Shown here piece by piece: positions 1 to 64,000 of a stretch of DNA of 64,000 bases. The stretch is from Larkinella rosea (GTDB lineage Bacteria; Bacteroidota; Bacteroidia; Cytophagales; Spirosomataceae), in NCBI RefSeq assembly GCF_003858635.1, contig NZ_RQJO01000015.1, forward strand, positions 124,001 to 188,000. Reading direction: 5' to 3'. The notes beneath the pieces were generated by a model. The model had not been told where the DNA came from and searched no databases. It worked only from the letters and a program-made list of their open reading frames with translations. Numbering within the stretch: the stretch's first letter is position 1; each line of letters opens with the position of its first letter. The position numbers and the translations under genes are program-made.

Positions 1-2
1 TA

Positions 3-1658
3 CATCAAGCTCAAGTAAATCATGATATAGCTGAACTGGGTGAAGTTTGCTATCGGCTTGGGAAATTCTATACAGGTGTTGCTTACTATAAGACTGGCCG
101 TTATTGGTTCTTGCAATCTTTGCGCATTCGTGAGCCTCGAGGTCCATCTGCCGATTTAGTTAAGCTTTATGTTCAATTGTCTGGTAGTTCTTACCAAACG
201 TCTGGGATTGAAAAACGCAATCACTATATACGATTAGCTTTAAAAACCGCTCAAAATATTCATACACCTGACTCAACAAAAGCTTTAGAGAGTGCATATG
301 CCATGATGGGCAGGCTTCATATGGAGGCTTGCCGTCAGTCGTCAAAAAAACTCGTTGCCTATAGCGATAAACAAACGAATACACTTCTATCTATCTCGCC
401 TAGTAATTTGAATAAGGAAGAGGCCTGTGACAGCTGTTTTTATTACTACCGCTTAGCCCGTCAGAAACTTCGAGTCCTAAAAGATTTTAATGCGATAAAG
501 GATAACTTAGCCACTATTTGCTTGCTTAAAGGAGATACATTACAAGCTATTCGATACTATAAATCTCTTTGGGTAGATCAAATCCGCTTAAAGCAAACTG
601 GGGCAACGATAATAACACAGGCCAATTTAGCACAACTCTATATTTCCATTAAAAAACCCAAACAAGCACAATACTTGTTAGATGACGCTCTAAAAAAATA
701 TAATCAATATCAACTTAACTCGGCTCCACTACTTATACCTATTTATCACAACTATTTTCATTTATATAGACTAACAAAGAACTACAGCAAAGCTATTACT
801 TACCAAGACCTATCGTATGGGCATCAATTAAAAATGGTCAGTGAAGATCGCAATGGAGCGATTGAACGGCTAGGTGTTGAATACGATGCTGAAAAGCGAG
901 ATGCTGAAATCAAAAATCAACAAAAACTCATTCAAGTTAGAGATACTCGGCTCGCTGCTGAACGAAAGGTCATGTATGGTTTGTCTGGTGGTTTACTCAT
1001 GGCCATTGGTGTAGGCATCGCCTTTTATCGCCTAAACCAAAAAAATCGACGGATCAGTGAGCATAATGCTGCGCTAGTAAAAGAGCAAAACCACCGAGTT
1101 AAAAATAACCTACAAGCAGTATCTGATTTGCTCACATTACAGAAATTTCAACTAACAGATAAAGTCGCCCATGAAGCCATTACAGAAAGCCAGTTGCGCA
1201 TCCAATCCATTGAGCTACTGCATAAACGACTTTATGATAACGCTGAGCGCTTGGTGGCTGTCGAACTGAATCGCTACATTCATGAACTCGTTACCTATAT
1301 TCTTGAAACGTACGGTCTAAATTATATTGATTCAGTTTATCAGATTGACAGCATCTGGCTATCGGCGGATCAAATGCTGCCATTGGGTCTCATTTTGACC
1401 GAGACGGTCACCAATTCTTGTAAATATGCTTTTCTCAGCCATGATACTCCTAGATTAACTATACAAGCGCAGAAAACAGCGGCCACAGTTCGATTGATTG
1501 TACAGGATAACGGGCCTGGATTTAACTTGCCACAAGAGGAAGAAACAACTTATGGACTTAAACTTATAAAAATACAGGCGCAGCAGCTTCATGGAGAGTA
1601 CACATTCAGATGCGATAACGGTACACGATTTGAGTTAATCTTTACCTTAGATAATTAG
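3..1658 (+). CDS. TPR-containing sensor histidine kinase, HisKA_2 type (5' truncated by window)
   Basis: The reading frame is open back to the window edge, so the gene starts upstream; a TTG at 111 is only an internal codon. The N-terminal part is helical with TPR-like repeats. A single transmembrane helix is encoded at about 972-1032, then a HisKA_2 dimerisation box (EQNHRVKNNLQ, His codon near 1093) and an HATPase domain with N-box ETVTNSCKYAF, DNGPGF and a closing GLKLIKIQAQQLHG. Family knowledge: such kinases have a periplasmic or cytosolic TPR sensor, one membrane helix and a cytosolic kinase core, and usually pair with a LytTR or LuxR-type regulator. No regulator follows it here, so the partner may be encoded upstream. 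Whether it belongs to the mobile element is uncertain; its base composition matches it. Confidence 0.85.
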   Translation, partial: HQAQVNHDIAELGEVCYRLGKFYTGVAYYKTGRYWFLQSLRIREPRGPSADLVKLYVQLSGSSYQTSGIEKRNHYIRLALKTAQNIHTPDSTKALESAYAMMGRLHMEACRQSSKKLVAYSDKQTNTLLSISPSNLNKEEACDSCFYYYRLARQKLRVLKDFNAIKDNLATICLLKGDTLQAIRYYKSLWVDQIRLKQTGATIITQANLAQLYISIKKPKQAQYLLDDALKKYNQYQLNSAPLLIPIYHNYFHLYRLTKNYSKAITYQDLSYGHQLKMVSEDRNGAIERLGVEYDAEKRDAEIKNQQKLIQVRDTRLAAERKVMYGLSGGLLMAIGVGIAFYRLNQKNRRISEHNAALVKEQNHRVKNNLQAVSDLLTLQKFQLTDKVAHEAITESQLRIQSIELLHKRLYDNAERLVAVELNRYIHELVTYILETYGLNYIDSVYQIDSIWLSADQMLPLGLILTETVTNSCKYAFLSHDTPRLTIQAQKTAATVRLIVQDNGPGFNLPQEEETTYGLKLIKIQAQQLHGEYTFRCDNGTRFELIFTLDN

Positions 1659-1659
1659 A

Positions 1660-1851
1660 CTAATCTAATTGGATCTGAAGCGATGTCGCAAGTTTGAACA
1701 AACGGTCCTTATGAAGTCGAGCTAGGGCAATGATGGCATTTTTTATATCTGGACTTATGCAAGCGGGTGTTTTGCGGTGCATTAAAGTTGGCAAAGGACA
1801 TGCAATCGTAACCAAATCTTGAAAACGAAATTCATGTGTATGCCAATCGGT
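1660..1851 (-). pseudogene. Possible C-terminal gene remnant, antisense to the kinase 3' flank
   Basis: The minus strand stays open for 63 codons between a TAA at 1852-1854 and a TAG at 1660-1662. It has no Met near its upstream end. The conceptual peptide (for example DIKNAIIALARLHKDRLFKL) is amphipathic and looks like protein rather than random translation, but I do not recognise a family. If real, it is the tail of a gene whose front has been lost. The stretch 1659-1986 otherwise holds only an 18-bp palindrome and no supported gene. Confidence 0.25.
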
Positions 1852-1893
1852 TTATTGCTCATCGGCTTATTAATCTAGTTTATTGGAGTGTAA

Positions 1894-1911
1894 CAATTCA
1901 ACGTTGAATTG
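1894..1911. promoter_or_regulatory. 18-bp perfect palindrome upstream of the HTH gene (candidate operator)
   Basis: The sequence CAATTCAACGTTGAATTG is a perfect inverted repeat without spacer, 75 bp before the start of the small HTH protein. Its size and position fit an operator for a dimeric regulator, possibly autoregulation. Binding is inference only. Confidence 0.4.
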
Positions 1912-1986
1912 ACATTCATGTAGAGAAAGCATTAACTGCCTCTGTTCAGATTAACTGATTTTTGTTTGTCGACTAAGGAGTCAACA

Positions 1987-2187
1987 ATGCCCCAAGGCAA
2001 GCCTGTATATCCCCATCTCATGGATCGGAAAAAGGCAGCAGAATATTTGCAAGTGACAGCTGGCACTCTCGCTGTTTGGCATTCGACTAAACGACACCCG
2101 GACCTAAAAGTTCGTAAGATTGGTCGCTTAGTTCGTTATCTCAAAACAGATCTAGACGAATTCATTGACCGACACTTACGCGTCTAA
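1987..2187 (+). CDS. Excisionase/MerR-like helix-turn-helix DNA-binding protein
   Basis: A 66-aa basic protein. Its core (MDRKKAAEYLQVTAGTLAVW, then KVRKIGRLVRYLKTDLDEFI) matches the HTH_17 / excisionase pattern: a winged-helix that reads DNA, followed by the strand-turn 'GRLVRYLKTDLDEF'. I chose ATG 1987 over the in-frame TTG at 1966 because AAGGAG at 1975-1980 sits six bases before the ATG and inside the longer version. In mobile elements such proteins act as recombination directionality factors or regulators. It is the first gene of the rightward block with the Toprim-like, RadC and ArdC genes. Which role it has cannot be told from sequence. Confidence 0.75.
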   Translation: MPQGKPVYPHLMDRKKAAEYLQVTAGTLAVWHSTKRHPDLKVRKIGRLVRYLKTDLDEFIDRHLRV

Positions 2188-2193
2188 GAGCAG

Positions 2194-2224
2194 AGCCGAA
2201 ACGTTCTACGAAAACGTTTCGGCT
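2194..2224. terminator. 12-bp perfect hairpin behind the HTH gene
   Basis: AGCCGAAACGTT at 2194-2205 pairs fully with AACGTTTCGGCT at 2213-2224 across a 7-nt loop. No T-run follows, so it is either a weak terminator, an attenuator or an mRNA 3'-end stabiliser between the HTH gene and the Toprim-like gene. Confidence 0.45.
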
Positions 2225-2265
2225 CCTGTGCCCTGTATCACAATCGTTTTCCTGGAGGGAATGTC

Positions 2266-3174
2266 ATGGACAAGGACCATGCGAAGACTATACCTATTTC
2301 CGAAATCCTGGACAAGCTGAATTATCGGCCACATTGGATTAATCACACGAAAGCACTCTATCAATCTCCCTTACAGTCTGGAAGATCGTTGAGTTTTTGG
2401 GTCTATTTGAAAACCAACCGCTGGTATGATTATTCACTTGGCATTGGTGGCGATCTTACCAATCTGGCCCAGTACTATCTTAAATTCACCAACGAAAACC
2501 ATACCCTCGTAGACGCTAATCGCTGGATTACTAACCTATCTAGCCAGCGTCTTATTAAGGCCATACCACAATCGTCAGACTTAATTGGTGATCTTGCATC
2601 GCTTCAACTCAAGTCTCAAAAGCCAATTGGGTATGTGGGGTTGATCCATTACTTGGATCAATTGAGAATTCCCTTATCTATTGCCCGACGACACCTACAG
2701 GAAATTCAGGTGCAAAATTTGGTCAGTCGAAGAAGTTTCTTGGCGTTGGGCTTCAAAAATGAACAGAATGGCTTTGCCCTCAAAAACCCGTTTTTTAGTG
2801 GGTTCGTTGGTCCACGAGCCATCTCTTTTGTGCGAGCGCAAACGTGTTTGCCTAAGGCTATCCATATTTTTCAGACCTGCCTAGATTATCTAGCCGTTTT
2901 AGGTCAGTTAAGTGATCGAGGATTACAGGCCGATGTGATCATTGTTCATGAGATTTCACTACTTCCGCAAGTCACAGCCTATCTCCAGGATTACGGGTAT
3001 CGCACTCTATACAGTTGGCTCACCAGTAATCCAATCGGCGAACAGGCTCGACACGCTTTGACTCAATTCTGTCAGAGCCAAGACAGATTACGTCATGTTC
3101 CAATGACAGATGTGTTCGCACCTCACGAGCAGGTGATCGATTGGCATCGGCAGACATGGCATCGATTGGATTAA
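2266..3174 (+). CDS. CHC2/Toprim-like primase-family protein of mobile elements, Toprim residues degenerate
   Basis: A 302-aa protein starting at ATG 2266 behind GGAGGG. Residues about 7-70 follow the pattern of the CHC2-like domain of Bacteroidota mobile-element primase-like proteins (IPISEILDKLNYRP, then W-YDYSLGIGGDLTNLA), lacking the zinc-binding cysteines. The C-terminal half (about 190-290) corresponds in spacing to a Toprim domain, but the acidic residues expected in FEG and DxD motifs read FQTCLDYL and YSWLTSNPIGEQAR. Known members of the family are thought to help element replication. With these substitutions catalysis looks unlikely, so a structural or DNA-binding role is possible. 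It forms a run with the RadC gene 8 bp downstream. Confidence 0.68.
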   Translation: MDKDHAKTIPISEILDKLNYRPHWINHTKALYQSPLQSGRSLSFWVYLKTNRWYDYSLGIGGDLTNLAQYYLKFTNENHTLVDANRWITNLSSQRLIKAIPQSSDLIGDLASLQLKSQKPIGYVGLIHYLDQLRIPLSIARRHLQEIQVQNLVSRRSFLALGFKNEQNGFALKNPFFSGFVGPRAISFVRAQTCLPKAIHIFQTCLDYLAVLGQLSDRGLQADVIIVHEISLLPQVTAYLQDYGYRTLYSWLTSNPIGEQARHALTQFCQSQDRLRHVPMTDVFAPHEQVIDWHRQTWHRLD

Positions 3175-3182
3175 GGGGTTTT

Positions 3183-3656
3183 ATGGAACAACATAATCTC
3201 CTGCCTCTCTTAACGGTCAATGAAATCGAAATCAGCTATCGCAACAAAATACCATACCAAGAGCGAATACCAGTGACCCATTCCGCCACCGCTTACCGAA
3301 TTCTGCGGGCGACCTGGGATGAGACTAAGTTGGAACTGCTGGAGCAATTCAAAATTTTACTCCTGGATCGCCAAAATCACTGTTTGGCGATTTCTGATAT
3401 TGCTACTGGTGGTATGGCCGCCTGTATCGTTGATCCGAAAGTAGTTTTTGTCACTGCTCTCAAAGCCAATGCTGCTGGGATTATTCTCGCTCACAACCAT
3501 CCCAGTGCCAACCTCCAACCCAGTCCACAAGATTTGGCTTTGACCCGTAAACTCTTCTTGTCTGGTAAACTGCTTGATATTGCTGTTTTGGATCATCTAA
3601 TCGTCACCGATCGCGGCTATTACTCCTTTGTCGATGAGGGTTGTATGCCGTGCTAA
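3183..3656 (+). CDS. radC: RadC-like JAB-domain protein
   Basis: A 157-aa protein made essentially of the RadC/JAB (MPN+) metalloprotease-fold domain. It shows the JAMM signature HNHPS at residues 104-108 with the following SPQD (Asp near 117) and an upstream Glu in LELLEQF. It lacks the N-terminal helix-hairpin-helix part of chromosomal RadC, as is usual for the plasmid and ICE copies. I chose ATG 3183 behind AAGGGG rather than the in-frame ATG at 3141 inside the preceding gene. Biochemical function is not established for this family; the old link to DNA repair in E. coli was withdrawn. Such genes are common companions of ArdC and relaxases on mobile DNA. Confidence 0.85.
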   Translation: MEQHNLLPLLTVNEIEISYRNKIPYQERIPVTHSATAYRILRATWDETKLELLEQFKILLLDRQNHCLAISDIATGGMAACIVDPKVVFVTALKANAAGIILAHNHPSANLQPSPQDLALTRKLFLSGKLLDIAVLDHLIVTDRGYYSFVDEGCMPC

Positions 3657-3846
3657 ATGAGTGGATTCAACAGGGCTATTCAGCATAAAAAGCAAAGGTG
3701 TCTAATTAATGATAGGCCTTTAACGACCAAAATTGTGGCTTGGGCAGTGGATAAGCCACCCCAGTTCTGGTCGGATGATAGACACATTTTCACTCACTAG
3801 ACGATCAGATTTGACTTGATAACTAGGAACCTCTGGAGCTGTATAC

Positions 3847-4800
3847 ATGCCAAACCCGATTAGCTACAAAGCTCAACAGTCTAAACCGCATAAAACATCT
3901 ATTTCAATTACGTCTTCTTCTGAGGATATTTATTCACGAGTTACAGCCAAAATCCTAGCCGATTTGGAAGCTGGAAATCTGCTGTGGCGTAAGCCTTGGC
4001 ATGCGGGCCATTTGGCTGGTCAAGTCATGCGTCCGCTACGCGGGAACGCTGTCCCCTATACGGGTATTAATACACTCATTCTCTGGAATGCGGCCAGTGA
4101 TCAAAGCTTCTCTTCGCCCTACTGGATGACCTTCAAACAGGCTACGAGCCTTAAAGCCACGATTCGCAAAGGCGAAAAAGGCACTCAAATTGTGTATGCC
4201 GATACATTCACTAAAGAAGAGGAGGATGTTAATGGTGATCGCAAGTACAACCAAATTCCGTTTCTCAAAACGTACACCGTATTCAACGCTGGACAAATTG
4301 ATGGGTTAGCCGATGGTTTTTATAAAAGTTCGGAGGAATCCGTTGGATGTCACCAACAAACACGCGATCTGAAACTTGAGCAGTTTTTTGCTCAAACAAA
4401 AGCCGATGTTTATATAGGTTCCCAGGCATGTTACACGCAAAGTACGGATCGAATTCAAATGCCACCGTTCGAAAGCTTTGAAACTCCAACACGCTATTAT
4501 GGCGTATTAGCCCATGAACTCACCCACTGGACGAAACACCCGGATCGACTGAACCGTGATTTGGGTCGTAAAGCTTATGGTGATGAAGGCTATGCTAAAG
4601 AAGAGCTCGTAGCTGAACTCGGCGCTTGTTTTCTAGCGGCTGATTTAGGCTTTGAGCCGGTACCTGAACAGCATCATGCGGCTTATATGCAGTCTTGGTT
4701 GCACGTATTGAAAGACGATAAACGCTTCATTTTTCAAGCTGCTTCCCAAGCGCAGAAAGCCGTAGATTACATTCATCGTTTGCAACCTCGTTTTGATTAG
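3847..4800 (+). CDS. ardC: ArdC-family antirestriction protein (zincin-like metallopeptidase)
   Basis: A 317-aa protein. The N-terminal half (about 25-150) matches the ArdC ssDNA-binding domain (IYSRVTAKILADLEAGNLLW, then GINTLILW and KGEKGTQIVY). The C-terminal half is a zincin-like metallopeptidase with HELTH at residues 223-227, preceded by YYGVLAHELTHWT and followed by YAKEELVAELGACFL, whose Glu residues are the usual third zinc ligand region. Known ArdC proteins bind single-stranded DNA and protect incoming plasmid DNA from host type I restriction early after transfer. The position between radC and the relaxase operon fits that job. The 190 bp before it and 276 bp after it hold no supported gene. 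Confidence 0.9.
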   Translation: MPNPISYKAQQSKPHKTSISITSSSEDIYSRVTAKILADLEAGNLLWRKPWHAGHLAGQVMRPLRGNAVPYTGINTLILWNAASDQSFSSPYWMTFKQATSLKATIRKGEKGTQIVYADTFTKEEEDVNGDRKYNQIPFLKTYTVFNAGQIDGLADGFYKSSEESVGCHQQTRDLKLEQFFAQTKADVYIGSQACYTQSTDRIQMPPFESFETPTRYYGVLAHELTHWTKHPDRLNRDLGRKAYGDEGYAKEELVAELGACFLAADLGFEPVPEQHHAAYMQSWLHVLKDDKRFIFQAASQAQKAVDYIHRLQPRFD

Positions 4801-5076
4801 ATGATATTGAGCGTGAGAGTAGGGAGTGAATTTGAATTCGTTTGTCTACCGTCATTAAAAACCCTCTTTTGTCTGTCGTTGATAAATGCTGGCAGCTTCA
4901 TTCAATCGTCGTTGATGGCGCTTATCCCTCCTTTTAGGATCTTCCCAAAAGGCTCTGACGACTTCAGGAAAAAATAGACACTACGCTAGCTACGTATCGA
5001 TTTTTTCCTTTCGGGGAGCTTTCTCCGTCGCTCGAACGATGGGCGATTCCATCATCAACAACAAACCAAAGGAGAT

Positions 5077-5310
5077 ATGATGATGACTACCCAAAACGAA
5101 ACCAATACCAAAACCCCAACCCACACCATCTATGTCGTTGAAGGCAAAGAGGGAAATAACAAAGCCGATTGGCAAAAAATTGGCGCAGCCTGGGAGCACA
5201 GCGATAAAGAAGGCATGAATTTATCCATTAATATGCTGGGAGCTACTTACCTGTATACCAAAGGGCAGGAGGCTAGTATCACCATCCGGCGCAATAAATC
5301 ACAAGACTAA
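5077..5310 (+). CDS. Small conserved mobile-element protein, function unknown
   Basis: A 77-aa protein with a strong AAGGAG six bases upstream of three consecutive ATG codons (5077, 5080, 5083), so the exact start is uncertain by two residues. The pattern THTIYVVEGKEG, then DWQKIGAAWEHSDKEGMNL, resembles a family of short proteins next to transfer genes that carry 'W-xKIGAAWxHxDGxGF'. No function is known to me. It is the last gene of the rightward block and ends 9 bp before a strong terminator that separates it from the convergent relaxase operon. Confidence 0.65.
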   Translation: MMMTTQNETNTKTPTHTIYVVEGKEGNNKADWQKIGAAWEHSDKEGMNLSINMLGATYLYTKGQEASITIRRNKSQD

Positions 5311-5319
5311 ACTTAGCTC

Positions 5320-5352
5320 AGCCGGACAGCCACTCGCTGTCCGGCTTCTTTT
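5320..5352. terminator. Intrinsic terminator between convergent blocks
   Basis: AGCCGGACAGC (5320-5330) pairs perfectly with GCTGTCCGGCT (5336-5346) around a 5-nt loop and is followed by TCTTTT on the plus strand. It terminates the rightward HTH-to-77-aa block and may also serve the leftward relaxase operon that ends at 5366. Confidence 0.8.
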
Positions 5353-5365
5353 AAAGCAATCGCTT

Positions 5366-5764
5366 TTAGTCCTTTTTCTCCACGATTATATCTGTAATTG
5401 ATGTGTTAGTGAGTTCATCATCCAGTATGTATCGGGGATCAATCGCTATCAGTTGCCGTGGTAATTGATCGAGTAAGGCCATAAATAAGCGCTCTAATCC
5501 ATAGCCTTGTAGTAAGACCACATGCGAGGAAAAGCTTAATTTAATGTTGTTTTTCTCCGCATTAGGGTCGAACTCGCCTGTTACTAAATAGGCATAGTTG
5601 AAAAACATCCGCCGACCATCCGGCCAAATCAGACACAACTGGCGACCGTAACCTGGCTGAGGATATATATCCAGTTCACTCGTCGTTAAGGGTTCTGCTG
5701 GATCAGCCGGATTGTTTTCCTGCATCTGATCAAATCGGAGCTTAAAGCCCTGGTTCATAATCAC
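5366..5764 (-). CDS. Hypothetical 132-aa protein overlapping the relaxase gene
   Basis: I do not recognise a family. The protein is acidic to neutral, rich in beta-type segments (QLCLIWPDGRRMFFNYAYLV, then KLSFSSHVVLLQGYGLERLF), with no signal peptide or membrane helix. Its start overlaps the end of the relaxase gene by 23 bp in another frame, which suggests translational coupling and co-expression. A role in transfer or in control of the relaxase is a guess from position only. ATG at 5764 (MIMNQG) and the next ATG two codons later are both possible starts. Confidence 0.6.
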   Translation of the reverse strand: MIMNQGFKLRFDQMQENNPADPAEPLTTSELDIYPQPGYGRQLCLIWPDGRRMFFNYAYLVTGEFDPNAEKNNIKLSFSSHVVLLQGYGLERLFMALLDQLPRQLIAIDPRYILDDELTNTSITDIIVEKKD

Positions 5765-8492
5765 GGTCTTTAGAACGAGGTGGGGTAGACGACTTGCTCT
5801 CTTTGGTCGGACTCTTTTGCTGTAGATGCTGAGTTTCCCGAAGATGTTGATGCATCATGCTTAAAGTGGGATCGACATGTCCTGTCAATTCAATGGCTGA
5901 CTTTCGATCGCCGTCGCGTATAACATGTTCCAGTAGCTCCACTTTCTTATCGGTATAGATGCGTGCACGATGACGACCTCTGGAAACCGATACATAAAAC
6001 TGCTTGGCATCGGTCCCCGGAAAGGTATTAGCTGGTTGCGAAATAAACACCTCATCAACAGTTTTGCCTTGCGCTGCATGAGAGGTAATGCAATAGGCAT
6101 AGGTCAAATGACCATAGTTTGCATCCAGTCGATATTCGGCTTGACTCAACCGATTACGCAAAACCAGTTCACCCGATTTGTATACCTTGATCACATCCAA
6201 GAGTTGCCCATTATCCAATCGGGTCTTATTCAGATCAAATCCATTGCGAGTGATACGTACCTGATCGCCTTGAGATAGGGGCATCTCACTTAGTTGGAAT
6301 ACATCATAATCGATCGGCTTATCTATCGGGAGATATCTTGTTTCCTGCTGTTCACTCTCAATCGCCACACCGGCTTCCGAACAGCTTTTGACCGTCCATA
6401 CACTGCCTCGCTTGATTCCCGGTCGGTTTTGATTGAACTGGATTTTCTGATCCACCTGAAAATTTCGCCAATCACTTTTCTGGGCTTGGGTGAAATTCGT
6501 GTTTGTTAGACGTGAAACCGTAATCTCTTTTTTACCTAGTCTGTCCTCTGTTTTAAGTTTTTCCCGAATGGCTATAGTCACCTCATCACTCTGCTGATGA
6601 GTTGGGGAAACAATCAGAGCGGATTTACCTTCCCGCAGGGTCGACACATAATCTTCTACGAGCACATCATTGGGTTTCAGTGGATCGACTTCTTGAATGA
6701 ACCCTATTTGATCCAATAAAGCAAAAGCGTTTTTGACATCACCTTTTGAAAGATCTTCTACCACCTGTCGGTACGCTTCACGCTGCTGGCGATAAATTTT
6801 ATTGACCTCGGCAGTTTGGATACCGCCAACGGTGTTGAGGATACGCAAGGCGTCGCCCCGCACCACACTGGCGTGTTGGCGGGTATCGCCCCCTAAGATC
6901 AATCGCGTGTTTTGCTCGTTGGATAACTTCAGTAGCGCACTCATGTCCTGCGTACCCAATAAGCCAGCTTCATCAACCCAGAGGACTTGATCGCGTAATG
7001 CTTGTTGGAGTTTATGATCCGTTAAGAGTTGTGCCACTGTTTGGGCATGCTCAAAGCCTTCTTCTCGCAATACACCTCGTGAGGCTTGCGAAGAGGGGGC
7101 TACCACCGTCACATGCTTGCCAGCCTGTTCAATCTTGTTGACCGCTTCGCGCATTAACGTCGTTTTGCCCGAGCCCGCAGCGCCCCGAATAATTGATACC
7201 CGATGTGGTGTGGTCAGTACATGTCGAATAGCATCAGCTTGCTGGCCACTGACACTTAGCTCTGGTGTTTTCTGATACAAAGGCTTAAGCTTGCCCTGAC
7301 CCAGTCTTGCCAATTGGACCATGTGTTGCTCTTCCAACAGAACCTGCTTGGTGGTACAGAGCATTTGGCCTTTTTCTTCAATCTGGATTAGTCTCTCATC
7401 GGCCTGCAAGCAATCCGTAATTGTATCAATCGAAACCGACTGATGGCCGATGCTATGGCGGTATGCTGTGGCTAGTAATCGACGATCTTGTATCACTGAT
7501 GCGCGCTCGAAATCATGGCAGATTGCGTGATCGACGCAATTTTGTGGTTGAAGCGATTGTTTTTCTTGGGTGGACGAAAAGCGGATTGGTCGCTTGCCCT
7601 CACGTTCATCCTGTGATCCCAATTCGCCAATTTGCCGACGCCACTCCGATTTCAGCTCGCTCATAGATAAGCCCTGCTGTTTTTTGGATCTTGTGCGTGC
7701 ACCTAACTCATCCAACTCTTTGGCGCTGGTAATTCCTTTTTCTTTCGCGATACGACCGATTTCATCGGTGCGCTTGGAAAACAAATCAATCACATTCTGT
7801 GGTACACCTTCGATCTCAAACGACTTCGCAGTCCGCCTAATCTGATAGCCTTGTTGGATCAATTGGTCTGACAAGCGTTTGTGAAAACGGGCTTGATAGT
7901 ATGGCATGTCACGTTTGGTGTCGCGGAATTGAGCGGCTTTACATTCTTTTTCCGTTTCGTCCCAGGTGGCGTTAAACACAAAGCAATGTGCATGCAAATG
8001 GGGGTCAGGCACATGCCCATCTACGGGTCTGGCGGTCTGGTGGATAAAATCTGTCCAGACCAGCTCGCCCGTCAGTCGATCGCCATAAACATTCCCCTTG
8101 CGCACACGCGTTTTACTGTCAGTTTCCAAGTCAAGCATGGTAGCTCGGACGGCCTCTTCAAAAGCTTTCTGGATGTGATTATCTTGGCTCAGCGCATGGA
8201 GGATGCTAACGGATTTCGGACAATGAAAATTAATGTCGTAGCCCGTCGTTCGTTCCTCTTTCGTGCGAGGTGTTAATGAGCCACCTGTCCCTGGATGAAC
8301 ATTGTCGCACAATTGATAAAACACAGATTGCGTGATGGGGCCGTCGATACCTAAGCGCTTTGCTAATTTGCCTTGTACATATCCTTTTGTTTCTTGGTCA
8401 TTTCCGGATAGATAATAATCAGGCTTCGCCAAAGCCTCGGTAAAATAGGCTTTGGCGTGAGCGGCTGACTTGCTTTGGATCATCCGGATCAT
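5742..8492 (-). CDS. MobF-family conjugative relaxase-helicase (TrwC/TraI-like)
   Basis: A 916-aa protein that would nick the element at oriT, stay covalently bound to the 5' end and unwind the DNA for transfer. The N-terminal TrwC relaxase domain has candidate catalytic tyrosines at 26-27 (KPDYYLSG) and the metal-binding three-histidine motif HLHAHCFVFN at 165-174. The C-terminal half is an SF1 helicase of the RecD type: Walker A RGAAGSGKTTLM near 437-444 and Walker B LWVDEAGLLG near 505. Residues about 840-880 carry the last helicase motif (YVSVSRGRHRARIYT). The length is near that of TrwC, shorter than F TraI. It lies downstream of the membrane and coupling protein genes on the same strand. 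Confidence 0.92.
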   Translation of the reverse strand: MIRMIQSKSAAHAKAYFTEALAKPDYYLSGNDQETKGYVQGKLAKRLGIDGPITQSVFYQLCDNVHPGTGGSLTPRTKEERTTGYDINFHCPKSVSILHALSQDNHIQKAFEEAVRATMLDLETDSKTRVRKGNVYGDRLTGELVWTDFIHQTARPVDGHVPDPHLHAHCFVFNATWDETEKECKAAQFRDTKRDMPYYQARFHKRLSDQLIQQGYQIRRTAKSFEIEGVPQNVIDLFSKRTDEIGRIAKEKGITSAKELDELGARTRSKKQQGLSMSELKSEWRRQIGELGSQDEREGKRPIRFSSTQEKQSLQPQNCVDHAICHDFERASVIQDRRLLATAYRHSIGHQSVSIDTITDCLQADERLIQIEEKGQMLCTTKQVLLEEQHMVQLARLGQGKLKPLYQKTPELSVSGQQADAIRHVLTTPHRVSIIRGAAGSGKTTLMREAVNKIEQAGKHVTVVAPSSQASRGVLREEGFEHAQTVAQLLTDHKLQQALRDQVLWVDEAGLLGTQDMSALLKLSNEQNTRLILGGDTRQHASVVRGDALRILNTVGGIQTAEVNKIYRQQREAYRQVVEDLSKGDVKNAFALLDQIGFIQEVDPLKPNDVLVEDYVSTLREGKSALIVSPTHQQSDEVTIAIREKLKTEDRLGKKEITVSRLTNTNFTQAQKSDWRNFQVDQKIQFNQNRPGIKRGSVWTVKSCSEAGVAIESEQQETRYLPIDKPIDYDVFQLSEMPLSQGDQVRITRNGFDLNKTRLDNGQLLDVIKVYKSGELVLRNRLSQAEYRLDANYGHLTYAYCITSHAAQGKTVDEVFISQPANTFPGTDAKQFYVSVSRGRHRARIYTDKKVELLEHVIRDGDRKSAIELTGHVDPTLSMMHQHLRETQHLQQKSPTKESKSSTPPRSKDRDYEPGL

Positions 8493-8654
8493 TGAGGTGA
8501 GGATACAAGCGTTAAGCCAAAGAGCAGACGAATTTTGCGTTTGCTTAAGCTACGTATATCAACAGCAATCAGTGGTCTGAGCTGTGCGATACGGCTTTTC
8601 TGTTATGTCTAAAAATTTCATCAGACATCTTCCCTAAGCACAGCTTAGAGTTGA

Positions 8655-9443
8655 CTATAAAGCGATTACCGTTTCTTCTGTTTCCAGAAAGGTTTCGGCA
8701 ACTTTGCGTCGGGTCTCAGGATTAACAGGTCTACGTCCATAAAAATTGAAACCACGTGTTTGACTGGGATCGCGTTCTTCTACAAATGATTTAACCAACT
8801 CTTCGTTACAGATCATCTCATCAATCTTATCCATGATAAACTGATCGCCCTGATAATAAGCGGCTTGATAGCTAAGCGAATAAATGATGCTGCATAGGAT
8901 AAGAACGAGACCGATACCTTGCCCAAACATCCAAAGCACTAAGCCAATTAAAAAGAAGAAAGCGGGTTCCAATAGAGTTTCAATCGTTCGAAGACCGAGT
9001 CGCCGATCGCCGATTTTAAACTCTAAAAAACGAGGGTGGAGCCGACCACTCGACAAGCTAAAGCGAGCAAAATCAAAGACAGATGGAAGCCGTTTAACCT
9101 CTTCATTCCGACGAACTGCCATGACTAAGAACGCCAGTAAAAAACCATACCAACTGGCATAGTGGAGCATGAAATTACCGAAACTAAAACTAGATCCGTA
9201 ATACCCATAAGATGGGCGCAATAAGCTCAAGCCTCCAATTTTTAAGAGGGGGTAGAGCCCAAGTAATAAGGCGAGAAAAATTGATCCAGAAAACGAAAAA
9301 TAACGCTCTCCAAAATTACGCCGGATGAAGACTTCCAGCAGCAAGCGGGGGTAAGAGCTAAGAGCCATAAAGAAACTGAGCATCGCTTCTTTGATGGCAT
9401 TGGTCCGTTTAAAAACGGTACGATAATAGAGATTTTTTTGCAT
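8655..9443 (-). CDS. Four-helix membrane protein of the transfer operon, function unknown
   Basis: A 262-aa protein with about four hydrophobic helices (around residues 50-75, 90-110, 160-185, the last pair including FFLIGLVLWMFGQGIGLVLI). Basic stretches flank the helices and a soluble C-terminal tail of about 70 residues follows (EERDPSQTRGFNFYGRRP). I recognise no named family. It sits 25 bp after the coupling ATPase gene and 162 bp before the relaxase gene on the same strand. Because that ATPase lacks its own membrane segment, this protein may supply the inner-membrane anchor in trans; this is inference from gene order. Confidence 0.65.
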   Translation of the reverse strand: MQKNLYYRTVFKRTNAIKEAMLSFFMALSSYPRLLLEVFIRRNFGERYFSFSGSIFLALLLGLYPLLKIGGLSLLRPSYGYYGSSFSFGNFMLHYASWYGFLLAFLVMAVRRNEEVKRLPSVFDFARFSLSSGRLHPRFLEFKIGDRRLGLRTIETLLEPAFFFLIGLVLWMFGQGIGLVLILCSIIYSLSYQAAYYQGDQFIMDKIDEMICNEELVKSFVEERDPSQTRGFNFYGRRPVNPETRRKVAETFLETEETVIAL

Positions 9444-9468
9444 GGTCGTAGGGAGGGATATTAAGTGA

Positions 9469-10980
9469 TTATTGTGGAGGTTGGTATTGCTGAGAGAATG
9501 TCATTTTGACGTGGTTGAAGCCTTTTAGGACCCGATCACCCTGACGGTGGAGATAACCTTCCACCAGAAAATTGTTCAAGGGTCCACCTGTTTTAAGCTG
9601 GACAAACTCTTCAGGGCGAACCAGACGCTCCAGTTTAAGCGATTGAGACTTGGTTTTGGAAAAATTCTCAGCGACCGTTGTACTTTGGGATTCTTCTTCA
9701 AAGTAAATGTCGCCTATCAACTCGGATGCATAACGGTTGGTTTCTAGATCCGCATTTGCATGGAAAATTTTAGTGGCCAACGTACCTAAGAAACTTTTGA
9801 CCCGGTACTCACTTTTAGCTCCTCCCATGCAGGCATAATAATTGGGTAAGTTTTGTGAGATATAGACCGTTGCCACCCGGCTACTGCGAGCAGTGGCTTG
9901 GAATTCAGCATCTTTTTCGTGAATAAAGTGCTGTGCTTCATCAGCCCACAAAAAAACAGGCCAGCTGTTTTGAGTGAGATTCCGTTTTTCCATTGCCCGT
10001 TGCCAGATGTACTTGAAGAGTACTTGTATATCTCGGCCCACTTTGTGGTAGAGTTTAATGGGTAAATTGAGCAGAATGATTTTCCCATCCAGGCTATCTT
10101 CTGGTGTTAGTGTCGAGGGGCGATGGCAGAATAGCGAATAGATTGGTTCGCGGAGTAAGCGGAACAAAAAAGCGGCAAATGAAAACTCGATTATAGACCG
10201 AGTTTTATCTGATAGCGTGATGAAATTATCAATGAAAAATTGATCCACATCTTTGAGTAGTCTGGCATCTGGCAAGGTTTCAAGCAGCTTAATTTCAAAA
10301 AGAATATCATCAGCAAGTGCGGCTCGTTCGCTATCTGAAAGTGTCCTTGCCCACTGATCGATTTGGTCATTAACGTTCTGACGGGCCTGTTCAAAGGCTT
10401 GCGCAAATGCTTTCGACTTATTGGTATCAGTTTTGATCGGTTCATCTGCCTTCGGAATGGTTTGAACAATGTCGAACATCCTAGTTACGGTTACTTGCCC
10501 ATAGGCGAGCTTACACAAATCCATTACATTGAACATCAACATATCAAGTGCTGACTCCCAAAATGGATCATCCGAGTGTCCACCTGCTTGTTCTTGGCCA
10601 GCTCGCATAACTGTTTTAAGGACCTCAACAATATTATCGGTTAGTGGCCTTTCGTTAGTATCAGCAGCAGATTCATACTCAAGAAAGTTAAAGCTGTGCT
10701 CGCCACCGGGTTCAAGAATAAGTAGATCATGGGTGCGCCCGGTAAGTTGACAAAAATGCTCCCAAGCAGCTTTCTCATCGGGCTTGACGGTGAGTACAAG
10801 ACCCCCAAAGCCATTGAGCAAATATTTTTGAGCCAGTAGCCTTCCTGAACCAGATGTTTTGCCCGACCCAATGCCACCAAATATCTGCACGCCTTCCACT
10901 GCGTGCCTAGCCGTCCAGCTATTTCGTTCATATTTAGAAACAAGATCCAGTAAGGGCAGATCTAGATCGAAAGCATCCAT
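9469..10980 (-). CDS. Type IV coupling protein ATPase (VirD4/TraG/TraD-like) without membrane segment
   Basis: A 503-aa P-loop ATPase of the conjugative coupling family, which docks the relaxase-DNA complex to the secretion channel. Walker A is FGGIGSGKTSGSG at about 34-46, Walker B WPVFLWADEAQHF in the second half, followed by ATARSSRVATVYISQNLPNY, the typical TraG/TraD segment, and a late 'FLGTLATKIFHANADLETN' region. The usual N-terminal two-helix membrane domain is missing: the protein starts with an acidic segment (MDAFDLDLPLLDLVSKYERN) and reaches the P-loop after 34 residues. It is the first gene of the leftward operon with the membrane protein, relaxase and 132-aa genes. Confidence 0.88.
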   Translation of the reverse strand: MDAFDLDLPLLDLVSKYERNSWTARHAVEGVQIFGGIGSGKTSGSGRLLAQKYLLNGFGGLVLTVKPDEKAAWEHFCQLTGRTHDLLILEPGGEHSFNFLEYESAADTNERPLTDNIVEVLKTVMRAGQEQAGGHSDDPFWESALDMLMFNVMDLCKLAYGQVTVTRMFDIVQTIPKADEPIKTDTNKSKAFAQAFEQARQNVNDQIDQWARTLSDSERAALADDILFEIKLLETLPDARLLKDVDQFFIDNFITLSDKTRSIIEFSFAAFLFRLLREPIYSLFCHRPSTLTPEDSLDGKIILLNLPIKLYHKVGRDIQVLFKYIWQRAMEKRNLTQNSWPVFLWADEAQHFIHEKDAEFQATARSSRVATVYISQNLPNYYACMGGAKSEYRVKSFLGTLATKIFHANADLETNRYASELIGDIYFEEESQSTTVAENFSKTKSQSLKLERLVRPEEFVQLKTGGPLNNFLVEGYLHRQGDRVLKGFNHVKMTFSQQYQPPQ

Positions 10981-11537
10981 GAGTAGATAATCAAGGTAAC
11001 TGTTACTGGCTGATCTATAAGTTTTTACGTTTCTTTATTCAGCATAAGTATAGCTAATGGAAATGATCATCGATGCTAGAATTGGCTTAGTACGGGTTTT
11101 AATTTCCCCAATGGCTAGTTTGACCAATCCGACATAAAGGTAGAGTTATCGGGCTGACTTTAGTTGTAGAATTTAATTGCACTTTTGTCGAAATGAGATG
11201 ATTAACTTCCCCACAAACTTGATCAAGCGGGATTATGTGACGTGATATAAATTGAAGTAAAAGTGATCAGTTGCACTTAGCTCTTGAGAAGAGGATGCTG
11301 CAATCTCTGGTTTTGGATTCCTGTAAATTAGAATCTCAAGAATTAATTTCGAATATTAGTATGCATGCATACTAATATAAATGAAATTATTATATTCGCG
11401 GCATCTGCCGTAAAAGCCGATAGAAAATGCCTTTATAGCTCAATGTTTGTTTAATCAGAAATAAGAGAGCAAAGAGAGGATATATTAATGTTACGCCTTA
11501 TTAATCAGCGAATTATGAAGAGCTCTCAAAAAGATAT
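10981..11537. other. AT-rich gene-free stretch at the tRNA-side end of the element
   Basis: About 560 bp without any credible coding frame on either strand. It holds a 26-bp perfect palindrome (11353-11378) and probably the promoter of the leftward transfer operon. An integrase gene is often found at this place in tRNA-targeted elements but is absent here. Confidence 0.6.
11353..11378. repeat. 26-bp perfect palindrome centred on TGCATGCA
   Basis: Thirteen bases on each side match without spacer (core TTAGTATGCATGCATACTAA). It lies about 375 bp upstream of the coupling protein start and about 160 bp from the tandem 11-mers near the tRNA. It could be an operator, part of oriT, or a recombination-accessory site; nothing in the sequence separates these. 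Confidence 0.6.
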
Positions 11538-11559
11538 TTGTTGTACCATTGTTGTACCA
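11538..11559. repeat. Tandem 11-mer TTGTTGTACCA x2, candidate integrase arm sites
   Basis: Two perfect head-to-tail copies (11538-11548 and 11549-11559) lie just beyond the tRNA-Phe terminator hairpin. Short direct repeats beside a tRNA-borne attachment core are typical arm-type binding sites of tyrosine recombinases. The assignment is by position and pattern only. Confidence 0.45.
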
Positions 11560-11566
11560 AATAAAA

Positions 11567-11597
11567 AGGCAGTTACAACTTTTGGTCGTAACTGCCT
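11567..11597 (-). terminator. Intrinsic terminator of tRNA-Phe
   Basis: On the minus strand AGGCAGTTAC pairs with GTAACTGCCT (10 bp perfect, 11-nt loop) and is followed by TTTTTATTT. It lies 12 bp beyond the tRNA 3' end. Confidence 0.8.
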
Positions 11598-11608
11598 GAT
11601 TTCGAGGG

Positions 11609-11681
11609 TGGTGATGGACGGAATCGAACCGCCGACACAAGGATTTTCAGTCCTTTGCTCTACCGACTGAGCTACATCACC
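11609..11681 (-). tRNA. tRNA-Phe (GAA)
   Basis: A 73-nt cloverleaf on the minus strand: acceptor GGTGATG pairing with CATCACC, D-stem GCTC/GAGC, anticodon stem AAGGA/TCCTT with loop CTGAAAA (anticodon GAA, complement of 11646-11648), T-arm GGCGG-TTCGATT-CCGTC, discriminator A at 11609. The CCA end is not encoded (ACCC follows in the genome). It is the likely attachment site of the element to the left. Confidence 0.95.
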
Positions 11682-11746
11682 AGGTACTGCCGGTAGTAAT
11701 TTTTGTGGGTGCAAAGGTAGTAGTTTTTTCGTTTACACCAAATACT

Positions 11747-13087
11747 ATGGTAATTCTTCAGCAGATTTTATTTGTAGCCGCACTGGCTGTCATGGCCAGG
11801 TTCCTGACCCGACGCATTGGTCTCATTCGGCGCGCCATCCAACTGGGTCGGCCCGAAAACCGCACAGACAGGCCTAATGAGCGCTTTAACATCATGTTGC
11901 GCGTGGCATTTGGGCAGAAAAAAATGATGACGAACATAACCGTCGGTCTCATGCATTTTGTCATTTATGTCGGGTTTATTATTGTCAATATCGAAGTACT
12001 GGAAATTGTGCTCGACGGTATCCTGGGAACCCACCGGCTTTTTGCGCCCTTCACCGGCGTGATTTATCCGTTTTTAATCAACACGTTCGAAATCCTGGCG
12101 CTGGGCGTCTGGGTCGTCTGTGCGGTTTTTCTGATCCGGCGGTTCGTAATCAAAGTGCCGCGTTTTCAATCCGAACGACACCCTGAAATGACCCGCTGGC
12201 CCCGCACCGATGCGGCTTTGATCCTGACCTTTGAAATCCTGTTGATGACGGCTTTCCTGACCTGGAACGCGTCAGAAAGCGTCCTGCGTGAGCGGGGAGT
12301 GGGGCATTACGGCGAGTTGAAGAGCGTTGGCAATTTTGTCATCAGCCAGTTTTTGATGCCGCTGTTTGCCAACTGGAGTGACGCGGCTCTAGTCGTTTGC
12401 GAGCGGTTTGCGTGGTGGTTTCACATTCTGGGTATTCTGTTCTTTGCGGTTTACCTGACCTACTCGAAACACCTGCATATTGTCCTGGCTTTCCCCAACA
12501 CGTATTTCTCCGACCTAAAACCCAAAGGCGAGATCAAAAACATGCCGGAAATCACGAAAGAGGTCCAACTGGCGCTCGGGATTAGTCAGGCTGACCCGAA
12601 CGAAACCCCGGCCGAACCGGGCCGGTTTGGGGCCAAAGACGTGCGGGATCTGACGTGGAAAAACCTGATGGATGCCTATAGTTGCACCGAGTGCGGTCGC
12701 TGTACGTCGGCTTGCCCGGCCAACATCACCGGCAAAAAACTATCTCCGCGCAAAATTATGATGGATACGCGCGACCGATTGGAAGACATTCAGCATGGGT
12801 GGCACCAGCATGGGGCTGACTACGACGACGGTAAGACCCTGCTGGGCGATTACATTACGGCCGAAGAAATCAACGCCTGTACGACCTGCCAGGCTTGTGT
12901 GCAGGAATGTCCGGTGAATATCAATCCGCTGGAAATCATTCTGCAACTCCGGCGGTACAAAATTATGGAAGAAGCGCAGGCACCGGCTTCCTGGAACGCC
13001 ATGTTCAGCAATATCGAGAATAATATGGCACCGTGGAAGTTTTCGCCCGGCGACCGGTTTAACTGGGCCGATCAGGTGAATAAATGA
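11747..13087 (+). CDS. Membrane-bound (Fe-S)-binding oxidoreductase subunit, HdrC/GlpC-like
   Basis: A 446-aa protein. The first about 280 residues have several membrane helices of the NarI/respiratory type; a cytosolic domain follows with two 4Fe-4S ferredoxin motifs: CTECGRCTSACPA, then CTTCQACVQECPV. Such proteins pass electrons between the quinone pool and a partner with CCG cysteine domains, here the gene at 14505. I chose ATG 11747 (MVILQQILF) over the in-frame GTG at 11705, which would lie in the tRNA promoter region and add a non-homologous head. Substrate is unknown. The two halves are normally adjacent; here a glycosyltransferase-like gene is between them. Confidence 0.85.
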   Translation: MVILQQILFVAALAVMARFLTRRIGLIRRAIQLGRPENRTDRPNERFNIMLRVAFGQKKMMTNITVGLMHFVIYVGFIIVNIEVLEIVLDGILGTHRLFAPFTGVIYPFLINTFEILALGVWVVCAVFLIRRFVIKVPRFQSERHPEMTRWPRTDAALILTFEILLMTAFLTWNASESVLRERGVGHYGELKSVGNFVISQFLMPLFANWSDAALVVCERFAWWFHILGILFFAVYLTYSKHLHIVLAFPNTYFSDLKPKGEIKNMPEITKEVQLALGISQADPNETPAEPGRFGAKDVRDLTWKNLMDAYSCTECGRCTSACPANITGKKLSPRKIMMDTRDRLEDIQHGWHQHGADYDDGKTLLGDYITAEEINACTTCQACVQECPVNINPLEIILQLRRYKIMEEAQAPASWNAMFSNIENNMAPWKFSPGDRFNWADQVNK

Positions 13088-13220
13088 GCTGTCTGGTAAA
13101 CAATCCCACCGGCTGGAATTTTATTTACTTACTGAAAAAACTGCCTACTTTTACCAACAGATAGCCAATTAAATACCGGCCGGGAATATTTGAGAGTCTC
13201 GCGGGCGTTTCCCCATTCGT

Positions 13221-14501
13221 ATGTCAGTACTTCTTTTTAAGATCGCGATTGCGTTTTTAGGGTCGGTTGTTACCGGCGGACTGTTACGTTTTCAAAATCT
13301 GCTCGACCGAATCAATTCCCGGCAACAAACGTCGGTACTGGTGCTGTTTTATGTATTATTCCGCATTGTTCCGTTCCTGATTGTTTATGTCGTTCTGCAA
13401 CTGAAAGCCCGGTCTGATGTCCCCATTTTTTATAGCGCAGCTGTCGATGCCATGAATGGGAAGATTGTTTACCGCGATTTCTGGACGCCCTACAGTCCCT
13501 TATTTCCGTATGCAACAACGCTCCTGCTCTGGTTTTGGAACAGTGCCGAGGCTGTGATTTTTCAGATGATTTTGATGGAAGGGCTTGCGCTCTGGCTTAC
13601 CTGGAAACTATACCGTACCGAAATTCGGGATAGTTTCGTACGGTTACTCACCTACCTGGTTTTGCCCGGGCCGTTGGTTCTCTGCGTTTTGGGCGGTCAG
13701 GAAGATATCTGGATGTGGCTGTTTGGCGTTATTTCCGCCCTGGTCTGGAACCGCACGCGCGACAGCCTGTGGATTGGCGTGGTAATGGCGCTGGCACTCA
13801 TTACGACCAAAGCATTGGCCATTCTCATTGTCTTCCCCATGTTGTTTCTGGTCGAAAAACCGGTACGGTATGTAGCCGGTTTGGCTTTGACGGGACTGCC
13901 CGCCCTGGGCATTTTGATACTGCTGGTGGGCGATAAATTCCTGACACCCCTGGCGTTTGCCGATATGCCTTTTGCACCCAATGTATGGACTGTGCTTAGC
14001 CCGTTGATTGGTGATTTTCAGCCTTATGCCAAAATCCTGAGTTGGGTGGGCGTTGGCCTGACGGTCGTGGTTTCGTCACTGGGCGCAGCCGTTCTCAAAC
14101 AGCGGATGAGTTATTCAAAAGCCCTGCCTATTTTGTGGAGTTTGTGCTTCTGTTTTATGATGTTTATCCATAAAAGTTCGTTTGGAAATTATGCATTCAT
14201 TTTTCTGATGCCGATGCTGGTCAATGTCATCGACTTAAAAAATGGGCGGCACGTCGTAGCCTTGATCCTCTTCAATGCCGTGGTGGTGGTGCATCCGACG
14301 TACTGGTGGGGACTCAAAACGCCGATTTTTACGAGCTGGAGCCAACTGGTTTCGACGGACAATCTGGTTGACTACCTGATGGAAGTGACGCTGGTGGGCT
14401 GTTTGGCCTACTTTCTAACGCTGTTGTACCGCATCATTAGTCACGGTCAGCACATGCAAACGGATCGGCTTATTAAATTGGATTCCAGTGATTTACGATG
14501 A
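13221..14501 (+). CDS. Polytopic membrane protein, glycosyltransferase family 87-like
   Basis: A 426-aa protein with about ten hydrophobic helices. After the second helix it has an acidic loop (DVPIFYSAAVDAMNGKIVYR, then DFWTPYSPLFPY) like the DUF2029/GT87 polyprenol-phosphate mannosyltransferases, which use a lipid-linked sugar donor and act on the outer face of the inner membrane. The GT-C assignment rests on this loop and topology, not on a confirmed motif. The gene lies between the two Fe-S oxidoreductase genes with 133 bp before and 3 bp after it, so it is probably transcribed with the second one, although no functional link is obvious. Confidence 0.55.
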   Translation: MSVLLFKIAIAFLGSVVTGGLLRFQNLLDRINSRQQTSVLVLFYVLFRIVPFLIVYVVLQLKARSDVPIFYSAAVDAMNGKIVYRDFWTPYSPLFPYATTLLLWFWNSAEAVIFQMILMEGLALWLTWKLYRTEIRDSFVRLLTYLVLPGPLVLCVLGGQEDIWMWLFGVISALVWNRTRDSLWIGVVMALALITTKALAILIVFPMLFLVEKPVRYVAGLALTGLPALGILILLVGDKFLTPLAFADMPFAPNVWTVLSPLIGDFQPYAKILSWVGVGLTVVVSSLGAAVLKQRMSYSKALPILWSLCFCFMMFIHKSSFGNYAFIFLMPMLVNVIDLKNGRHVVALILFNAVVVVHPTYWWGLKTPIFTSWSQLVSTDNLVDYLMEVTLVGCLAYFLTLLYRIISHGQHMQTDRLIKLDSSDLR

Positions 14502-14504
14502 ACC

Positions 14505-15305
14505 ATGACAGAGGAAACTAACTACCAGGTACCGACGATGGCCGATCTGGCCGCTAAGGGCGAAACGCCGGAGGTCTTGTTCTGGGTCGGGTGCGCCGGT
14601 TCGTTCGACGACCGGTACAAGAAAGTCACCATCGCGTTTGTTAAAATCCTGAATCAGGTTGGCATTCGGTTTGCGGTTTTGGGGACGGAAGAAACCTGTA
14701 CCGGCGACCCGGCCCGACGGGCCGGAAACGAGTTTCTGTTCCAGATGCAGGCCGTCGCCAATATTCAGGTACTGGATGGGTACGGCGTAAAAAAGATTGT
14801 AACCGCTTGTCCGCATTGCTTCAATACGCTTAAAAACGAGTACCCCGAACTGGGTGGAAACTACGAAGTCATTCACCATTCGCAGTTTTTGCAGCAGCTG
14901 ATCAATGAAGGCAAAGTGATGCTGAAAGGCGGTGGAGAGTTTAAAGGTCGCCGGATTACGTACCACGATTCGTGTTACCTCGGTCGGGCCAACAAGGTTT
15001 ACGAAGCCCCGCGCGAGGTGTTGCTGGCGCTGGATGCCGATCTGGTCGAGATGAAACGCTCTCGAACCAAAGGACTGTGTTGCGGAGCCGGTGGGGCTCA
15101 GTATTTTAAAGAGCCGGAACCCGGCCGGAAGGATATCAACGTCGAACGCACGGAAGAGGCTCTGGCGACCGGCGCAAACACCATTGCCGTGGCCTGCCCG
15201 TTTTGCATGACGATGATGACTGATGGCATCAAGAACAAAGACCGCGAAGATTCCGTTAAAGTCTATGACCTTGCGGAACTCGTTGCCCAGGCGCAGAGTT
15301 TGTAG
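14505..15305 (+). CDS. CCG-domain (Fe-S)-binding oxidoreductase subunit, HdrB/HdrD-like
   Basis: A 266-aa soluble protein with two cysteine-rich CCG domains: CAGSFDDRYKK and TACPHCFNTLKNEYP in the first half, HDSCYLGR, KGLCCGAGG and VACPFCMTMM in the second. In heterodisulfide reductase, GlpC and LutA relatives these domains bind noncubane or standard 4Fe-4S clusters and carry the active centre. It is the expected partner of the membrane ferredoxin protein at 11747. It starts 3 bp after the GT87-like gene. Physiological electron donor and acceptor are not known; the gene pair is widespread in Bacteroidota. Confidence 0.85.
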   Translation: MTEETNYQVPTMADLAAKGETPEVLFWVGCAGSFDDRYKKVTIAFVKILNQVGIRFAVLGTEETCTGDPARRAGNEFLFQMQAVANIQVLDGYGVKKIVTACPHCFNTLKNEYPELGGNYEVIHHSQFLQQLINEGKVMLKGGGEFKGRRITYHDSCYLGRANKVYEAPREVLLALDADLVEMKRSRTKGLCCGAGGAQYFKEPEPGRKDINVERTEEALATGANTIAVACPFCMTMMTDGIKNKDREDSVKVYDLAELVAQAQSL

Positions 15306-15358
15306 GGGAGAGCATGGGGCAGAGGGCCGTTTTACCCCATGCCCTTATCCCTCGGCCC
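15303..15358. repeat. Intergenic imperfect palindrome G (GCATGGGG type)
   Basis: GCATGGGG at 15312-15319 pairs with CCCCATGC at 15335-15342, and the flanking AGAGGGCC / CCCTCGGCC words add imperfect pairing. It begins at the stop codon of the Fe-S gene. It resembles the other word-like palindromes of this window in position but has its own vocabulary. Confidence 0.45.
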
Positions 15359-15374
15359 AAAGCAATAACACAAC

Positions 15375-15872
15375 ATGTGGATTTCTTTCAACCAACTTCC
15401 GGATACGGCCCGCGTCTGGGTTTACCAGTCGGCCCGCCCGCTGACCGACGCCGAAGTGTCGGCCATTGAAACCGATTTACAGCCCGCCGTCGATGGCTGG
15501 GCCGCGCACGGAACGCCCTTACTCGGGTCGGCAAAATTGATAAATAACCGGTTTTTAATTGTTGCCGTCGACGAAGGCCACCACCAACCGAGCGGTTGCT
15601 CGATCGATTCGTCTGTGGGCTGGGTGCGCGAATTCGCCCGGGCGTTGAATACGGATTTTTTCGATCGTTCGGCGGCTTTTGTAACGGCTGATGGAGCGAT
15701 TGAAACCGTTGCATTGCCGCAAATCAAAGCCGCCGTGGCCGAAGGACGTCTGACACCCGAAACGACGGTATTCAATAATCTCGTCGCTACGAAAGCCGAT
15801 TTACTCGCCAACTGGCAGATCAAAGCCAGCGATTCGTGGCTGAAGCGGTATTTCAAGAACGTAACGGTTTGA
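15375..15872 (+). CDS. Conserved hypothetical protein of Bacteroidota (often mislabelled 'ABC transporter ATPase')
   Basis: A 165-aa soluble protein starting at ATG 15375 (MWISFNQLPDTARVWVYQSA). It has no P-loop, so the database label 'ABC transporter ATPase' used for similar proteins would be unfounded here. Recognisable pieces are NNRFLIVAVDE, GCSIDSSV and TPETTVFNNLV. These are a conserved architecture of a small protein usually beside core genes; function unknown. It is 6 bp upstream of the GAF-domain reductase gene, so the two probably share a transcript. Confidence 0.7.
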   Translation: MWISFNQLPDTARVWVYQSARPLTDAEVSAIETDLQPAVDGWAAHGTPLLGSAKLINNRFLIVAVDEGHHQPSGCSIDSSVGWVREFARALNTDFFDRSAAFVTADGAIETVALPQIKAAVAEGRLTPETTVFNNLVATKADLLANWQIKASDSWLKRYFKNVTV

Positions 15873-15878
15873 TTTCGA

Positions 15879-16364
15879 ATGGCTGAAACGCTTGTTCTTC
15901 CAAAAACCGCTCAACGGCAGGAAATCTACGAAAGTCTGTTACCCCAACTTCAGGCTCTGACCGAGGGCGAACCGGATCTGGTGGCCAATCTGGCGAATAT
16001 TTCGGCAGCTTTAAAAGAAGCGTTTGGCTTTTTCTGGATCGGTTTTTACCTCAAAAAAGACAATCAACTGGTTTTAGGCCCGTTTCAGGGCCCCATTGCC
16101 TGCACCCGGATCGATTTTGGCAAAGGCGTTTGTGGTGCGAGCTATTCGCGAAAAAAAACCATTCTGGTGCCCGACGTCGAGCAGTTTCCGGGACATATTG
16201 CGTGTAGCTCCGATTCGAAGTCGGAAATTGTCGTACCGGTTTTTGACAAAACCGGCGAAGTTGCGATGGTGCTGGACGTCGACAGCGACCAGTTGAATGA
16301 TTTCAGCGAACTGGACGTGCAGGAACTGGAGAAAGTTGCCGCGCTGATTACTTCCTTTTTATAA
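15879..16364 (+). CDS. msrC: Free methionine-(R)-sulfoxide reductase (GAF domain)
   Basis: A 161-aa single GAF-domain protein. The family reduces free Met-R-sulfoxide in the cytosol with electrons from thioredoxin. The three cysteines of the reductase are present in the right places: GPIACTRIDFG, GKGVCGASYS and GHIACSSDSKSEIVVPV. The last block contains the catalytic Cys region, and VLDVDSDQLNDFSELD follows as in known enzymes. Length is typical. It lies in a run with the 165-aa gene and is convergent with mnmD. Confidence 0.85.
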   Translation: MAETLVLPKTAQRQEIYESLLPQLQALTEGEPDLVANLANISAALKEAFGFFWIGFYLKKDNQLVLGPFQGPIACTRIDFGKGVCGASYSRKKTILVPDVEQFPGHIACSSDSKSEIVVPVFDKTGEVAMVLDVDSDQLNDFSELDVQELEKVAALITSFL

Positions 16365-16393
16365 AACCGGTCGTAAGCGTTTAAAACCGTCCG

Positions 16394-17071
16394 TTACAGT
16401 CGAATGGCCCGCAGGACATCCCGCTTGTGGGCCGGCCCCCGGTGTTTTTCGACCAGAAAACCGGCGGCTCTCAGATTCCACTTCACCGAACTTTTCGAGC
16501 AGTATGTCGTCAGCAAACCACCCTGTTGCATCATTGCGGCCAGTTGTTCGAAAATTTCCTGGGTCCAGAGTTCGGGTTGCGCTTCCGGCGCAAAGGCGTC
16601 GAAATACACCAGATTATAGCGGTTTGTGGTTTGGAAATCCTGCAAACGACCTTCGTATTTTACCAAATCGAAAACCGGCGTAATCGACACCGGGCGGTTC
16701 CAGGGCGCTTCGTGTAAAGGCTTTAGGTAGTGGCAATTCAGTAATGTGTCAAAATTAAGTTCGCGGGCCTGTTCCATCGAAAGCGGGTGTGTTTCCACCG
16801 CCGTATAGGTGACAGTGCGCTGGTTTTTCTCGGCTTCCAGTAACGTCAGTAAGGCATTCAAACCGGTGCCAAATCCCATTTCGAAGACGTTGATCTGTTC
16901 GAACCGCTCAAAAGCCGCATAGAGGCCCAGTTCCAAAAAAATCCGCTGAGACTCCTGCAAGGCGCCAAATACGGAATGGTAATGCTGGTTAAATTCCGGA
17001 TTGAAGACCGAACTAGAACCGTCGGAGGTTAGAACGATGCGAATTTCTGTTTTCTTTTCAGGATTCCTCAT
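16394..17071 (-). CDS. mnmD: tRNA (5-methylaminomethyl-2-thiouridine)(34)-methyltransferase MnmD
   Basis: A 225-aa SAM-dependent methyltransferase of the MnmC N-terminal domain family, which methylates the wobble uridine of several tRNAs. The SAM-binding motif is FEMGFGTGLNALL and the catalytic-side motif YFDAFAPEAQPELWT; the C-terminus (KRDVLRAIRL) is typical. The FAD oxidase half of enterobacterial MnmC is absent, as in other Bacteroidota. I chose ATG 17071 (MRNPEKKTEIR); an ATG at 17110 in the same frame would overlap the divergent gene at 17102. Confidence 0.85.
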   Translation of the reverse strand: MRNPEKKTEIRIVLTSDGSSSVFNPEFNQHYHSVFGALQESQRIFLELGLYAAFERFEQINVFEMGFGTGLNALLTLLEAEKNQRTVTYTAVETHPLSMEQARELNFDTLLNCHYLKPLHEAPWNRPVSITPVFDLVKYEGRLQDFQTTNRYNLVYFDAFAPEAQPELWTQEIFEQLAAMMQQGGLLTTYCSKSSVKWNLRAAGFLVEKHRGPAHKRDVLRAIRL

Positions 17072-17072
17072 G

Positions 17073-17081
17073 TATCTTCGC
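17073..17081 (+). promoter_or_regulatory. Candidate -7 box TATCTTCGC for the DUF4293 gene
   Basis: TATCTTCGC fits the Bacteroidota -7 pattern TAnnTTTG with one change and lies 20 bp before ATG 17102. It lies immediately upstream of the divergent mnmD start. A good -33 TTTG is not obvious. Confidence 0.4.
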
Positions 17082-17101
17082 AAACTCAAAAAAATGATAC
17101 T

Positions 17102-17575
17102 ATGCTTCAACGCATCCAGACTATATTTCTGTTACTGATCGTCATTTCCATGGGCGTCGTTCTCGGTTTCCCCATTTGGGAAAAAGCCGGTGTTGGCCCA
17201 ACCGAAACCGCACGATTGACCGCTTTCCAACTGGTGTATACGCAGGGAACCCAGTCGCAGATTACACCGGTTTACTACCTCGCCCTGATGGCGCTGGTGG
17301 TTGCGGGCGTTTCGCTGTTTACCGTTTTCAAATTCCGAAACCGGTTGTTGCAAATGGGTCTTTGTGCCGTCAACGCCATTTTACTGACTGCCATTATGGG
17401 TTTTATTCTCTATCTGACGCTCTACAAAGGCAAGGATTTCTTCAATCCGGATGATCAGGGTAATTTCCTGTTTGGTTTTTTTGCCATTGTTGCGGCTCTG
17501 ATTTTCAATATGTTAGCCAATCGTTTCATCCGCCGGGACGAAAAACTGGTCCAGGAGTCGAATCGTTTGCGCTAG
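17102..17575 (+). CDS. DUF4293 family four-helix membrane protein
   Basis: A 157-aa inner-membrane protein with four hydrophobic helices (about residues 5-25, 58-77, 83-105, 125-145). The N-terminus MLQRIQTIFLLL is the hallmark of DUF4293, a family restricted to Bacteroidota with no known function. It is divergent from mnmD with only 30 bp between starts and convergent with kdsD through a long palindromic spacer. Confidence 0.85.
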   Translation: MLQRIQTIFLLLIVISMGVVLGFPIWEKAGVGPTETARLTAFQLVYTQGTQSQITPVYYLALMALVVAGVSLFTVFKFRNRLLQMGLCAVNAILLTAIMGFILYLTLYKGKDFFNPDDQGNFLFGFFAIVAALIFNMLANRFIRRDEKLVQESNRLR

Positions 17576-17585
17576 TTTGAATTTT

Positions 17586-17686
17586 AATTAACAATGAACC
17601 GCGCGGGCGGCCCCGAATGAACAATTAACAGGCTGGCGCAAGCACTTCATTATTAATTATTCATTGTTAATTGCTGCGTATGCAGC
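17586..17686. repeat. Intergenic palindrome A with GC-rich insert
   Basis: Arms AATTAACAATGAA (17586-17598) and TTCATTGTTAATT (17660-17672) pair perfectly. Right after the left arm stands a GC-rich block CCGCGCGGGCGGCCCCG (17599-17615), then AATGAACAATTAACA, a second copy of the AT-rich words. A small hairpin GCTGC/GCAGC (17673-17686) closes the spacer directly at the kdsD stop. The element fills the whole space between two convergent genes. Confidence 0.75.
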
Positions 17687-18679
17687 TCAAACCAGTCCTT
17701 CTTTCAGCAAATCGTGCAGGTGGATGAAGCCTTTGATCTGGTTATCGAGGGCGACAATGAGTTGGGTAATGCTGCGTTCCTGCATGATTTTGAGAGCGTG
17801 GGTGGCGTATTCGTCGGGATTGATGCACAGGGGCGAGGGGGTCATAATGTCGCAGGCCCGCAGGTGATCGAGTTGCAGGGAGTTGAAACGCTTGAGCATC
17901 CGTCGCAGATCCCCGTCGGTGATAATCCCGACCAATTGGCCGTTTTCATCGGCAACCGCCGTGGCTCCCAGCCGTTTGGAAGTCATTTCCAGAATGACCT
18001 CGTGGATGGTCGCGCCGGGCGAAACGGTTGGAATTTCGTGATGTGGATAAATATCACTAACTTTTAGGTACAACTTTTTCCCCAACGAACCACCGGGGTG
18101 AAAGCGGGCAAAATCCTGACTGGTAAAACCCCGGGCGTTGAGCAGACTAACCGCCAGCGCGTCGCCGAGCGCCAGGGCAACGGTGGTGCTGGTGGTCGGA
18201 ACCAGGTTGAGCGGGTCGGCTTCGTGTTCGGCGTAGGCTTTCAGTACAAAATCGGCCTGAACGCTGAGATAGGAATTCGTTTGGGACACGAGCGCGATCA
18301 GGGGTATACCGGTGCGTTTCAGGAGTGGAACAAGCACTTTGATTTCGGGCGTATTGCCACTTTTAGAGATGCAGATGACCACATCATTGGACTGAATCAT
18401 GCCCAAATCGCCGTGAATGGCGTCGGCAGCATGCATATAAAGGGCGGGAGTTCCGGTCGAGTTGAGGGTTGCAACAATTTTTTGTCCAATTATTGCACTC
18501 TTTCCGATGCCGGTAACGACAACCCGGCCGGAAGTTTGTAGAATTGTATCGACAATCTGTTCAAACTGGTCGTCAATACCGTCGATGGCGAGCCGGATTG
18601 CTTCCGATTCTGCCAGCAGAACGTTTCGGGCCGTCGATTGAATATTTTTTTTTACTAATTTCAATGTTGCTTTTGTCAA
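17687..18679 (-). CDS. kdsD: Arabinose-5-phosphate isomerase (KdsD/KpsF/GutQ family)
   Basis: A 330-aa protein with an N-terminal SIS sugar-isomerase domain (RVVVTGIGKSAIIGQKI, then CISKSGNTPEI and HPGGSLGKKL) and two C-terminal CBS domains (VSDIYPHHEIPTV and ACDIMTPSPLCINPDEYATH). The family interconverts D-ribulose 5-phosphate and D-arabinose 5-phosphate, the first step of Kdo synthesis for lipopolysaccharide. Length and domain order match the family exactly. A good Bacteroidota -7 box precedes the start. It is divergent from recQ. Confidence 0.92.
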   Translation of the reverse strand: MTKATLKLVKKNIQSTARNVLLAESEAIRLAIDGIDDQFEQIVDTILQTSGRVVVTGIGKSAIIGQKIVATLNSTGTPALYMHAADAIHGDLGMIQSNDVVICISKSGNTPEIKVLVPLLKRTGIPLIALVSQTNSYLSVQADFVLKAYAEHEADPLNLVPTTSTTVALALGDALAVSLLNARGFTSQDFARFHPGGSLGKKLYLKVSDIYPHHEIPTVSPGATIHEVILEMTSKRLGATAVADENGQLVGIITDGDLRRMLKRFNSLQLDHLRACDIMTPSPLCINPDEYATHALKIMQERSITQLIVALDNQIKGFIHLHDLLKEGLV

Positions 18680-18704
18680 TCGGTTTTTAACTAATTTTAT
18701 AAAG

Positions 18705-18713
18705 GCAAAGATA
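18705..18713 (-). promoter_or_regulatory. -7 promoter box TATCTTTGC for kdsD
   Basis: On the minus strand TATCTTTGC matches the Bacteroidota consensus TAnnTTTG fully and lies 25 bp before the kdsD start codon. No convincing -33 TTTG at the usual 17-23 nt distance was seen. Confidence 0.55.
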
Positions 18714-18751
18714 CAACCAAATAATGTGTAGTAACCTTCCGCAATTTTGAG

Positions 18752-20962
18752 ATGACGACGACGCAGTTAGACCCATCGGTACAGGTATCTCTAAAAGAGA
18801 AGCTGAAAGATATATTTGGATTCAGCCAATTCCGGGGTGACCAGGAGGCCATTATTCATAATATTCTGGCGGGTGTGAATTCCTTTGTGATTATGCCTAC
18901 GGGTGCCGGCAAATCCTTGTGCTACCAGCTTCCGGCCATTTCGTCGGAGGGAACGGCCATTGTTATTTCCCCCCTGATTGCCCTGATGAAAAACCAGGTC
19001 GATCAAATGAATGCCTTTGGCATTAACGCCCAGTTCCTGAATTCGACGCTGAGCAAGGCCGAAATGACGAAAGTCAAAAAAGATACCCTCAATGGTTCGC
19101 TGAAGTTGCTCTACATCGCGCCCGAATCGCTGACGAAAGAGGAAAATCTGGATTTTCTGAAAAAAGCCAATATCTCATTCGTCGCCATCGACGAAGCGCA
19201 CTGTATTTCGGAATGGGGACACGATTTCCGCCCGGAATACCGCAAAATCCGGGGCATTATCGACAACATCGGCAATCTGCCGGTGATTGCCCTGACGGCC
19301 ACCGCCACGCCCAAAGTACAAATGGACATCCAGAAAAACCTGCAAATGGAGGATGCCCACATTTATAAAACCTCTTTCAATCGCAAGAATCTCTACTACG
19401 AAATCCGCCCGAAAGCCGATGCCAAAAAGCAACTGATCCGGTACATCAAAAACAACAAGGGGAAATCCGGAATTGTCTATTGCCTGAGCCGGAAAATGGT
19501 GGAAGAAATTGCGGAGTTGCTGAATGTCAACGACATCAAGGCGCTGCCGTACCATGCCGGGCTGGATGCGCAGACGCGGATGCACAACCAGGACGCGTTC
19601 CTGAACGAAGACGTCGACGTGGTGGTGGCAACGATTGCCTTCGGAATGGGCATCGATAAACCGGATGTGCGGTTTGTGATTCACTACGACGCGCCGAAGT
19701 CGCTGGAAGGCTATTACCAGGAAACCGGTCGGGCGGGCCGCGATGGGCTGGAAGGAAACTGCCTGATGTTCTACAGCATCGACGATATTGTCAAACTGGA
19801 GAAGTTCAACAAAGACAAGTCGGTTACCGAGCGCGACAACGCCAAACACCTGTTAATGGAAATGGTGTCGTACGCGAATCTGGGGGTTTGCCGTCGCCGG
19901 CAGTTGTTGAGCTATTTCGGGGAATATCAGGAAAAGGATTGCGGTTTTTGCGATAATTGCATGAAACCGACCGAAAAGTTTAAAGCCCAGGACGAAATCG
20001 TGCTGGCACTTCAGGCCGTGGAGCAAACCGAACAGCGTTTTGACACCGCGCACCTGGCCGACGTGCTAACCGGTACTGAAAATCAATACATTACCAGTTA
20101 CGAACACCACAACCTACCGGTTTATGGCAAAGGGCTGGAGTTTAACGAAACCGTCGAATTCTGGTGTTCGCTCATCCGGCAAATAACAATTTATGGTTAT
20201 CTGGATAAAGATGTCGATAATTACGGCGTTCTGAAACTTTCGAAGAAAGGCCAGAATTACATCAATGACCCGTATTCCATCACACTTTCAAAAGATCATA
20301 ACTACGAAGTCGACGAAGAAAAGGCCGAAGATGAGGACAAGGAGAGCAATCTATCGTCGGGCAGTGCCTACGATGAAGCCCTGCTAGGGCTGCTTAAGGC
20401 ACTTCGTAAAAAGATCGCCAAGGAGAAAAACCTGCCGCCGTACGTCATTTTCCAGGATCCGTCGATGGAGGAAATGGCCACAACGTATCCGACCACCCGG
20501 GAAGAAATGGCCCAGATCAACGGGGTCGGAATGGGCAAGGTGGTCAAGTTTGGAAAACCGTTCATTGACCTGATTGCCAAATACGTCGAGGAAAACGACA
20601 TCGAGACGGCAAAAGACGTCGTGGTGAAGTCGATGGTCAATAAGTCGAAGGTCAAGATTTTCATCATTCAGCAGATTGACCGGAAGGTCGATCTGGAAGA
20701 GATTTCGGAGTCGAAAGGCCTGACGATGGAAGATTTGATTGAAGAAATCGAACACATCTGTTATTCCGGTACGCGCCTGAATCTGGATTATTACATCAAC
20801 CAGATCATGGACAACGACCGGCAGGATGATATTTACGATTATTTCATGCGGGCCGAAACCGATAACATCGGCGTGGCCATGCGGGAATTTTCTAATGATG
20901 ATTATTCGGAAGAAGAGTTGCGGTTAATGCGTATTAAGTTCTTATCAGAAGTAGCTAATTAA
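18752..20962 (+). CDS. recQ: ATP-dependent DNA helicase RecQ
   Basis: A 736-aa 3'-5' DNA helicase of the RecF recombination and repair pathway. Helicase motifs: FRGDQEAIIHNILAG, MPTGAGKSLCYQLP (Walker A), AIDEAHCISEWGHDFRPEY (DEAH box), TATATPKV, and ATIAFGMGIDKPDVRFVIH with QETGRAGRDG (motifs V and VI). The RQC zinc-binding cysteines are in CGFCDNCMKP. An HRDC-like segment (NLPPYVIFQDPSMEEMATTY) and a C-terminal helix-turn-helix (KGLTMEDLIEEIEHI) follow, a layout common in Bacteroidota. The gene is followed by palindrome F and then purD. Confidence 0.95.
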   Translation: MTTTQLDPSVQVSLKEKLKDIFGFSQFRGDQEAIIHNILAGVNSFVIMPTGAGKSLCYQLPAISSEGTAIVISPLIALMKNQVDQMNAFGINAQFLNSTLSKAEMTKVKKDTLNGSLKLLYIAPESLTKEENLDFLKKANISFVAIDEAHCISEWGHDFRPEYRKIRGIIDNIGNLPVIALTATATPKVQMDIQKNLQMEDAHIYKTSFNRKNLYYEIRPKADAKKQLIRYIKNNKGKSGIVYCLSRKMVEEIAELLNVNDIKALPYHAGLDAQTRMHNQDAFLNEDVDVVVATIAFGMGIDKPDVRFVIHYDAPKSLEGYYQETGRAGRDGLEGNCLMFYSIDDIVKLEKFNKDKSVTERDNAKHLLMEMVSYANLGVCRRRQLLSYFGEYQEKDCGFCDNCMKPTEKFKAQDEIVLALQAVEQTEQRFDTAHLADVLTGTENQYITSYEHHNLPVYGKGLEFNETVEFWCSLIRQITIYGYLDKDVDNYGVLKLSKKGQNYINDPYSITLSKDHNYEVDEEKAEDEDKESNLSSGSAYDEALLGLLKALRKKIAKEKNLPPYVIFQDPSMEEMATTYPTTREEMAQINGVGMGKVVKFGKPFIDLIAKYVEENDIETAKDVVVKSMVNKSKVKIFIIQQIDRKVDLEEISESKGLTMEDLIEEIEHICYSGTRLNLDYYINQIMDNDRQDDIYDYFMRAETDNIGVAMREFSNDDYSEEELRLMRIKFLSEVAN

Positions 20963-20966
20963 TTCT

Positions 20967-21058
20967 GAACGATGATTTCAGTGATTAAAATGATAAAAAA
21001 TGATTTTACGAACGTGATTCATCATCGTTCATCATTTTAATCACCGGAATCATCGTTC
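20967..21058. repeat. Intergenic palindrome F (GATGATT words)
   Basis: A 28-nt arm at 20967-20994 (GAACGATGATTTCAGTGATT...) pairs with 21031-21058 with two mismatches. The 36-nt middle contains further ATGATT/AATCAT words that can fold inside. It starts 4 bp behind the recQ stop and ends 9 bp before the purD start. No T-run follows. Confidence 0.75.
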
Positions 21059-21067
21059 GAAACTTTT

Positions 21068-22357
21068 ATGAATATACTAATCCTTGGTTCGGGCGGAAGA
21101 GAACATGCATTTGCCTGGAAACTAGCGCAAAGTCCGCTGTGTAGCAAACTGTTTGTTGCACCTGGTAATGCCGGTACCTCCTTAGTCGCCACGAACCTGC
21201 CTTTTGCGTTCAACGATACGGAAGCGGTTGCGCAGGCCATTCAACAACATGAAATCGATTTACTGGTAATCGGACCCGAAGAACCGCTGGTCAAGGGACT
21301 GGTCGACAGCCTGCGAGCCAAGAAAAAACTAGCCAAGTTGCGGATTGTTGGCCCGGATCAGCAGGGCGCTCAACTCGAAGGCAGCAAGGATTTTTCCAAA
21401 CAATTCATGCAGCGGTACGGCATTCCAACGGCCGCTTCGCGGACGTTTACCGCCGAAACGCTGGAAGAGGGCCTGGCCTACCTGGAGAGTCACCAATTGC
21501 CTATTGTTTTAAAAGCCGACGGTTTGGCGGCTGGGAAAGGCGTCATTATTGCCGAAACCGTTGCCGAAGCCCGCTCCACCCTGACCGACATGCTAACCGG
21601 TGGCCGGTTTGGCGAAGCGGGGAATAAAGTTGTCATCGAGCAATTTCTCAAAGGGATAGAGTTATCGGTTTTTGTATTGACCGACGGCGTGAACTACAAG
21701 ATTCTGCCCGAAGCTAAAGATTACAAACGCATCGGCGAGGGCGATACGGGCCCGAATACAGGTGGGATGGGGGCGGTTTCGCCCGTGAAATTTGCCACGG
21801 CTAAGTTTTTGAACAAGGTTGAAGAGAAAATAGTAAAACCGACGTTGGCGGGGCTCCAGAAGGAAGGCATTCGGTACCAGGGCTTTATATTTATCGGCCT
21901 GATCAATGTCAAGGACGAACCGTACGTTATTGAGTATAATGCCCGCATGGGCGACCCGGAAACGGAAGTCGTTCTGCCGCGGATTCAAAATGATTTTGTT
22001 GAATTAATGATGGCGACGGCCGATGGTGAACTGGATAAAATACAGCTACAGATTTCACCGCAAACCGCTGTTACCACCGTCGTCGTGTCGGGAGGCTACC
22101 CGGACACGTACGAGAAAGGCAAGTCGATTACGGAACTCTCCATTCTGGAGGATGTGACGGCCTTTCATGCCGGAACCAAACCGGGCTTTAACGGTCACGT
22201 GCTGACCGACGGGGGCCGGGTATTGGCATTAACGGCCATTGCCAATTCACTCGAAAACGCGGTCATGAAGTCGCAGAAAGCGGCCCGTGCGGTGCAATTC
22301 GAGGGTAAATATTACCGGAAGGACATCGGCCTCGATCTCCTCCGGTACCAGGACTGA
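21068..22357 (+). CDS. purD: Phosphoribosylamine-glycine ligase (GAR synthetase)
   Basis: A 429-aa ATP-grasp enzyme catalysing the second step of purine synthesis, joining glycine to phosphoribosylamine. The N-terminus MNILILGSGGREHAFAWKL is diagnostic; GPEEPLVKGL, KADGLAAGKGVIIAET, FLKGIELSVFVLTDG, GDTGPNTGGMGAVSP and NARMGDPETEVVLPR follow in order. Length is typical for stand-alone PurD. It is flanked by two palindromic spacers and is not in a purine operon here. Confidence 0.96.
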   Translation: MNILILGSGGREHAFAWKLAQSPLCSKLFVAPGNAGTSLVATNLPFAFNDTEAVAQAIQQHEIDLLVIGPEEPLVKGLVDSLRAKKKLAKLRIVGPDQQGAQLEGSKDFSKQFMQRYGIPTAASRTFTAETLEEGLAYLESHQLPIVLKADGLAAGKGVIIAETVAEARSTLTDMLTGGRFGEAGNKVVIEQFLKGIELSVFVLTDGVNYKILPEAKDYKRIGEGDTGPNTGGMGAVSPVKFATAKFLNKVEEKIVKPTLAGLQKEGIRYQGFIFIGLINVKDEPYVIEYNARMGDPETEVVLPRIQNDFVELMMATADGELDKIQLQISPQTAVTTVVVSGGYPDTYEKGKSITELSILEDVTAFHAGTKPGFNGHVLTDGGRVLALTAIANSLENAVMKSQKAARAVQFEGKYYRKDIGLDLLRYQD

Positions 22358-22457
22358 GTTGAGAGTTAAAAGGTAAGAGTTAAAAGGTAAGAGTTCGCGG
22401 ACGCACGCTATGGCTCTTATTTTTTAATTCTTAACTCTTAACTCCTAACTCTTAACT
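22357..22457. repeat. Intergenic palindrome B (AGAGTTAA words)
   Basis: Words of the type AGAGTTAAAAGGTAAGAG on the left (22357 to about 22393) pair with CTCTTA...TTAACTCTTAACT on the right (about 22413-22457) around a GC-richer apex TTCGCGGACGCACGCTATGG. The left arm begins at the last base of the purD stop codon. The apex 10-mer TTCGCGGACG recurs in palindrome E. Confidence 0.75.
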
Positions 22458-22468
22458 ATATAAGGGTT

Positions 22469-23686
22469 ATGGGATGCAAATCATGTACGACCGGGGGGTG
22501 CGGGACGAAAACCGCAGCCGGAACCGTGGGCGGATGTAAAAATAATGGGGCCTGTGGCACCGGTGGTTGCAATAAAATGAATGTGTTCGACTGGCTGAGC
22601 AACATGGAGACGCCCTCCACGCGCCGGTACGATGCCGCTGTCGAAGTGAAATTCAAGGGGGGACGGAAGGAATATTACCGCAACCCGCACCAGATCGACC
22701 TGACTACGGGCGATTTCGTCGTTTGCGAAATGCAAACCGGTTACCACATCGGCTGTGTGTCGCTCCAGGGCGAACTGGTTCGCTTGCAGATGATGAAGAA
22801 AAACATTCCGTTTTCCGACGATCTGAAGGTCATTCACCGGGTTGCTTCGCAGAAAGACCTGGAAAAACACGAACAGGCCATCGCCCGCGACCTGACGACG
22901 ATGTACCGCACCCGCGAAGTGGTGAAGGAACTGAAGCTGAACATGAAACTGTCGGATGTGGAGTATCAGTCCGATAATACCAAAGCGACCTTCTATTATT
23001 CCTCCGACGAGCGGGTCGATTTCCGGGAACTGATCAAGATTCTGGCGGCCGAGTTTAAAATCCGGATCGAAATGCGGCAGATTAGTCTGCGGCAGGAAGC
23101 CGGACGGCTGGGCGGTATTGGCTCCTGTGGCCGCGAATTGTGCTGCTCGACCTGGCTGACGGATTTCAAAAACATCACGACCTCGGCAGCCCGTTATCAG
23201 AATCTTTCCCTGAACCCCAGCAAGTTATCAGGGCAATGCGGCCGGTTAAAATGCTGTCTGAACTACGAACTGGAAACCTACGTGGACGCATTGCGCGATA
23301 TTCCGCAGGTTGAAAAACCGCTCGAAACCCAGAAAGGCCGCGCGTCGCTTCAAAAAACCGACATCTTCCGGCGGATCATGTGGTTTGGTTATAGTACGGA
23401 AAGTACGTGGTATCCGCTGCCCATCGCGCGCGTCATGGAAATTCAGGAGTTGAACAAAAAAGGAGTTATTCCCGAATCGTTCGATTTGCTGGAACCAGTG
23501 GCCGAACGGAAAGATAAAGAAGCTGCCAAAGGGCTTACATCGCTGAACAGCGATTTGGAAAAACTGGACAAAAAATTCAGTGACCGCAGCGATCGGAAGA
23601 AGAAACGGAAAAAGAAAAAACCGTCATCGGGCGGTGATCCGGCGGCTTCGAATGGCCGTCAGAATCAGAATAAGGAGAAATCCTAA
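22469..23686 (+). CDS. PSP1-domain RicT-like protein with Cys-rich N-terminus
   Basis: A 405-aa protein. The first 33 residues hold eight cysteines (pattern CKSC..GGCG, GGCK, GACG, GGCN), followed by NVFDWLSNM. The PSP1/RicT core shows the conserved GSCGRELCCSTWL and SGQCGRLKCCLNYE clusters. A highly basic Lys/Arg-rich tail (KKKRKKKKPSSGG) ends the protein. In Bacillus, RicT belongs to an Fe-S-containing complex that works with RNase Y in mRNA processing. In Bacteroidota the role is not established. The Cys-rich head suggests extra metal binding. It lies behind palindrome B and ends at a strong bidirectional terminator. Confidence 0.78.
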   Translation: MGCKSCTTGGCGTKTAAGTVGGCKNNGACGTGGCNKMNVFDWLSNMETPSTRRYDAAVEVKFKGGRKEYYRNPHQIDLTTGDFVVCEMQTGYHIGCVSLQGELVRLQMMKKNIPFSDDLKVIHRVASQKDLEKHEQAIARDLTTMYRTREVVKELKLNMKLSDVEYQSDNTKATFYYSSDERVDFRELIKILAAEFKIRIEMRQISLRQEAGRLGGIGSCGRELCCSTWLTDFKNITTSAARYQNLSLNPSKLSGQCGRLKCCLNYELETYVDALRDIPQVEKPLETQKGRASLQKTDIFRRIMWFGYSTESTWYPLPIARVMEIQELNKKGVIPESFDLLEPVAERKDKEAAKGLTSLNSDLEKLDKKFSDRSDRKKKRKKKKPSSGGDPAASNGRQNQNKEKS

Positions 23687-23723
23687 ACGAGAAAACCCGG
23701 TCAAGCACCGGGTTTTCTCGTTT
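23685..23723. terminator. Bidirectional intrinsic terminator
   Basis: AAACGAGAAAACCCGG (23685-23700) pairs perfectly with CCGGGTTTTCTCGTTT (23708-23723) around a 7-nt loop. T-rich ends exist on both strands, so it serves the RicT-like gene and the convergent Dabb gene. Confidence 0.88.
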
Positions 23724-23738
23724 TATACGATCCGGATT

Positions 23739-24038
23739 TTATTCCTCCGCATCATAAATCTGAACCCGGTTCCAGTACCGGGCGCAGTCTTCCACAAATT
23801 TCACGTGAATCGGATCTTCCTGATACGCATCATGAGCCGCCAGGTCCTTAAAAATGTACGTCAGCGACCAATCGTACGAATGATCGATCACGGGACGGCG
23901 CGTTTCGGCCGGTTTTCCAATGTACAGGGCTTCAAAATGCGTGATGCTTTTGAGGGTTTCGAGTCCGGCACGGAGGGCCTGGCGATCGTCGTCGCTGTCG
24001 GGATTCGTGAGCCAGAAATAAACGGTATGAACCAACAT
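23739..24038 (-). CDS. Dabb-family (stress-responsive A/B barrel) protein
   Basis: A 99-aa protein with the dimeric alpha/beta-barrel pattern: MLVHTVYFWLTNPDSDDD, a central GKPAETRRPVIDHSYDWSL and the C-terminal TYIFKDLAAHDAYQEDPIH motif. Such proteins form small ferredoxin-like dimers; function in bacteria is unknown. Single gene, convergent with the RicT-like gene and 60 bp downstream of the start of the pseudouridine synthase gene's 3' end. Confidence 0.8.
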   Translation of the reverse strand: MLVHTVYFWLTNPDSDDDRQALRAGLETLKSITHFEALYIGKPAETRRPVIDHSYDWSLTYIFKDLAAHDAYQEDPIHVKFVEDCARYWNRVQIYDAEE

Positions 24039-24098
24039 GTTTCTATTTCGACCGGTTCGCCGGTACGGTTTTGTGGTAACTCCAATTGAGCCTGAAAA

Positions 24099-24818
24099 CT
24101 AACTATTTTTCTCCAACTGCTTCACCAGTACGTCGAAATCTTTCGGATAAGGGGCTTCAAAAACCGTGCGTTCCCCGTTAAGCAGCGTAAACGTCAGCGA
24201 GCGGGCGTGCAGCGCGACGCGCTGAATCAGCGACTGTTCTTCGGTGTCTTTTTTCAGATTGAACTTGCGTTTCAGATCCGACAGAAAAACCGGTTTCCCG
24301 CCATAAGTCGGATCGTTGGCAATCGGGGCTTTCAGGCACATCAGGTGTACCCGAATCTGGTGCATCCGTCCCGTAATCGGCAGGCATTCCACCAGCGTGT
24401 GCATCCGGTACACTTGCAGCGTATTGAAAATGGTTTCGGCGTCTTTGCCTTTCTGTCGGTCGATTCTCACCGCCGTGCCGTCTTTGATGGGCGAAATGGG
24501 CAAATAGACCGAAATGCCTTCAAAATCGTGAATACCGTCCACGACAGCATGGTAGCGTTTGGTCACTTCCCGGTGTTCGAACTGCATGGCCAGGTGGCGG
24601 TAAGCGGCCGGGTTTTTCGCGATCGCCAGAATGCCGGACGTGCCTTTGTCGAGCCGGTGGCCGAGTTGCGCGTCGGCATGGTAGGCTTTGGCTAACCGCA
24701 AAATACTCTGCGACTTATCGGCGTTCCGTTCGTCGAGCGAGGCAATGTTGGCTGGTTTATTGATTAAAATATAATCGTCGTTCTCAAAAACAATCAGATC
24801 TTCAAAATTCAATTTCAT
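24099..24818 (-). CDS. RluA-family pseudouridine synthase
   Basis: A 239-aa enzyme that isomerises uridine in rRNA or tRNA. The catalytic Asp is in AQLGHRLDKGTSGILAIAKN; VKRYHAVVDG and LVECLPITGRMHQIRVHL are the other family motifs, and LNFEDLIVFENDDYILINKP starts the fold. No S4 domain. I chose ATG 24818 (MKLNFEDL) because homologues start there; an upstream in-frame ATG at 24920 would add a non-conserved head. Target position in RNA cannot be assigned. Confidence 0.88.
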   Translation of the reverse strand: MKLNFEDLIVFENDDYILINKPANIASLDERNADKSQSILRLAKAYHADAQLGHRLDKGTSGILAIAKNPAAYRHLAMQFEHREVTKRYHAVVDGIHDFEGISVYLPISPIKDGTAVRIDRQKGKDAETIFNTLQVYRMHTLVECLPITGRMHQIRVHLMCLKAPIANDPTYGGKPVFLSDLKRKFNLKKDTEEQSLIQRVALHARSLTFTLLNGERTVFEAPYPKDFDVLVKQLEKNS

Positions 24819-25010
24819 GCTGCAAATGTCCTGAACTACAGAATGCGATCCAAGCCGAAAGAGTTCAAAGTATAAAAACCGGACTTGTGGCCGTTGTCCA
24901 ACAAATGTTGTTGGGAGCAAAGCTGAGTCGGAAAGAACTTAACCCAACGTTTGAAAGTTAAAACTAATTAAAAACCTGCCACAATTTACGTCGTAAACCG
25001 ATCCGAAACC

Positions 25011-25562
25011 ATGTCCTACTGCCGCGCCATTGAAACCATGACCGCCGACCGAAAAGCGCTCCACAAAGCGTATCACGATCACCTGTACGGTTTTCCGATC
25101 CACGACGACAACGAGCTTTTTTGTCGATTGGTGCTGGAAATCAACCAGGCCGGGTTGAGCTGGGAAACCATTCTGAAAAAGGAAACCGGTTTTCGAAACG
25201 CGTACGATAATTTCGACATTCAGAAAGTAGCGGCCTATACCGATGCCGACCGCGAACGACTGCTGGGCGATTCCGGAATCATTCGCAACCGGCTGAAAGT
25301 CAATGCCGCCATCGAAAACGCCCGAACCATTCAGCAACTGCAAAAAGACCACGGATCATTTGAAAAATGGCTGGAATGGCACCATCCTAAAACCAAAGAA
25401 GAGTGGGTGAAGCTGTTCAAAAAGACGTTCCGGTTCACGGGTGGCGAAATCGTGAATGAGTTTTTGATGAGCATCGGCTATTTGCCCGGCGCCCACACCG
25501 CCGACTGTGCAGTGTATCGGAACGTGCTGGAAGCGAAACCGTTGTGGGCTAACCGGGTTTAG
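25011..25562 (+). CDS. tag: DNA-3-methyladenine glycosylase I
   Basis: A 183-aa base-excision enzyme that removes 3-methyladenine. Motifs: YHDHLYGFPIHDDNELFCRL (conserved Tyr and Glu/Asp region), LVLEINQAGLSWETILKKE, NRLKVNAAIENARTI and the zinc-binding end GYLPGAHTADC. The other zinc ligands are near the N-terminus (MSYCRAIE) as in E. coli Tag. Its stop codon is 3 bp from that of the convergent histidine kinase gene, without a terminator. Confidence 0.93.
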   Translation: MSYCRAIETMTADRKALHKAYHDHLYGFPIHDDNELFCRLVLEINQAGLSWETILKKETGFRNAYDNFDIQKVAAYTDADRERLLGDSGIIRNRLKVNAAIENARTIQQLQKDHGSFEKWLEWHHPKTKEEWVKLFKKTFRFTGGEIVNEFLMSIGYLPGAHTADCAVYRNVLEAKPLWANRV

Positions 25563-25565
25563 CGA

Positions 25566-26600
25566 TCACTCCGCTTTGTCGAGTTTGAAACTGAACGTCG
25601 TGCCTTTATCCGGTTTGCTCATCACCGTGATTTTCGATTTGTGGGCGTTCAGGATGTGCTTCACGATGGCAAGTCCCAAACCGGTGCCGCCCCGTTCCTT
25701 CGAACGACTTTTGTCGACGCGGTAAAACCGCTCAAAAATGCGGTTGAGGTGTTCGGGCGGAATACCGGGGCCATTGTCGCGCACCAGAACGTTGTAATGC
25801 TTTTTTTCCGTTTCAAAACTCACCAGCACTTTGCCGCCGTCGTTCCCGTATTTAATCGCGTTTTCGATCAGATTCGTCAACACCTGCGTGATGCGTTGCG
25901 GATCGGCTTTCACCAAAACCGCACCGGGCTGATCGGTTTTGATTTTCAGGGATGTCTGGCGGGCGAGGGCCGTATTTTCCAGTTGTTCAAATACTTCCAG
26001 CGTAATCTGATACAGATCCACCGGCTCAAAATGCATCTTCACTTCACCGGTTTCCAGTTGCGACAGCGCGACCAGATCTTTCACCAGCGCATCCAGCCCG
26101 TCGAGGCTTTTAGCGGCTTTGGCCAGAAATTTATCCCGGACTTTTTCATCGTCAACGGCGCCGTCGATGAGCGTATGAATGAAGCCCTGCGCGGCAAAAA
26201 CCGGGGTTTTCAATTCGTGGGATACATCGGCCAGAAACTCGCGCCGGAACTGCTCGAGCCGCCGGAGTTCTTCGATTTCCTTCTGTTTGCGGGCGACGTA
26301 GACAAAAATCTCGTCGTTCAGTTTCTTGAACGGATTGTTGTTTTTGATGAGCGTACTTCGCGAAATCGTAAAATCCTTGATGCGCAGTTTGTGGATGGTT
26401 TTATACATTTTGTTTACCTCGCGATAGACCAGGATTTCGATCGTGTAGAGAATCAGGAAGAACGAGACGATCAGGGAAGAAATGGCTACCACAAACAGCA
26501 TACTGCGCGTGACGCCCTCCACAAACGTCAGAAATACGGCAGTCAGGGCCGAAATCAGACCGGCCAGCAGAAACGCAATAACACGGGGGCTAAGCGACAT
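25566..26600 (-). CDS. Sensor histidine kinase, PhoR-like
   Basis: A 344-aa kinase with two N-terminal membrane helices (about residues 7-27 and 30-55) separated by almost no periplasmic loop, a short linker, the H-box FLADVSHELKTPVFAAQG, the N-box LIENAIKYGN, DNGPGIP and GGTGLGLAIVKHIL. It lies 16 bp after the response-regulator gene on the same strand and surely pairs with it. The lack of a periplasmic sensor loop suggests sensing in the membrane or through partners, as in PhoR with the Pst system, but no Pst genes are here. Confidence 0.93.
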   Translation of the reverse strand: MSLSPRVIAFLLAGLISALTAVFLTFVEGVTRSMLFVVAISSLIVSFFLILYTIEILVYREVNKMYKTIHKLRIKDFTISRSTLIKNNNPFKKLNDEIFVYVARKQKEIEELRRLEQFRREFLADVSHELKTPVFAAQGFIHTLIDGAVDDEKVRDKFLAKAAKSLDGLDALVKDLVALSQLETGEVKMHFEPVDLYQITLEVFEQLENTALARQTSLKIKTDQPGAVLVKADPQRITQVLTNLIENAIKYGNDGGKVLVSFETEKKHYNVLVRDNGPGIPPEHLNRIFERFYRVDKSRSKERGGTGLGLAIVKHILNAHKSKITVMSKPDKGTTFSFKLDKAE

Positions 26601-26616
26601 GAAGTAAAGTTAGGAA

Positions 26617-27321
26617 CTAAACCTCATCATTGAACATGTACCCGACGCCTTTCAGCGTTTTGATGTAGGTTTCACCGATTTTCTCCCGCAGTTTGCGGAT
26701 GTGTACATCGACCGTGCGTTCGAGAACGTAGATATCGACGCCCCAGATTTTTTGAAGAAGCTCCTCGCGACCAAACACTTTGTTGGGTGACAAGGCCAGG
26801 AAAAACAGGAGTTCAAACTCCTTTTTGGGCAACACGACGGTTTTGTCGCCGGTTGTCACGGTGTAGTTTAGTCGGTTGATGGTCAGACCGCCGATTTCAA
26901 TTTTATCGCCCGGATCGGCTTTCTGGGCTTCGCGCCGGAAGAGGGCGTTGATGCGGCTCATCAGCGCCCGCGGTTTGATGGGCTTCGTAATGTAGTCGTC
27001 GGCCCCGATTTCAAAAGCGGCTACTTCCGAATATTCTTCGGAGCGGGCGGTCAGATAGAGAATAAACGTTTGGCGCAGATCGGGCAGATTGCGGAGTTGG
27101 CGGCCGGTTTCGATGCCGTCGAGTTGCGGCATCATGATATCGAGCAGCACCAGTTCCGGAACGAACGCGCGGGCCGTATCGAGGGCTTTGCGGCCATCGG
27201 GAGCGGTGCGAACGTCGTAGCCTTCTTTTTCCAGATTGTATTGCAATAGCTCGACAATGTCCGGATCGTCGTCGACAACCAGCACACGGTGAAGTTGTTG
27301 AGCAGTTTTTGCGGCACTCAT
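26617..27321 (-). CDS. Response regulator, OmpR/PhoB family
   Basis: A 234-aa regulator. The receiver domain has the acidic pocket DDDPD, the phosphorylated Asp in PELVLLDIMMPQLDGI and the Lys in DDYITKPIKPR. The winged-helix DNA-binding domain ends with VDVHIRKLREKIGETYIKTL and KGVGYMFNDEV. I chose ATG 27321 (MSAAKTAQQ); a longer frame from 27372 reads through the promoter. It is the first gene of a two-gene operon with the kinase. Target genes unknown. Confidence 0.94.
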   Translation of the reverse strand: MSAAKTAQQLHRVLVVDDDPDIVELLQYNLEKEGYDVRTAPDGRKALDTARAFVPELVLLDIMMPQLDGIETGRQLRNLPDLRQTFILYLTARSEEYSEVAAFEIGADDYITKPIKPRALMSRINALFRREAQKADPGDKIEIGGLTINRLNYTVTTGDKTVVLPKKEFELLFFLALSPNKVFGREELLQKIWGVDIYVLERTVDVHIRKLREKIGETYIKTLKGVGYMFNDEV

Positions 27322-27523
27322 TCGGCAGGTTTGTTGTGTAATTTGACCCGAAGTTACGCGCTGTGTCAGCAATTTTACGAAGTTAACTCGATTGTTAACA
27401 AAAAGATAACACGGAATGAGGTTAAAAAATGGGGGTTAGTAGATTGGAAAAAGCGGTACAAAAATGAAGCCAATCCCATAGCCACTGACAGACTGAGGAT
27501 GTGAGCTTAAACCATTTTGCGGA

Positions 27524-28126
27524 TTACTGTTTTACGAGGTCAATTCGCTCAACACCCCGGTTAAAGCCGTGCCAAACCATCGCCGGTTTTCCAGCACTAA
27601 TTTCCAATGAAAAATTATCGTCAATTAAACCAAGGTCTTTTAGGAAGGCTTCTTCAGGCTCCACGATATGCGAGCCATTGGGAAAGCGATACTGAAAAAG
27701 AAAGATTCCCTGAGGTCCTTTTCTATTGACCAGCCAGCTAAAATCAGCCCGCAAATCGAACTGAACCGGGTATGTTTTCCCGCCGTATTCAAGCGTGCCA
27801 TCGTATTCTCCTCTTCGAAGATCTCTGGGAATACTCCGGGGAACAGCCGCCGGTTGAATGGTCAGTTTGGCTAAGTTCAGGAAAGTACTGTCTCCGGTGA
27901 GTTTAACATACGTACGGGTGTAGAGCCTGGGGTTATGCTTTACCAACACTTTTTGGAGTGTCCAGGTGCCTACGATCTGAGGAGCCAAATCCTGCATAAG
28001 CTCAATACTAACCTGATCATAATCAACTTTAGAGACAACCGGTTTGGGTATTGTAATATCCTTTCGCGTGCATTCGCTGCAAAATAAGCCAACGGTTGTC
28101 AGAAAAAAGAGGAAGGTTTTTTTCAT
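27524..28126 (-). CDS. Hypothetical lipoprotein
   Basis: A 200-aa protein with a signal sequence (MKKTFLFFLTTVGLFCSEC) whose cysteines at 16 and 19 could be a lipobox. The rest looks like a beta-rich lipocalin-like domain (IVGTWTLQKVLVKHNPRLYT, then YVKLTGDSTFLNLAKLTI). The GTWxL pattern is typical of small periplasmic lipocalin-type proteins in Bacteroidota, but I do not recognise a named family. Single gene between the response regulator and a beta-propeller gene, both leftward. Confidence 0.65.
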   Translation of the reverse strand: MKKTFLFFLTTVGLFCSECTRKDITIPKPVVSKVDYDQVSIELMQDLAPQIVGTWTLQKVLVKHNPRLYTRTYVKLTGDSTFLNLAKLTIQPAAVPRSIPRDLRRGEYDGTLEYGGKTYPVQFDLRADFSWLVNRKGPQGIFLFQYRFPNGSHIVEPEEAFLKDLGLIDDNFSLEISAGKPAMVWHGFNRGVERIDLVKQ

Positions 28127-28188
28127 GATATCAACATCTTAAGGGAAGACTCACAAAAACTTTTCGAGTATTTAACTGTAAACGGGGG

Positions 28189-28208
28189 TTATAGTTATCC
28201 AACTATAA
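28189..28208. repeat. 8-bp perfect hairpin TTATAGTT/AACTATAA
   Basis: TTATAGTT and AACTATAA pair around ATCC, about 60 bp upstream of the lipoprotein gene. AT-rich and without a T-run on the minus strand, so an operator-like dyad is as likely as a terminator. Confidence 0.35.
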
Positions 28209-28284
28209 AAAATGCAGTATGGATAGTAGCAAGTCGGCCTAAAGTTTGGATACAAAAGGCATGGGTTTATGTAGCCAGTTTTCG

Positions 28285-29130
28285 TCACTTTTTCCGAATC
28301 GAATACATTTTCCCCCGTTCATTCGTCATGACCAAATCTGTGTTGTTCACAAAGGTCAGCCCTTCGGTTTGCCCGCGTGGAACTCGCAGGCAGCGCGTCG
28401 GGTGTTGAAAATTGATCCGACCGGTTTGCTGCTCAAACAGGAAAATCTTGCCGTAGGTCAACACCGCCAGCGTCCGGCCGTCGGGGCTGAGGGCCGCATC
28501 CGTCACCATCGTTTTCAGGAAAACGCTGTCAAGAGGCAGCAGGGCGTAGTCACCGGCTTGGGCCGGAAGACGATATAAGTTGACAAACCGCTGGGGTTCC
28601 GACCGGTTTTTCGATACGAGGAACAAACTGTCTTTTGTCGCAAAAAGGGCTTCACTGTCGAAATTACGCGTATCTTTCGATGCCGGGAACGTTTTCTGAT
28701 TGGCGTAATGAAACGTAATCTGCTGAAAATCGTTAGGGTGAGTAGGGTCAATCCGGTAAATCTCAAGCTGGCGTCGCGCGTTAGAATTATTGCCGATGTC
28801 GCCGATGAACAAAACCGTTGAGTCCTGATTAGCCAGCGCTTCCCAATCCCGGTTTTTCAGCTTGGGCAGCGGCAACGAATCGACGAGCGAACCGTTGCGG
28901 GCGACTTCGTAAAGTGTGGGGCGGCCTCCGCTGTCGTTGTGCGTCCAGAACGTGTTGCGACCGGCACGATACGTCAACCCCGAGCTTTCGTTGACGACGG
29001 CAGCCAGCCGCCCAATCCGCGAGACTTTATAGTGGGAACGTCCGCTGCGAAAACCGCTGCGTTTGTTCTCGGTATGACACGTACATAGTGCCACCTTGAG
29101 CGAAAACAAGAAGAGAAGAAAGGAGTTCAT
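28285..29130 (-). CDS. Secreted beta-propeller-like protein of unknown function
   Basis: A 281-aa protein starting at ATG 29130 (MNSFLLFLFSLKVALC), with a signal peptide. The body has repeated blades of about 40-50 residues: NESSGLTYRAGRNTFWTHND, LFIGDIGNNSNARRQLEIYR, NFDSEALFATKDSLFLVSK, ALSPDGRTLAVLTYGKIFLF and GLTFVNNTDLVMTNERGKMY. This is a propeller of the SdiA-regulated/NHL kind, placed outside the cytoplasm. Ligand or activity is not evident. It is divergent from the AI-2E-family transporter with 67 bp between starts. Confidence 0.65.
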   Translation of the reverse strand: MNSFLLFLFSLKVALCTCHTENKRSGFRSGRSHYKVSRIGRLAAVVNESSGLTYRAGRNTFWTHNDSGGRPTLYEVARNGSLVDSLPLPKLKNRDWEALANQDSTVLFIGDIGNNSNARRQLEIYRIDPTHPNDFQQITFHYANQKTFPASKDTRNFDSEALFATKDSLFLVSKNRSEPQRFVNLYRLPAQAGDYALLPLDSVFLKTMVTDAALSPDGRTLAVLTYGKIFLFEQQTGRINFQHPTRCLRVPRGQTEGLTFVNNTDLVMTNERGKMYSIRKK

Positions 29131-29197
29131 TCTAATAGATTTCGGTTTTCGGCCCGGCGAAAACCGTATACCGAAAACCATATACCGCGCCAAAAAT

Positions 29198-30334
29198 ATG
29201 GAAAACAAAGTACCCGAAGTCAATTTGCCATCGTACGTTCGGTTTGCCTGCATCATGATCGTGCTGACGATTCTGGTTTACTGGCTGTCGGCCATGCAGG
29301 AACTGATCGTGCCGCTGGTTTTTTCAATTCTGTTTGCCATGATTCTGTACCCAATCAACCACCGGCTCGAGCGCTGGCGGGTGCCGCGCGTGGCCGCCAT
29401 TCTGATCTGTCTGGTGATTCTGATTGGCTTTTTTTACCTGCTTTTTTACCTGGTTTCCCTGCAAATTTCCAGTTTTACGAGTGAAGCACCCAAGCTGCTG
29501 GAGCGTGGCAATCAAATTCTGGATAAACTGCAGACCTTCGGGGAAGACCGGTTTCACATCGAACGGTCGAAAATGGTTTCCGAAGCCCGGAGCTATGTTA
29601 ACAACCTGATTCGCGAAAGCGGTTCCTTTTTGACGTCAACCTTGCTGGCGACCACGAATACGCTCTCAACGATCTCGATTGTGCCGCTGTACATTTTCTT
29701 TTTGATGCTGTACCGCGATTTTTTCCGGTCGTTTTTTTACAAAGTATTTACCAGCACGAAGCGGGCGAAAATCGACGTCGTTTTTGGCCGGATTTACACC
29801 GTCGTCAAAGATTATCTGGTTGGGCTGGTGCTGGTTATTGTCATTGTCGGCGTTTTGAACACTGTCGGGCTGCTGATTTTAGGCATCGATTATGCGGTTT
29901 TCTTTGGTTTTCTGGGCGCATTCATGATCCTGATTCCGTACATCGGGATTCTGATCGGGTCGCTGTTGCCGGCTTTGTTTACGCTGCTGACCCACGAAAA
30001 TCCGCTGGTGGCTTTAGGTGTGATCGGTGTCTTTTCGTTCGTGCAGATTCTGGAAGGTAACTTCATCACGCCTTACATTGTCGGCTCGAAAGTCAGTATC
30101 AATCCGCTGGCCGCCATTATCGTGTTGTTACTCTGGGGACAGCTCTGGGGGGTTACCGGCCTGATTCTGGCGCTGCCGATGACCGCGATCCTGAAAGTGA
30201 TTTTCGACGCCATCGAACCGCTGAAACCGTACGGTTTCCTGATCGGTGAAGCCGAACGCCAGAAAACCAGGCCACTGAACGTGAAGGAGTTCACCGATAA
30301 ACTGCCGAAGAAAGTCAAGGATTTGGTGGATTGA
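29198..30334 (+). CDS. AI-2E family transporter (PerM/YdiK-like membrane protein)
   Basis: A 378-aa polytopic inner-membrane protein with about eight helices. Diagnostic pieces are LIVPLVFSILFAMILYPINH, LYIFFLMLYRDFFR, the glycine-rich IGILIGSLLPAL and ILEGNFITPYIVGSKVSINP followed by LLLWGQLWGVTGLILALPM. The family contains the E. coli AI-2 exporter TqsA and ion/proton antiporters; the substrate here is unknown. I chose ATG 29198 (MENKVPEVN), as the upstream frame overlaps the divergent gene. Confidence 0.88.
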   Translation: MENKVPEVNLPSYVRFACIMIVLTILVYWLSAMQELIVPLVFSILFAMILYPINHRLERWRVPRVAAILICLVILIGFFYLLFYLVSLQISSFTSEAPKLLERGNQILDKLQTFGEDRFHIERSKMVSEARSYVNNLIRESGSFLTSTLLATTNTLSTISIVPLYIFFLMLYRDFFRSFFYKVFTSTKRAKIDVVFGRIYTVVKDYLVGLVLVIVIVGVLNTVGLLILGIDYAVFFGFLGAFMILIPYIGILIGSLLPALFTLLTHENPLVALGVIGVFSFVQILEGNFITPYIVGSKVSINPLAAIIVLLLWGQLWGVTGLILALPMTAILKVIFDAIEPLKPYGFLIGEAERQKTRPLNVKEFTDKLPKKVKDLVD

Positions 30335-30392
30335 AGAAAGGCAGCTAATTTAATGTCTTGTTTTTTTATCTTTTTGTAAAAAAAGTGAAAGT

Positions 30393-30599
30393 ATGCCAAA
30401 CGATGTGCAATTTCAGGTTGGGAAGATGAATAAAGATCCACGTCACATGAGCGAGAAGGAACTGGATCAATGGCAAATTCAATGTGCGGAAAACGCACGT
30501 AACTATCTCTTTTCCATTGGTCAACCGCTGGTGTATAAGCGCCCGGATGGCCACACGGTTGCTGAATACCAGAATGGGCAGATTCTGGTTGTTCGATGA
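30393..30599 (+). CDS. Small hypothetical protein paired with a zeta-like kinase (candidate antitoxin)
   Basis: A 68-aa protein with a charged helical N-terminal half (DPRHMSEKELDQWQIQCAEN) and a beta-type C-terminal end (PDGHTVAEYQNGQILVV). No family recognised. Its stop overlaps the ATG of the next gene (ATGA), so the two are translationally coupled. By size, order and coupling it could be the antidote or regulator of the P-loop protein that follows. This is inference, since known epsilon antitoxins look different. Confidence 0.6.
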   Translation: MPNDVQFQVGKMNKDPRHMSEKELDQWQIQCAENARNYLFSIGQPLVYKRPDGHTVAEYQNGQILVVR

Positions 30600-31144
30600 C
30601 GATTTATCTCATTGCCGGTCCGCCCGGTATTGGGAAAAGCACCAATGCCAAAGAATTCATTCCAGTTGGAATACCAATCATCGATCAGGATCTGGCCGCT
30701 TACCAATACAAAAAGAGGGGTTTTACCGATTATCAGGATATTGCGTCTTTAACTACTAATCAAAAAACACGGGAATTTCTTATCAATAAAGAAGATTTCG
30801 CGCTGGAACTGAATTTAGGCTTTCCGTCACATTATGCTTATTTGAAGTCCATTGCCGCCTTTGACTGGTCAAACCAGATCAATCTGCTATTGTTTTTCAC
30901 CGATGATCTGAACCTGTGTATCGACCGGGCTAAAATTCGTCATTTAAGTGGAGGACATGAAGTTAAACAGGAAATCATTGAAGAAATGTATGCCAGTACT
31001 ATCCCGTTGTTTAAAGAAAACAAATCGCTGTTTCACGGTATACGATTGCTGGACGTGAGTGATTCGGCAATTATCGAGCACACGGCAAATCGTTCTGATC
31101 TCCCGGATTGGATCGTAATGAATGGATTTCAGATTTACCTTTAA
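30596..31144 (+). CDS. Zeta-toxin-like P-loop kinase
   Basis: A 182-aa protein with a Walker A motif GPPGIGKST at residues 8-16 and, as in zeta toxins and related UDP-sugar or polynucleotide kinases, a following acidic segment (IIDQDLAAYQ) and late basic helix IDRAKIRHLSGGHEV carrying Arg residues of the lid. Zeta toxins phosphorylate peptidoglycan precursors; relatives have other substrates. The second gene of a two-gene unit with the 68-aa protein. It is more AT-rich than its neighbours by eye, which fits acquisition. Its end is 1 bp from the convergent Lon-like gene. Confidence 0.72.
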   Translation: MTIYLIAGPPGIGKSTNAKEFIPVGIPIIDQDLAAYQYKKRGFTDYQDIASLTTNQKTREFLINKEDFALELNLGFPSHYAYLKSIAAFDWSNQINLLLFFTDDLNLCIDRAKIRHLSGGHEVKQEIIEEMYASTIPLFKENKSLFHGIRLLDVSDSAIIEHTANRSDLPDWIVMNGFQIYL

Positions 31145-31145
31145 G

Positions 31146-31775
31146 TTAAAACTTCAACGGATCCAGATTTTTGAAATGACCATTCATTTTAATGCGGTCT
31201 TTGGTGCGTTCCATTTCCGAAACCACAGGCAATACACGGTTAAGGTGACGGATCAGCATGCGCTGGCGCTCGTTTTCGGTAGCCAGCGTGAGCAATTCGT
31301 ATTCTTCCTCAACCGATAACCCGATTTTGTGGGCCTCCCGAAACGACAGGAGGGGAGACTCCTCGTCGATTTCCGATTTGGTCTGGAGCAAATGGTACAG
31401 CCGGACCAGCTTGACGGTTAATTCATCGAGATGATCGCCCATTTCGGGATCAATTTCCACCACCTGAACCTTACCTCCTGAATACAGCTTACCCGGCGAC
31501 GGATTTTCGAAATTGACAATCCGGAATACCCGCAAGCCTTTCGTTTTAATGTCCATCCGGCCGTCTTCGTAGCGCTTGTGCAAAGTCGTCACGCTCATTT
31601 CGGTGCCATAACCGGGCAATTTGTTGTTGATAAACGCCGGAATGCCAAAGGTGCACTCTTTTTCCAGGCATTCATTGATCAGTTGCCGGTAGCGTTCTTC
31701 GAAGATGTGCAGATTCAGGTCTTCGTTGGGATAAACCACCAGATTGAGCGGGAACAGAGGCAGGTAAATTTCCAT
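31146..31775 (-). CDS. LON peptidase substrate-binding domain protein
   Basis: A 209-aa protein consisting of the N-terminal (LAN/PUA-like) domain of Lon without ATPase and protease parts: YLPLFPLNLVVYPNEDLNLH and IFEERYRQLINECLEKE at the front, then LRVFRIVNFENPSPGK and a helical end (LIRHLNRVLPVVSEMERTKD). Such stand-alone domains are common in Bacteroidota; the role is unknown, perhaps as an adaptor. One base separates it from gldH on the same strand, so they are probably co-transcribed with gldH first. Confidence 0.85.
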   Translation of the reverse strand: MEIYLPLFPLNLVVYPNEDLNLHIFEERYRQLINECLEKECTFGIPAFINNKLPGYGTEMSVTTLHKRYEDGRMDIKTKGLRVFRIVNFENPSPGKLYSGGKVQVVEIDPEMGDHLDELTVKLVRLYHLLQTKSEIDEESPLLSFREAHKIGLSVEEEYELLTLATENERQRMLIRHLNRVLPVVSEMERTKDRIKMNGHFKNLDPLKF

Positions 31776-31776
31776 A

Positions 31777-32250
31777 CTACAAATCTTTTTCCACCGTCAC
31801 ACCCACGCTGTAAATCTCCGGCAGGGGGTTCTGGCGCATGTATTGCCGCAACCGGATGGTGTATTTTCCGCTGCGGGAAAACCGGTATTTTTTCATCATG
31901 CTGATCCGGTGATCGAACAGATCGCCCAGGCCGTCGCCATACGGTTTTCCGGTTTTCGGGTCCAGCAACGTCAATTCATCCTGTTTCGATTCCAGCATTT
32001 TTCCGGTTTCATCCAACAAATAACGACGAATGTACAGGTTGTAGTACGGATACGAAACGCTGTTGCGGATGTTGTAATAAATGGAATACGTGGCCGTCGT
32101 ATCTGCGATCTCAAACGTGAACTCCGGTGTATTGTTGATATACCACGTGCCATCTTTGATGTCGTCGATGCCTTTATAAACCGCATTTTCGTCGCAGCCA
32201 GCGAGCAGCAGCCACAAACCGGCCAGTAATCCCACCTGTAATTTCTTCAT
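31777..32250 (-). CDS. gldH: Gliding motility lipoprotein GldH
   Basis: A 157-aa lipoprotein with signal MKKLQVGLLAGLWLLLAGC (Cys at residue 19) followed by DENAVYKG. The GldH pattern continues with NTPEFTFEIADTTATYSIYY, NIRNSVSYPYYNLYIRRYL and the end GKYTIRLRQYMRQNPLPEIY. In Flavobacterium GldH is needed for gliding and stability of the motility/type IX secretion apparatus, in the cell envelope. I chose ATG 32250; the frame runs further upstream but the lipoprotein signal begins here. It is divergent from the blaI-like gene. Confidence 0.88.
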   Translation of the reverse strand: MKKLQVGLLAGLWLLLAGCDENAVYKGIDDIKDGTWYINNTPEFTFEIADTTATYSIYYNIRNSVSYPYYNLYIRRYLLDETGKMLESKQDELTLLDPKTGKPYGDGLGDLFDHRISMMKKYRFSRSGKYTIRLRQYMRQNPLPEIYSVGVTVEKDL

Positions 32251-32332
32251 GTAGCGTAACCCGTCTTTGTACAAAACTACGACCGGCGCGCGTAGATTCA
32301 AATCAAACCGAATGCGGATTCGCCAGAATAAA

Positions 32333-32358
32333 AAACTATGAAAATAGTTTGCAAACTA
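32333..32358. promoter_or_regulatory. Candidate BlaI-type operator, three AAACTA/TAGTTT half-sites
   Basis: TAGTTTGCAAACTA (32345-32358) is a perfect 14-bp palindrome; another AAACTA half-site at 32333-32338 pairs with TAGTTT across a 6-nt gap. It lies about 90 bp upstream of the blaI-like start and overlaps the putative -33 TTTG box, as expected for a repressor site. Confidence 0.6.
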
Positions 32359-32378
32359 CGCGATTCGTTTTATATTCG
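32348..32378 (+). promoter_or_regulatory. Bacteroidota-type promoter of the blaI-M56 operon
   Basis: TTTG at 32348-32351 and TATATTCG at 32371-32378 are separated by 19 nt, matching the -33/-7 spacing of Bacteroidota promoters (one change in TAnnTTTG). The TTTG lies inside the palindromic candidate operator. Confidence 0.55.
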
Positions 32379-32447
32379 TTATTAATGCGTTGGGCACGGT
32401 CAGCCCCCCGGTTTTGCCGGGTCAAGTATTAACCTAAAACAAGCGCG

Positions 32448-32810
32448 ATGGAAAAGTTAACTGCCAAGGAAGAAGAGATCATGCAGGTATTGTGGAAAGT
32501 GGAACAGTCTTTTGTGAAAGACATGCTGGCCTATTTTACCGACCCGCCCCTCCACTACAATACCGTTTCGACCATCATCCGAAACCTGGAAGAAAAAGGG
32601 TATGTGGGCCATCAGGCCTACGGCAACACGCACGAATATTACCCGATCATTACGAAAGAAGACTACCAAAACCGCTTTGTTTTGAAGAAGGTTGTGTCTG
32701 ATTATTTCGATGATTCCTACAAAAATCTGGTGAGCTACTTTGCCAAAAAGGACAAAATTTCGGTGGATGAGTTGAAAGAAATCATTACAATGATCGAGAA
32801 AGGGCAGTAG
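32448..32810 (+). CDS. BlaI/MecI/CopY-family transcriptional repressor
   Basis: A 120-aa winged-helix repressor: MEKLTAKEEEIMQVLWKVEQ, SFVKDMLAYFTDPPLHYNTV, STIIRNLEEKGYVGHQAYGN and a helical dimer tail ending DELKEIITMIEKGQ. In staphylococci the paralogue BlaI is cleaved when the M56 sensor BlaR1 detects a signal. Here the M56 gene follows after 2 bp. The operator-like dyad upstream suggests autoregulation. No beta-lactamase or mecA gene is nearby, as is normal in Bacteroidota, so the signal is unknown. Confidence 0.92.
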   Translation: MEKLTAKEEEIMQVLWKVEQSFVKDMLAYFTDPPLHYNTVSTIIRNLEEKGYVGHQAYGNTHEYYPIITKEDYQNRFVLKKVVSDYFDDSYKNLVSYFAKKDKISVDELKEIITMIEKGQ

Positions 32811-32812
32811 CC

Positions 32813-34522
32813 ATGAGCCTCCTGATTTACCTCCTGCAAGCGGGCCTGATTCTGGCGGTGCTAACGCTCTGCTACCGGCTTTTGCTCCGCCGGGCTACCT
32901 GGTTTGGGCTGAACCGCTATTTACTCGGATTGAACGTTATACTGGCGCTGGTGCTGCCGTTGGTCGAATTACCCGATTTCCGGCCCGCACCCGTGCGCAA
33001 TCTGGTTCAGCAAACCGTGCCGAATTTTCGGGTCCTGGACTGGTCAAAGCTGAAAGCAGCTCCGGCTAATCCGGTGGTTCAAAAACCGCAAAAACAGGCA
33101 CCTGATGCGTTTCTGATTGCCTCGCCGGAAGCAGTTTCGCTCAACTGGCGGCAGATGGTGCTGTGGGCTTATTTGGCGGGGGTAATCTTTCTGGGAGGGC
33201 GGCTATTTATTCAAATTGCGTCACTTGTTCGTCTGATAATTCGGTCGGAACGAACGTGGCAGGAAAACGTCTGGCTGGTGGTGAATGCGGACGTGAGTGC
33301 CCCGTTTTCGTTTTTTCACTGGGTGATTCTGAACCCGGATTTGTACGAGCCCGACGAGTTCAATCAGATTCTGGCGCACGAACGCGTCCACTGCCGGCAG
33401 TGGCACAGCCTGGATATGCTGCTGGCCGAATGGCTGCGGATTGTCTTCTGGTTCAACCCGTTTGCGTGGTGGCACCAGCAACTGGTTCAGGAAAATCTGG
33501 AGTACCTGGTCGATCGGGAAGTACTGGCGGAAGGTGTCGAAAAAAAAGCGTATCAATATTACCTGCTGAAAGCCAGTCTTTCCGGCGAAAGTCCAATTCC
33601 GGTTCGCCCCGCGACCAACTCGTTTAATCAGCCGCAGTTGAAAAACCGGATTTCGATGATGAACCGGCCCCGGTCGAACGGTGGCTGGCAACTGTACCTG
33701 TTTTTTTGCGTCGTCGTCACCCTTTCCTGCTCGGCGTTTACGGTTCCCAAAATTGTTTCGCGCTATGTGGTCGACAATCGGTACGGCGTTTTCGGGCTGA
33801 TTACGGCGGTGACGACGGTGCAGGATCTGGAAGTGATGAAGGCGGTTTTTGCGGATAAAGGCTTTGGCATGCGCTATCAGGCCGATATCAATCCGTCGGG
33901 CCAGATCGATCACATTTCGGTCGAAGTAAAAAACGGCAATCAGGTGGTGGCGCGGGCGCTGAATCAGATTCCGCCGTTCGTGATCACGGCGGTTCAGCCG
34001 AATCCGTCGAAGCCGTTCGTGGTGCAGACCACGCGCCGGGTGATGCAATTGCCCGACACCCTGTTCTCGATCTGGGAACACGAAAAACCGGTGGTGGTGC
34101 TCAACGGCCGCGTTCTGAATCTGCGGCCGGGCCAGCCGTTCGGGTTTGGGTCGGTGGCGGATTACAAGCGAACTGTGCTGACGGCGCAGGAAGCTACCAA
34201 ACGGTTTGGCAAAACCGGGCAATACGGTGCCACGACGATTGACGGGAAAATTCTGGATGCGGTTTTTGCCGCCAACCCGGACGTCATGGCGATGGGCCGC
34301 CAGCTGCTGTATAAAAAAACGCTGGCCCCCGAGCAACTCACGCAGTTTACATTTCTGGTCGACGGAAAACCGGGTTCGTACCGGGAGTTTCGGGAACTGC
34401 GGGCCGACGACAAGATTTCGGTAGCGGTTTTTGATAAAAATTCGGCGGGGAGCGTCAAACCCGCTTTTACGACCAAAGGGCTGGTGGTGGTGACGACCAA
34501 ACGGCAATTGCTGGCCGAATAA
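32813..34522 (+). CDS. M56-family (BlaR1-like) membrane metallopeptidase
   Basis: A 569-aa sensor-protease. Three N-terminal helices (about 4-24, 31-52, 107-135) are followed by the cytosolic zinc site HERVHCRQWHSLD (HExxH at 189-193), then the segment FNQPQLKNRISMMNRPRS (about 271-288), a fourth helix WQLYLFFCVVVTLSCSAF and a periplasmic tail of about 260 residues. The tail has modules like TonB-plug/SusC-type repeats (VVLNGRVLNLR, RFGKTGQYGATTIDGK, then TTKGLVVVTTKRQ) instead of a penicillin-binding domain. By analogy it cleaves the BlaI partner when its tail senses a signal. The two next genes repeat parts of this protein. Confidence 0.9.
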   Translation: MSLLIYLLQAGLILAVLTLCYRLLLRRATWFGLNRYLLGLNVILALVLPLVELPDFRPAPVRNLVQQTVPNFRVLDWSKLKAAPANPVVQKPQKQAPDAFLIASPEAVSLNWRQMVLWAYLAGVIFLGGRLFIQIASLVRLIIRSERTWQENVWLVVNADVSAPFSFFHWVILNPDLYEPDEFNQILAHERVHCRQWHSLDMLLAEWLRIVFWFNPFAWWHQQLVQENLEYLVDREVLAEGVEKKAYQYYLLKASLSGESPIPVRPATNSFNQPQLKNRISMMNRPRSNGGWQLYLFFCVVVTLSCSAFTVPKIVSRYVVDNRYGVFGLITAVTTVQDLEVMKAVFADKGFGMRYQADINPSGQIDHISVEVKNGNQVVARALNQIPPFVITAVQPNPSKPFVVQTTRRVMQLPDTLFSIWEHEKPVVVLNGRVLNLRPGQPFGFGSVADYKRTVLTAQEATKRFGKTGQYGATTIDGKILDAVFAANPDVMAMGRQLLYKKTLAPEQLTQFTFLVDGKPGSYREFRELRADDKISVAVFDKNSAGSVKPAFTTKGLVVVTTKRQLLAE

Positions 34523-34543
34523 ACCTTTTCCCGAACACACCTT

Positions 34544-35665
34544 ATGAAACCGAAAATGCGATCTCCGCAACGCCCGGAGCAGTTCCGTTTCGTCAATCGG
34601 TTCGGTGCTCATTTTCTGAAAAACCGCATTCAGATGATGAACAACGCGGCCAAATCCCGCCGGTCGTGGGCGGTTTATGTCCTTTTGTTTGCGGTGACCG
34701 GTTTGGTCACGACGATGGCTGCGGTGGAGAAACAGAAAAAACAGCCGCTGACCTGGGTAAAGAAAAAATCGGTTTCAACACCGACTCTCCAATCAGTCAT
34801 TAGTCCTGCGCCGGTTGTGGAGAAAACTGTTCCGGTCGGTGATCCCAAAATCCCGGAAAAACCGGTTGCAGAATTGGTAGAAAAACCGGCGGAAACGCCC
34901 ACCGTTTTGCCTGATAACGCCCCGATTGTGGATGAAGTAGCGGTTCCTGAAACCAAACTGCAAAGCCGGTATGTAATCCGGAAAGACAATATGCTGTATT
35001 GGGTCATTACACCCAGAATGTCGTTTAATGAACTCAACGAACTGAAGAAAACGATTGAAAGTGAAACGTTATTTACGTTTGATTTTACACAAATCAAGTT
35101 TGATCCTTTTCAGGTCTATATCGATATCATTGGTGTCAATGTTCATAAGGAAAAAGGCAGCGCAGGTTCCACCGGCGGAGGAGCCGAGAGTGACGAACCA
35201 ATCAAGTCGATTGGCGGCTATTTAACCGATAAAGGTTCGCTGGGAATTGGCAGAGCGAGTGGAAATAATTTCGGAATGCCGGAGGCTTTGGAACGGCTTG
35301 TGAAAGAAGATGAAGAAATTATTGCGAAACTGGTTGAAGCAAAACGGATCGAGTATTTGATTCTGAAAACGAAGAAGACCGGAGTGGGTAGCAGCAGCAC
35401 AAACGTAGAAGGCCAATGGCTGCGTGATAATCCCGGTCGCCGAAATGAGGGCCTTGGCGTTTTTGTTACGCCGGAAAACCGCGTTCAACTCTATCATCCG
35501 GAAAATGTAACCGTGATGATCGACGGAAAAGAAGTAAAAGCTGAGGAAGCTACCTATCTCAATCCGAAGCAATTGCATACGGTTATTGTGACGGATTTGC
35601 CGGACAATGCCGCCGGACCGGGCCGGAAAAAACGCTACGTCCAGCTTTTTCTGAATCAGTGGTAA
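34544..35665 (+). CDS. M56-tail paralogue 1: single-helix protein without protease domain
   Basis: A 373-aa protein with a short basic cytosolic head containing FVNRFGAHFLKNRIQMMNN (residues 16-34), nearly the same as the pre-helix signature of the M56 protein, then one helix (about 42-60), a long Pro/Val/Glu-rich linker (about 75-140) and a periplasmic part with MSFNELNELKKTIESE and TVMIDGKEVKAEEATYLNP, the latter like the DGK modules of the M56 tail. HExxH and the other helices are absent. It is 21 bp behind the M56 gene. It could be a substrate, decoy or accessory sensor of the M56 protease; the function is not known. Confidence 0.7.
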   Translation: MKPKMRSPQRPEQFRFVNRFGAHFLKNRIQMMNNAAKSRRSWAVYVLLFAVTGLVTTMAAVEKQKKQPLTWVKKKSVSTPTLQSVISPAPVVEKTVPVGDPKIPEKPVAELVEKPAETPTVLPDNAPIVDEVAVPETKLQSRYVIRKDNMLYWVITPRMSFNELNELKKTIESETLFTFDFTQIKFDPFQVYIDIIGVNVHKEKGSAGSTGGGAESDEPIKSIGGYLTDKGSLGIGRASGNNFGMPEALERLVKEDEEIIAKLVEAKRIEYLILKTKKTGVGSSSTNVEGQWLRDNPGRRNEGLGVFVTPENRVQLYHPENVTVMIDGKEVKAEEATYLNPKQLHTVIVTDLPDNAAGPGRKKRYVQLFLNQW

Positions 35666-35696
35666 GAAATCAAGTCCGTTTTGTAATGAGTTGGCC

Positions 35697-36671
35697 ATGA
35701 AAACCACAAAACCGTATCGCTACTCGTTCACCAACCGGTTTGAATCCGGCGGGTTGAAAACCCGGATTTTGATGATGAATCAGGCCCGTTCCGACGAAGC
35801 CTGGTGGCGGTATGCCTTGCTTTGGGTAGCAACGGTTTTGGTGATGATGGCTTGCCAGAATTGGGAGAAAACAGATGAGCCAGTCGTGACCAGCCGACGC
35901 GGTTTCCCACTCGTTAATCCAACACGCGTATTGGTCGATCAGATAGAAACCGGTGCCGCCTGGGGCCGGTTGCTGACGTATCACCAAAAGAAAAGCCAGG
36001 GCCGATCCGAATCCGTACTCGAATACGGAGAACCGTTTATCGTCGGACTAAAAAACGAGGTTCTGACGCTGGGTGAGCCCTACAAAGAACAAACGCTGAT
36101 TTACATAAACGGCAAAGAAACGTCGGCGGCTCTGCTGGCTAAACTCAACGTCGACTACATCGAGGAATTTTTTGTGCTGCACCAATTTGACGGAATTGAC
36201 AATCCGGATCCCAAACCGTATCGTATATTAATACAGATCAGCGAAAAAGCCATCGACCGGTTGCCGGGCCGTTCCCAATTCGTCGCGCTGTTGGAAGCTT
36301 CGGCTATTTCTGACCATCCGTTGGGTATTTCGCACACGTATTCAATGAATAATGTACTCGAAGCCACCTTTTTCGGTTACAAGGACGTATTTGTGAAACG
36401 GCTGAAAAACCAGCATCTGAAAGTTCAGGATGAGTTTATGAACGATATAACGGTTTACATCAACGGCATTCCGGTGGACACCAAAGAGGTGGAAACCGTG
36501 CATGTCCGCGAGGTCGACAAACTCTATACCAGCGAACGACCGTATACGAAGTGGCTGCGGACTGAAAAACGCGAAAGCCGATATCTGCTTTTTATCAAAA
36601 CCGCACCTAAACGAGCCCAGCGCGACAGCAGTTACTACGTGTTCAGTCCGTTTTATTCCGGTGATTTTTAA
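35697..36671 (+). CDS. M56-tail paralogue 2: single-helix protein without protease domain
   Basis: A 324-aa protein with the same head: FTNRFESGGLKTRILMMNQA (residues 11-30), then a helix YALLWVATVLVMMAC (about 39-53) whose last residues look like a weak lipobox. The periplasmic part has two DGK-like modules, TLIYINGKETSAALLAKLNV with YIEEFFVL, and DITVYINGIPVDTKEVETV with VREVDKLY, plus ends like YRILIQISEK and YLLFIKTA. These match the plan of the M56 tail (DGK, two helices, beta strand) with no protease. I chose ATG 35697 over the in-frame TTG two codons upstream. It follows paralogue 1 after 31 bp. Confidence 0.7.
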   Translation: MKTTKPYRYSFTNRFESGGLKTRILMMNQARSDEAWWRYALLWVATVLVMMACQNWEKTDEPVVTSRRGFPLVNPTRVLVDQIETGAAWGRLLTYHQKKSQGRSESVLEYGEPFIVGLKNEVLTLGEPYKEQTLIYINGKETSAALLAKLNVDYIEEFFVLHQFDGIDNPDPKPYRILIQISEKAIDRLPGRSQFVALLEASAISDHPLGISHTYSMNNVLEATFFGYKDVFVKRLKNQHLKVQDEFMNDITVYINGIPVDTKEVETVHVREVDKLYTSERPYTKWLRTEKRESRYLLFIKTAPKRAQRDSSYYVFSPFYSGDF

Positions 36672-37362
36672 CGCTTTGCGACATTCCGTGCATCTAATCT
36701 TTCTTTTTCTTCTCTTCGCCTGCGCCCAATCCGGCTCAGAAGACGGCCTTATGACAACCACTCCCAATGCTAACTACCTCGCCCTCGGCGATTCCTACAC
36801 CATTGGCGAGAGCGTTTCGGCCGCCGACCGCTGGTGCGTTCAACTGGCCGGTTTGCTGCGAAAAGACGGTTTGAGTATTACCGACCCCGATATTATTGCC
36901 CGGACGGGCTGGACCACCAGCGAGTTACATGACGCCATCAAAAAGAGCGGAAATCAGAAAACGTACAGCCTGGTTTCGCTGCTGATTGGCGTTAATAACC
37001 AGTACCGGGGGCAAAGCACGGAAACGTACCGGACCGAATTCCGGGACTTGCTGCAAACGGCGGTGCGGTTTGCGGGCGATAAACCGAAGCGGGTTTTTGT
37101 GGTTTCGACTCCCGATTGGGGCGTTACGCCGTACGCGGCTGGGCGAAACAGCCAGCAGATTGCGCAGGAAATCGACGCTTTCAATGCCATTGCGCAGGAA
37201 GAATGCAAAAAAGCCGGTATTCTTTACGTCGATATTACGCCGATATCCCGCACGGCAGCTAACGATCCGTCGCAGATTGCGGACGACCAACTGCATTTTT
37301 CGGGGAAGCAATACCGTCAGTGGGCCGAAAAAGCATTGCCGGACGTGAAGAAGCTGCTGTAA
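36661..37362 (+). CDS. SGNH/GDSL-family hydrolase, probable lipoprotein
   Basis: A 233-aa protein if translation starts at GTG 36661, which overlaps the end of the previous gene by 11 bp; GTG 36688 is an alternative. The signal ends with FLFLLFACAQSG (lipobox Cys). Block I GDSYTIGES carries the nucleophile Ser, GVNNQYRG is block III with the Asn, and ADDQLHFSG gives the Asp/His of block V. Family members are esterases or lipases on carbohydrates and lipids; the substrate is unknown. An open frame extends upstream to 36502 but lies within the preceding gene. Stop codons of this gene and the next abut with no spacer. Confidence 0.8.
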   Translation: MIFNALRHSVHLIFLFLLFACAQSGSEDGLMTTTPNANYLALGDSYTIGESVSAADRWCVQLAGLLRKDGLSITDPDIIARTGWTTSELHDAIKKSGNQKTYSLVSLLIGVNNQYRGQSTETYRTEFRDLLQTAVRFAGDKPKRVFVVSTPDWGVTPYAAGRNSQQIAQEIDAFNAIAQEECKKAGILYVDITPISRTAANDPSQIADDQLHFSGKQYRQWAEKALPDVKKLL

Positions 37363-38304
37363 CTACTGATCGTCTTCGGCCACTTCTTTTTCTTTGGGCC
37401 GCTCGTAAACAACTTTTCCTTTGTCGTCCCACTCGCTGATGACATACGGCTCGAAATCTTCGGTCCAGCGGTCGCGGCCGTATTGGGTGATTTTTTTACG
37501 CTGCCGGCGAAACTGGTAATACTCGATCCAGCGCCCGACTTTTACGCCCTGGTCATACTTGCCTTCCGCCATCAACTGCCCGCCTTCGTAGAACGCCATG
37601 TACTGCCCGTTGACTTTGCCAAACTCCTTCGGCAGCACCTCTTTTACTTTGGTATGCGACGAATCGTAATAGACAATCTGTGATTCGGCCGGAAAACCGC
37701 GGTTCCATTTCTGCTTATCGAGGAGCATGTAATTGGCGTCGTATTTTTCCCAGCGACCGTCTTTGGCACCGATGTAATAATAGCCTTCTTCGAGCAGAAT
37801 ACCGTTCTGGTAGCGTTTATACGGCCCGTGCAGGATCATGACCTTATCCTTGTCTTTGATCAGCGACGACGAAACCCGCTGGGCTTTGGGGTCGAACCAG
37901 TAGGTTTCGCGGACGTATGCATTCGGCTGACGGTACTGTTTCAAAACCGTAAATTTCTCGATGATCGTCCGGTCGCCACTGCCAAACTTGGTGTATTGTT
38001 CGACAATCGGAATGCCTTCGTATTCCGTCCGCGAGAGTTTTTGTTTTTTCCGGCGTTCGGCTTTGTCCTGCTGTTCTTTCTTGAATTGCTTTACTTTCAG
38101 CCCCAGATCCGGCAGCGTTTCGCTCACCAGATTTTCGACACCCGACGGCACCAGCGACGGCCCGGTTTTGTCACCTTTGCCCGACTTTTTGGTAATCGGT
38201 GCCTGCGCGGTTGTAAACGAGTTTTCCACCGGCGAGGTCGTCGTCTGCGCCGATACTACCTGCCAGAGGCCCAATACTAACCCAAGTAATGTAATACGTT
38301 TCAT
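37363..38304 (-). CDS. Secreted MORN-repeat (YwqK-like) protein
   Basis: A 313-aa protein with signal peptide MKRITLLGLVLGLWQVVSAQ, a basic linker, and C-terminal repeats of the MORN type: GPYKRYQNGILLEEGYYYIG, AKDGRWEKYDANYML, NGQYMAFYEGGQLMAEGKYD and VGRWIEYYQ. Such repeats are beta-hairpins found in 'YwqK-like antitoxin' annotations, a name without support as a real antitoxin here. The protein is likely periplasmic or surface-exposed. The tail is very acidic/basic mixed (ERPKEKEVAEDDQ). Single gene facing the SGNH gene. Confidence 0.72.
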   Translation of the reverse strand: MKRITLLGLVLGLWQVVSAQTTTSPVENSFTTAQAPITKKSGKGDKTGPSLVPSGVENLVSETLPDLGLKVKQFKKEQQDKAERRKKQKLSRTEYEGIPIVEQYTKFGSGDRTIIEKFTVLKQYRQPNAYVRETYWFDPKAQRVSSSLIKDKDKVMILHGPYKRYQNGILLEEGYYYIGAKDGRWEKYDANYMLLDKQKWNRGFPAESQIVYYDSSHTKVKEVLPKEFGKVNGQYMAFYEGGQLMAEGKYDQGVKVGRWIEYYQFRRQRKKITQYGRDRWTEDFEPYVISEWDDKGKVVYERPKEKEVAEDDQ

Positions 38305-38418
38305 GCAACAGTAAATCAGCCGGTTTGGCCGGAGGGGATCAATCCTTTATAGAAACGGTTTTGATCTGGTTTTATTTTGTCGAAAACCGTGCCTAACTTC
38401 GTTCAAAATTAACGAATT

Positions 38419-39360
38419 GTGGAAAAAGACGCTAAAATATACGTAGCCGGTCACCGGGGGATGGTGGGTTCGGCCATTGTCCGAAAATTGCAATCCGAAG
38501 GCTTTGAAAACCTCTTGTTCCGGACCTCTTCCGAACTGGATTTGCGCAACCAGGCCGCTGTGGAAGATTTTTTTGCCACCGAAAAACCGGATTATGTGAT
38601 TCTGGCGGCCGCCAAAGTGGGCGGTATTGTGGCCAATAACACCTACCGGGCGGATTTCCTGTACGATAATCTGCTAATCGAAGCTAATATCATTCACCAG
38701 GCCTACAAGACGGACGTCAAGAAACTGCTGTTTCTGGGCTCCTCCTGCATTTATCCGAAACTGGCTCCGCAGCCGTTGAAGGAGGAATATTTGCTGAGCG
38801 GTTTTCTGGAACAAACCAACGAACCGTACGCCATCGCCAAAATTACCGGGATCAAGCTGTGCGAATCGTACCGGCGTCAATACGGCTGCAATTTCATTTC
38901 GGCCATGCCGACCAATCTGTACGGCCCGAACGACAATTATGATCTGCAGAATTCGCACGTATTGCCCGCGCTGATCCGCAAGTTTCACGAAGCCAAAGTC
39001 AATGACCAGCCGTTTGTGGAGGTTTGGGGAACGGGTTCACCGCGCCGGGAATTCCTGCACGCCGACGATCTGGCCGATGCGTGTTTCTTCCTGATGGAAA
39101 ACTACGACGAAGAGTTGTTCGTCAACATCGGCACCGGCGAGGACGAAACGATCCGCGAACTGGTCGAACAGGTGCAGCAGGTGGTGGGCTACGAAGGCGA
39201 AGTGCGCTGGAATACCGACAAGCCCGACGGAACACCCCGCAAGCTAATGGATGTCTCGCGGCTGCACGCGATGGGTTGGAAACACACGACCTCACTCAAA
39301 GACGGCCTGGAACTGACGTATCAGGATTTCCTGGCGAATGAGGAGTTGTATGTGGAGTAA
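38419..39360 (+). CDS. fcl: GDP-L-fucose synthase
   Basis: A 313-aa short-chain dehydrogenase (3,5-epimerase/4-reductase) making GDP-L-fucose from GDP-4-keto-6-deoxymannose. The NADP-binding [14 protein letters not shown], the catalytic [12 protein letters not shown] and [20 protein letters not shown] (Tyr-x3-Lys), and [12 protein letters not shown] are diagnostic. Translation starts at GTG 38419. The usual partner gmd is not adjacent. A possible -7 box TAACTTCG is at 38394-38401. Followed by palindrome C and the convergent NeuD-like gene, which suggests a surface polysaccharide context. Confidence 0.94.
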
Positions 39361-39478
39361 GAGTTAAGGAGTAAAAAGGTTGTTTCGCGGAGTTGAGCGG
39401 AGGAAAAGGGAGTTAAGCGGAGAAAAATAAACTCTGCTTAACTCCCTTTTCTCCGCTCAACTCCGCGAAACAACTCTC
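39361..39478. repeat. Intergenic palindrome C (GCGGAG words), 43-bp near-perfect stem
   Basis: The left arm (39379-39422, starting GTTGTTTCGCGGAG) pairs with 39432-39474 with one indel and one mismatch around the loop AAAAATAAA. It fills the gap between fcl and the convergent NeuD-like gene. The arm contains TTTCGCGGAGTTGAGCGGAG (39383-39402), which recurs in palindrome E interrupted by a 15-nt insert. Confidence 0.85.
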
Positions 39479-40114
39479 TTATCCGACTTTCACCGCCGGA
39501 TTCCCGAAAACCGTCGTATTAGCGGCCACGTTTTCGATGACGACGGAACCGGCACCGATCCGGGCATTTTTGCCAATCGTCACCCCAGCCACAACCGTGA
39601 CGCCCGTGCCGATAAACGCCCCTTCTTCAATCGTTACCGCCGGGTTGATGAAACTTCCCGTTCCGATGTGCACAAAATCGCCCAGTTTCGCCTGCGAATC
39701 GATGACCGAGCCCGACTGAATGATGCAATGCTGCCCGACGGTAGCAAATGGATTGATCACCACGCGGGCCGCAATCAGGTTGCCGTGGCCGATGGTCGCT
39801 AATTTGGAAATAGTGGCGGTTTCGTGAATGGCGTTGACGGGTTGCACGTGCCGCCGGTCGTTGAGCATTTTGACCAGCTTTTTCCGGACACGCGTGTCGC
39901 CCAGGGCCACGAAAGCTTCGCATTTATGGCCGATCAGTTTCAGAAAACCGTCGTCGTCGGTTTCGCCCAATACCGTTACGTCCCCGAACTCTTTGCCGTG
40001 TAATTTTTTATCGTCATCCAGCAAACCGTAAACGACCACGCCGTTGCGCTGGAAAATATCCAATGCCGTGACGCCTAAACTGCCTGCTCCCAGGATGAGT
40101 ACCGGATTCTCCAT
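39479..40114 (-). CDS. NeuD/PglD-like sugar O- or N-acyltransferase
   Basis: A 211-aa protein. The N-terminal PglD-type Rossmann half (MENPVLILGAGSLGVTALDI, then GLLDDDKKLHG) precedes a left-handed beta-helix of hexapeptide repeats (SKLATIGHGNLIAARVVINP, CIIQSGSVIDSQAKLGDFVH and further turns) with the catalytic His in the HIGTGSFINP region. Such enzymes acetylate amino- or hydroxy-sugars of surface glycans, from acetyl-CoA. Substrate not predictable. Neighbour of fcl across palindrome C. Confidence 0.83.
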   Translation of the reverse strand: MENPVLILGAGSLGVTALDIFQRNGVVVYGLLDDDKKLHGKEFGDVTVLGETDDDGFLKLIGHKCEAFVALGDTRVRKKLVKMLNDRRHVQPVNAIHETATISKLATIGHGNLIAARVVINPFATVGQHCIIQSGSVIDSQAKLGDFVHIGTGSFINPAVTIEEGAFIGTGVTVVAGVTIGKNARIGAGSVVIENVAANTTVFGNPAVKVG

Positions 40115-40228
40115 GTTAAATGAATTACATTATTGTAATATTACTAAACCGCATTATTGTCCGAAAAAGTTTGCAATCCGATAAAATTGCGGAAATACCC
40201 ACCTCACAATCGAATGGTATTTTCGGAC

Positions 40229-41014
40229 ATGAAACACAACACTCATTTCCGAACAATCGTCATTTCGGATGTGCATTTGGGAACGAGCGGTTCGAAGGCA
40301 AAGGAAGTGACTGATTTTTTGAAGTACTACAGTTGTCAGAAATTAATTCTCAACGGCGACATCATCGACGGCTGGCAACTGCGCCGGGGGGGCGAGTGGA
40401 AAAAGAAACACACGGCGTTCTGGCGGGCAGTTTTAAAGGCCATGGACCGTTACGACACCCGGGTAATCTACCTGCGTGGCAATCACGATGATTTTCTGGA
40501 TCAGATTATGCCGCTAAAACTCGGTAAATTCTTTTCCATCCGGAAAGACTACGTCCTGAATTCCAACGAAAAGCGGTTTTACATTACCCACGGCGACGTA
40601 TTCGATACCATCACGACGCAGATGAAATGGCTGGCGTACCTGGGCGATATTGGCTACACCTTCCTGCTCTGGATCAACAAGTTTTATAACAATTACCGCG
40701 CCTGGCGGGGTTTGTCGTATTATTCCCTGTCGCAGCAAATCAAGTTGCGGGTGAAACAGGCCGTGAGTTACATTTCGGATTACGAAGAAAAACTGACCGA
40801 ACTCGCCAAAGCCCGGAATTGCGACGGCGTGATTTGCGGCCACATTCACCAGCCCGCCATCCGCCAGTTCGGCGAGTTGATCTACATGAACTCCGGCGAC
40901 TGGGTCGAATCGCTCAGCGCGCTGGTCGAAGATCATGACGGCAACTGGAACTTGCTGTATTATAGCACCGAACTCGAAAAAGCCGAATCGCAACCCGCCC
41001 TGTATCATTCCTGA
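40229..41014 (+). CDS. UDP-2,3-diacylglucosamine diphosphatase-like metallophosphoesterase (LpxH-type)
   Basis: A 261-aa enzyme of the calcineurin-like fold: VISDVHLGT, LNGDIIDGWQLR, YLRGNHDDFL, FYITHGDVFDT and CDGVICGHIHQPA provide the metal ligands. Spacing matches the UDP-2,3-diacylglucosamine hydrolase family of lipid A synthesis, step four, at the inner membrane surface. I chose ATG 40229 (MKHNTHFRTIVI) because the metal-binding fold begins right there; the longer frame from 40157 has no homology features. The assignment to LpxH rather than another phosphoesterase is probable, not certain. Confidence 0.8.
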   Translation: MKHNTHFRTIVISDVHLGTSGSKAKEVTDFLKYYSCQKLILNGDIIDGWQLRRGGEWKKKHTAFWRAVLKAMDRYDTRVIYLRGNHDDFLDQIMPLKLGKFFSIRKDYVLNSNEKRFYITHGDVFDTITTQMKWLAYLGDIGYTFLLWINKFYNNYRAWRGLSYYSLSQQIKLRVKQAVSYISDYEEKLTELAKARNCDGVICGHIHQPAIRQFGELIYMNSGDWVESLSALVEDHDGNWNLLYYSTELEKAESQPALYHS

Positions 41015-41091
41015 TTCCGTATTTTCCGCTTTTTATTGTCGTCGGCTTCCGGTAATTTTAGCTAACTTCCGGTTTAGAAGCACTGGCGCGT

Positions 41092-42354
41092 ATGAAAATT
41101 CTGCACACCGCGGACTGGCATTTAGGGAAACGACTTTACAAACACGAACTCCGGGATGACCACGTCCAGTTTCTCGACTGGCTGGCCGAAACCGTCGAAA
41201 GCCGGGAGATCGACGTGCTGATTATTTCGGGCGATGTGTTCGATACCACCAACCCCAACGACGGGTCGATGCAGCTGTATTACCAGTTTCTGACCCGGAT
41301 GCTGCCGCTGCAACGCAAAATTATCATCACCGGCGGCAACCACGATTCGCCGACCAAGCTCAACGCGCCCCGCGAACTCCTCCGCCACCTGAATATCCAC
41401 GTTATCGGTTGTACGACTGGCGATTGCATCGAAGAAGTCATCCGGCTGAAAACCGGGTCGACGGATTTGCTCGTGGCTGCGGTTCCGTACCTACGTGACA
41501 GCGATTTGCGCCAGTCGATTTCGGGCCAAACCTACGAAGAGCGCATCGAGGCCGTCCGGATGGGCATTCGGAATCATTACGAACGCATTGTCGATCATTG
41601 CCAGACCGAATTTCGCGATGTGCCGGTTTTGGCAATGGGGCATTTGTACGTGAACGGCGCGACGGTTTCGCCCGAAAGCGAACGGGAAATCCACGCCGTG
41701 GGCGGCCAGGCGGCTTTTTCGTCCGAGCATTTTCCACCCGGTTTTGATTACGTTGCCCTGGGGCATATTCATGTTCCGCAGCAGATCGGGGGCGTCGAAA
41801 CCGTTCGCTACAGTGGAGCACCGCTGCCGCTGAGTTTTGCCGAACGCGACAACCGCCACCAGGTGCTGGAATTAACGCTGGAAAACGGCAGGATTACGAC
41901 CATCGAATCCGTTCCGGTGCCGCATTTCCGGTCGTTGCTGCAAGTTGCCGGAACGCTGGACGCGGTTCGGGAAAGGCTGGAAAAGCTGGAAGAAACCGAC
42001 GCGTTATCGACGCTGGTGGAAATTCTGGTGGAAGAAGAAAACGAAAGCCTGACGGTTCGGCAGCATTTCGAGCAGTTGCAGCGTGATTACGCCGAAGCCC
42101 CGTTTCTGATGGCCAAATCCCGGCTGGTTTTTCGGAACAAACTAAAAGGACTCGATTCGTTGTACGTGGCCGATACGCAGTTACAGGATCTGTCATACCT
42201 CGATGTGTTTGGCCGTCGGCTGGATGCGTCACAGGTGGAGGGCGACGAGCGGACGGCGCTGTTGGAAGCATATAAAGAATTGTATCGTTTGGTGACGGAA
42301 CAAGCGGCCCATCCCGTACTACTGCATGAAAATCAGACAAATACGCTTTCGTAA
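41092..42354 (+). CDS. sbcD: Exonuclease SbcD subunit (Mre11-like)
   Basis: A 420-aa nuclease subunit of SbcCD, which cuts hairpins and blocked DNA ends. Phosphoesterase motifs: LHTADWHLGKRLY, IISGDVFDTTNP, ITGGNHDSPTKL, LAMGHLYVNG and VALGHIHVPQQIGG. The C-terminal capping region follows (EILVEEENESLTV). The gene overlaps sbcC by 29 bp, implying translational coupling. This is of interest beside the palindrome-rich intergenic DNA in the same window, since SbcCD targets long hairpins in other bacteria. Confidence 0.95.
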   Translation: MKILHTADWHLGKRLYKHELRDDHVQFLDWLAETVESREIDVLIISGDVFDTTNPNDGSMQLYYQFLTRMLPLQRKIIITGGNHDSPTKLNAPRELLRHLNIHVIGCTTGDCIEEVIRLKTGSTDLLVAAVPYLRDSDLRQSISGQTYEERIEAVRMGIRNHYERIVDHCQTEFRDVPVLAMGHLYVNGATVSPESEREIHAVGGQAAFSSEHFPPGFDYVALGHIHVPQQIGGVETVRYSGAPLPLSFAERDNRHQVLELTLENGRITTIESVPVPHFRSLLQVAGTLDAVRERLEKLEETDALSTLVEILVEEENESLTVRQHFEQLQRDYAEAPFLMAKSRLVFRNKLKGLDSLYVADTQLQDLSYLDVFGRRLDASQVEGDERTALLEAYKELYRLVTEQAAHPVLLHENQTNTLS

Positions 42355-45300
42355 CATCAATTCCTTTTACGGCGAACACCCGCCGATCCAGTTCAACGGC
42401 GGGTTGCTGGGCAGCACCGGTTTGTTTGTGATTTCGGGACCAACCGGCGCCGGAAAATCGACCTTGCTGGATGTGATTACGCTGGCGTTGTTCAACCGCG
42501 TGCCCCGGATTTCGGGTACGATTTCGAATACCAGCATCATCGACGAAGGCATTCTGGTTAATCAACAGGCGGCCCGCGAGCCGGGAACGGCGGCTTATGC
42601 CGAGATTGAATACGAAGTCGGCGGGAAAGCGTACCGCTCGCGCTGGTCGATCAAGAAAAACCGCAACGACAACTGGAACAATTACGAAATGGAAATTGCC
42701 TTTCTCCCCGAAGGGCAATCCGAAGGTCAGTTGCTGCCCATCAAGGGCTTAAGTGAATTTCCGAAAAAGAACGAAGAACTCATTGGACTAACGTACGACC
42801 AGTTTATTCGATCCATTGTATTGGCGCAGGGGGCGTTCGACCAGTTTCTGAAATCGCGGGCGGCCGAGCGCAGCAAAATGCTGGAACGGATCACCGGAAC
42901 CGAGATTTACCGGCAACTGGGTCAGCGGGCGCACGTGGTCAATAAAACGTTCGAAGAGCAGATCAGGGAAAAACGGCAGGAAGTTGATCTGATCAAAGTA
43001 CTGACGGATGAACAGGTGGGTGAGCTGAAAGACCGCCAGAAAACCATCGGTAATCGCCTGACCGAAATCGCCAAAGACGTTGTCTTTTATACGAATGAAG
43101 AAAAATTCCGGCGTCAGATTGCCGATGCCGATCAGCAGCTTGCGGTTTTGACGAAACGGCGGAACGTGTCGGATGAAAAAAAACAGGCGTTTGTGCCGGA
43201 TGGCCTGCGGTTGCAACGCCACGAGCAGGTTGCCGATTTAGCCGCTAGTTTCTCCGATATTGCGAATGCCGAGCGTAACCGAAAAACCGCCGGGCAGGAT
43301 CAGCAAACCGCCCGAAACCGCCTGAATGAATTGGCTGACCAGCAGGCGATTCTGATTCGGAAAGCACAAACCCTTACGCAACAGCCCCAACTGACCGAGA
43401 AAACGTTTGAGAAAGACCTGAACGATTTTCGGGAAAAAGTGCTGGCGTTGACCAATCAATACCAGGCGGAACGCGATAAAGCCAAACCGGCGTTTGGGTC
43501 GATCAAGAAGGAATTGGAAAATACCAAACTGGAGTGGTTCAAAACGCTCGATGTGCGGGATGTTGACCAGATGGCAGAGTTGGTCAGGGAGCGATTGCAC
43601 GAACTGAATGTTCAACTGGTGCAAATTGAGAAGGATTATGCCGAGTTAACACCCGCGTCGATTCAGAACGAACTCAACCGCCTGTTGGAGCAGGACGAAA
43701 ATTTGACGGAACTGCGCGCGCTCCTGATTCAGCAACAGGAACGGCTGCTCGACGGAACGACACTGAACGGGAAAATCAATGACCACACGGCTTTTCTGAA
43801 TGAGCATCAAAAACCGCTCGAGCAGTTAAAGGCGGAAGTTGAGACGCTTCAGCTCAAAATTGACCAGATTCATATTGCCAAACGGCGGTTTGCTGAAGAA
43901 GCCGATCTGGACGAATTGCGCAAGGCATTGCAGGATGGCGATCCTTGCCCTTTGTGCGGTTCGCTGGACCATCCGTACGCGCAGCATTACATCAATCAAA
44001 CGGGTAAGCTGGAACTGGAGTTACGGCTGGCTACGCAGGATTTGGAGCAAAAGCGCAAAGCCTGGGACACATTACAGGGTAAGCTGCTGAAAATACAGTC
44101 GGAACTGGAAACGTATTCGGAACAGCGGAATGTGCTTCGAAAGGCTTATTCCGAAAAGAAAACGATTATCTCCAACCGGCTTTCTACCCTCGCGCTCGAC
44201 CCGACGCTGTCGCCGGAACAGATCAAGGATGCCCAGCAGGAGATTCAGAATGAGCGGAAAGAACTGAATGAAATTCAGACGCTTTGGGAGCAGGAAAATC
44301 TGTTGCGACGACTTTCGGATGATTTGGAAACCGTGCAGCAAAGCAAGAAACAGGCGGAATTGTTAAAAGCGCAAAAGGAACAATTATATGCAGGTGATGA
44401 CGTGCGGTTTCAAAGCGAACAGCTTGTCAATCAGTTTAATGCGGTCCAGCTAAAAATTAGTACGGAAAAAGGATTGCTCGAAAAAGCGACTTCCAGCTAT
44501 GCTGATTCGGACCGAAATTACCAAACGCTGACCGCTGACTTACAGCCGGTTTTGATCGAACGCGGTTTTAATGATCTGGCCGACGCCCGCGCCTGTCTGC
44601 TCGAAAGCTCGCAGGTCCGGTACTTACAGGAATTAAAAACCGCCTTGGAAAAGGAAGCCGAAGAGATTATTCGCAAAGAAAAGGAGGAGACGGCGAAACG
44701 GCAGGAAGCCGCTGTTGCGTGTCAGACGGACATGACGCTGGAAGCAACAACGACCCAGCTGCGGGAAACGAAAAAAGAAGAAGCCAAAGAGCGGGAAAAT
44801 ATTGGGTATTACAAACGGCAGCTGGAAGAGGATAAGGAAAAACGCCGGAAGCACAGACAACTGACCAAAGACCTCGAAAAGCTCGAAACCGAAGCCCGGC
44901 CCTGGCGCGAACTCGACCGGCTGATCGGCAGCGCGAAAGGCGACGATTACAGCAAATTTGCGCAGGGACTGACGCTGGCGCAGTTGATCGGTTTGGCCAA
45001 CCGGCGGTTGAAAGACTTAACGGATCGGTATCTGCTGCTGAAACCGCGCGACGGGCAGGACGAACTCTACGTGGTGGACTTGTATCAGGGCAGCACGGAG
45101 CGGTCGGTTTCCAGTTTGTCGGGGGGCGAAACATTCACGCTCAGTCTGGCACTCGCGCTGGCGCTGTCCGATCTGGCTTCCCAGAATGTTCAGATCGAAA
45201 GCCTGTTTATCGACGAAGGGTTCGGAACGCTCGATCCCGACACGCTCGACACGGCTGTTGCGATGCTGGAAAAACTGCAGCACGACAGTCAGAAAACCAT

Positions 45301-45406
45301 CGGAATTATTTCCCACCGCCACGAAATCAAGGAGCGGATCAGCGTGCAGATTCAGGTGGAAAAAGGAATGGACGGGAATAGTAAAATCAAGATTCTTGAA
45401 CTATAA
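42326..45406 (+). CDS. sbcC: Exonuclease SbcC subunit (Rad50-like ATPase)
   Basis: A 1026-aa SMC-like ATPase. N-terminal Walker A SGPTGAGKSTLLDVITLALF, long coiled coils on both sides of the zinc hook CPLCG (in DGDPCPLCGSLDHPY, about residue 545), and C-terminal ABC signature SSLSGGETFTLSLALALAL with Walker B SLFIDEGFGTLDPD. It works with SbcD to open and cut DNA hairpins and ends. Normal length for the family. The stop codon lies inside palindrome D. Confidence 0.95.
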   Translation: MKIRQIRFRNINSFYGEHPPIQFNGGLLGSTGLFVISGPTGAGKSTLLDVITLALFNRVPRISGTISNTSIIDEGILVNQQAAREPGTAAYAEIEYEVGGKAYRSRWSIKKNRNDNWNNYEMEIAFLPEGQSEGQLLPIKGLSEFPKKNEELIGLTYDQFIRSIVLAQGAFDQFLKSRAAERSKMLERITGTEIYRQLGQRAHVVNKTFEEQIREKRQEVDLIKVLTDEQVGELKDRQKTIGNRLTEIAKDVVFYTNEEKFRRQIADADQQLAVLTKRRNVSDEKKQAFVPDGLRLQRHEQVADLAASFSDIANAERNRKTAGQDQQTARNRLNELADQQAILIRKAQTLTQQPQLTEKTFEKDLNDFREKVLALTNQYQAERDKAKPAFGSIKKELENTKLEWFKTLDVRDVDQMAELVRERLHELNVQLVQIEKDYAELTPASIQNELNRLLEQDENLTELRALLIQQQERLLDGTTLNGKINDHTAFLNEHQKPLEQLKAEVETLQLKIDQIHIAKRRFAEEADLDELRKALQDGDPCPLCGSLDHPYAQHYINQTGKLELELRLATQDLEQKRKAWDTLQGKLLKIQSELETYSEQRNVLRKAYSEKKTIISNRLSTLALDPTLSPEQIKDAQQEIQNERKELNEIQTLWEQENLLRRLSDDLETVQQSKKQAELLKAQKEQLYAGDDVRFQSEQLVNQFNAVQLKISTEKGLLEKATSSYADSDRNYQTLTADLQPVLIERGFNDLADARACLLESSQVRYLQELKTALEKEAEEIIRKEKEETAKRQEAAVACQTDMTLEATTTQLRETKKEEAKERENIGYYKRQLEEDKEKRRKHRQLTKDLEKLETEARPWRELDRLIGSAKGDDYSKFAQGLTLAQLIGLANRRLKDLTDRYLLLKPRDGQDELYVVDLYQGSTERSVSSLSGGETFTLSLALALALSDLASQNVQIESLFIDEGFGTLDPDTLDTAVAMLEKLQHDSQKTIGIISHRHEIKERISVQIQVEKGMDGNSKIKILEL

Positions 45407-45484
45407 TGGGTGTGATTAATGATGATGAAAAAGGATGTCTACTAATCGGTAAAATCCTTTTTCATCATCATCAATCACACCCAT
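45406..45484. repeat. Intergenic palindrome D (GATGATGAAAAAGGAT words)
   Basis: A 31-nt arm (45406-45436) pairs with 45454-45484 with a single mismatch around a 17-nt loop. The first arm base is the last base of the sbcC stop and the second arm ends 6 bp before the fabI stop. It fills the whole space between the two convergent genes. Confidence 0.85.
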
Positions 45485-45490
45485 CATAGT

Positions 45491-46321
45491 CTATTGTTGC
45501 TGCTGATGCGCCTGCATCAGTTTCAGGGCCAGATCTTCTGAAACGCCGACGCTGGAGAAACCACCGTCGTGGAAGAGGTTTTGCATCGTCACCATGCGGG
45601 TCAGATCGCTGAAAAGCGTGATGACGTAATTGGCACAATCGTCGGCGGTGGCGTTGCCGAGGGGCGACATCAGTTGGGCGTATTCGTAGAACACATCAAA
45701 ACCGCCAATGCCGGCACCGGCTGTCGTCACCGTTGGCGATTGCGATACGGTATTGACGCGAACATTTTTCAGTTTACCGTAACGGTATCCAAAACCGCGC
45801 GCGATGGATTCGAGCATGGCTTTGGCGTCGGCCATGTCGGTGTAAAACGCAAACGTCCGCTGGGCGGCAATATAGCTCAGGCCGACCACCGAAGCCCATT
45901 CGTTCAGGGCGTCGAGTTTTTCGGCGGTTTGCATCATTTTATGGAAAGAAAGGGCCGAAATGTCCAGGCTTTTCTGGTACCATTCGTAATTCATGTCGCC
46001 GTAGGGGCGGTTTTTACGAATGTTCGGACTCATGCCGATGGAGTGCAGCACGAAGTCGATTTTACCGCCCAATACATCCATCGATTTGGTATACAGGTTC
46101 TCGATGTCTTCCACCGAGGTTGCATCGGCGGGAATGATTTCGGCTTCACATTGTTCCGCCAGTTGCTTGATAGCCCCCATTCGCATGGCCAGCGGTGCGT
46201 TCGAAAGTGTGAACGTCGCGCCTTCTTCCTTTGCTTTCAGTGCTATTTTCCAGGCAATGGATTTTTCATCCAATGCTCCGGTGATAATGCCTCGCTTGCC
46301 TTTCAATAATCCGTAAGCCAT
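45491..46321 (-). CDS. fabI: Enoyl-[acyl-carrier-protein] reductase (NADH), FabI
   Basis: A 276-aa short-chain reductase for the last step of fatty acid elongation. GIITGALDEKSIAWKIALK is the cofactor-binding start, VLHSIGMSPN the mid motif, and GLSYIAAQRTFAFYTDMADA followed by KAMLES shows the catalytic Tyr-x6-Lys spacing and the FabI-specific second Tyr. The QSPTVTTAGAGIGGF loop fits FabI rather than FabL or FabV. Normal length. Confidence 0.95.
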   Translation of the reverse strand: MAYGLLKGKRGIITGALDEKSIAWKIALKAKEEGATFTLSNAPLAMRMGAIKQLAEQCEAEIIPADATSVEDIENLYTKSMDVLGGKIDFVLHSIGMSPNIRKNRPYGDMNYEWYQKSLDISALSFHKMMQTAEKLDALNEWASVVGLSYIAAQRTFAFYTDMADAKAMLESIARGFGYRYGKLKNVRVNTVSQSPTVTTAGAGIGGFDVFYEYAQLMSPLGNATADDCANYVITLFSDLTRMVTMQNLFHDGGFSSVGVSEDLALKLMQAHQQQQ

Positions 46322-46431
46322 GAATTGAGTTGCTTTTTATTCGGTGATCGTGTCGATTCAGAAGTCGGCAAAGTAACTACTTTTTTTGCTGGAATGCCAA
46401 TACCGCCGTTTCGGCGAAAAGCAGTTGGAAC

Positions 46432-47805
46432 TCAATATTCTTTGATGTCCATGCGAATGCGCCACTCTTTCGGCAGGTAATTATTGACCCGGTTACCGAC
46501 GCCCTTGAGCCAGCCCAGGTTCAGTCCTTCGTAGCGCGCCAGCAACCAGCCTTTCACCGGTTCGTTCAGTACCAGATTTTCTTTTTTGAAAAACCGCATG
46601 GCTTCTTCCTTCGTTAAATCAATACCGGGAAGAGTTTCAGCAATGGCTGTGCTCAAAGCCAGCGCGTGCGAAGGAATAAAATCATCGCCTTTGAACGTGC
46701 CCATTTCCAGGCCAAAGCCTTTGTTATGTAACGCCCAGTCCAGCGTGCGCAACTCGGCCGACAACGATTCGGGAATGGCAAAAACGTCGTTGTTCGGTTT
46801 GACATAAAACGAATACGCTTCGGGGTTTTTCAGGAAAGATTGCAAGGATTTTACCTGCCAGTTCCGCACCGGTTTTAACGAGCGAAAGGTCCGTGGAATG
46901 CCCGTTTCCGGGCTCGACCGCTGTTTCTTTTTGAAAATGCTCAGGAAAAAACCTTCGCCTTTGACGCGATGCGGATAACATTGGTAGCCTGTCGTGTTAT
47001 TCAACGTCTTTCCCACAATTCCCCAGGATTCGGGCAGGTCCAACGTCTGGTTTTCAAAACCGTGTTCACTGAGCCAGTCGGCATTCCGGCTATTTTCGCT
47101 ATCATTATACGTACACGTACTATATAGAAGTAAGCCGTCGTCGCAGAGCAGGGGAGCGGCCGCCGTCAGAATCCGTTGCTGTCGGGTGGTGCAGAACACC
47201 ACACTGTCGGCCGACCATTCGAGCATGGCTTCCGGATCTTTCCGAAACAGCCCTTCGCCCGAACAGGGCGCATCGACCAGCACGATGTCGAAAAAACCGC
47301 TCAGTGATTTAAAATCTTCCGGATCGTGGTTGCTAATGGCTACGTTCGGGATGCCCCATTTTTCCAGATTTTCCTTCAAAACCGGTATCCGGCTGCGAAT
47401 CACTTCATTGCAAACCAGCAGACCGTCGGGCGTCAGGAGGGAAGCCAGCAGCGTGCTTTTGCCACCGGGGGCCGCGCACAAATCCAACATCCGCAAGGGG
47501 CGTTGCAAGCGGGCAGTTTGCCGCAGTGCTTCGGCGATGAGCATCGACGACGCTTCCTGCACATAAAACGCCCCGGCCTGGAACAGCGGATCGAGCGTAA
47601 AAACCGGGCGTTCCGGCAAATAAAAGCCTTCGTTACACCACAAAACCGGCTCCAGATCGGCCGTTTTCAAAACCGCTTTTTTCGGATTGACCCGAACGCT
47701 CACGGGAGCGGGCTGCTGGAAAGCCGCAATGAACGCCGGGTAATCAGTACCTAACTGCAGCAGCATCTGCTGCCGGAAATTTTCGGGTAATGGAGAATTA
47801 CTCAT
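46432..47805 (-). CDS. RsmF/NOL1-type RNA m5C methyltransferase
   Basis: A 457-aa SAM-dependent RNA cytosine-C5 methyltransferase of the NOL1/NOP2/Sun family with the RsmF-like C-terminal PUA-related domain. MLDLCAAPGGKSTLLASLL binds SAM; DAPCSGEGLFRKD has one catalytic cysteine and LLYSTCTYNDSENS the other. The late VKGWLLARYEGLNLGWLKGV is typical of the extra C-terminal domain. Start ATG 47805 (MSNSPLPENFRQ) was preferred over the upstream in-frame ATG at 47853. Substrate position on rRNA or tRNA cannot be assigned. Confidence 0.88.
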   Translation of the reverse strand: MSNSPLPENFRQQMLLQLGTDYPAFIAAFQQPAPVSVRVNPKKAVLKTADLEPVLWCNEGFYLPERPVFTLDPLFQAGAFYVQEASSMLIAEALRQTARLQRPLRMLDLCAAPGGKSTLLASLLTPDGLLVCNEVIRSRIPVLKENLEKWGIPNVAISNHDPEDFKSLSGFFDIVLVDAPCSGEGLFRKDPEAMLEWSADSVVFCTTRQQRILTAAAPLLCDDGLLLYSTCTYNDSENSRNADWLSEHGFENQTLDLPESWGIVGKTLNNTTGYQCYPHRVKGEGFFLSIFKKKQRSSPETGIPRTFRSLKPVRNWQVKSLQSFLKNPEAYSFYVKPNNDVFAIPESLSAELRTLDWALHNKGFGLEMGTFKGDDFIPSHALALSTAIAETLPGIDLTKEEAMRFFKKENLVLNEPVKGWLLARYEGLNLGWLKGVGNRVNNYLPKEWRIRMDIKEY

Positions 47806-48073
47806 TGAACAAATATAATTCATCAATCTGTAATCCACTGATCCAACGCTCATTGGATAAGATTTTACCGTATTGTTAGGGAATTGTGAATAGGCTCAAC
47901 GTATTGATTTACAATTTATTAACAAAAATATTTTTCGTTTACATTTCATTAAGAAGTCTATAACAAAATGGCATTACTGAATTTGTTGTCTTTCGGGCTA
48001 TTGCCAATAGAAAATTTTGTACTAATTTCACTATCAGTATTAGTTGAATACTTTCATTAACCTAACTAAAAAC

Positions 48074-51000
48074 ATGTTAAAGCGTTTACTTATTGCCTTA
48101 TTGTGCCTTGCCGGCACAGTAAGCACCTCCTTTGCTCAAACCCGTACGATTTCGGGCAAAGTGACTTCCGCAGAAGATAGTTCTCCACTCCCCGGCGTTA
48201 ACATTGTGGTCAAAGGGACCTCTCGCGGGGCCACTACCAACGCCACCGGTGAATACTCCCTCAGTGTCCCTGACAACGCCGAAACACTAACTTTCTCCTT
48301 TATCGGATTCAAGACGACCGACGTTTCCATCGGAAATCGCTCGACGGTTGATCTTACGTTACAACCCGATGCATCGACACTTCAGGAAATTGTGGTAACG
48401 GCCCTCGGTATTTCGCGCGACAAGAAAGCACTCAACTACTCAGTTCAGGAATTGAAGCAGGAAAAACTGAACATCGCCCGCGACCCGAACGTCGCCAATG
48501 CGCTGGCGGGTAAAATTGCCGGTGTACAGGTGTTGGGCCAATCGGCCGCGAAGTTCGGTAGCCCCAGCATCCGGATTCGGGGGGTCAACTCCCTGACCGG
48601 TGGCGATCCGCTGTATGTGGTGGATGGCACACCCACTGACGTGAGCCAGGTGAATATGGACGATGTTGAAAACCTCTCGGTACTGAAAGGACCTTCGGCA
48701 ACAGCCCTGTACGGAAACCGGGCTTCGGCGGGCGTTATTGTCATTACGACCAAACGCGCCAAAGCGGGCGAAACCCGGCTGGACTTCAACCACAGTACAA
48801 CCATCGACATGGTGGGGATGCTGCCCAAATACCAGAATGAATACGGTGGTGGCTACTCGCAGGCCTGGGATACCTTCCAGTTTGATCCGAAGATTCACCC
48901 GGCCGACTGGGCTTCGTTCAACGGACAGAAAATCCTGGATTACTCGGCTGACGAAAGCTGGGGACCCCGAATGGATGGTACGCCCCACCGCTCGGCGTTC
49001 TCCTGGCAGCAGGGGCCGGAATTTGGTCAGTTGACGCCGTTCTCGCCACATCCCAACAACGTGCGGGATTTCTTCGCCAAACCCATCAGCAACAACACGA
49101 ACATTGCTTTTTCACGGGGTACCGACGCGTTCCAGAGCCGGATCTCGTATACGCACATCATCAACAACGGGATTATTCCGAATTCATCCCAGACCCGCGA
49201 CTTTGTGAGTGCCAAAAATACGATCAAGTTTGGCAGCAAGCTGTCGGCTAACCTGAACATCAACTACACGGCTTTCAAGACGACGAACCTTCCCGCCGAC
49301 CGTTACGGTTCATCCGGGGGAACAACGCCAACCAACAGCCCGATCGGTATTTCGAATGCTACACTGAATGGTTACAACCAGACGATCGGTTCGTTCAACC
49401 AGTGGTTCCAGCGCCAGCTTAATATGGATGACCTGCGGAATTACAAAAACCCGGACGGAACGTTCCGGAGCTGGAACATCGGCAGCCCAACTGATCCGCG
49501 CCCGAAATACTGGGACAGCCCTTTCACGTCGGTGTACGAAAACACAAACAGCAACCGAAGCGACCGGCTTTTCGGTGATCTTGGTCTGACCTACCAGTTT
49601 ACGCCTTTCCTGAAAGCTTCGGCCACCGTCCGTCGCGATCAGAATTACTTTTCGCAGGAATCCCGCGTAGCCCAGGGAACGCTGAACGCCGGAGGATTGG
49701 GCGCCTATGCCACTCTGGGCGCGAGTTCGCGTGAGAACAACTATGAATTTCTGGCCAGCTATAACCAGGAATTTTCAAACATCTCACTGGTGGCTAACGC
49801 CGGTGGTAACATCCGCTACAACCGGATTGAAGGTCAGTTCCTGGCAACGGTAGGAGGGCTTTCGGCTCCAAATTTCTACAATATTGCCGCTTCGATCGAC
49901 CGGCCAGCCGCCAACAACTATTTGTATGAGCGGCAGGTTAACAGCGTTTTCGGAAACGTGAGCGTTGGCTACAAGGATTTCGTTTTTGTAGAAGCATCGA
50001 TTCGGAACGACTGGTCGTCAACCCTGCCCAAAGCGAACAATTCGTACCTGTATCCATCCCTTTCGGCCGGTTTGGTGTTCTCGGAACTGATTCCGCAAAA
50101 CCGCATCCTGTCGTATGGTAAAATCCGCGCCGGTTATGCGCAGGTTGGTACCGACGTTGGGCCTTACCAAACCGCGTTATCGTATACATCCGGAACGTCT
50201 TATTCGAGCAACGCAACCTTGTTCCTGCCTACGACGCTACCGAACTCCAATCTGCAACCCGGTTTGTCGTCGTCGTATGAAGGCGGGATCGACCTGCGTT
50301 TCCTGAACAACCGGTTGGGTTTTGAATTTACGGCGTACCGCAACGACAATAAGAATCAGATTATTCCGGTTCCGGTTACGCCAACCAGCGGTTATACCAA
50401 CGCCGTTATCAACGCCGGTCTGATTCAAACCAGCGGTCTGGAATTGCACATCAACGCCACGCCGGTCCGGTCGGCCTCCGGTTTCACCTGGGAATTCGAC
50501 ATCAACCTCGACCGCAACCGCTCGAAAGTGGTTAAACTGCGGGAAGGCTTGACTAACTACCAGATCGACGGCCCGCAGTGGCGCACCTTGACTCTCAACG
50601 CCCGTGAAAGCCAGGACTGGGGTTTACTGGTGGGTCAGGGAATCAAGAAAGACGCCAACGGTAACAAACTGGTCTATGCCAAAGGTACGCCGAACGAGGG
50701 GTTGTATATCAAAGAAGATAACGTGCCGCTAGGTTCGGTTCTGCCGAAATTCAAAGGCGGTTTTCTGAATACACTTTCGTATAAGGGAGTAACGTTACGG
50801 GTCAACGCCGACTTTATTGCCGGTGGCAAATTCTTCTCAACGACCAAAATGTTCAATGCGGGTTCCGGACTTTCCGAAGAAACGGCGGGTTTGAATGAAC
50901 TCGGTAAACCGAAGCGGGACGATCCGGCAACGGGTGGTGGTATTTTGCTGGATGGTGTAACGGAAGACGGCCAACCCAATACAACCCGCGTTGATGCCCA

Positions 51001-51283
51001 AAATCTGTATGAAGGCTGGCTGTTCGCCCTGAACGAGCGGTGGATTTACAGCAAATCCTACATTAAACTGCGGGAGATTTCGGTCGGTTACAATTTCCCC
51101 AAAAATATGCTGGGCAAATTCATCAAGTCGGCCAACGTTTCGTTGATTGCCCGCAATCCACTATTGATTTACAGCGCCATTGGTGGCGGTATCGACATTT
51201 CAGAATCAGAAACGCTGTGGTATGAAGGTGGCCAATTGCCGCCGGTGCGGTCGTTCGGTGTAAACCTGCGTTTAGGTCTTTAA
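48074..51283 (+). CDS. SusC/RagA-family TonB-linked outer membrane transporter (pair 1)
   Basis: A 1069-aa outer-membrane barrel. Signal peptide MLKRLLIALLCLAGTVSTSFA, a carboxypeptidase-D-like domain (TISGKVTSAEDSSPLPGVNI), the plug (LQEIVVTALGISRDKK, SIRIRGVNSLTGGDPLYVVD, ENLSVLKGPSATALYGNRAS) and a barrel rich in aromatic strands, ending GVNLRLGL. SusC proteins import ligands held by the SusD lid with TonB energy. I chose ATG 48074 for the signal peptide; an in-frame ATG at 48044 adds a head that does not fit. The SusD gene follows after 22 bp. No glycosidase, peptidase or sigma/anti-sigma genes flank it, so the substrate is open. Confidence 0.93.
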   Translation: MLKRLLIALLCLAGTVSTSFAQTRTISGKVTSAEDSSPLPGVNIVVKGTSRGATTNATGEYSLSVPDNAETLTFSFIGFKTTDVSIGNRSTVDLTLQPDASTLQEIVVTALGISRDKKALNYSVQELKQEKLNIARDPNVANALAGKIAGVQVLGQSAAKFGSPSIRIRGVNSLTGGDPLYVVDGTPTDVSQVNMDDVENLSVLKGPSATALYGNRASAGVIVITTKRAKAGETRLDFNHSTTIDMVGMLPKYQNEYGGGYSQAWDTFQFDPKIHPADWASFNGQKILDYSADESWGPRMDGTPHRSAFSWQQGPEFGQLTPFSPHPNNVRDFFAKPISNNTNIAFSRGTDAFQSRISYTHIINNGIIPNSSQTRDFVSAKNTIKFGSKLSANLNINYTAFKTTNLPADRYGSSGGTTPTNSPIGISNATLNGYNQTIGSFNQWFQRQLNMDDLRNYKNPDGTFRSWNIGSPTDPRPKYWDSPFTSVYENTNSNRSDRLFGDLGLTYQFTPFLKASATVRRDQNYFSQESRVAQGTLNAGGLGAYATLGASSRENNYEFLASYNQEFSNISLVANAGGNIRYNRIEGQFLATVGGLSAPNFYNIAASIDRPAANNYLYERQVNSVFGNVSVGYKDFVFVEASIRNDWSSTLPKANNSYLYPSLSAGLVFSELIPQNRILSYGKIRAGYAQVGTDVGPYQTALSYTSGTSYSSNATLFLPTTLPNSNLQPGLSSSYEGGIDLRFLNNRLGFEFTAYRNDNKNQIIPVPVTPTSGYTNAVINAGLIQTSGLELHINATPVRSASGFTWEFDINLDRNRSKVVKLREGLTNYQIDGPQWRTLTLNARESQDWGLLVGQGIKKDANGNKLVYAKGTPNEGLYIKEDNVPLGSVLPKFKGGFLNTLSYKGVTLRVNADFIAGGKFFSTTKMFNAGSGLSEETAGLNELGKPKRDDPATGGGILLDGVTEDGQPNTTRVDAQNLYEGWLFALNERWIYSKSYIKLREISVGYNFPKNMLGKFIKSANVSLIARNPLLIYSAIGGGIDISESETLWYEGGQLPPVRSFGVNLRLGL

Positions 51284-51305
51284 TTAAACTTCAAAAACAG
51301 ACATC

Positions 51306-52757
51306 ATGAAATTACATAAGTCCATTCTTTTTACGGGTCTGCTGCTTTCGACTTTCGCTTGTAAGGATTTCGAAGAAATGAACGTCAACCCGAACAGTCC
51401 GTTGCTGCCCAACACATCCAGCTTGTTTACGGGGGCGATCCGGTCGGTCGGAACCATGAACAGCCAGGTGGGGCCGGGCGGTTTTAACATTACACCGGCG
51501 CTGTACGTGCAGCAGTTCAGTGACGTAACGTATATCGAAGATTCGCGGTATAAAACGATCAATTTCAGCTACAACGGTTTGTATGCCGGACCGCTGGTCA
51601 ATCTGCAGGCCATTATCGATCAGAATACCAATGCGGCTACGAAAGCCAGTGTAGCGATCTACGGGTCGAACAACAACCAGCTTGCGATTGCCCGGATTCT
51701 GAAAACCTATATTTTCCAGTGGATGACCGACCGCTGGGGTGATATTCCATATACGCAGGCGCTGAAAGGTGATCAGAACTTTTCGCCAGCTTTCGATAAA
51801 CAGCAGGACATTTATACCGATCTGTTTAAGCAATACAAAGAAGCTGCGGCTCAGTTTGACGCCGGAGCCGCCGTGAAAGGGGATATTTTGCTGAGTGGTA
51901 ATGCGGCCCGCTGGAAAAAGTTTGCGGCTACCCAACGCCTGCTGGCCGCTTTGCAGCTCTCCAAAGTTGACCCGACGAAAGGCAAAGCTGAGTTTACGGC
52001 TGCACTGGCCGATGGCCCGCTGGCGTCGAATGCGGATAATGTGCGATACACATTTCTGGCCGATGCCAACAACGAAAATCCGTTGTATACCAACTATGTG
52101 CGGAGCAACCGGAAAGATTTTGCGGTGAGCAGCACGTTTGTCGATTACCTGAAAAAAGTAAGCGATCCGCGTTTGACGTATATGGCGGCTACCAACCAGA
52201 AAGGCGAATATGTAGGTGCGCCCTATGCGGTTTTCCCGGCGGCAGGCCCGGCCCAGAATTTCTCGCTCGCGGCTTCAACGGTTGCGGCCCAGGCTGCGCC
52301 CGCCAATATCGTCGTGTATGCGGAAGTACTGTTTGCACAGGCCGAAGCGGCTAAATTGGGCTGGATAACCGGCGACGCCAAAACGCTGTATGAATCGGCC
52401 ATTAAAGCCTCGTTGCAGCAATGGATGGGTACGGCCTATACGGATGCTGCTTACACGGCCTATATTGCTCAGCCGGATGTGGCGTATGCCGATGCCAAAG
52501 GAATCGAGCAAATTGCAACCCAACGCTGGATTGCCCTGTTCAATCAGGGAAATTCGGCCTGGAATTCGTGGCGCCGGACGGGCTTCCCGGTTTTGAAACC
52601 GGCGGCTTCACCCCTTAACGGTGGCACGGCCATTCCGCGTCGTCTGGCCTACCCGGTGGCAACCGAAGGAACTTTGAATACAACGAATTACAATGCCGTT
52701 ATCGCCAGCCAGGGCAAAGACGATCCGTATACGCGGATCTGGTGGGATAAGCAGTAA
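51306..52757 (+). CDS. SusD/RagB-family nutrient-binding lipoprotein (pair 1)
   Basis: A 483-aa lipoprotein with signal ending LLLSTFAC (Cys 19) then KDFEEMNVNPNSP, the NxNP motif being typical of the SusD-like_2 branch. Helical TPR-like region: AIARILKTYIFQWMTDRWGD and IPYTQALKGD; late motifs AEVLFAQAEAAKLGW and IATQRWIALFNQGNSAWNSW. It sits on the outside of the outer membrane as a lid over the SusC barrel. A strong terminator follows at 52790. Confidence 0.93.
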   Translation: MKLHKSILFTGLLLSTFACKDFEEMNVNPNSPLLPNTSSLFTGAIRSVGTMNSQVGPGGFNITPALYVQQFSDVTYIEDSRYKTINFSYNGLYAGPLVNLQAIIDQNTNAATKASVAIYGSNNNQLAIARILKTYIFQWMTDRWGDIPYTQALKGDQNFSPAFDKQQDIYTDLFKQYKEAAAQFDAGAAVKGDILLSGNAARWKKFAATQRLLAALQLSKVDPTKGKAEFTAALADGPLASNADNVRYTFLADANNENPLYTNYVRSNRKDFAVSSTFVDYLKKVSDPRLTYMAATNQKGEYVGAPYAVFPAAGPAQNFSLAASTVAAQAAPANIVVYAEVLFAQAEAAKLGWITGDAKTLYESAIKASLQQWMGTAYTDAAYTAYIAQPDVAYADAKGIEQIATQRWIALFNQGNSAWNSWRRTGFPVLKPAASPLNGGTAIPRRLAYPVATEGTLNTTNYNAVIASQGKDDPYTRIWWDKQ

Positions 52758-52789
52758 GGTAAGAAGTTACCAAATACACCTAATTTGAC

Positions 52790-52829
52790 AACATCCCGTC
52801 CGGAATCCCGGATGGGATGTTGCGTTTTT
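52790..52829 (+). terminator. Intrinsic terminator of SusCD pair 1
   Basis: AACATCCCGTCCGG (52790-52803) pairs with CCGGATGGGATGTT (52808-52821) with one G-T-type mismatch and is followed by GCGTTTTT. Confidence 0.88.
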
Positions 52830-53029
52830 AGCCTAAACGAAAATACAATTCCCGGTTTTACCGAAACTAGGTTTTAAATGAGTCGTACCTAAAAAGGTTG
52901 AGATTTTTGATATTTGCCACTTTTATCTAGTATAAAACCAAATATGATAGAATAAAATATTATGAACTATCAACTATGTAATATTATATTTCGTTACTTT
53001 GGGTATTATTCATTAACCTAGGCTAAAAC

Positions 53030-53191
53030 ATGAAAGAAAATTTACTGATTAACTCACTGTACCTTTCCGGTACAGTGGCCGACTCTCCCCCCCAATTGAG
53101 ATCTATTCGGGCAACCTTCATCCCCGGAACGACCGATTCTCAACTCCCTGACGGTTTTTGTAAACAGTTCGACTTTCCCTGGATCGGGTAA
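53030..53191 (+). pseudogene. Decayed SusC-leader-like relic
   Basis: A 53-codon frame that lies between the two SusCD pairs. Its start region copies that of SusC pair 1: CATTAACCTA, nine bases, ATG at both 48055 and 53011, and shared stretches such as CTTTCCGGTACAGT against CTTGCCGGCACAGT. The peptide (LYLSGTVADSPPQLRS and DSQLPDGF) lines up with the signal peptide and the DSSPLPGV segment of SusC. It ends at a TAA at 53189, so only the first about 50 residues of a SusC-type start remain. The 628-bp gap 52758-53385 holds otherwise only the terminator and AT-rich promoter DNA. Confidence 0.45.
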
Positions 53192-53385
53192 GTCTGGCAT
53201 TACCTGTTTAGGAAACCAGCAGTCTGATTTTTGGCTGACCATTGTCAACAAGTCGTGAGACAACCTTCTCCCGGGTTTGTGTCCCCGTATGCGTATTTGT
53301 ACGGCGGCAAACGCGGTGGATAAACGCGCTATGAAAAAAGTTACCACCTTATTCTTGAATTAACCAAACTAAATACAATTGAATT

Positions 53386-56300
53386 ATGAAAAGATGTCTA
53401 CTCAGTAGCTGGCTACTGTCGATGGTGTTCTGTTTACCCCTATTGGCGCAGGACATTACAGTATCCGGCCGAATTACGGCCTCGGAAGACGGCAGTCCTC
53501 TTCCGGGCGTAAACGTTGTTATCAAAGGAAGTACCCGCGGAACCACCTCCAGCGATCAGGGGACATACCAGATTAGTGTCAGCAAAGGCACGGTTTTGCA
53601 ATTCAGTTTTATTGGTTTTGTGACCCAGAGCGTTACGGTCAACACGCAGACCAAGCTGGACGTTGTCATGAAATCAGACGCTTCACAACTACAGGAAATT
53701 GTGGTAACCGCCCAGGGTATCCGGAAAAACCAGCGGGAAATTGGGTACGCGTATTCAAAAGTATCCACCGAAGACGTTACCGTGGGTCGTTCGCCACAAT
53801 TGGCGCAGGCTCTCTCCGGAAAAGTAACGGGCTTAGCAGTTTACAACGTCAACAACAGCGTTGACCCGGCAGTAAAAGTGGTATTGCGCGGGTATCGTTC
53901 CTTGACCGGGAACAACGAAGCCCTGGTTGTTTTGGACGGTATGCAAACGACTTCAACGGTTTTGGCGATCATCAACCCGAATGACATCGAAAGCATCTCG
54001 ATTCTGAAAGGTGGCCAGGCGGCTACGCTGTACGGATCGGCCGGAATCAACGGCGCGTTGATTATTACGACCAAAAAAGGCGCGAAAGGAAAACTGAAAG
54101 TCTCGTATTCGAACAGTACGAACTTTGAGCAAATCAGCTTCCTGCCCCAACTCCAGGATCAGTTTGGGTCCGGATCACACTACGCAACCTCCTTTGGCGG
54201 AGCAGGTTACAAAACCGACTACCTGGAGCGGATGAAAGACAACTGGCGCTCGTACGAAAACCAGCAGTACGGCGATCGCTTCGATGGTTCGATCCGGATG
54301 CAGGGCCGGACCACGGAAAGTGGCGGCCAGTATATGCTGCCCTACTCGGCCATTCCAAACGCGCGTCGCAAAGCATTCGATACCGGTATTTCAATGAACA
54401 ACCAGGTGAATTTCTCGGGTGGTGACGAAACGAGTTCGTTCTACATGTCGCTCGAAAACCAGAGCATTCACGGAATTGTACCGCATGACAAAAGCAACCG
54501 GACGGGGGCCCGGCTGTCGGCAACGAAAGAATACGGCAAACTGACGGCGGGTTTCAATGCAGCCTACACGCAGGCGTCGTATGACCGGACCTCGTCGGAT
54601 TTCTACAACGACGTGCTCAACCAACCGGCCAACCTGCCCCTGAGTGACCTGCGCGACTGGCAGACCAATCAGTTTGCCAATCCGAACGGTTTTTACAATG
54701 ACTATTATAACAACCCGTATTTCAATGCCGATAATGGCCGGATGAAATACAAGGATTCCAACCTGAACGGAAACCTGAGCCTGAACTTCAAGGCCACGCC
54801 CTGGTTGATGTTTACCGAGCGTTTGGGGGTGATGAACAACTCACGGACGGGTAAAAACACCGTCGGTAAGTTCCTGTATTCCGACTGGGCCAAAACCAAA
54901 TCCTTTATTCCGGCGCCCTTTTTCCGCGACGGTGACGGAACGGGAATCTACCGGGCCATTACCGACCAGCTTGGTTCAGTGCTGGATTACTCAGGTACGG
55001 AAAACGTCATCAACAACGAATTCCTGATTCAATTGACGAAGGACTTTGGCCCGCTTTCAAACAAGTTGATTTTGGGAAACAGCGTTTACCAGAAAACGAC
55101 CAAAGCCATTGCCGTAGGATCCAGCTCCATCGTGGTGCCGGATGTCTACAACGTAGCCAACCGCCAGGGCGAATTGACGGGTGGTGAGATCAGTTCGCAG
55201 GAACGCCGGTTTGGTTACTACGCTGACTTGACCACGAATTACAAGAACTGGCTGATTCTGAACGGTACGTTCCGGTTCGATGCAACCTCCCGGTTCTACA
55301 AACCCGATCGTCCGGCCAACACCTGGTCGTATCCGTATTACGGTGCCGCACTCTCGTTCATTCCGACCGACGCGTTTCCGTCGCTGAAGAACAACATCCT
55401 GAACTACGCCAAAATCCGGTTGAACGCCAATAAAAATGCCAACGACAACATTCCATTGTACGGCCTGGATCTGGCCTATACCAACGGTGCGAACTTCCCC
55501 TACGGCAACACGGTCGGTCTGTCGGTCGGTAACGTCTTGCCTGATGCCAACCTGAAACCGGAAATTGTTTATTCGACCGAAATCGGGGGCGAATTCCAGT
55601 TGTTCAACAACCGGGTCAATATCGATGTATCGGCGTATTCGCAACGATCGAAAGGTCAGGTAATTACGGTGAAGGTTCCGAATTCGACCGGTTTTAATAA
55701 CCTGCTGATCAACGTCGGCGAGACCAAAAACTGGGGTTATGAAGCCGAACTGAAGTATTTGATTGCCAGAGGGGGTAAGTTCTCCTGGGATGCCAGCGTT
55801 CGCTATTCCTTCAATGATAACAAAGTGAATGACCTTTATCCGGGCGTCGATGAATTCCAGCTCAACAACACGTTTGCCTATGCCAATACCAACGTCATTA
55901 AGGGTTCGCGTTTCCCGATGCTGAAAACCGATGGGTATCAGTACGCTCCGGACGGTTCTGGCCGCGTGCTGGTGAATTCAACGACGGGTTATCCGCTGCG
56001 GAACGCGGCTCTGTCGACCCGGGGTGGTGTATTGCCACGGCACATTGCCGGTCTGGGCTCGAAAATGGAATACGGCAACTTTGGCTTTACGTTTAACTTC
56101 GAATACCGGGGTGGCAACGTGATGTTCAGCGATCTGGGCCGTCAGATGACCTTCACCGGAACGGGTAAATGGACCGAAGACCGCACTCCGCACGTCTTCC
56201 CGAACTCAGCCTACCTGGATACGGACGGTAAAACCGTGGTGAACAATACCACGGTTAATGTACGGGAAGCCGAATATGGTTTGTGGGTTGACAACTACCG

Positions 56301-56622
56301 CCTGATCTCCGAAAACTTCGTGGCACCGGCCTGGTTCATCAAACTCCGGGACATCAACCTGTCGTACCGCTTACCGCAGGAGCTGATGACAAAAACGAAA
56401 TTCCTGTCCGGCGCCAGCATTTCCATCTACGGACGGAATGTGTTCACGATCGTGGATAAACTGAATTATTACACGGACCCCGAATTCAGCAACGTCGGCA
56501 ACCAGGCTCCGGGTGCAACGGCCATTCCCGGTATGACCACGGCCAACAGTGTGGGTATCAACACGACCGGCCAAACTCCGCCAGTGCGTCAGTACGGTGT
56601 GAACATCAACCTTACATTTTAG
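53386..56622 (+). CDS. SusC/RagA-family TonB-linked outer membrane transporter (pair 2)
   Basis: A 1078-aa protein with signal MKRCLLSSWLLSMVFCLPLLA, carboxypeptidase-D-like domain (DITVSGRITASEDGSPLPGV), plug (LQEIVVTAQGIRKNQRE, VVLRGYRSLTGNNEALVVLD, SISILKGGQAATLYGSAGIN) and a barrel ending GVNINLTF, the usual aromatic C-terminus. It is clearly different from pair 1 in plug and barrel, so the two probably take different substrates. The gene follows a 628-bp spacer that carries the leader relic and is 22 bp upstream of its SusD partner. Confidence 0.93.
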   Translation: MKRCLLSSWLLSMVFCLPLLAQDITVSGRITASEDGSPLPGVNVVIKGSTRGTTSSDQGTYQISVSKGTVLQFSFIGFVTQSVTVNTQTKLDVVMKSDASQLQEIVVTAQGIRKNQREIGYAYSKVSTEDVTVGRSPQLAQALSGKVTGLAVYNVNNSVDPAVKVVLRGYRSLTGNNEALVVLDGMQTTSTVLAIINPNDIESISILKGGQAATLYGSAGINGALIITTKKGAKGKLKVSYSNSTNFEQISFLPQLQDQFGSGSHYATSFGGAGYKTDYLERMKDNWRSYENQQYGDRFDGSIRMQGRTTESGGQYMLPYSAIPNARRKAFDTGISMNNQVNFSGGDETSSFYMSLENQSIHGIVPHDKSNRTGARLSATKEYGKLTAGFNAAYTQASYDRTSSDFYNDVLNQPANLPLSDLRDWQTNQFANPNGFYNDYYNNPYFNADNGRMKYKDSNLNGNLSLNFKATPWLMFTERLGVMNNSRTGKNTVGKFLYSDWAKTKSFIPAPFFRDGDGTGIYRAITDQLGSVLDYSGTENVINNEFLIQLTKDFGPLSNKLILGNSVYQKTTKAIAVGSSSIVVPDVYNVANRQGELTGGEISSQERRFGYYADLTTNYKNWLILNGTFRFDATSRFYKPDRPANTWSYPYYGAALSFIPTDAFPSLKNNILNYAKIRLNANKNANDNIPLYGLDLAYTNGANFPYGNTVGLSVGNVLPDANLKPEIVYSTEIGGEFQLFNNRVNIDVSAYSQRSKGQVITVKVPNSTGFNNLLINVGETKNWGYEAELKYLIARGGKFSWDASVRYSFNDNKVNDLYPGVDEFQLNNTFAYANTNVIKGSRFPMLKTDGYQYAPDGSGRVLVNSTTGYPLRNAALSTRGGVLPRHIAGLGSKMEYGNFGFTFNFEYRGGNVMFSDLGRQMTFTGTGKWTEDRTPHVFPNSAYLDTDGKTVVNNTTVNVREAEYGLWVDNYRLISENFVAPAWFIKLRDINLSYRLPQELMTKTKFLSGASISIYGRNVFTIVDKLNYYTDPEFSNVGNQAPGATAIPGMTTANSVGINTTGQTPPVRQYGVNINLTF

Positions 56623-56644
56623 TAATCACTGAAATCGTTTTGAC

Positions 56645-58192
56645 ATGAAATTAAAATCGTTTTTCATAATTGCCTTTGTGGCGCTCATTGGTAGTTCCTG
56701 TAAAGAATCCTTTCTGGACATCAATACCAATCCGAACGTTTTGCCGACGGCATCGCCGAGTTTTGTATTCACGAATGCCCTGAATACCACGGCAACGAAC
56801 CTGATCGGGAATAGTGCAACCGGCACGCAGCCCAACGAACTTGGTTATTACTGGGCAGGCCAGTGGTCGCAGGGAAATGGGTATATTATTAACACGACCA
56901 TTTTTGCCTACAACTTCACCAACGGTGATTTCACCTACTGGGATGCCTACTACGACAACCTACAGGATTACCAGTTTGTCATCAACAACGCCGATGCCAA
57001 CAACCAGAAGTACCTGAAAGGCCCGGCCAAAGTGATGAAAGCCATGTTGTATCAGCAGCTGGTGGATATGTACGGCAACATTCCGTATACGGATGCCTTG
57101 AAAGGTGGCGAAGTGCTGGCTCCGAAATTTGATGATCAGAAGGCGGTTTACGAATCACTGATTACGCTGCTGGATGAAGCCATTGCCGATTTGAAGGCCA
57201 ATCCGTTTGCCAGCGCCTTTACGGGGTCCGATATCGTCTTTAAAGGCAGTGTTACGAAATGGGCGCAGTTTGCCAACTCACTGAAGATGAAAATTCTGAT
57301 TCGCCAGTCGAAAGTAGCCGGAAAAGAGACCTACATCAAGACGGAAATCAACAAGATCGTGACCGAAGGCTCCGGTTTCATCACGGGCGAAGATGTCGGA
57401 GTGGGTGGGCCTTCTTTCTTCCTGGCAACCGCCGGAAAACTAAATGGTGTTTACGACCGCTGGGGGTATGATGCCAACGGCGCCAAACGTGCACTGAACA
57501 ACTTCCCGCGTCCGACGCAGTTTTTAATCAATAGCCTGAAAGCCGCCGGTGATACGCTCCGGATGAAGCGGATTGCCTACGCCAACAGTGGCGAAAACGG
57601 TTCGGTACCGGGAACCAGTATTCTGAAAGAAGTGTCGGCTAACTATACGGGAACGCCGTTTGGGGTTAGCTCGGGTTACCTGCCCGCCAACACGACCTCG
57701 CTGGGACCCAGTCTGATTGTAAAAGGCGAATACAACCGTCCGGCGATTCTGATGACCGCGTCGGAAGTTCAGTTTCTGCTGGCCGAAGCCAAACAACGGT
57801 ATTCGGATGTAACCCTGCCGCTGACGGCAAAAGCCTACTTTGAAGCCGGTATCGTACAATCGTTTCGCGTGTTGGGGGCCAATGTCGCCGGTGCCGAAGC
57901 ATTTAAAGGTAGTAAAATCGAAAACTACGATTTCGATGCCTCGTCGAACAAACTGACGGCCATTGCTATTCAGAAATGGATTGCCCTGACCAACTTCAGC
58001 GGTTTGGAAGCCTGGACGGAATACCGCCGTACGAACCTGCCGGTTCTGCCGCAAAGTGTTCAGGTTGCGGATGCCAAACGTCCGGTGCGGTTTTATTACC
58101 CGAATACCGAATCGGGTTCAAACGGAGCCAATGTAACCGCCCAGGGAACAATCGATGCCTTCAGCACCAAGCTGTTCTGGGATGTCGATTAA
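56645..58192 (+). CDS. SusD/RagB-family nutrient-binding lipoprotein (pair 2)
   Basis: A 515-aa lipoprotein, signal MKLKSFFIIAFVALIGSSC (Cys 19) then KESFLDINTNPNVLP with the NTNP motif of the SusD-like_2 branch. Helical motifs: VMKAMLYQQLVDMYGNIPYT, KWAQFANSLKMKILIRQSKV, MTASEVQFLLAEAKQRYSDV and AIQKWIALTNFSGLEAWTEY. It forms the lid of the SusC at 53386. The operon ends at the terminator at 58224. Confidence 0.93.
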   Translation: MKLKSFFIIAFVALIGSSCKESFLDINTNPNVLPTASPSFVFTNALNTTATNLIGNSATGTQPNELGYYWAGQWSQGNGYIINTTIFAYNFTNGDFTYWDAYYDNLQDYQFVINNADANNQKYLKGPAKVMKAMLYQQLVDMYGNIPYTDALKGGEVLAPKFDDQKAVYESLITLLDEAIADLKANPFASAFTGSDIVFKGSVTKWAQFANSLKMKILIRQSKVAGKETYIKTEINKIVTEGSGFITGEDVGVGGPSFFLATAGKLNGVYDRWGYDANGAKRALNNFPRPTQFLINSLKAAGDTLRMKRIAYANSGENGSVPGTSILKEVSANYTGTPFGVSSGYLPANTTSLGPSLIVKGEYNRPAILMTASEVQFLLAEAKQRYSDVTLPLTAKAYFEAGIVQSFRVLGANVAGAEAFKGSKIENYDFDASSNKLTAIAIQKWIALTNFSGLEAWTEYRRTNLPVLPQSVQVADAKRPVRFYYPNTESGSNGANVTAQGTIDAFSTKLFWDVD

Positions 58193-58223
58193 CTGGTAAT
58201 CAATTAGTTAGGTTATAATGTTA

Positions 58224-58255
58224 GAAGGCCACCAAATTGGTGGCCTTCTTTTTTT
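58224..58255. terminator. Intrinsic terminator between SusD pair 2 and lon
   Basis: GAAGGCCACCAA (58224-58235) pairs with TTGGTGGCCTTC (58237-58248), followed by TTTTTTT on the plus strand. It closes the SusCD operon; the convergent lon gene ends 9 bp further and may share it. Confidence 0.9.
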
Positions 58256-58263
58256 ACTCATGA

Positions 58264-60783
58264 TCACAAAACCGTCACTGAGGCTGGAACGGGATCGGGA
58301 TCTTTCTCTTTTTCTTTCGGAAGAATAAACTTCATTGGTTTGGAAACCTGTTGCGGCAAAAGCGCCGTTTCCAGCACCTGATCGACCGTATCGACGTAGT
58401 GAATGGTCAGATCCTGGATGTAATTCGGGTTGATTTCTTCCACGTCCTTGCGGTTTTTCGAGCAGAGCATAATTTCCCGAACTCCCGCCCGGTTGGCCGC
58501 CAGAATCTTCTCTTTGATCCCGCCGACCGGCAATACTTTGCCGCGCAACGTAATCTCGCCCGTCATGGCCAGAAAGGGCCGCACTTTTCGCTGGGTGAAA
58601 ATCGACGCCATTGACGTTAGCATCGTAATCCCCGCCGACGGCCCGTCTTTCGGAACCGCCCCGGCCGGCACGTGAACGTGTAAGTCGTAGTGATTGAAAA
58701 CGTTGTAATCGAGCCCGATCTGGTCGGAATGGGCTTTCAGGTACGACAAGGCCGTTACCGCCGATTCCTTCATGACATCGCCCAACTGGCCCGACAGCGT
58801 CAGGTTGCCTTTTCCACGGCTCAGGCTCGATTCGATGAACAGGATTTCGCCCCCTACCTGCGTCCAGGCTAAACCGGTCACAATACCGGCAATGTCGTCG
58901 TCCGAATACAGATCGCGGTCGAAGATTTCGGCCCCCAGCATTTTCTGAACATCCGCCGGTTTAATGGTTTTCGGATAGCCTTCTTCGAGGGCAATTGACT
59001 TGGCAATTTTGCGAACGAGAGCCCCAATTTTCTGCTCCAGATTCCGAACGCCGGACTCGCGGGTGTAGCTTTCGATGATCCGTTGGATGGCCTTATCGTC
59101 CACCATCAAATCTTTCGGTTTCAAACCATGTTCTTTCCGCTGCTTCGGAATCAGGTATTTTTTGGCAATCTGGATTTTTTCCTCAACCGTATAACCGGTC
59201 AGTTCGATGATTTCCATCCGGTCGCGCAGGGCCGGGTGAATCGTGTCGAGTGAATTGGCAGTCGCAATGAACAGCACCTTCGACAGGTCGTATTCAACTT
59301 CGAGGTAGTTGTCGATAAAGGTCGAATTCTGCTCCGGATCGAGCACTTCGAGCAGCGCCGACGACGGATCTCCGCGAAAATCGGAACTTACCTTGTCAAT
59401 TTCGTCCAGAATAAAAACCGGGTTCGACGAATCCGCTTTTTTGATGTTCTGAATGATTTTGCCCGGCATGGCGCCGATGTAGGTTTTCCGGTGTCCCCGG
59501 ATTTCGGCTTCATCGTGAACACCCCCCAATGCCATCCGGATGTATTTCCGCCCCAATGCTTTGGCAACCGAGCGACCCAACGAGGTTTTTCCGACACCCG
59601 GAGGGCCGTATAAACACAGAATCGGCGCTTTCATGCCATCATAGGCCCGGTCGTTTTTCAGTTTCAGAACGGCCAGGTATTCAATCATCCGTTCCTTTAC
59701 TTTCTCGAGTCCGAAATGGTCGCTATCCAGCACTTTCTGCGCCCGGCGGAGGTCAAAATTATCTTTCGAATACTCATTCCAGGGCAAATCGACCATCAAC
59801 TCGATGTAATTCATCGTCACCGGATATTCGGGTGCCATCGGGTTGATCCGCTGGAGTTTGTTCAGTTCCTTGTCAAAATGAGCATGAACGGAAGGCGTCC
59901 ATTTTTTGCGGGCCGCCCGCATCCGAATTTCTTCCAGGTCGCGGTCGGGGCTGTCCATGCCCAGTTCATCCTGCAATACTTTGATCTGCTGACGCAGGAA
60001 ATAATCGCGTTGCTGCTGATCGATATCCGAGCTGGCTTTGGTCTGAATTTCGCGTTTCAGTTCCAGCAACTGGATTTCGCGCAGCATGTATTCCAGCAAC
60101 AGGGTCGCCTGTTGGGCACCTTCGGTGGTTTCCAGCAATTTCTGTTTATCCGCCACTTCGGCGTTGATGTTCGACGACAGAAAGTGCATCAAAAACATGG
60201 GACTTTCGATGTTGTCGAGCGCGATCCGGGCTTCCTGCGGAATTTCCGGATTTAAACGCAGGATTTTATACGCTGATTCTTTCAGGGATTGAATGAGCGC
60301 TTTCGATTCCTTGCGGTTGGGATTCGGAAAATGATCGTCGATCTGCCGGACATTGGCCGTCAGATACGGTTCTTCCTGAAGGAAGTTGACAATTTCAAAC
60401 CGCTTTTTCCCCTGAATAATGATCGTGATATTTCCGTCGGGCAGCGTAATCATTTTGATGATGTACGCGACCGTTCCCAGGCGGTAGAGGTCGTCGGCGG
60501 TGGGTTCGTCTTTCTGTTGGTTCGACTGGGCCACCACACCAATGATGCGGTTTCCTTTGTAAGCCTTTTTTACTAATTTAATCGACTTCTGTCGCCCGAC
60601 TGTTACCGGAATCACCATTCCCGGAAAGAGTACGGTATTTCGAACGGGCAGAATAGAGAGGTCGTTGGGTACAATATAGTCGTCATCGGCATCATCGGCT
60701 GATCCCAGCGGAACAATTTCAAGATTGTCCAGATCCGAATCCGCCAACCATAATTGAGTATCGTATTTACTAGTTACACTCAT
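58264..60783 (-). CDS. lon: ATP-dependent protease Lon
   Basis: An 839-aa cytosolic AAA+ protease that degrades misfolded and regulatory proteins. N-terminal substrate-binding domain ([20 protein letters not shown]), ATPase with [18 protein letters not shown] (Walker A) and [17 protein letters not shown] (Walker B), and protease domain with the catalytic Ser in [11 protein letters not shown] and Lys in [14 protein letters not shown]. Length is typical for LonA, plus a short acidic N-terminus. An inverted repeat lies directly upstream of the start codon and could mediate stress control. Confidence 0.96.
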
Positions 60784-60791
60784 AGTTAGAT

Positions 60792-60810
60792 GTCTGCCAA
60801 ACTGACAGAC
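60792..60810 (-). promoter_or_regulatory. Inverted repeat directly upstream of lon (candidate stress operator)
   Basis: Read on the minus strand, GTCTGTCA and TGGCAGAC form an 8-bp dyad with one mismatch around GTT, 8 bp before the lon start codon. Its place within the 5' leader fits a repressor site or an activator motif. A stress regulator is assumed only because lon is a stress gene. Confidence 0.4.
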
Positions 60811-60978
60811 TTAGTGTATCACACAGGCTTGATATGTACTGAAAAGAAAGATTGGTATATAGCACAAGGGGTATGCCAAACTAAAAAACAGGCGGATTTG
60901 TCTGTATCGATACAAGTAACGAAAAAGGCGATGAAACTCAAAACGAACTGAGAATCTATGCTCGAATGGCTCCGCTAC

Positions 60979-61623
60979 TTACCAGTTCAATACCTGCTGC
61001 GGGCTGTTTTTCCGGAACAGTACGGTTTTTTTTTCGGCCAGATAAGCCACATTGACTAAATTGATCTGATCGTCAAATACTTCCATCAGCAACGACTGTT
61101 GCAACGTGCTGCCCTGAACGGATTCCGCATATGGTATTTCGATATAAATCCAGGTCGCATCCACTTCCTGTTCCTTGCCAATATACCGAAACGGTTTGCG
61201 TTGCCGACTGGGGTTTGTCAAGCCAAAATGCTTGCGGAGGTAGCGTTCCACCAACGGCCCATTGGCGTCTTTATCGCTGAGCCGCACCCGTTGGTTGTTG
61301 TTTTCTTTGGTCAGGGCTTCTTCGAAATCATCCGTAAATACCCGAAGACTCACTTCAAATGTCTTTTCAGCCGCATTGTACTGCATCTGCGTAATGCTCG
61401 TATGCACCGGATGCGCACCTGTGAAGAACAGGAGTGAGAATAAGCAAAAAATTATTTCGCGGACGGGGCCGCCCGGCGGTTGAGCGGAGTTTAACAGAGT
61501 TAAGCGGAGTTTATTTTTATTAATTAAAACTCTGCTTAGCTCTAATTTACTCCGCTTATCTCCGCGAAATAACTCCTTCTTAAACTCAGAAAACCGCTTT
61601 GAATACATCATTGAAGATTGCAA
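60979..61623 (-). CDS. DUF6702-like secreted protein with start disturbed by a palindromic repeat
   Basis: The conserved part begins with a hydrophobic stretch IIFCLFSLLFFTGAHPVHTS followed by EVSLRVFTDDFEEALTKE and GPLVERYLRKHFGL, the pattern of the DUF6702 family of exported Bacteroidota proteins with unknown role. No ATG, GTG or TTG stands at the natural start. The open frame reaches back through all of palindrome E to ATG codons inside the end of rseP (61623, 61611, 61608), giving a head of about 57 residues encoded mostly by the repeat. Either this head is made, or translation begins at a rare codon such as ATT. Start therefore uncertain. Confidence 0.65.
   Translation of the reverse strand: MQSSMMYSKRFSEFKKELFRGDKRSKLELSRVLINKNKLRLTLLNSAQPPGGPVREIIFCLFSLLFFTGAHPVHTSITQMQYNAAEKTFEVSLRVFTDDFEEALTKENNNQRVRLSDKDANGPLVERYLRKHFGLTNPSRQRKPFRYIGKEQEVDATWIYIEIPYAESVQGSTLQQSLLMEVFDDQINLVNVAYLAEKKTVLFRKNSPQQVLNW
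61452..61572. repeat. Intergenic palindrome E with 15-nt GC-rich insert
   Basis: Terminal arms TTATTTCGCGGA (61452-61463) and TCCGCGAAATAA (61561-61572) pair perfectly; the inner words AGCGGAG, AGTTAAGCGGAG and their complements pair imperfectly. Compared with the arm of palindrome C, the left arm has the block CGGGGCCGCCCGGCG (61464-61478) inserted between TTTCGCGGA and GTTGAGCGGAG. It lies between rseP and the DUF6702-like gene. Confidence 0.85.
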
Positions 61624-62941
61624 ACGCCATCAATCCCAGCAGAATCACCATACCAACCCGCTGCGCTCCTTCCAGAAACCGGTCCGACGGTTTGCGTCCC
61701 GACACGATTTCGTAAAGCAACAGCGTCGAGTGACCGCCGTCGAGTGCCGGAATCGGCAGGGCGTTCATGAACGCCAGCGCCATCGACAGCAAACCGGTTA
61801 CGAACCAAAACCGCTCCCACATCCAGACACCGCCGAACAGATTCTGGGCAATACCGATGGGGCCGCTCAGGGCTTTGGAAGCCGAAACATCACCCCGGAA
61901 AATTTTGCCGAATCCTTTGATGTTGTCGTACACCACACTGAAGGCTTGCTCCGTCCCTTTGCCCAGCGCCTGACCAAACGTATAATCGATGTGTGTTTTT
62001 TTCAGCAGCGACTCCGCGCCAAAACCGATCTGGCCTTTGTCGGTAACCGCGGAGTTGAGCGTAATGAGCTGGGGACTGTTCGGGCGTTTTACCGTCATCG
62101 TAATCGCTTTGTTGGCATTAGCCTTCACGATCTCCTGAAATTCGTGGTAGAACGGGGTCGGTTTTCCGTTGACGGCCGTAATAACGTCGCCTTTTTGTAA
62201 TCCTGACTTTTCGGCCGGCATTCCCGGAACGATTTCGCCAACCCGAAATGGCTGAATGGCTTCCACAAACATCCCGGCATTTTTCTTGTCGGATAATTTA
62301 TCGATAAAGTCGTTGGGGATATCAATGGTAATTTCTTCCACTTTTCCGTCGGCACCTTTCCGTTCCACGGTATAATAGCTATCGGAGCCCAGAAAAACCT
62401 CGGAGCTGCGGATGTCGCTGAAATCCTCGAATTCCTTCCCGTTGATTTTAACAATCTTATCGCCGGTTTTCAGGCCGATTCCTTTGGCCAGATCGTAAGC
62501 CACAATCCCGTATTTCGCGTCGCGGGCCGAGGTGTAGGTTTCGCCGTTCTGGTAGGTCAGCGCCACAAAAATGACAATACCGGTAATGACGTTGATGATG
62601 ATACCACCCAACATGACGATTAACCGCTGCCAGGCCGGTTTTGAGCGGAATTCCCAGGGTTGCGGTTCGTGTTGCATCGACTTTGTATCAAGCGACTCAT
62701 CGATCATTCCGGAGATCTTGACAAAACCGCCCAGCGGAATCGCACCCAGACCGTATTCGGTTCCGCCCCGTTTGATACTCCAGACTTTCGGTGGAAAACC
62801 GATAAAATATTGCTCCACCCGCATGCCAAAGGCTTTTGCGGCTAATAAGTGTCCCAACTCATGCAACCCCACCAAAATAGACAGACCCAAAATGAGCTGT
62901 CCGGCCATGATTGCTATTTCCGCTACTCTTGCTAGTTCCAT
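61586..62941 (-). CDS. rseP: RIP metalloprotease RseP (site-2 protease)
   Basis: A 451-aa intramembrane protease. VGLHELGHLLAAKAFGM holds the HExxH zinc site in the first helix; FIGFPPKVWSIKRGGTEYGL and GAIPLGGFVKISGM follow; PDZ-like domains lie in the middle (GDKIVKINGKEFEDF and GLQKGDVITAVNGKPTPFYH); the third ligand motif is NALPIPALDGGH near the C-terminus. It cleaves anti-sigma factors or signal remnants in the inner membrane. It is downstream of dxr on the same strand, the common Bacteroidota order. Confidence 0.95.
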   Translation of the reverse strand: MELARVAEIAIMAGQLILGLSILVGLHELGHLLAAKAFGMRVEQYFIGFPPKVWSIKRGGTEYGLGAIPLGGFVKISGMIDESLDTKSMQHEPQPWEFRSKPAWQRLIVMLGGIIINVITGIVIFVALTYQNGETYTSARDAKYGIVAYDLAKGIGLKTGDKIVKINGKEFEDFSDIRSSEVFLGSDSYYTVERKGADGKVEEITIDIPNDFIDKLSDKKNAGMFVEAIQPFRVGEIVPGMPAEKSGLQKGDVITAVNGKPTPFYHEFQEIVKANANKAITMTVKRPNSPQLITLNSAVTDKGQIGFGAESLLKKTHIDYTFGQALGKGTEQAFSVVYDNIKGFGKIFRGDVSASKALSGPIGIAQNLFGGVWMWERFWFVTGLLSMALAFMNALPIPALDGGHSTLLLYEIVSGRKPSDRFLEGAQRVGMVILLGLMAFAIFNDVFKAVF

Positions 62942-63160
62942 TCGTTTAAACTGATTGCGCCGGCGACCCGGCGACTTATTTAATTGATTATGATTTGTTG
63001 CGTTGCTGTTTCATGAATTTATACACGTACTACAGACCGAAAACCGCCCACAAAGCCTGATTAAACAAAAGCATTTTAACGGCGGATTTTACTTTTAACG
63101 AACAGCGATTGAAAACCGTCCACTACTCCCCGAATTTTATTGTGGTTTATCGGGAAACAA
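62942..63160. other. Spacer between dxr and rseP without recognisable elements
   Basis: About 220 bp with AT-rich patches and no credible gene. It probably carries an rseP promoter; no clear TTTG/TAnnTTTG pair was identified. Confidence 0.4.
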
Positions 63161-64000
63161 TTAAACGAAACTTTTAATTCGGGCGGTGGCAATGCGCCGG
63201 GTTTCTTCGTCGGTTCGGACGTAATCGTCGTAGGTTGGCTGGGCGACGTAGGCCACTTTCTGCATACCTTCTTCGATGATATCCGAAATTTCCAGGAAGC
63301 CGATTTCGTCGTGCAAAAAAGCCGCTACCGCCACTTCATTGGCCGCATTGACGATGCAGGGAACGTTGCCGCCCCGGCCGAGCGCATCGAACGCGAGTTG
63401 CAAGTTACGAAATGTTTCAAGATCAGCCTGTTCGAATGTGAGCGACGGGTATTTTGCGAAGTCGAAGCGCGGAAAATCGGAGGGCAGACGGTGGGGATAG
63501 GCCAGCGCACACTGAATCGGCAGGCGCATGTCGGGCAAACCCATCTGCGCCTTGATGCTGCCATCCTGAAACTGCACCATCGAATGAATGATGCTCTGCG
63601 GATGCACCACCACCTCGATCTGCGACGGTTCCAGCCCGAACAACCACTTGGCTTCGATCACTTCCAGCCCTTTGTTCATCAACGTAGCCGAGTCGATCGT
63701 AATTTTGGCACCCATCGTCCAGTTCGGGTGTTTCAGAGCCTGGGCTTTGGTGACGGTTTTCAGAAAATCCCGCGATTTGCCGAGAAACGGCCCACCCGAT
63801 GCCGTCAGGATAATCTTTTCAATCGGATTATGAAATTCGCCCGCCAGACACTGAAAAATCGCCGAATGCTCCGAATCGACCGGCAGAATATTCACACCTT
63901 TTTCCTGCGCGAGTTTGGTAATCAGTTCACCCGCCACCACCAGCGTTTCTTTATTGGCCAGGGCGATGTGTTTTCCGGCTTCGATGGCTTTGATGGTCGG
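63161..64000 (-). CDS. dxr: 1-deoxy-D-xylulose 5-phosphate reductoisomerase (5' part outside window)
   Basis: The last 279 residues of Dxr, the second enzyme of the MEP isoprenoid pathway. The frame is open to the window edge (AIEAGKHIALANKETLVVAG), so the start is beyond 64000. Diagnostic motifs: LPVDSEHSAIFQCL, LTASGGPFLGKSRDF, KHPNWTMGAKITIDSATLMN and KGLEVIEAKWLFG, with VVHPQSIIHSMVQFQDGSI in the substrate loop. Only the N-terminal NADPH-binding domain is cut off. Confidence 0.95.
   Translation of the reverse strand, partial: PTIKAIEAGKHIALANKETLVVAGELITKLAQEKGVNILPVDSEHSAIFQCLAGEFHNPIEKIILTASGGPFLGKSRDFLKTVTKAQALKHPNWTMGAKITIDSATLMNKGLEVIEAKWLFGLEPSQIEVVVHPQSIIHSMVQFQDGSIKAQMGLPDMRLPIQCALAYPHRLPSDFPRFDFAKYPSLTFEQADLETFRNLQLAFDALGRGGNVPCIVNAANEVAVAAFLHDEIGFLEISDIIEEGMQKVAYVAQPTYDDYVRTDEETRRIATARIKSFV

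What the first reader, a model, noticed from the sequence alone, without database searches (positions are those of the whole stretch)
32813..36671. BlaI-M56 operon followed by two protease-less copies of the M56 membrane-tail half
The M56 sensor has the segment F-N-x-x-x-L-K-N-R-I-S-M-M-N just before its last helix. The next two genes start with FVNRF...LKNRIQMMN and FTNRF...LKTRILMMN, then one helix and a periplasmic part with the same DGK-type (TonB-plug-like) modules. They lack the HExxH zinc site and the first three helices. Such detached tails could be substrates, decoys, dimer partners or signal receptors that tune the protease that controls BlaI. I know of no described role for such proteins.
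Basis: partly seen in the sequence, partly recalled or inferred. Interest (0 to 1): 0.75.

Follow-up and report, generated by a model that had tools for sequence, protein, structure and literature searches.

The report
Sensor tails split from BlaR1-like protease
In some environmental bacteria the membrane "antenna" half of a signalling protease exists as separate genes next to the protease gene, and the split and fused forms alternate so often among relatives that the pieces probably work together as detachable subunits.

Summary
BlaI (32448-32810) and an M56 protease (32813-34522) are followed by two genes (34544-35665, 35697-36671) that carry only a C-terminal module: the F-x4-LKxRI-x-MMN segment, one membrane helix and a plug-like periplasmic part. 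Each matches the fused tail of full-length M56s in related genera, far beyond the signature. dN/dS is 0.12-0.30. Of 46 distinct detached tails, 41 have M56 upstream on the same strand (35 within 1.5 kb); four others lie at contig edges and one is displaced ~16 kb. Tail type 2 needs 6 fused/detached changes on its tree (4 forced). Tail-less proteases with a detached tail beside them occur at four separate places in the protease tree; the one pair tail-less on both sides has dN/dS 0.11. The split falls at the BlaR1 autocleavage loop. The detached piece contains the unit that BlaR1 swaps between subunits (helix 9, terminal membrane helix) plus the sensor, with a near-invariant Arg and Phe.

Best reading: trans-acting sensor subunits that dock on the protease. 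Docking, signal and cleavage are inferred, not shown. Seven searches of open papers found no description. New variant of BlaR1-type signalling.

The parts
32345..32358 (.). probable BlaI operator TAGTTTGCAAACTA, a perfect 14-bp palindrome 103 bp upstream of blaI
   Evidence: only match in the 8.17-Mb genome with up to 1 mismatch, where the reversed control pattern gives 4; best match upstream of blaI is 13 or 14 of 14 bases in 24 of 36 rows of kin, some genomes counted twice; overlaps a promoter-like match
32448..32810 (+). BlaI-type repressor, 120 aa, with NLVSYF segment
   Evidence: PF03965 E 3.9e-28
32813..34522 (+). M56 (BlaR1-like) membrane zinc protease, 569 aa, with its own periplasmic tail (type 3)
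   Evidence: PF05569 E 5e-17; HERVH and E-Y-L-V-D; BlaR1 alignment
33620..33664 (+). SFNQPQLKNRISMMN segment of M56, aligned with the BlaR1 autocleavage loop and helix 9 (F271 with Phe284, R279 with Arg294)
   Evidence: the Arg may align to 293 or 294
34544..35665 (+). detached tail 1, 373 aa: motif, one TM helix, low-confidence linker, plug-like periplasmic part
34589..34642 (+). FVNRFGAHFLKNRIQMMN motif of tail 1 (F20, R28)
35697..36671 (+). detached tail 2, 324 aa: motif, one TM helix, two beta-rich modules, C-terminus RDSSYYVFSPFYSGDF
   Evidence: fold from the fused homologue
35724..35780 (+). SFTNRFESGGLKTRILMMN motif of tail 2 (F15, R23 counted from the ATG at 35697)

Best explanation
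The two genes encode free-standing C-terminal halves of M56 (BlaR1-like) proteases. They probably derive from full-length M56s by gene splitting and by loss of the protease half after duplication. They act in trans as exchangeable sensor subunits of the M56 protease in their own operon. Each carries the C-terminal part of the autocleavage loop (...N-x-F), helix 9 with the invariant Arg, the terminal membrane helix and a periplasmic plug-like sensor. In S. aureus BlaR1, helix 9 plus the terminal TM helix are swapped between the two chains of the dimer, which brings Arg294 into the partner's active site. Proposed steps: (1) the detached tail docks through helix 9 and the TM helix onto the protease in place of, or together with, the protease's own tail; (2) its short N-terminal ...TN-x-F segment rests in the active site like a cleaved product; (3) a periplasmic signal on the plug-like modules shifts helix 9 and TM; (4) the protease then cuts BlaI, which induces blaI-M56-tails from the TAGTTTGCAAACTA operator. 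Shown here: anatomy, homology, selection, linkage, repeated change between split and fused forms, and tail-less proteases next to detached tails. Inferred: steps 1-4.
For: Fission/fusion: of 33 named loci, 11 have tail 2 fused to M56; of the other 22, 12 have it as the next gene after M56 and 3 more after another detached tail. The tail tree needs 6 label changes, 4 forced by well-supported branches. Five loci at four places in the protease tree have a tail-less protease with tail 2 27-125 bp downstream and keep HExxH and E-x-x-x-D. The one pair tail-less on both sides (two Fibrisoma) has dN/dS 0.11; the other three against kin with tails 0.07, 0.135, 0.21. Detached tails in Larkinella: dN/dS 0.12-0.30 for tail 2 (20 of 21 pairs with a finite estimate), 0.15-0.27 for tail 1 (6 pairs). 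In an HMM alignment Arg is kept in 45 of 46 detached and 79 of 79 fused tails, Phe in 45 of 46 and 79 of 79 (44 of 46 and 76 of 79 with a second profile). In detached tail 2 the motif is more conserved (0.60) than the periplasmic part (0.51). M56 upstream in 41 of 46. BlaR1 entries are the best structural hits of the fused protein (Foldseek E 3.9e-6; profile E 2.6e-6). BlaR1 swap and Arg294: PMC9834060. Where a tail has moved ~16 kb away (L. knui) its motif is eroded (40-47% identity against 61-74% for the rest), while in the 15 other Larkinella pairs the motif is at least as conserved as the rest. Where no M56 is left in the locus (S. endophyticum) the tail is broken.
Against: No interaction or activity was measured, and no complex could be modelled. 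The BlaR1 paper shows the loop entering its own chain's active site in cis, so trans docking of the loop has no precedent; only helix 9 plus TM is swapped. The Arg aligns to 294 in one alignment and to 293 in another. Two of the five tail-less proteases (L. soli, S. spitsbergense) keep a remnant of their own motif. Only one tail-less pair can be compared with each other, so selection on the tail-less state rests on it. One Larkinella genome (G004) lacks tail 2, another (G008) lacks tail 1, and tail 1 is broken in G003, so neither tail alone is essential. The periplasmic parts of the two tails do not match the window M56's own tail directly. The L. knui and S. endophyticum cases are single events, and part of the L. 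knui change may come from small compensating indels. AlphaFold models are moderate (pTM 0.50 and 0.43), and TM-scores to whole BlaR1 chains are low (0.24-0.31; 0.54 to the protease part of one entry). Change counts on trees do not give direction.
Confidence: 0.6

Rival explanations
1. The detached tails are trans substrates or product-like inhibitors. The M56 active site binds or cuts the N-terminal ...TN-x-F segment, so the tails compete with BlaI and set the threshold, without being part of the sensor.
For: The position of BlaR1 Phe284 (P1') is F in 19 of 19 detached tail 2 sequences, and P3/P2 are nearly fixed (T 19/19, N 18/19), tighter than in fused tails (5/11 and 7/11) (four rows left out). 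BlaR1's loop occupies the active site in all its structures (PMC9834060 passages).
Against: It does not explain why helix 9, the TM helix and a large conserved periplasmic part are kept, nor why proteases at four places in the tree can do without an own tail. Cutting before the Phe would remove only 6-20 residues in 36 of 46 detached tails (first start codon taken).
Confidence: 0.2
2. The tails are decaying relics of tandem M56 duplicates with no role.
For: Tandem full-length M56 pairs behind one blaI exist (L016/L026, L128, L132-L134). A few split cases look recent or broken (G107 one in-frame stop, G190 and G003 broken frames).
Against: dN/dS 0.12-0.30 across a genus and 0.07 for tail 2 in Fibrisoma; an intact frame for at least one tail in 9 of 9 Larkinella genomes; the motif is the most conserved part.
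Confidence: 0.04
3. The tails are independent periplasmic effectors (TonB- or plug-like proteins) that merely use the M56 C-terminal helix as a membrane anchor and are the induced output of the BlaI operon.
For: They are in the only operon with an operator match at up to one mismatch in the genome. A third detached tail in this genome ends in a TonB_C domain (L124). Plug-like folds.
Against: A mere anchor would not need a near-invariant Arg/Phe motif. The same tails are covalently part of the protease in sister species. The motif erodes when the tail is moved away (one case).
Confidence: 0.13

Closest known systems
BlaR1/MecR1 (M56) beta-lactam sensor-protease with BlaI/MecI
   Same: blaI next to M56, HExxH and E-x-x-x-D, autocleavage-loop segment before helix 9 and the terminal TM helix; the five best structural hits of the fused protein are BlaR1 entries.
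   Different: The sensor is plug-like, not a penicillin-binding domain. The sensor half is also encoded separately, one to four times, and at four places in the tree the protease has no own tail.
Full-length M56 proteins of Bacteroidota with TonB_C, carboxypeptidase-regulatory or Plug domains
   Same: Same signature; detached tails of the second lineage have the same domains.
   Different: Those are one chain; here the tail is a separate protein.
TonB-dependent receptor plug domain
   Same: Weak fold similarity of the tail 1 model and of the fused tail 2 model (Foldseek probability 0.95-1.0 for the best plug hits, E 5e-3 to 8e-3 for the best of each).
   Different: No barrel, inner-membrane anchor, no Pfam Plug match in tails 1 and 2 up to E 1.
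Split two-component receptors, in which sensor and catalytic parts are separate membrane proteins (recalled, no call)
   Same: Logic of a trans sensor.
   Different: The output enzyme is a zinc protease acting on a repressor.

Membership tests
Peptidase family M56 (BlaR1), for gene 32813-34522 | PF05569 match over cut-off, HExxH and E-x-x-x-D | tested here: met
   62.5 bits against cut-off 31; HERVH and E-Y-L-V-D
Peptidase family M56 (BlaR1), for the two tails | protease domain with HExxH | tested here: not met
   No Pfam M56 match, no HExxH (translations). They are detached parts, not M56 peptidases.
M56 C-terminal module (autocleavage segment, helix 9, terminal TM, periplasmic part), for the two tails | motif plus homology to the tail of a true M56 beyond the motif | tested here: met
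   A1/A4 profiles; tail 1 to fused tails E 1.8e-31 over 226 columns; tail 2 to the 11 fused M56s 38-48% identity in the best segment
BlaR1/MecR1 beta-lactam sensors | penicillin-binding class-D-like sensor domain | tested here: not met
   No such Pfam match in the window M56; blaR1_generic 17.2 bits against cut-off 400, matching only the protease part
BlaR1/MecR1 beta-lactam sensors | domain-swapped dimer, autocleavage at the loop, BlaI cleavage | not testable with these tools
   needs biochemistry; single-chain models only
BlaI/MecI repressors | PF03965 | tested here: met
   98.5 bits against cut-off 22.6
TonB-dependent receptor plug | PF07715 match or clear plug fold | tested here: inconclusive
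   No Pfam match for tails 1 and 2; weak Foldseek matches

The most novel reading that the evidence does not exclude
These bacteria run a modular receptor: one BlaI-cleaving M56 protease is served by one to four separately encoded, exchangeable sensor tails that plug into it through the BlaR1-type swapped helix and TM. One repressor can then integrate several envelope signals. Deletions between the motif copies move a tail from trans to cis, and splitting moves it back. Nature has thus shown, at four places in the tree, that the covalent link through the autocleavage loop is dispensable.
Probability: 0.35. Interest if true: 0.82.

Novelty: new variant of a known kind. Interest (0 to 1): 0.62.

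Why it matters
BlaR1/MecR1 signalling has an open question: what the autocleavage loop and the domain swap are for. A 2023 structure paper (PMC9834060, passages and one section read) argues that autocleavage is maturation or turnover; a 2020 review (PMC7593790, passages read) describes it as the step that releases the active protease. Here are natural proteases that appear to be born cut at that place, with the missing half supplied by another gene. The genera involved are environmental bacteria (recalled), in which protease and sensor could be expressed separately, mixed and matched, so that docking, signal transfer and the need for the Arg and the Phe can be tested directly. It also suggests a simple genetic route, recombination between short repeated motifs, for swapping sensors on a membrane protease.

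Tried and rejected
Pfam and NCBIfam on tails 1 and 2: nothing above cut-off. Relic hypothesis: disfavoured by dN/dS. Signature in unrelated proteins: looked for in 241 order, 392 phylum, 326 class and 15 family genomes. Places fetched: 20, 11, 20, 1 and 16 regions, besides the loci that the searches handed over. Of the 20 order regions with frames of about 400-480 aa, 19 held full M56 proteins (20 ORFs) and one the two f14 tails. Outside the window's family and family f14 the fetched short frames were M56 with HExxH, contig-edge M56, or frame-broken M56, apart from G536, where the scan found neither signature nor M56. Not fetched: rows with longer frames, taken as full-length; many 400-480-aa rows of the phylum and class lists; G874 (392 aa); a 384-aa contig-edge row (G052); and matches cut from the tables ('more matches are not listed'). 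One further tail 1 hit (L023, 280-aa frame, G021) showed no motif and no protease in the 3.1 kb held at a contig start. Conserved Cys at the outer end of the TM helix as a lipobox: 33 of 46 detached and 39 of 79 fused, so not specific to detachment; left open. Promoter-like sites 4 against 4.4 expected, terminator-like sites 14 against 9.1 (sd 2.8). Tandem repeats: none. Literature: searches of the open PMC set found no description of detached M56 tails; subscription papers and preprints are not held, so absence is not proof. A first count of the Arg used a pattern that admits only R or K at that place, so it was repeated with HMM alignments, which are the counts given.
Full report
OBSERVATION. 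The window lies at C13:124001-188000 of an 8.17-Mb genome. Named close kin are Larkinella; that the genome is a Larkinella is an inference. BlaI (32448-32810), M56 (32813-34522), tail 1 (34544-35665) and tail 2 (35697-36671) lie on one strand with gaps of 2, 21 and 31 nt. The M56 matches PF05569 (E 5e-17) and the BlaI PF03965 (E 3.9e-28); the tails match no Pfam family above cut-off. In two alignments of segments that I chose, the Arg in L-x-x-R is invariant (24 of 24, 25 of 25) and the Phe before it invariant or over 90%.

THE TAILS ARE HOMOLOGUES OF M56 TAILS. Tail 1 was found in 8 of 9 genus genomes searched (broken in one, G003), and in five further genomes of the family inside frames of 586-620 aa that are M56 proteins; one extra hit there (L023) had neither motif nor protease in the stretch held. 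Tail 2 was found in 8 of 9 genus genomes and elsewhere in the family in one short frame (341 aa) and in three frames of 574-598 aa. A collection scan gave 33 named loci. Reading their genes gave three arrangements. (A) In 11 loci tail 2 is the covalent tail of M56 (568-595 aa). (B) In seven Spirosoma loci a full M56 with another tail is followed by detached tail 2; in four Larkinella loci the same holds with tail 1 in between, and in three of these with a further stretch of about 3 kb, which in L052 holds an M16-peptidase-like gene (1023 aa; identified by eye). (C) In five loci (L. soli, F. limi, F. montanum, S. panaciterrae, S. spitsbergense) the M56 ends at or just after the autocleavage segment (257-316 aa) and tail 2 follows 27-125 bp on. 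The other six are L. knui (tail displaced), S. endophyticum (broken), two short contigs (L066, L083) and two Runella loci with M56 plus two detached tails. A further genome (L116) has M56 plus four. Profile comparison of periplasmic parts: tail 1 against fused Spirosoma tails E 1.8e-31 over 226 columns; the window M56's own tail shares 61 columns with those (E 1.9e-8, probability 95); tails 1 and 2 share one module weakly (E 2.4e-4 directly, 9.6e-5 to the fused relatives; probability 44-58). Directly, tail 1 and the window M56's tail (probability 3) and tail 2 and that tail (probability 0.5) do not match.

EVOLUTION. A tree of 34 tail 2 sequences needs 6 changes between fused (11) and detached (23, one broken), 4 forced by starred branches. 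A tree of 30 protease halves needs 10 changes between the three arrangements; the tail-less state sits at 4 separate places, all forced. Both trees carry long-branch warnings for a few rows, and counts of changes cannot tell gain from loss. Sister pairs show likely steps. S. panaciterrae lacks the own tail that Spirosoma sp. 48-14 keeps. S. telluris has tail 2 fused where S. arboris has own tail plus detached tail 2, and the junction lies within the repeated motif DNA, as expected if the own tail was deleted between two motif copies (inference). Among the places fetched, the detached form is confined to the window's family and to one other family of the order (f14: two tails behind an M56 fragment at a contig edge in G172, and one at a contig edge in G160). 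In 16 further regions with mostly short frames, each signature hit was in an M56 protein.

SELECTION AND CO-FATE. dN/dS for tail 2 in Larkinella is 0.12-0.30 (20 of 21 pairs with finite dS), for tail 1 0.15-0.27 (6 pairs), for M56 0.07-0.25 (6 pairs); dS exceeds 1.5 in some pairs, so these are rough. Tail-less proteases: 0.11 for the two Fibrisoma, the only pair tail-less on both sides; 0.07, 0.135 and 0.21 against kin with tails, which mixes time before and after the loss. In detached tail 2 (19 rows) the 17-residue motif is 0.60 identical on average, the periplasmic part 0.51; in fused tails (11 rows) 0.48 and 0.49 (four rows, L080 and the Runella ones, were left out). M56 lies upstream on the same strand in 41 of 46 distinct detached tails, within 1.5 kb in 35 and within 4.4 kb in all 41; of the other five, four are at contig edges (L127, L083 twice, L066) and one is the L. 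knui tail. The two f14 tails of G172 were found later and are not in the 46. In L. knui the tail sits about 16 kb from its M56; its motif has fallen to 40-47% identity with kin while the rest stays at 61-74%, whereas in the 15 other pairs the motif is at least as conserved as the rest. Part of this may reflect small compensating indels. In S. endophyticum blaI stays, the 13-kb locus holds no M56 hit, a short stub of its start runs into the tail, and the tail frame is broken (read by eye; other places in that genome were not searched). These two are single events.

WHY THE CUT LIES WHERE IT DOES. The window M56 aligns with S. aureus BlaR1 so that its S-F-N falls on Ser283-Phe284-Asn and the motif Arg on Arg294 (weak alone, E 0.42); a profile of the fused proteins (E 2.6e-6) gives the same Phe but puts the Arg at 293. 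In BlaR1 the chain cuts itself between Ser283 and Phe284, the loop lies in the active site, and helix 9 plus the terminal TM helix are swapped between the two chains so that Arg294 reaches the other chain's active site (PMC9834060: abstract, passages and section 6 seen). The detached tails contain this swapped unit plus the sensor. Counted from the first start codon they begin 6-20 residues before the Phe in 36 of 46, up to 58 in the rest (one, L128, has lost the motif start). The proteases keep HExxH and E-x-x-x-D in 30 of 30 examined, which were picked by HExxH. In HMM alignments the Arg is kept in 45 of 46 detached and 79 of 79 fused tails, the Phe in 45 of 46 and 79 of 79 with one profile, 44 of 46 and 76 of 79 with another; the sets include rows from which the profiles were built.

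STRUCTURE. AlphaFold2 of the fused S. telluris protein (mean pLDDT 81, pTM 0.50) shows a low-confidence loop at 258-267, a short helix 271-279 with the motif, the TM helix 285-304 and two periplasmic beta-rich modules that look alike by the order of their elements. Its five best PDB matches are the BlaR1 entries (E 3.9e-6 to 1e-4; TM-scores to whole chains 0.24-0.31), followed by plugs of TonB-dependent receptors such as BtuB (E 8e-3). The tail 1 model (pLDDT 67.5, pTM 0.43) matches a receptor plug first (Cir, E 5e-3). These are single-chain models and say nothing on docking.

REGULATION. TAGTTTGCAAACTA lies 103 bp upstream of blaI and is the only match in the genome with up to one mismatch; the reversed control pattern has 0 exact and 4 one-mismatch matches. 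In 36 blaI genes of kin the best 14-base match in the 160 bp upstream scores 13-14 in 24 rows, 12 in 4 and 10-11 in 8; some genomes are counted twice and the low scores may be chance. At this stringency the operon appears to regulate itself alone; weaker operators were not searched.

READING. The most economical account is that the tails are trans-acting sensor subunits. The strongest arguments are that the same tail is covalent in some species and separate in sister species, and that proteases without an own tail keep their catalytic half when a detached tail is next door. The alternative that the tails are substrates or product-like inhibitors keeps some weight because the residues before the scissile position are tighter in detached than in fused tails. 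Both could be true together. Cases against: not every genus member has both tails; two tail-less proteases keep a motif remnant; one tail (G107) is split from its protease by a single in-frame stop, which may be recent decay or error.

NOVELTY. Literature searches (open PMC set) gave no description. The kind (BlaI-M56 signalling) is known; a protease with separately encoded, repeatedly exchanged sensor halves is a new variant of it.

Noticed in passing
L124 (own genome, C13:707500-716000, outside the window): A second BlaI-M56 locus in the same genome with a third detached tail (309 aa) with CarboxypepD_reg and TonB_C domains; its M56 also has TonB_C and Plug. Whether other Larkinella have it was not tested.
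   Followed up: partly
35697-36671 and tail 2 relatives: Cys at the outer end of the TM helix (...ACQN/ACRH) in 31 of 33 tail 2 rows with a motif, lipobox-like by eye in some; BlaR1 has a signal peptidase site, Gly331, beyond its last TM helix (PMC9834060). Unexplained.
   Followed up: partly
36621-36668: The C-terminus YYVFSPFY[STQ]GDF is shared by 33 of 34 tail 2 rows, fused or detached (exactly RDSSYYVFSPFYSGDF in 20; the odd one is the broken L080), which suggests a fixed binding surface.
   Followed up: partly
L166 (G172:C25): In another family two detached tails follow an M56 fragment and carry what look by eye like WG-type repeats, a different sensor on the same motif.
   Followed up: partly
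L128, L132, L133, L134, L016/L026: One blaI followed by two full-length M56 genes in tandem, a likely source of detached tails.
   Followed up: partly
L141 and L054 (L. humicola): Tail 1 is broken into two frames.
   Followed up: no
L055: Tail 2 of L. knui displaced about 16 kb from its operon with an eroded cytoplasmic motif.
   Followed up: yes
36502-37362: The GDSL-lipase ORF as listed overlaps the end of tail 2; its true start is probably further downstream.
   Followed up: no
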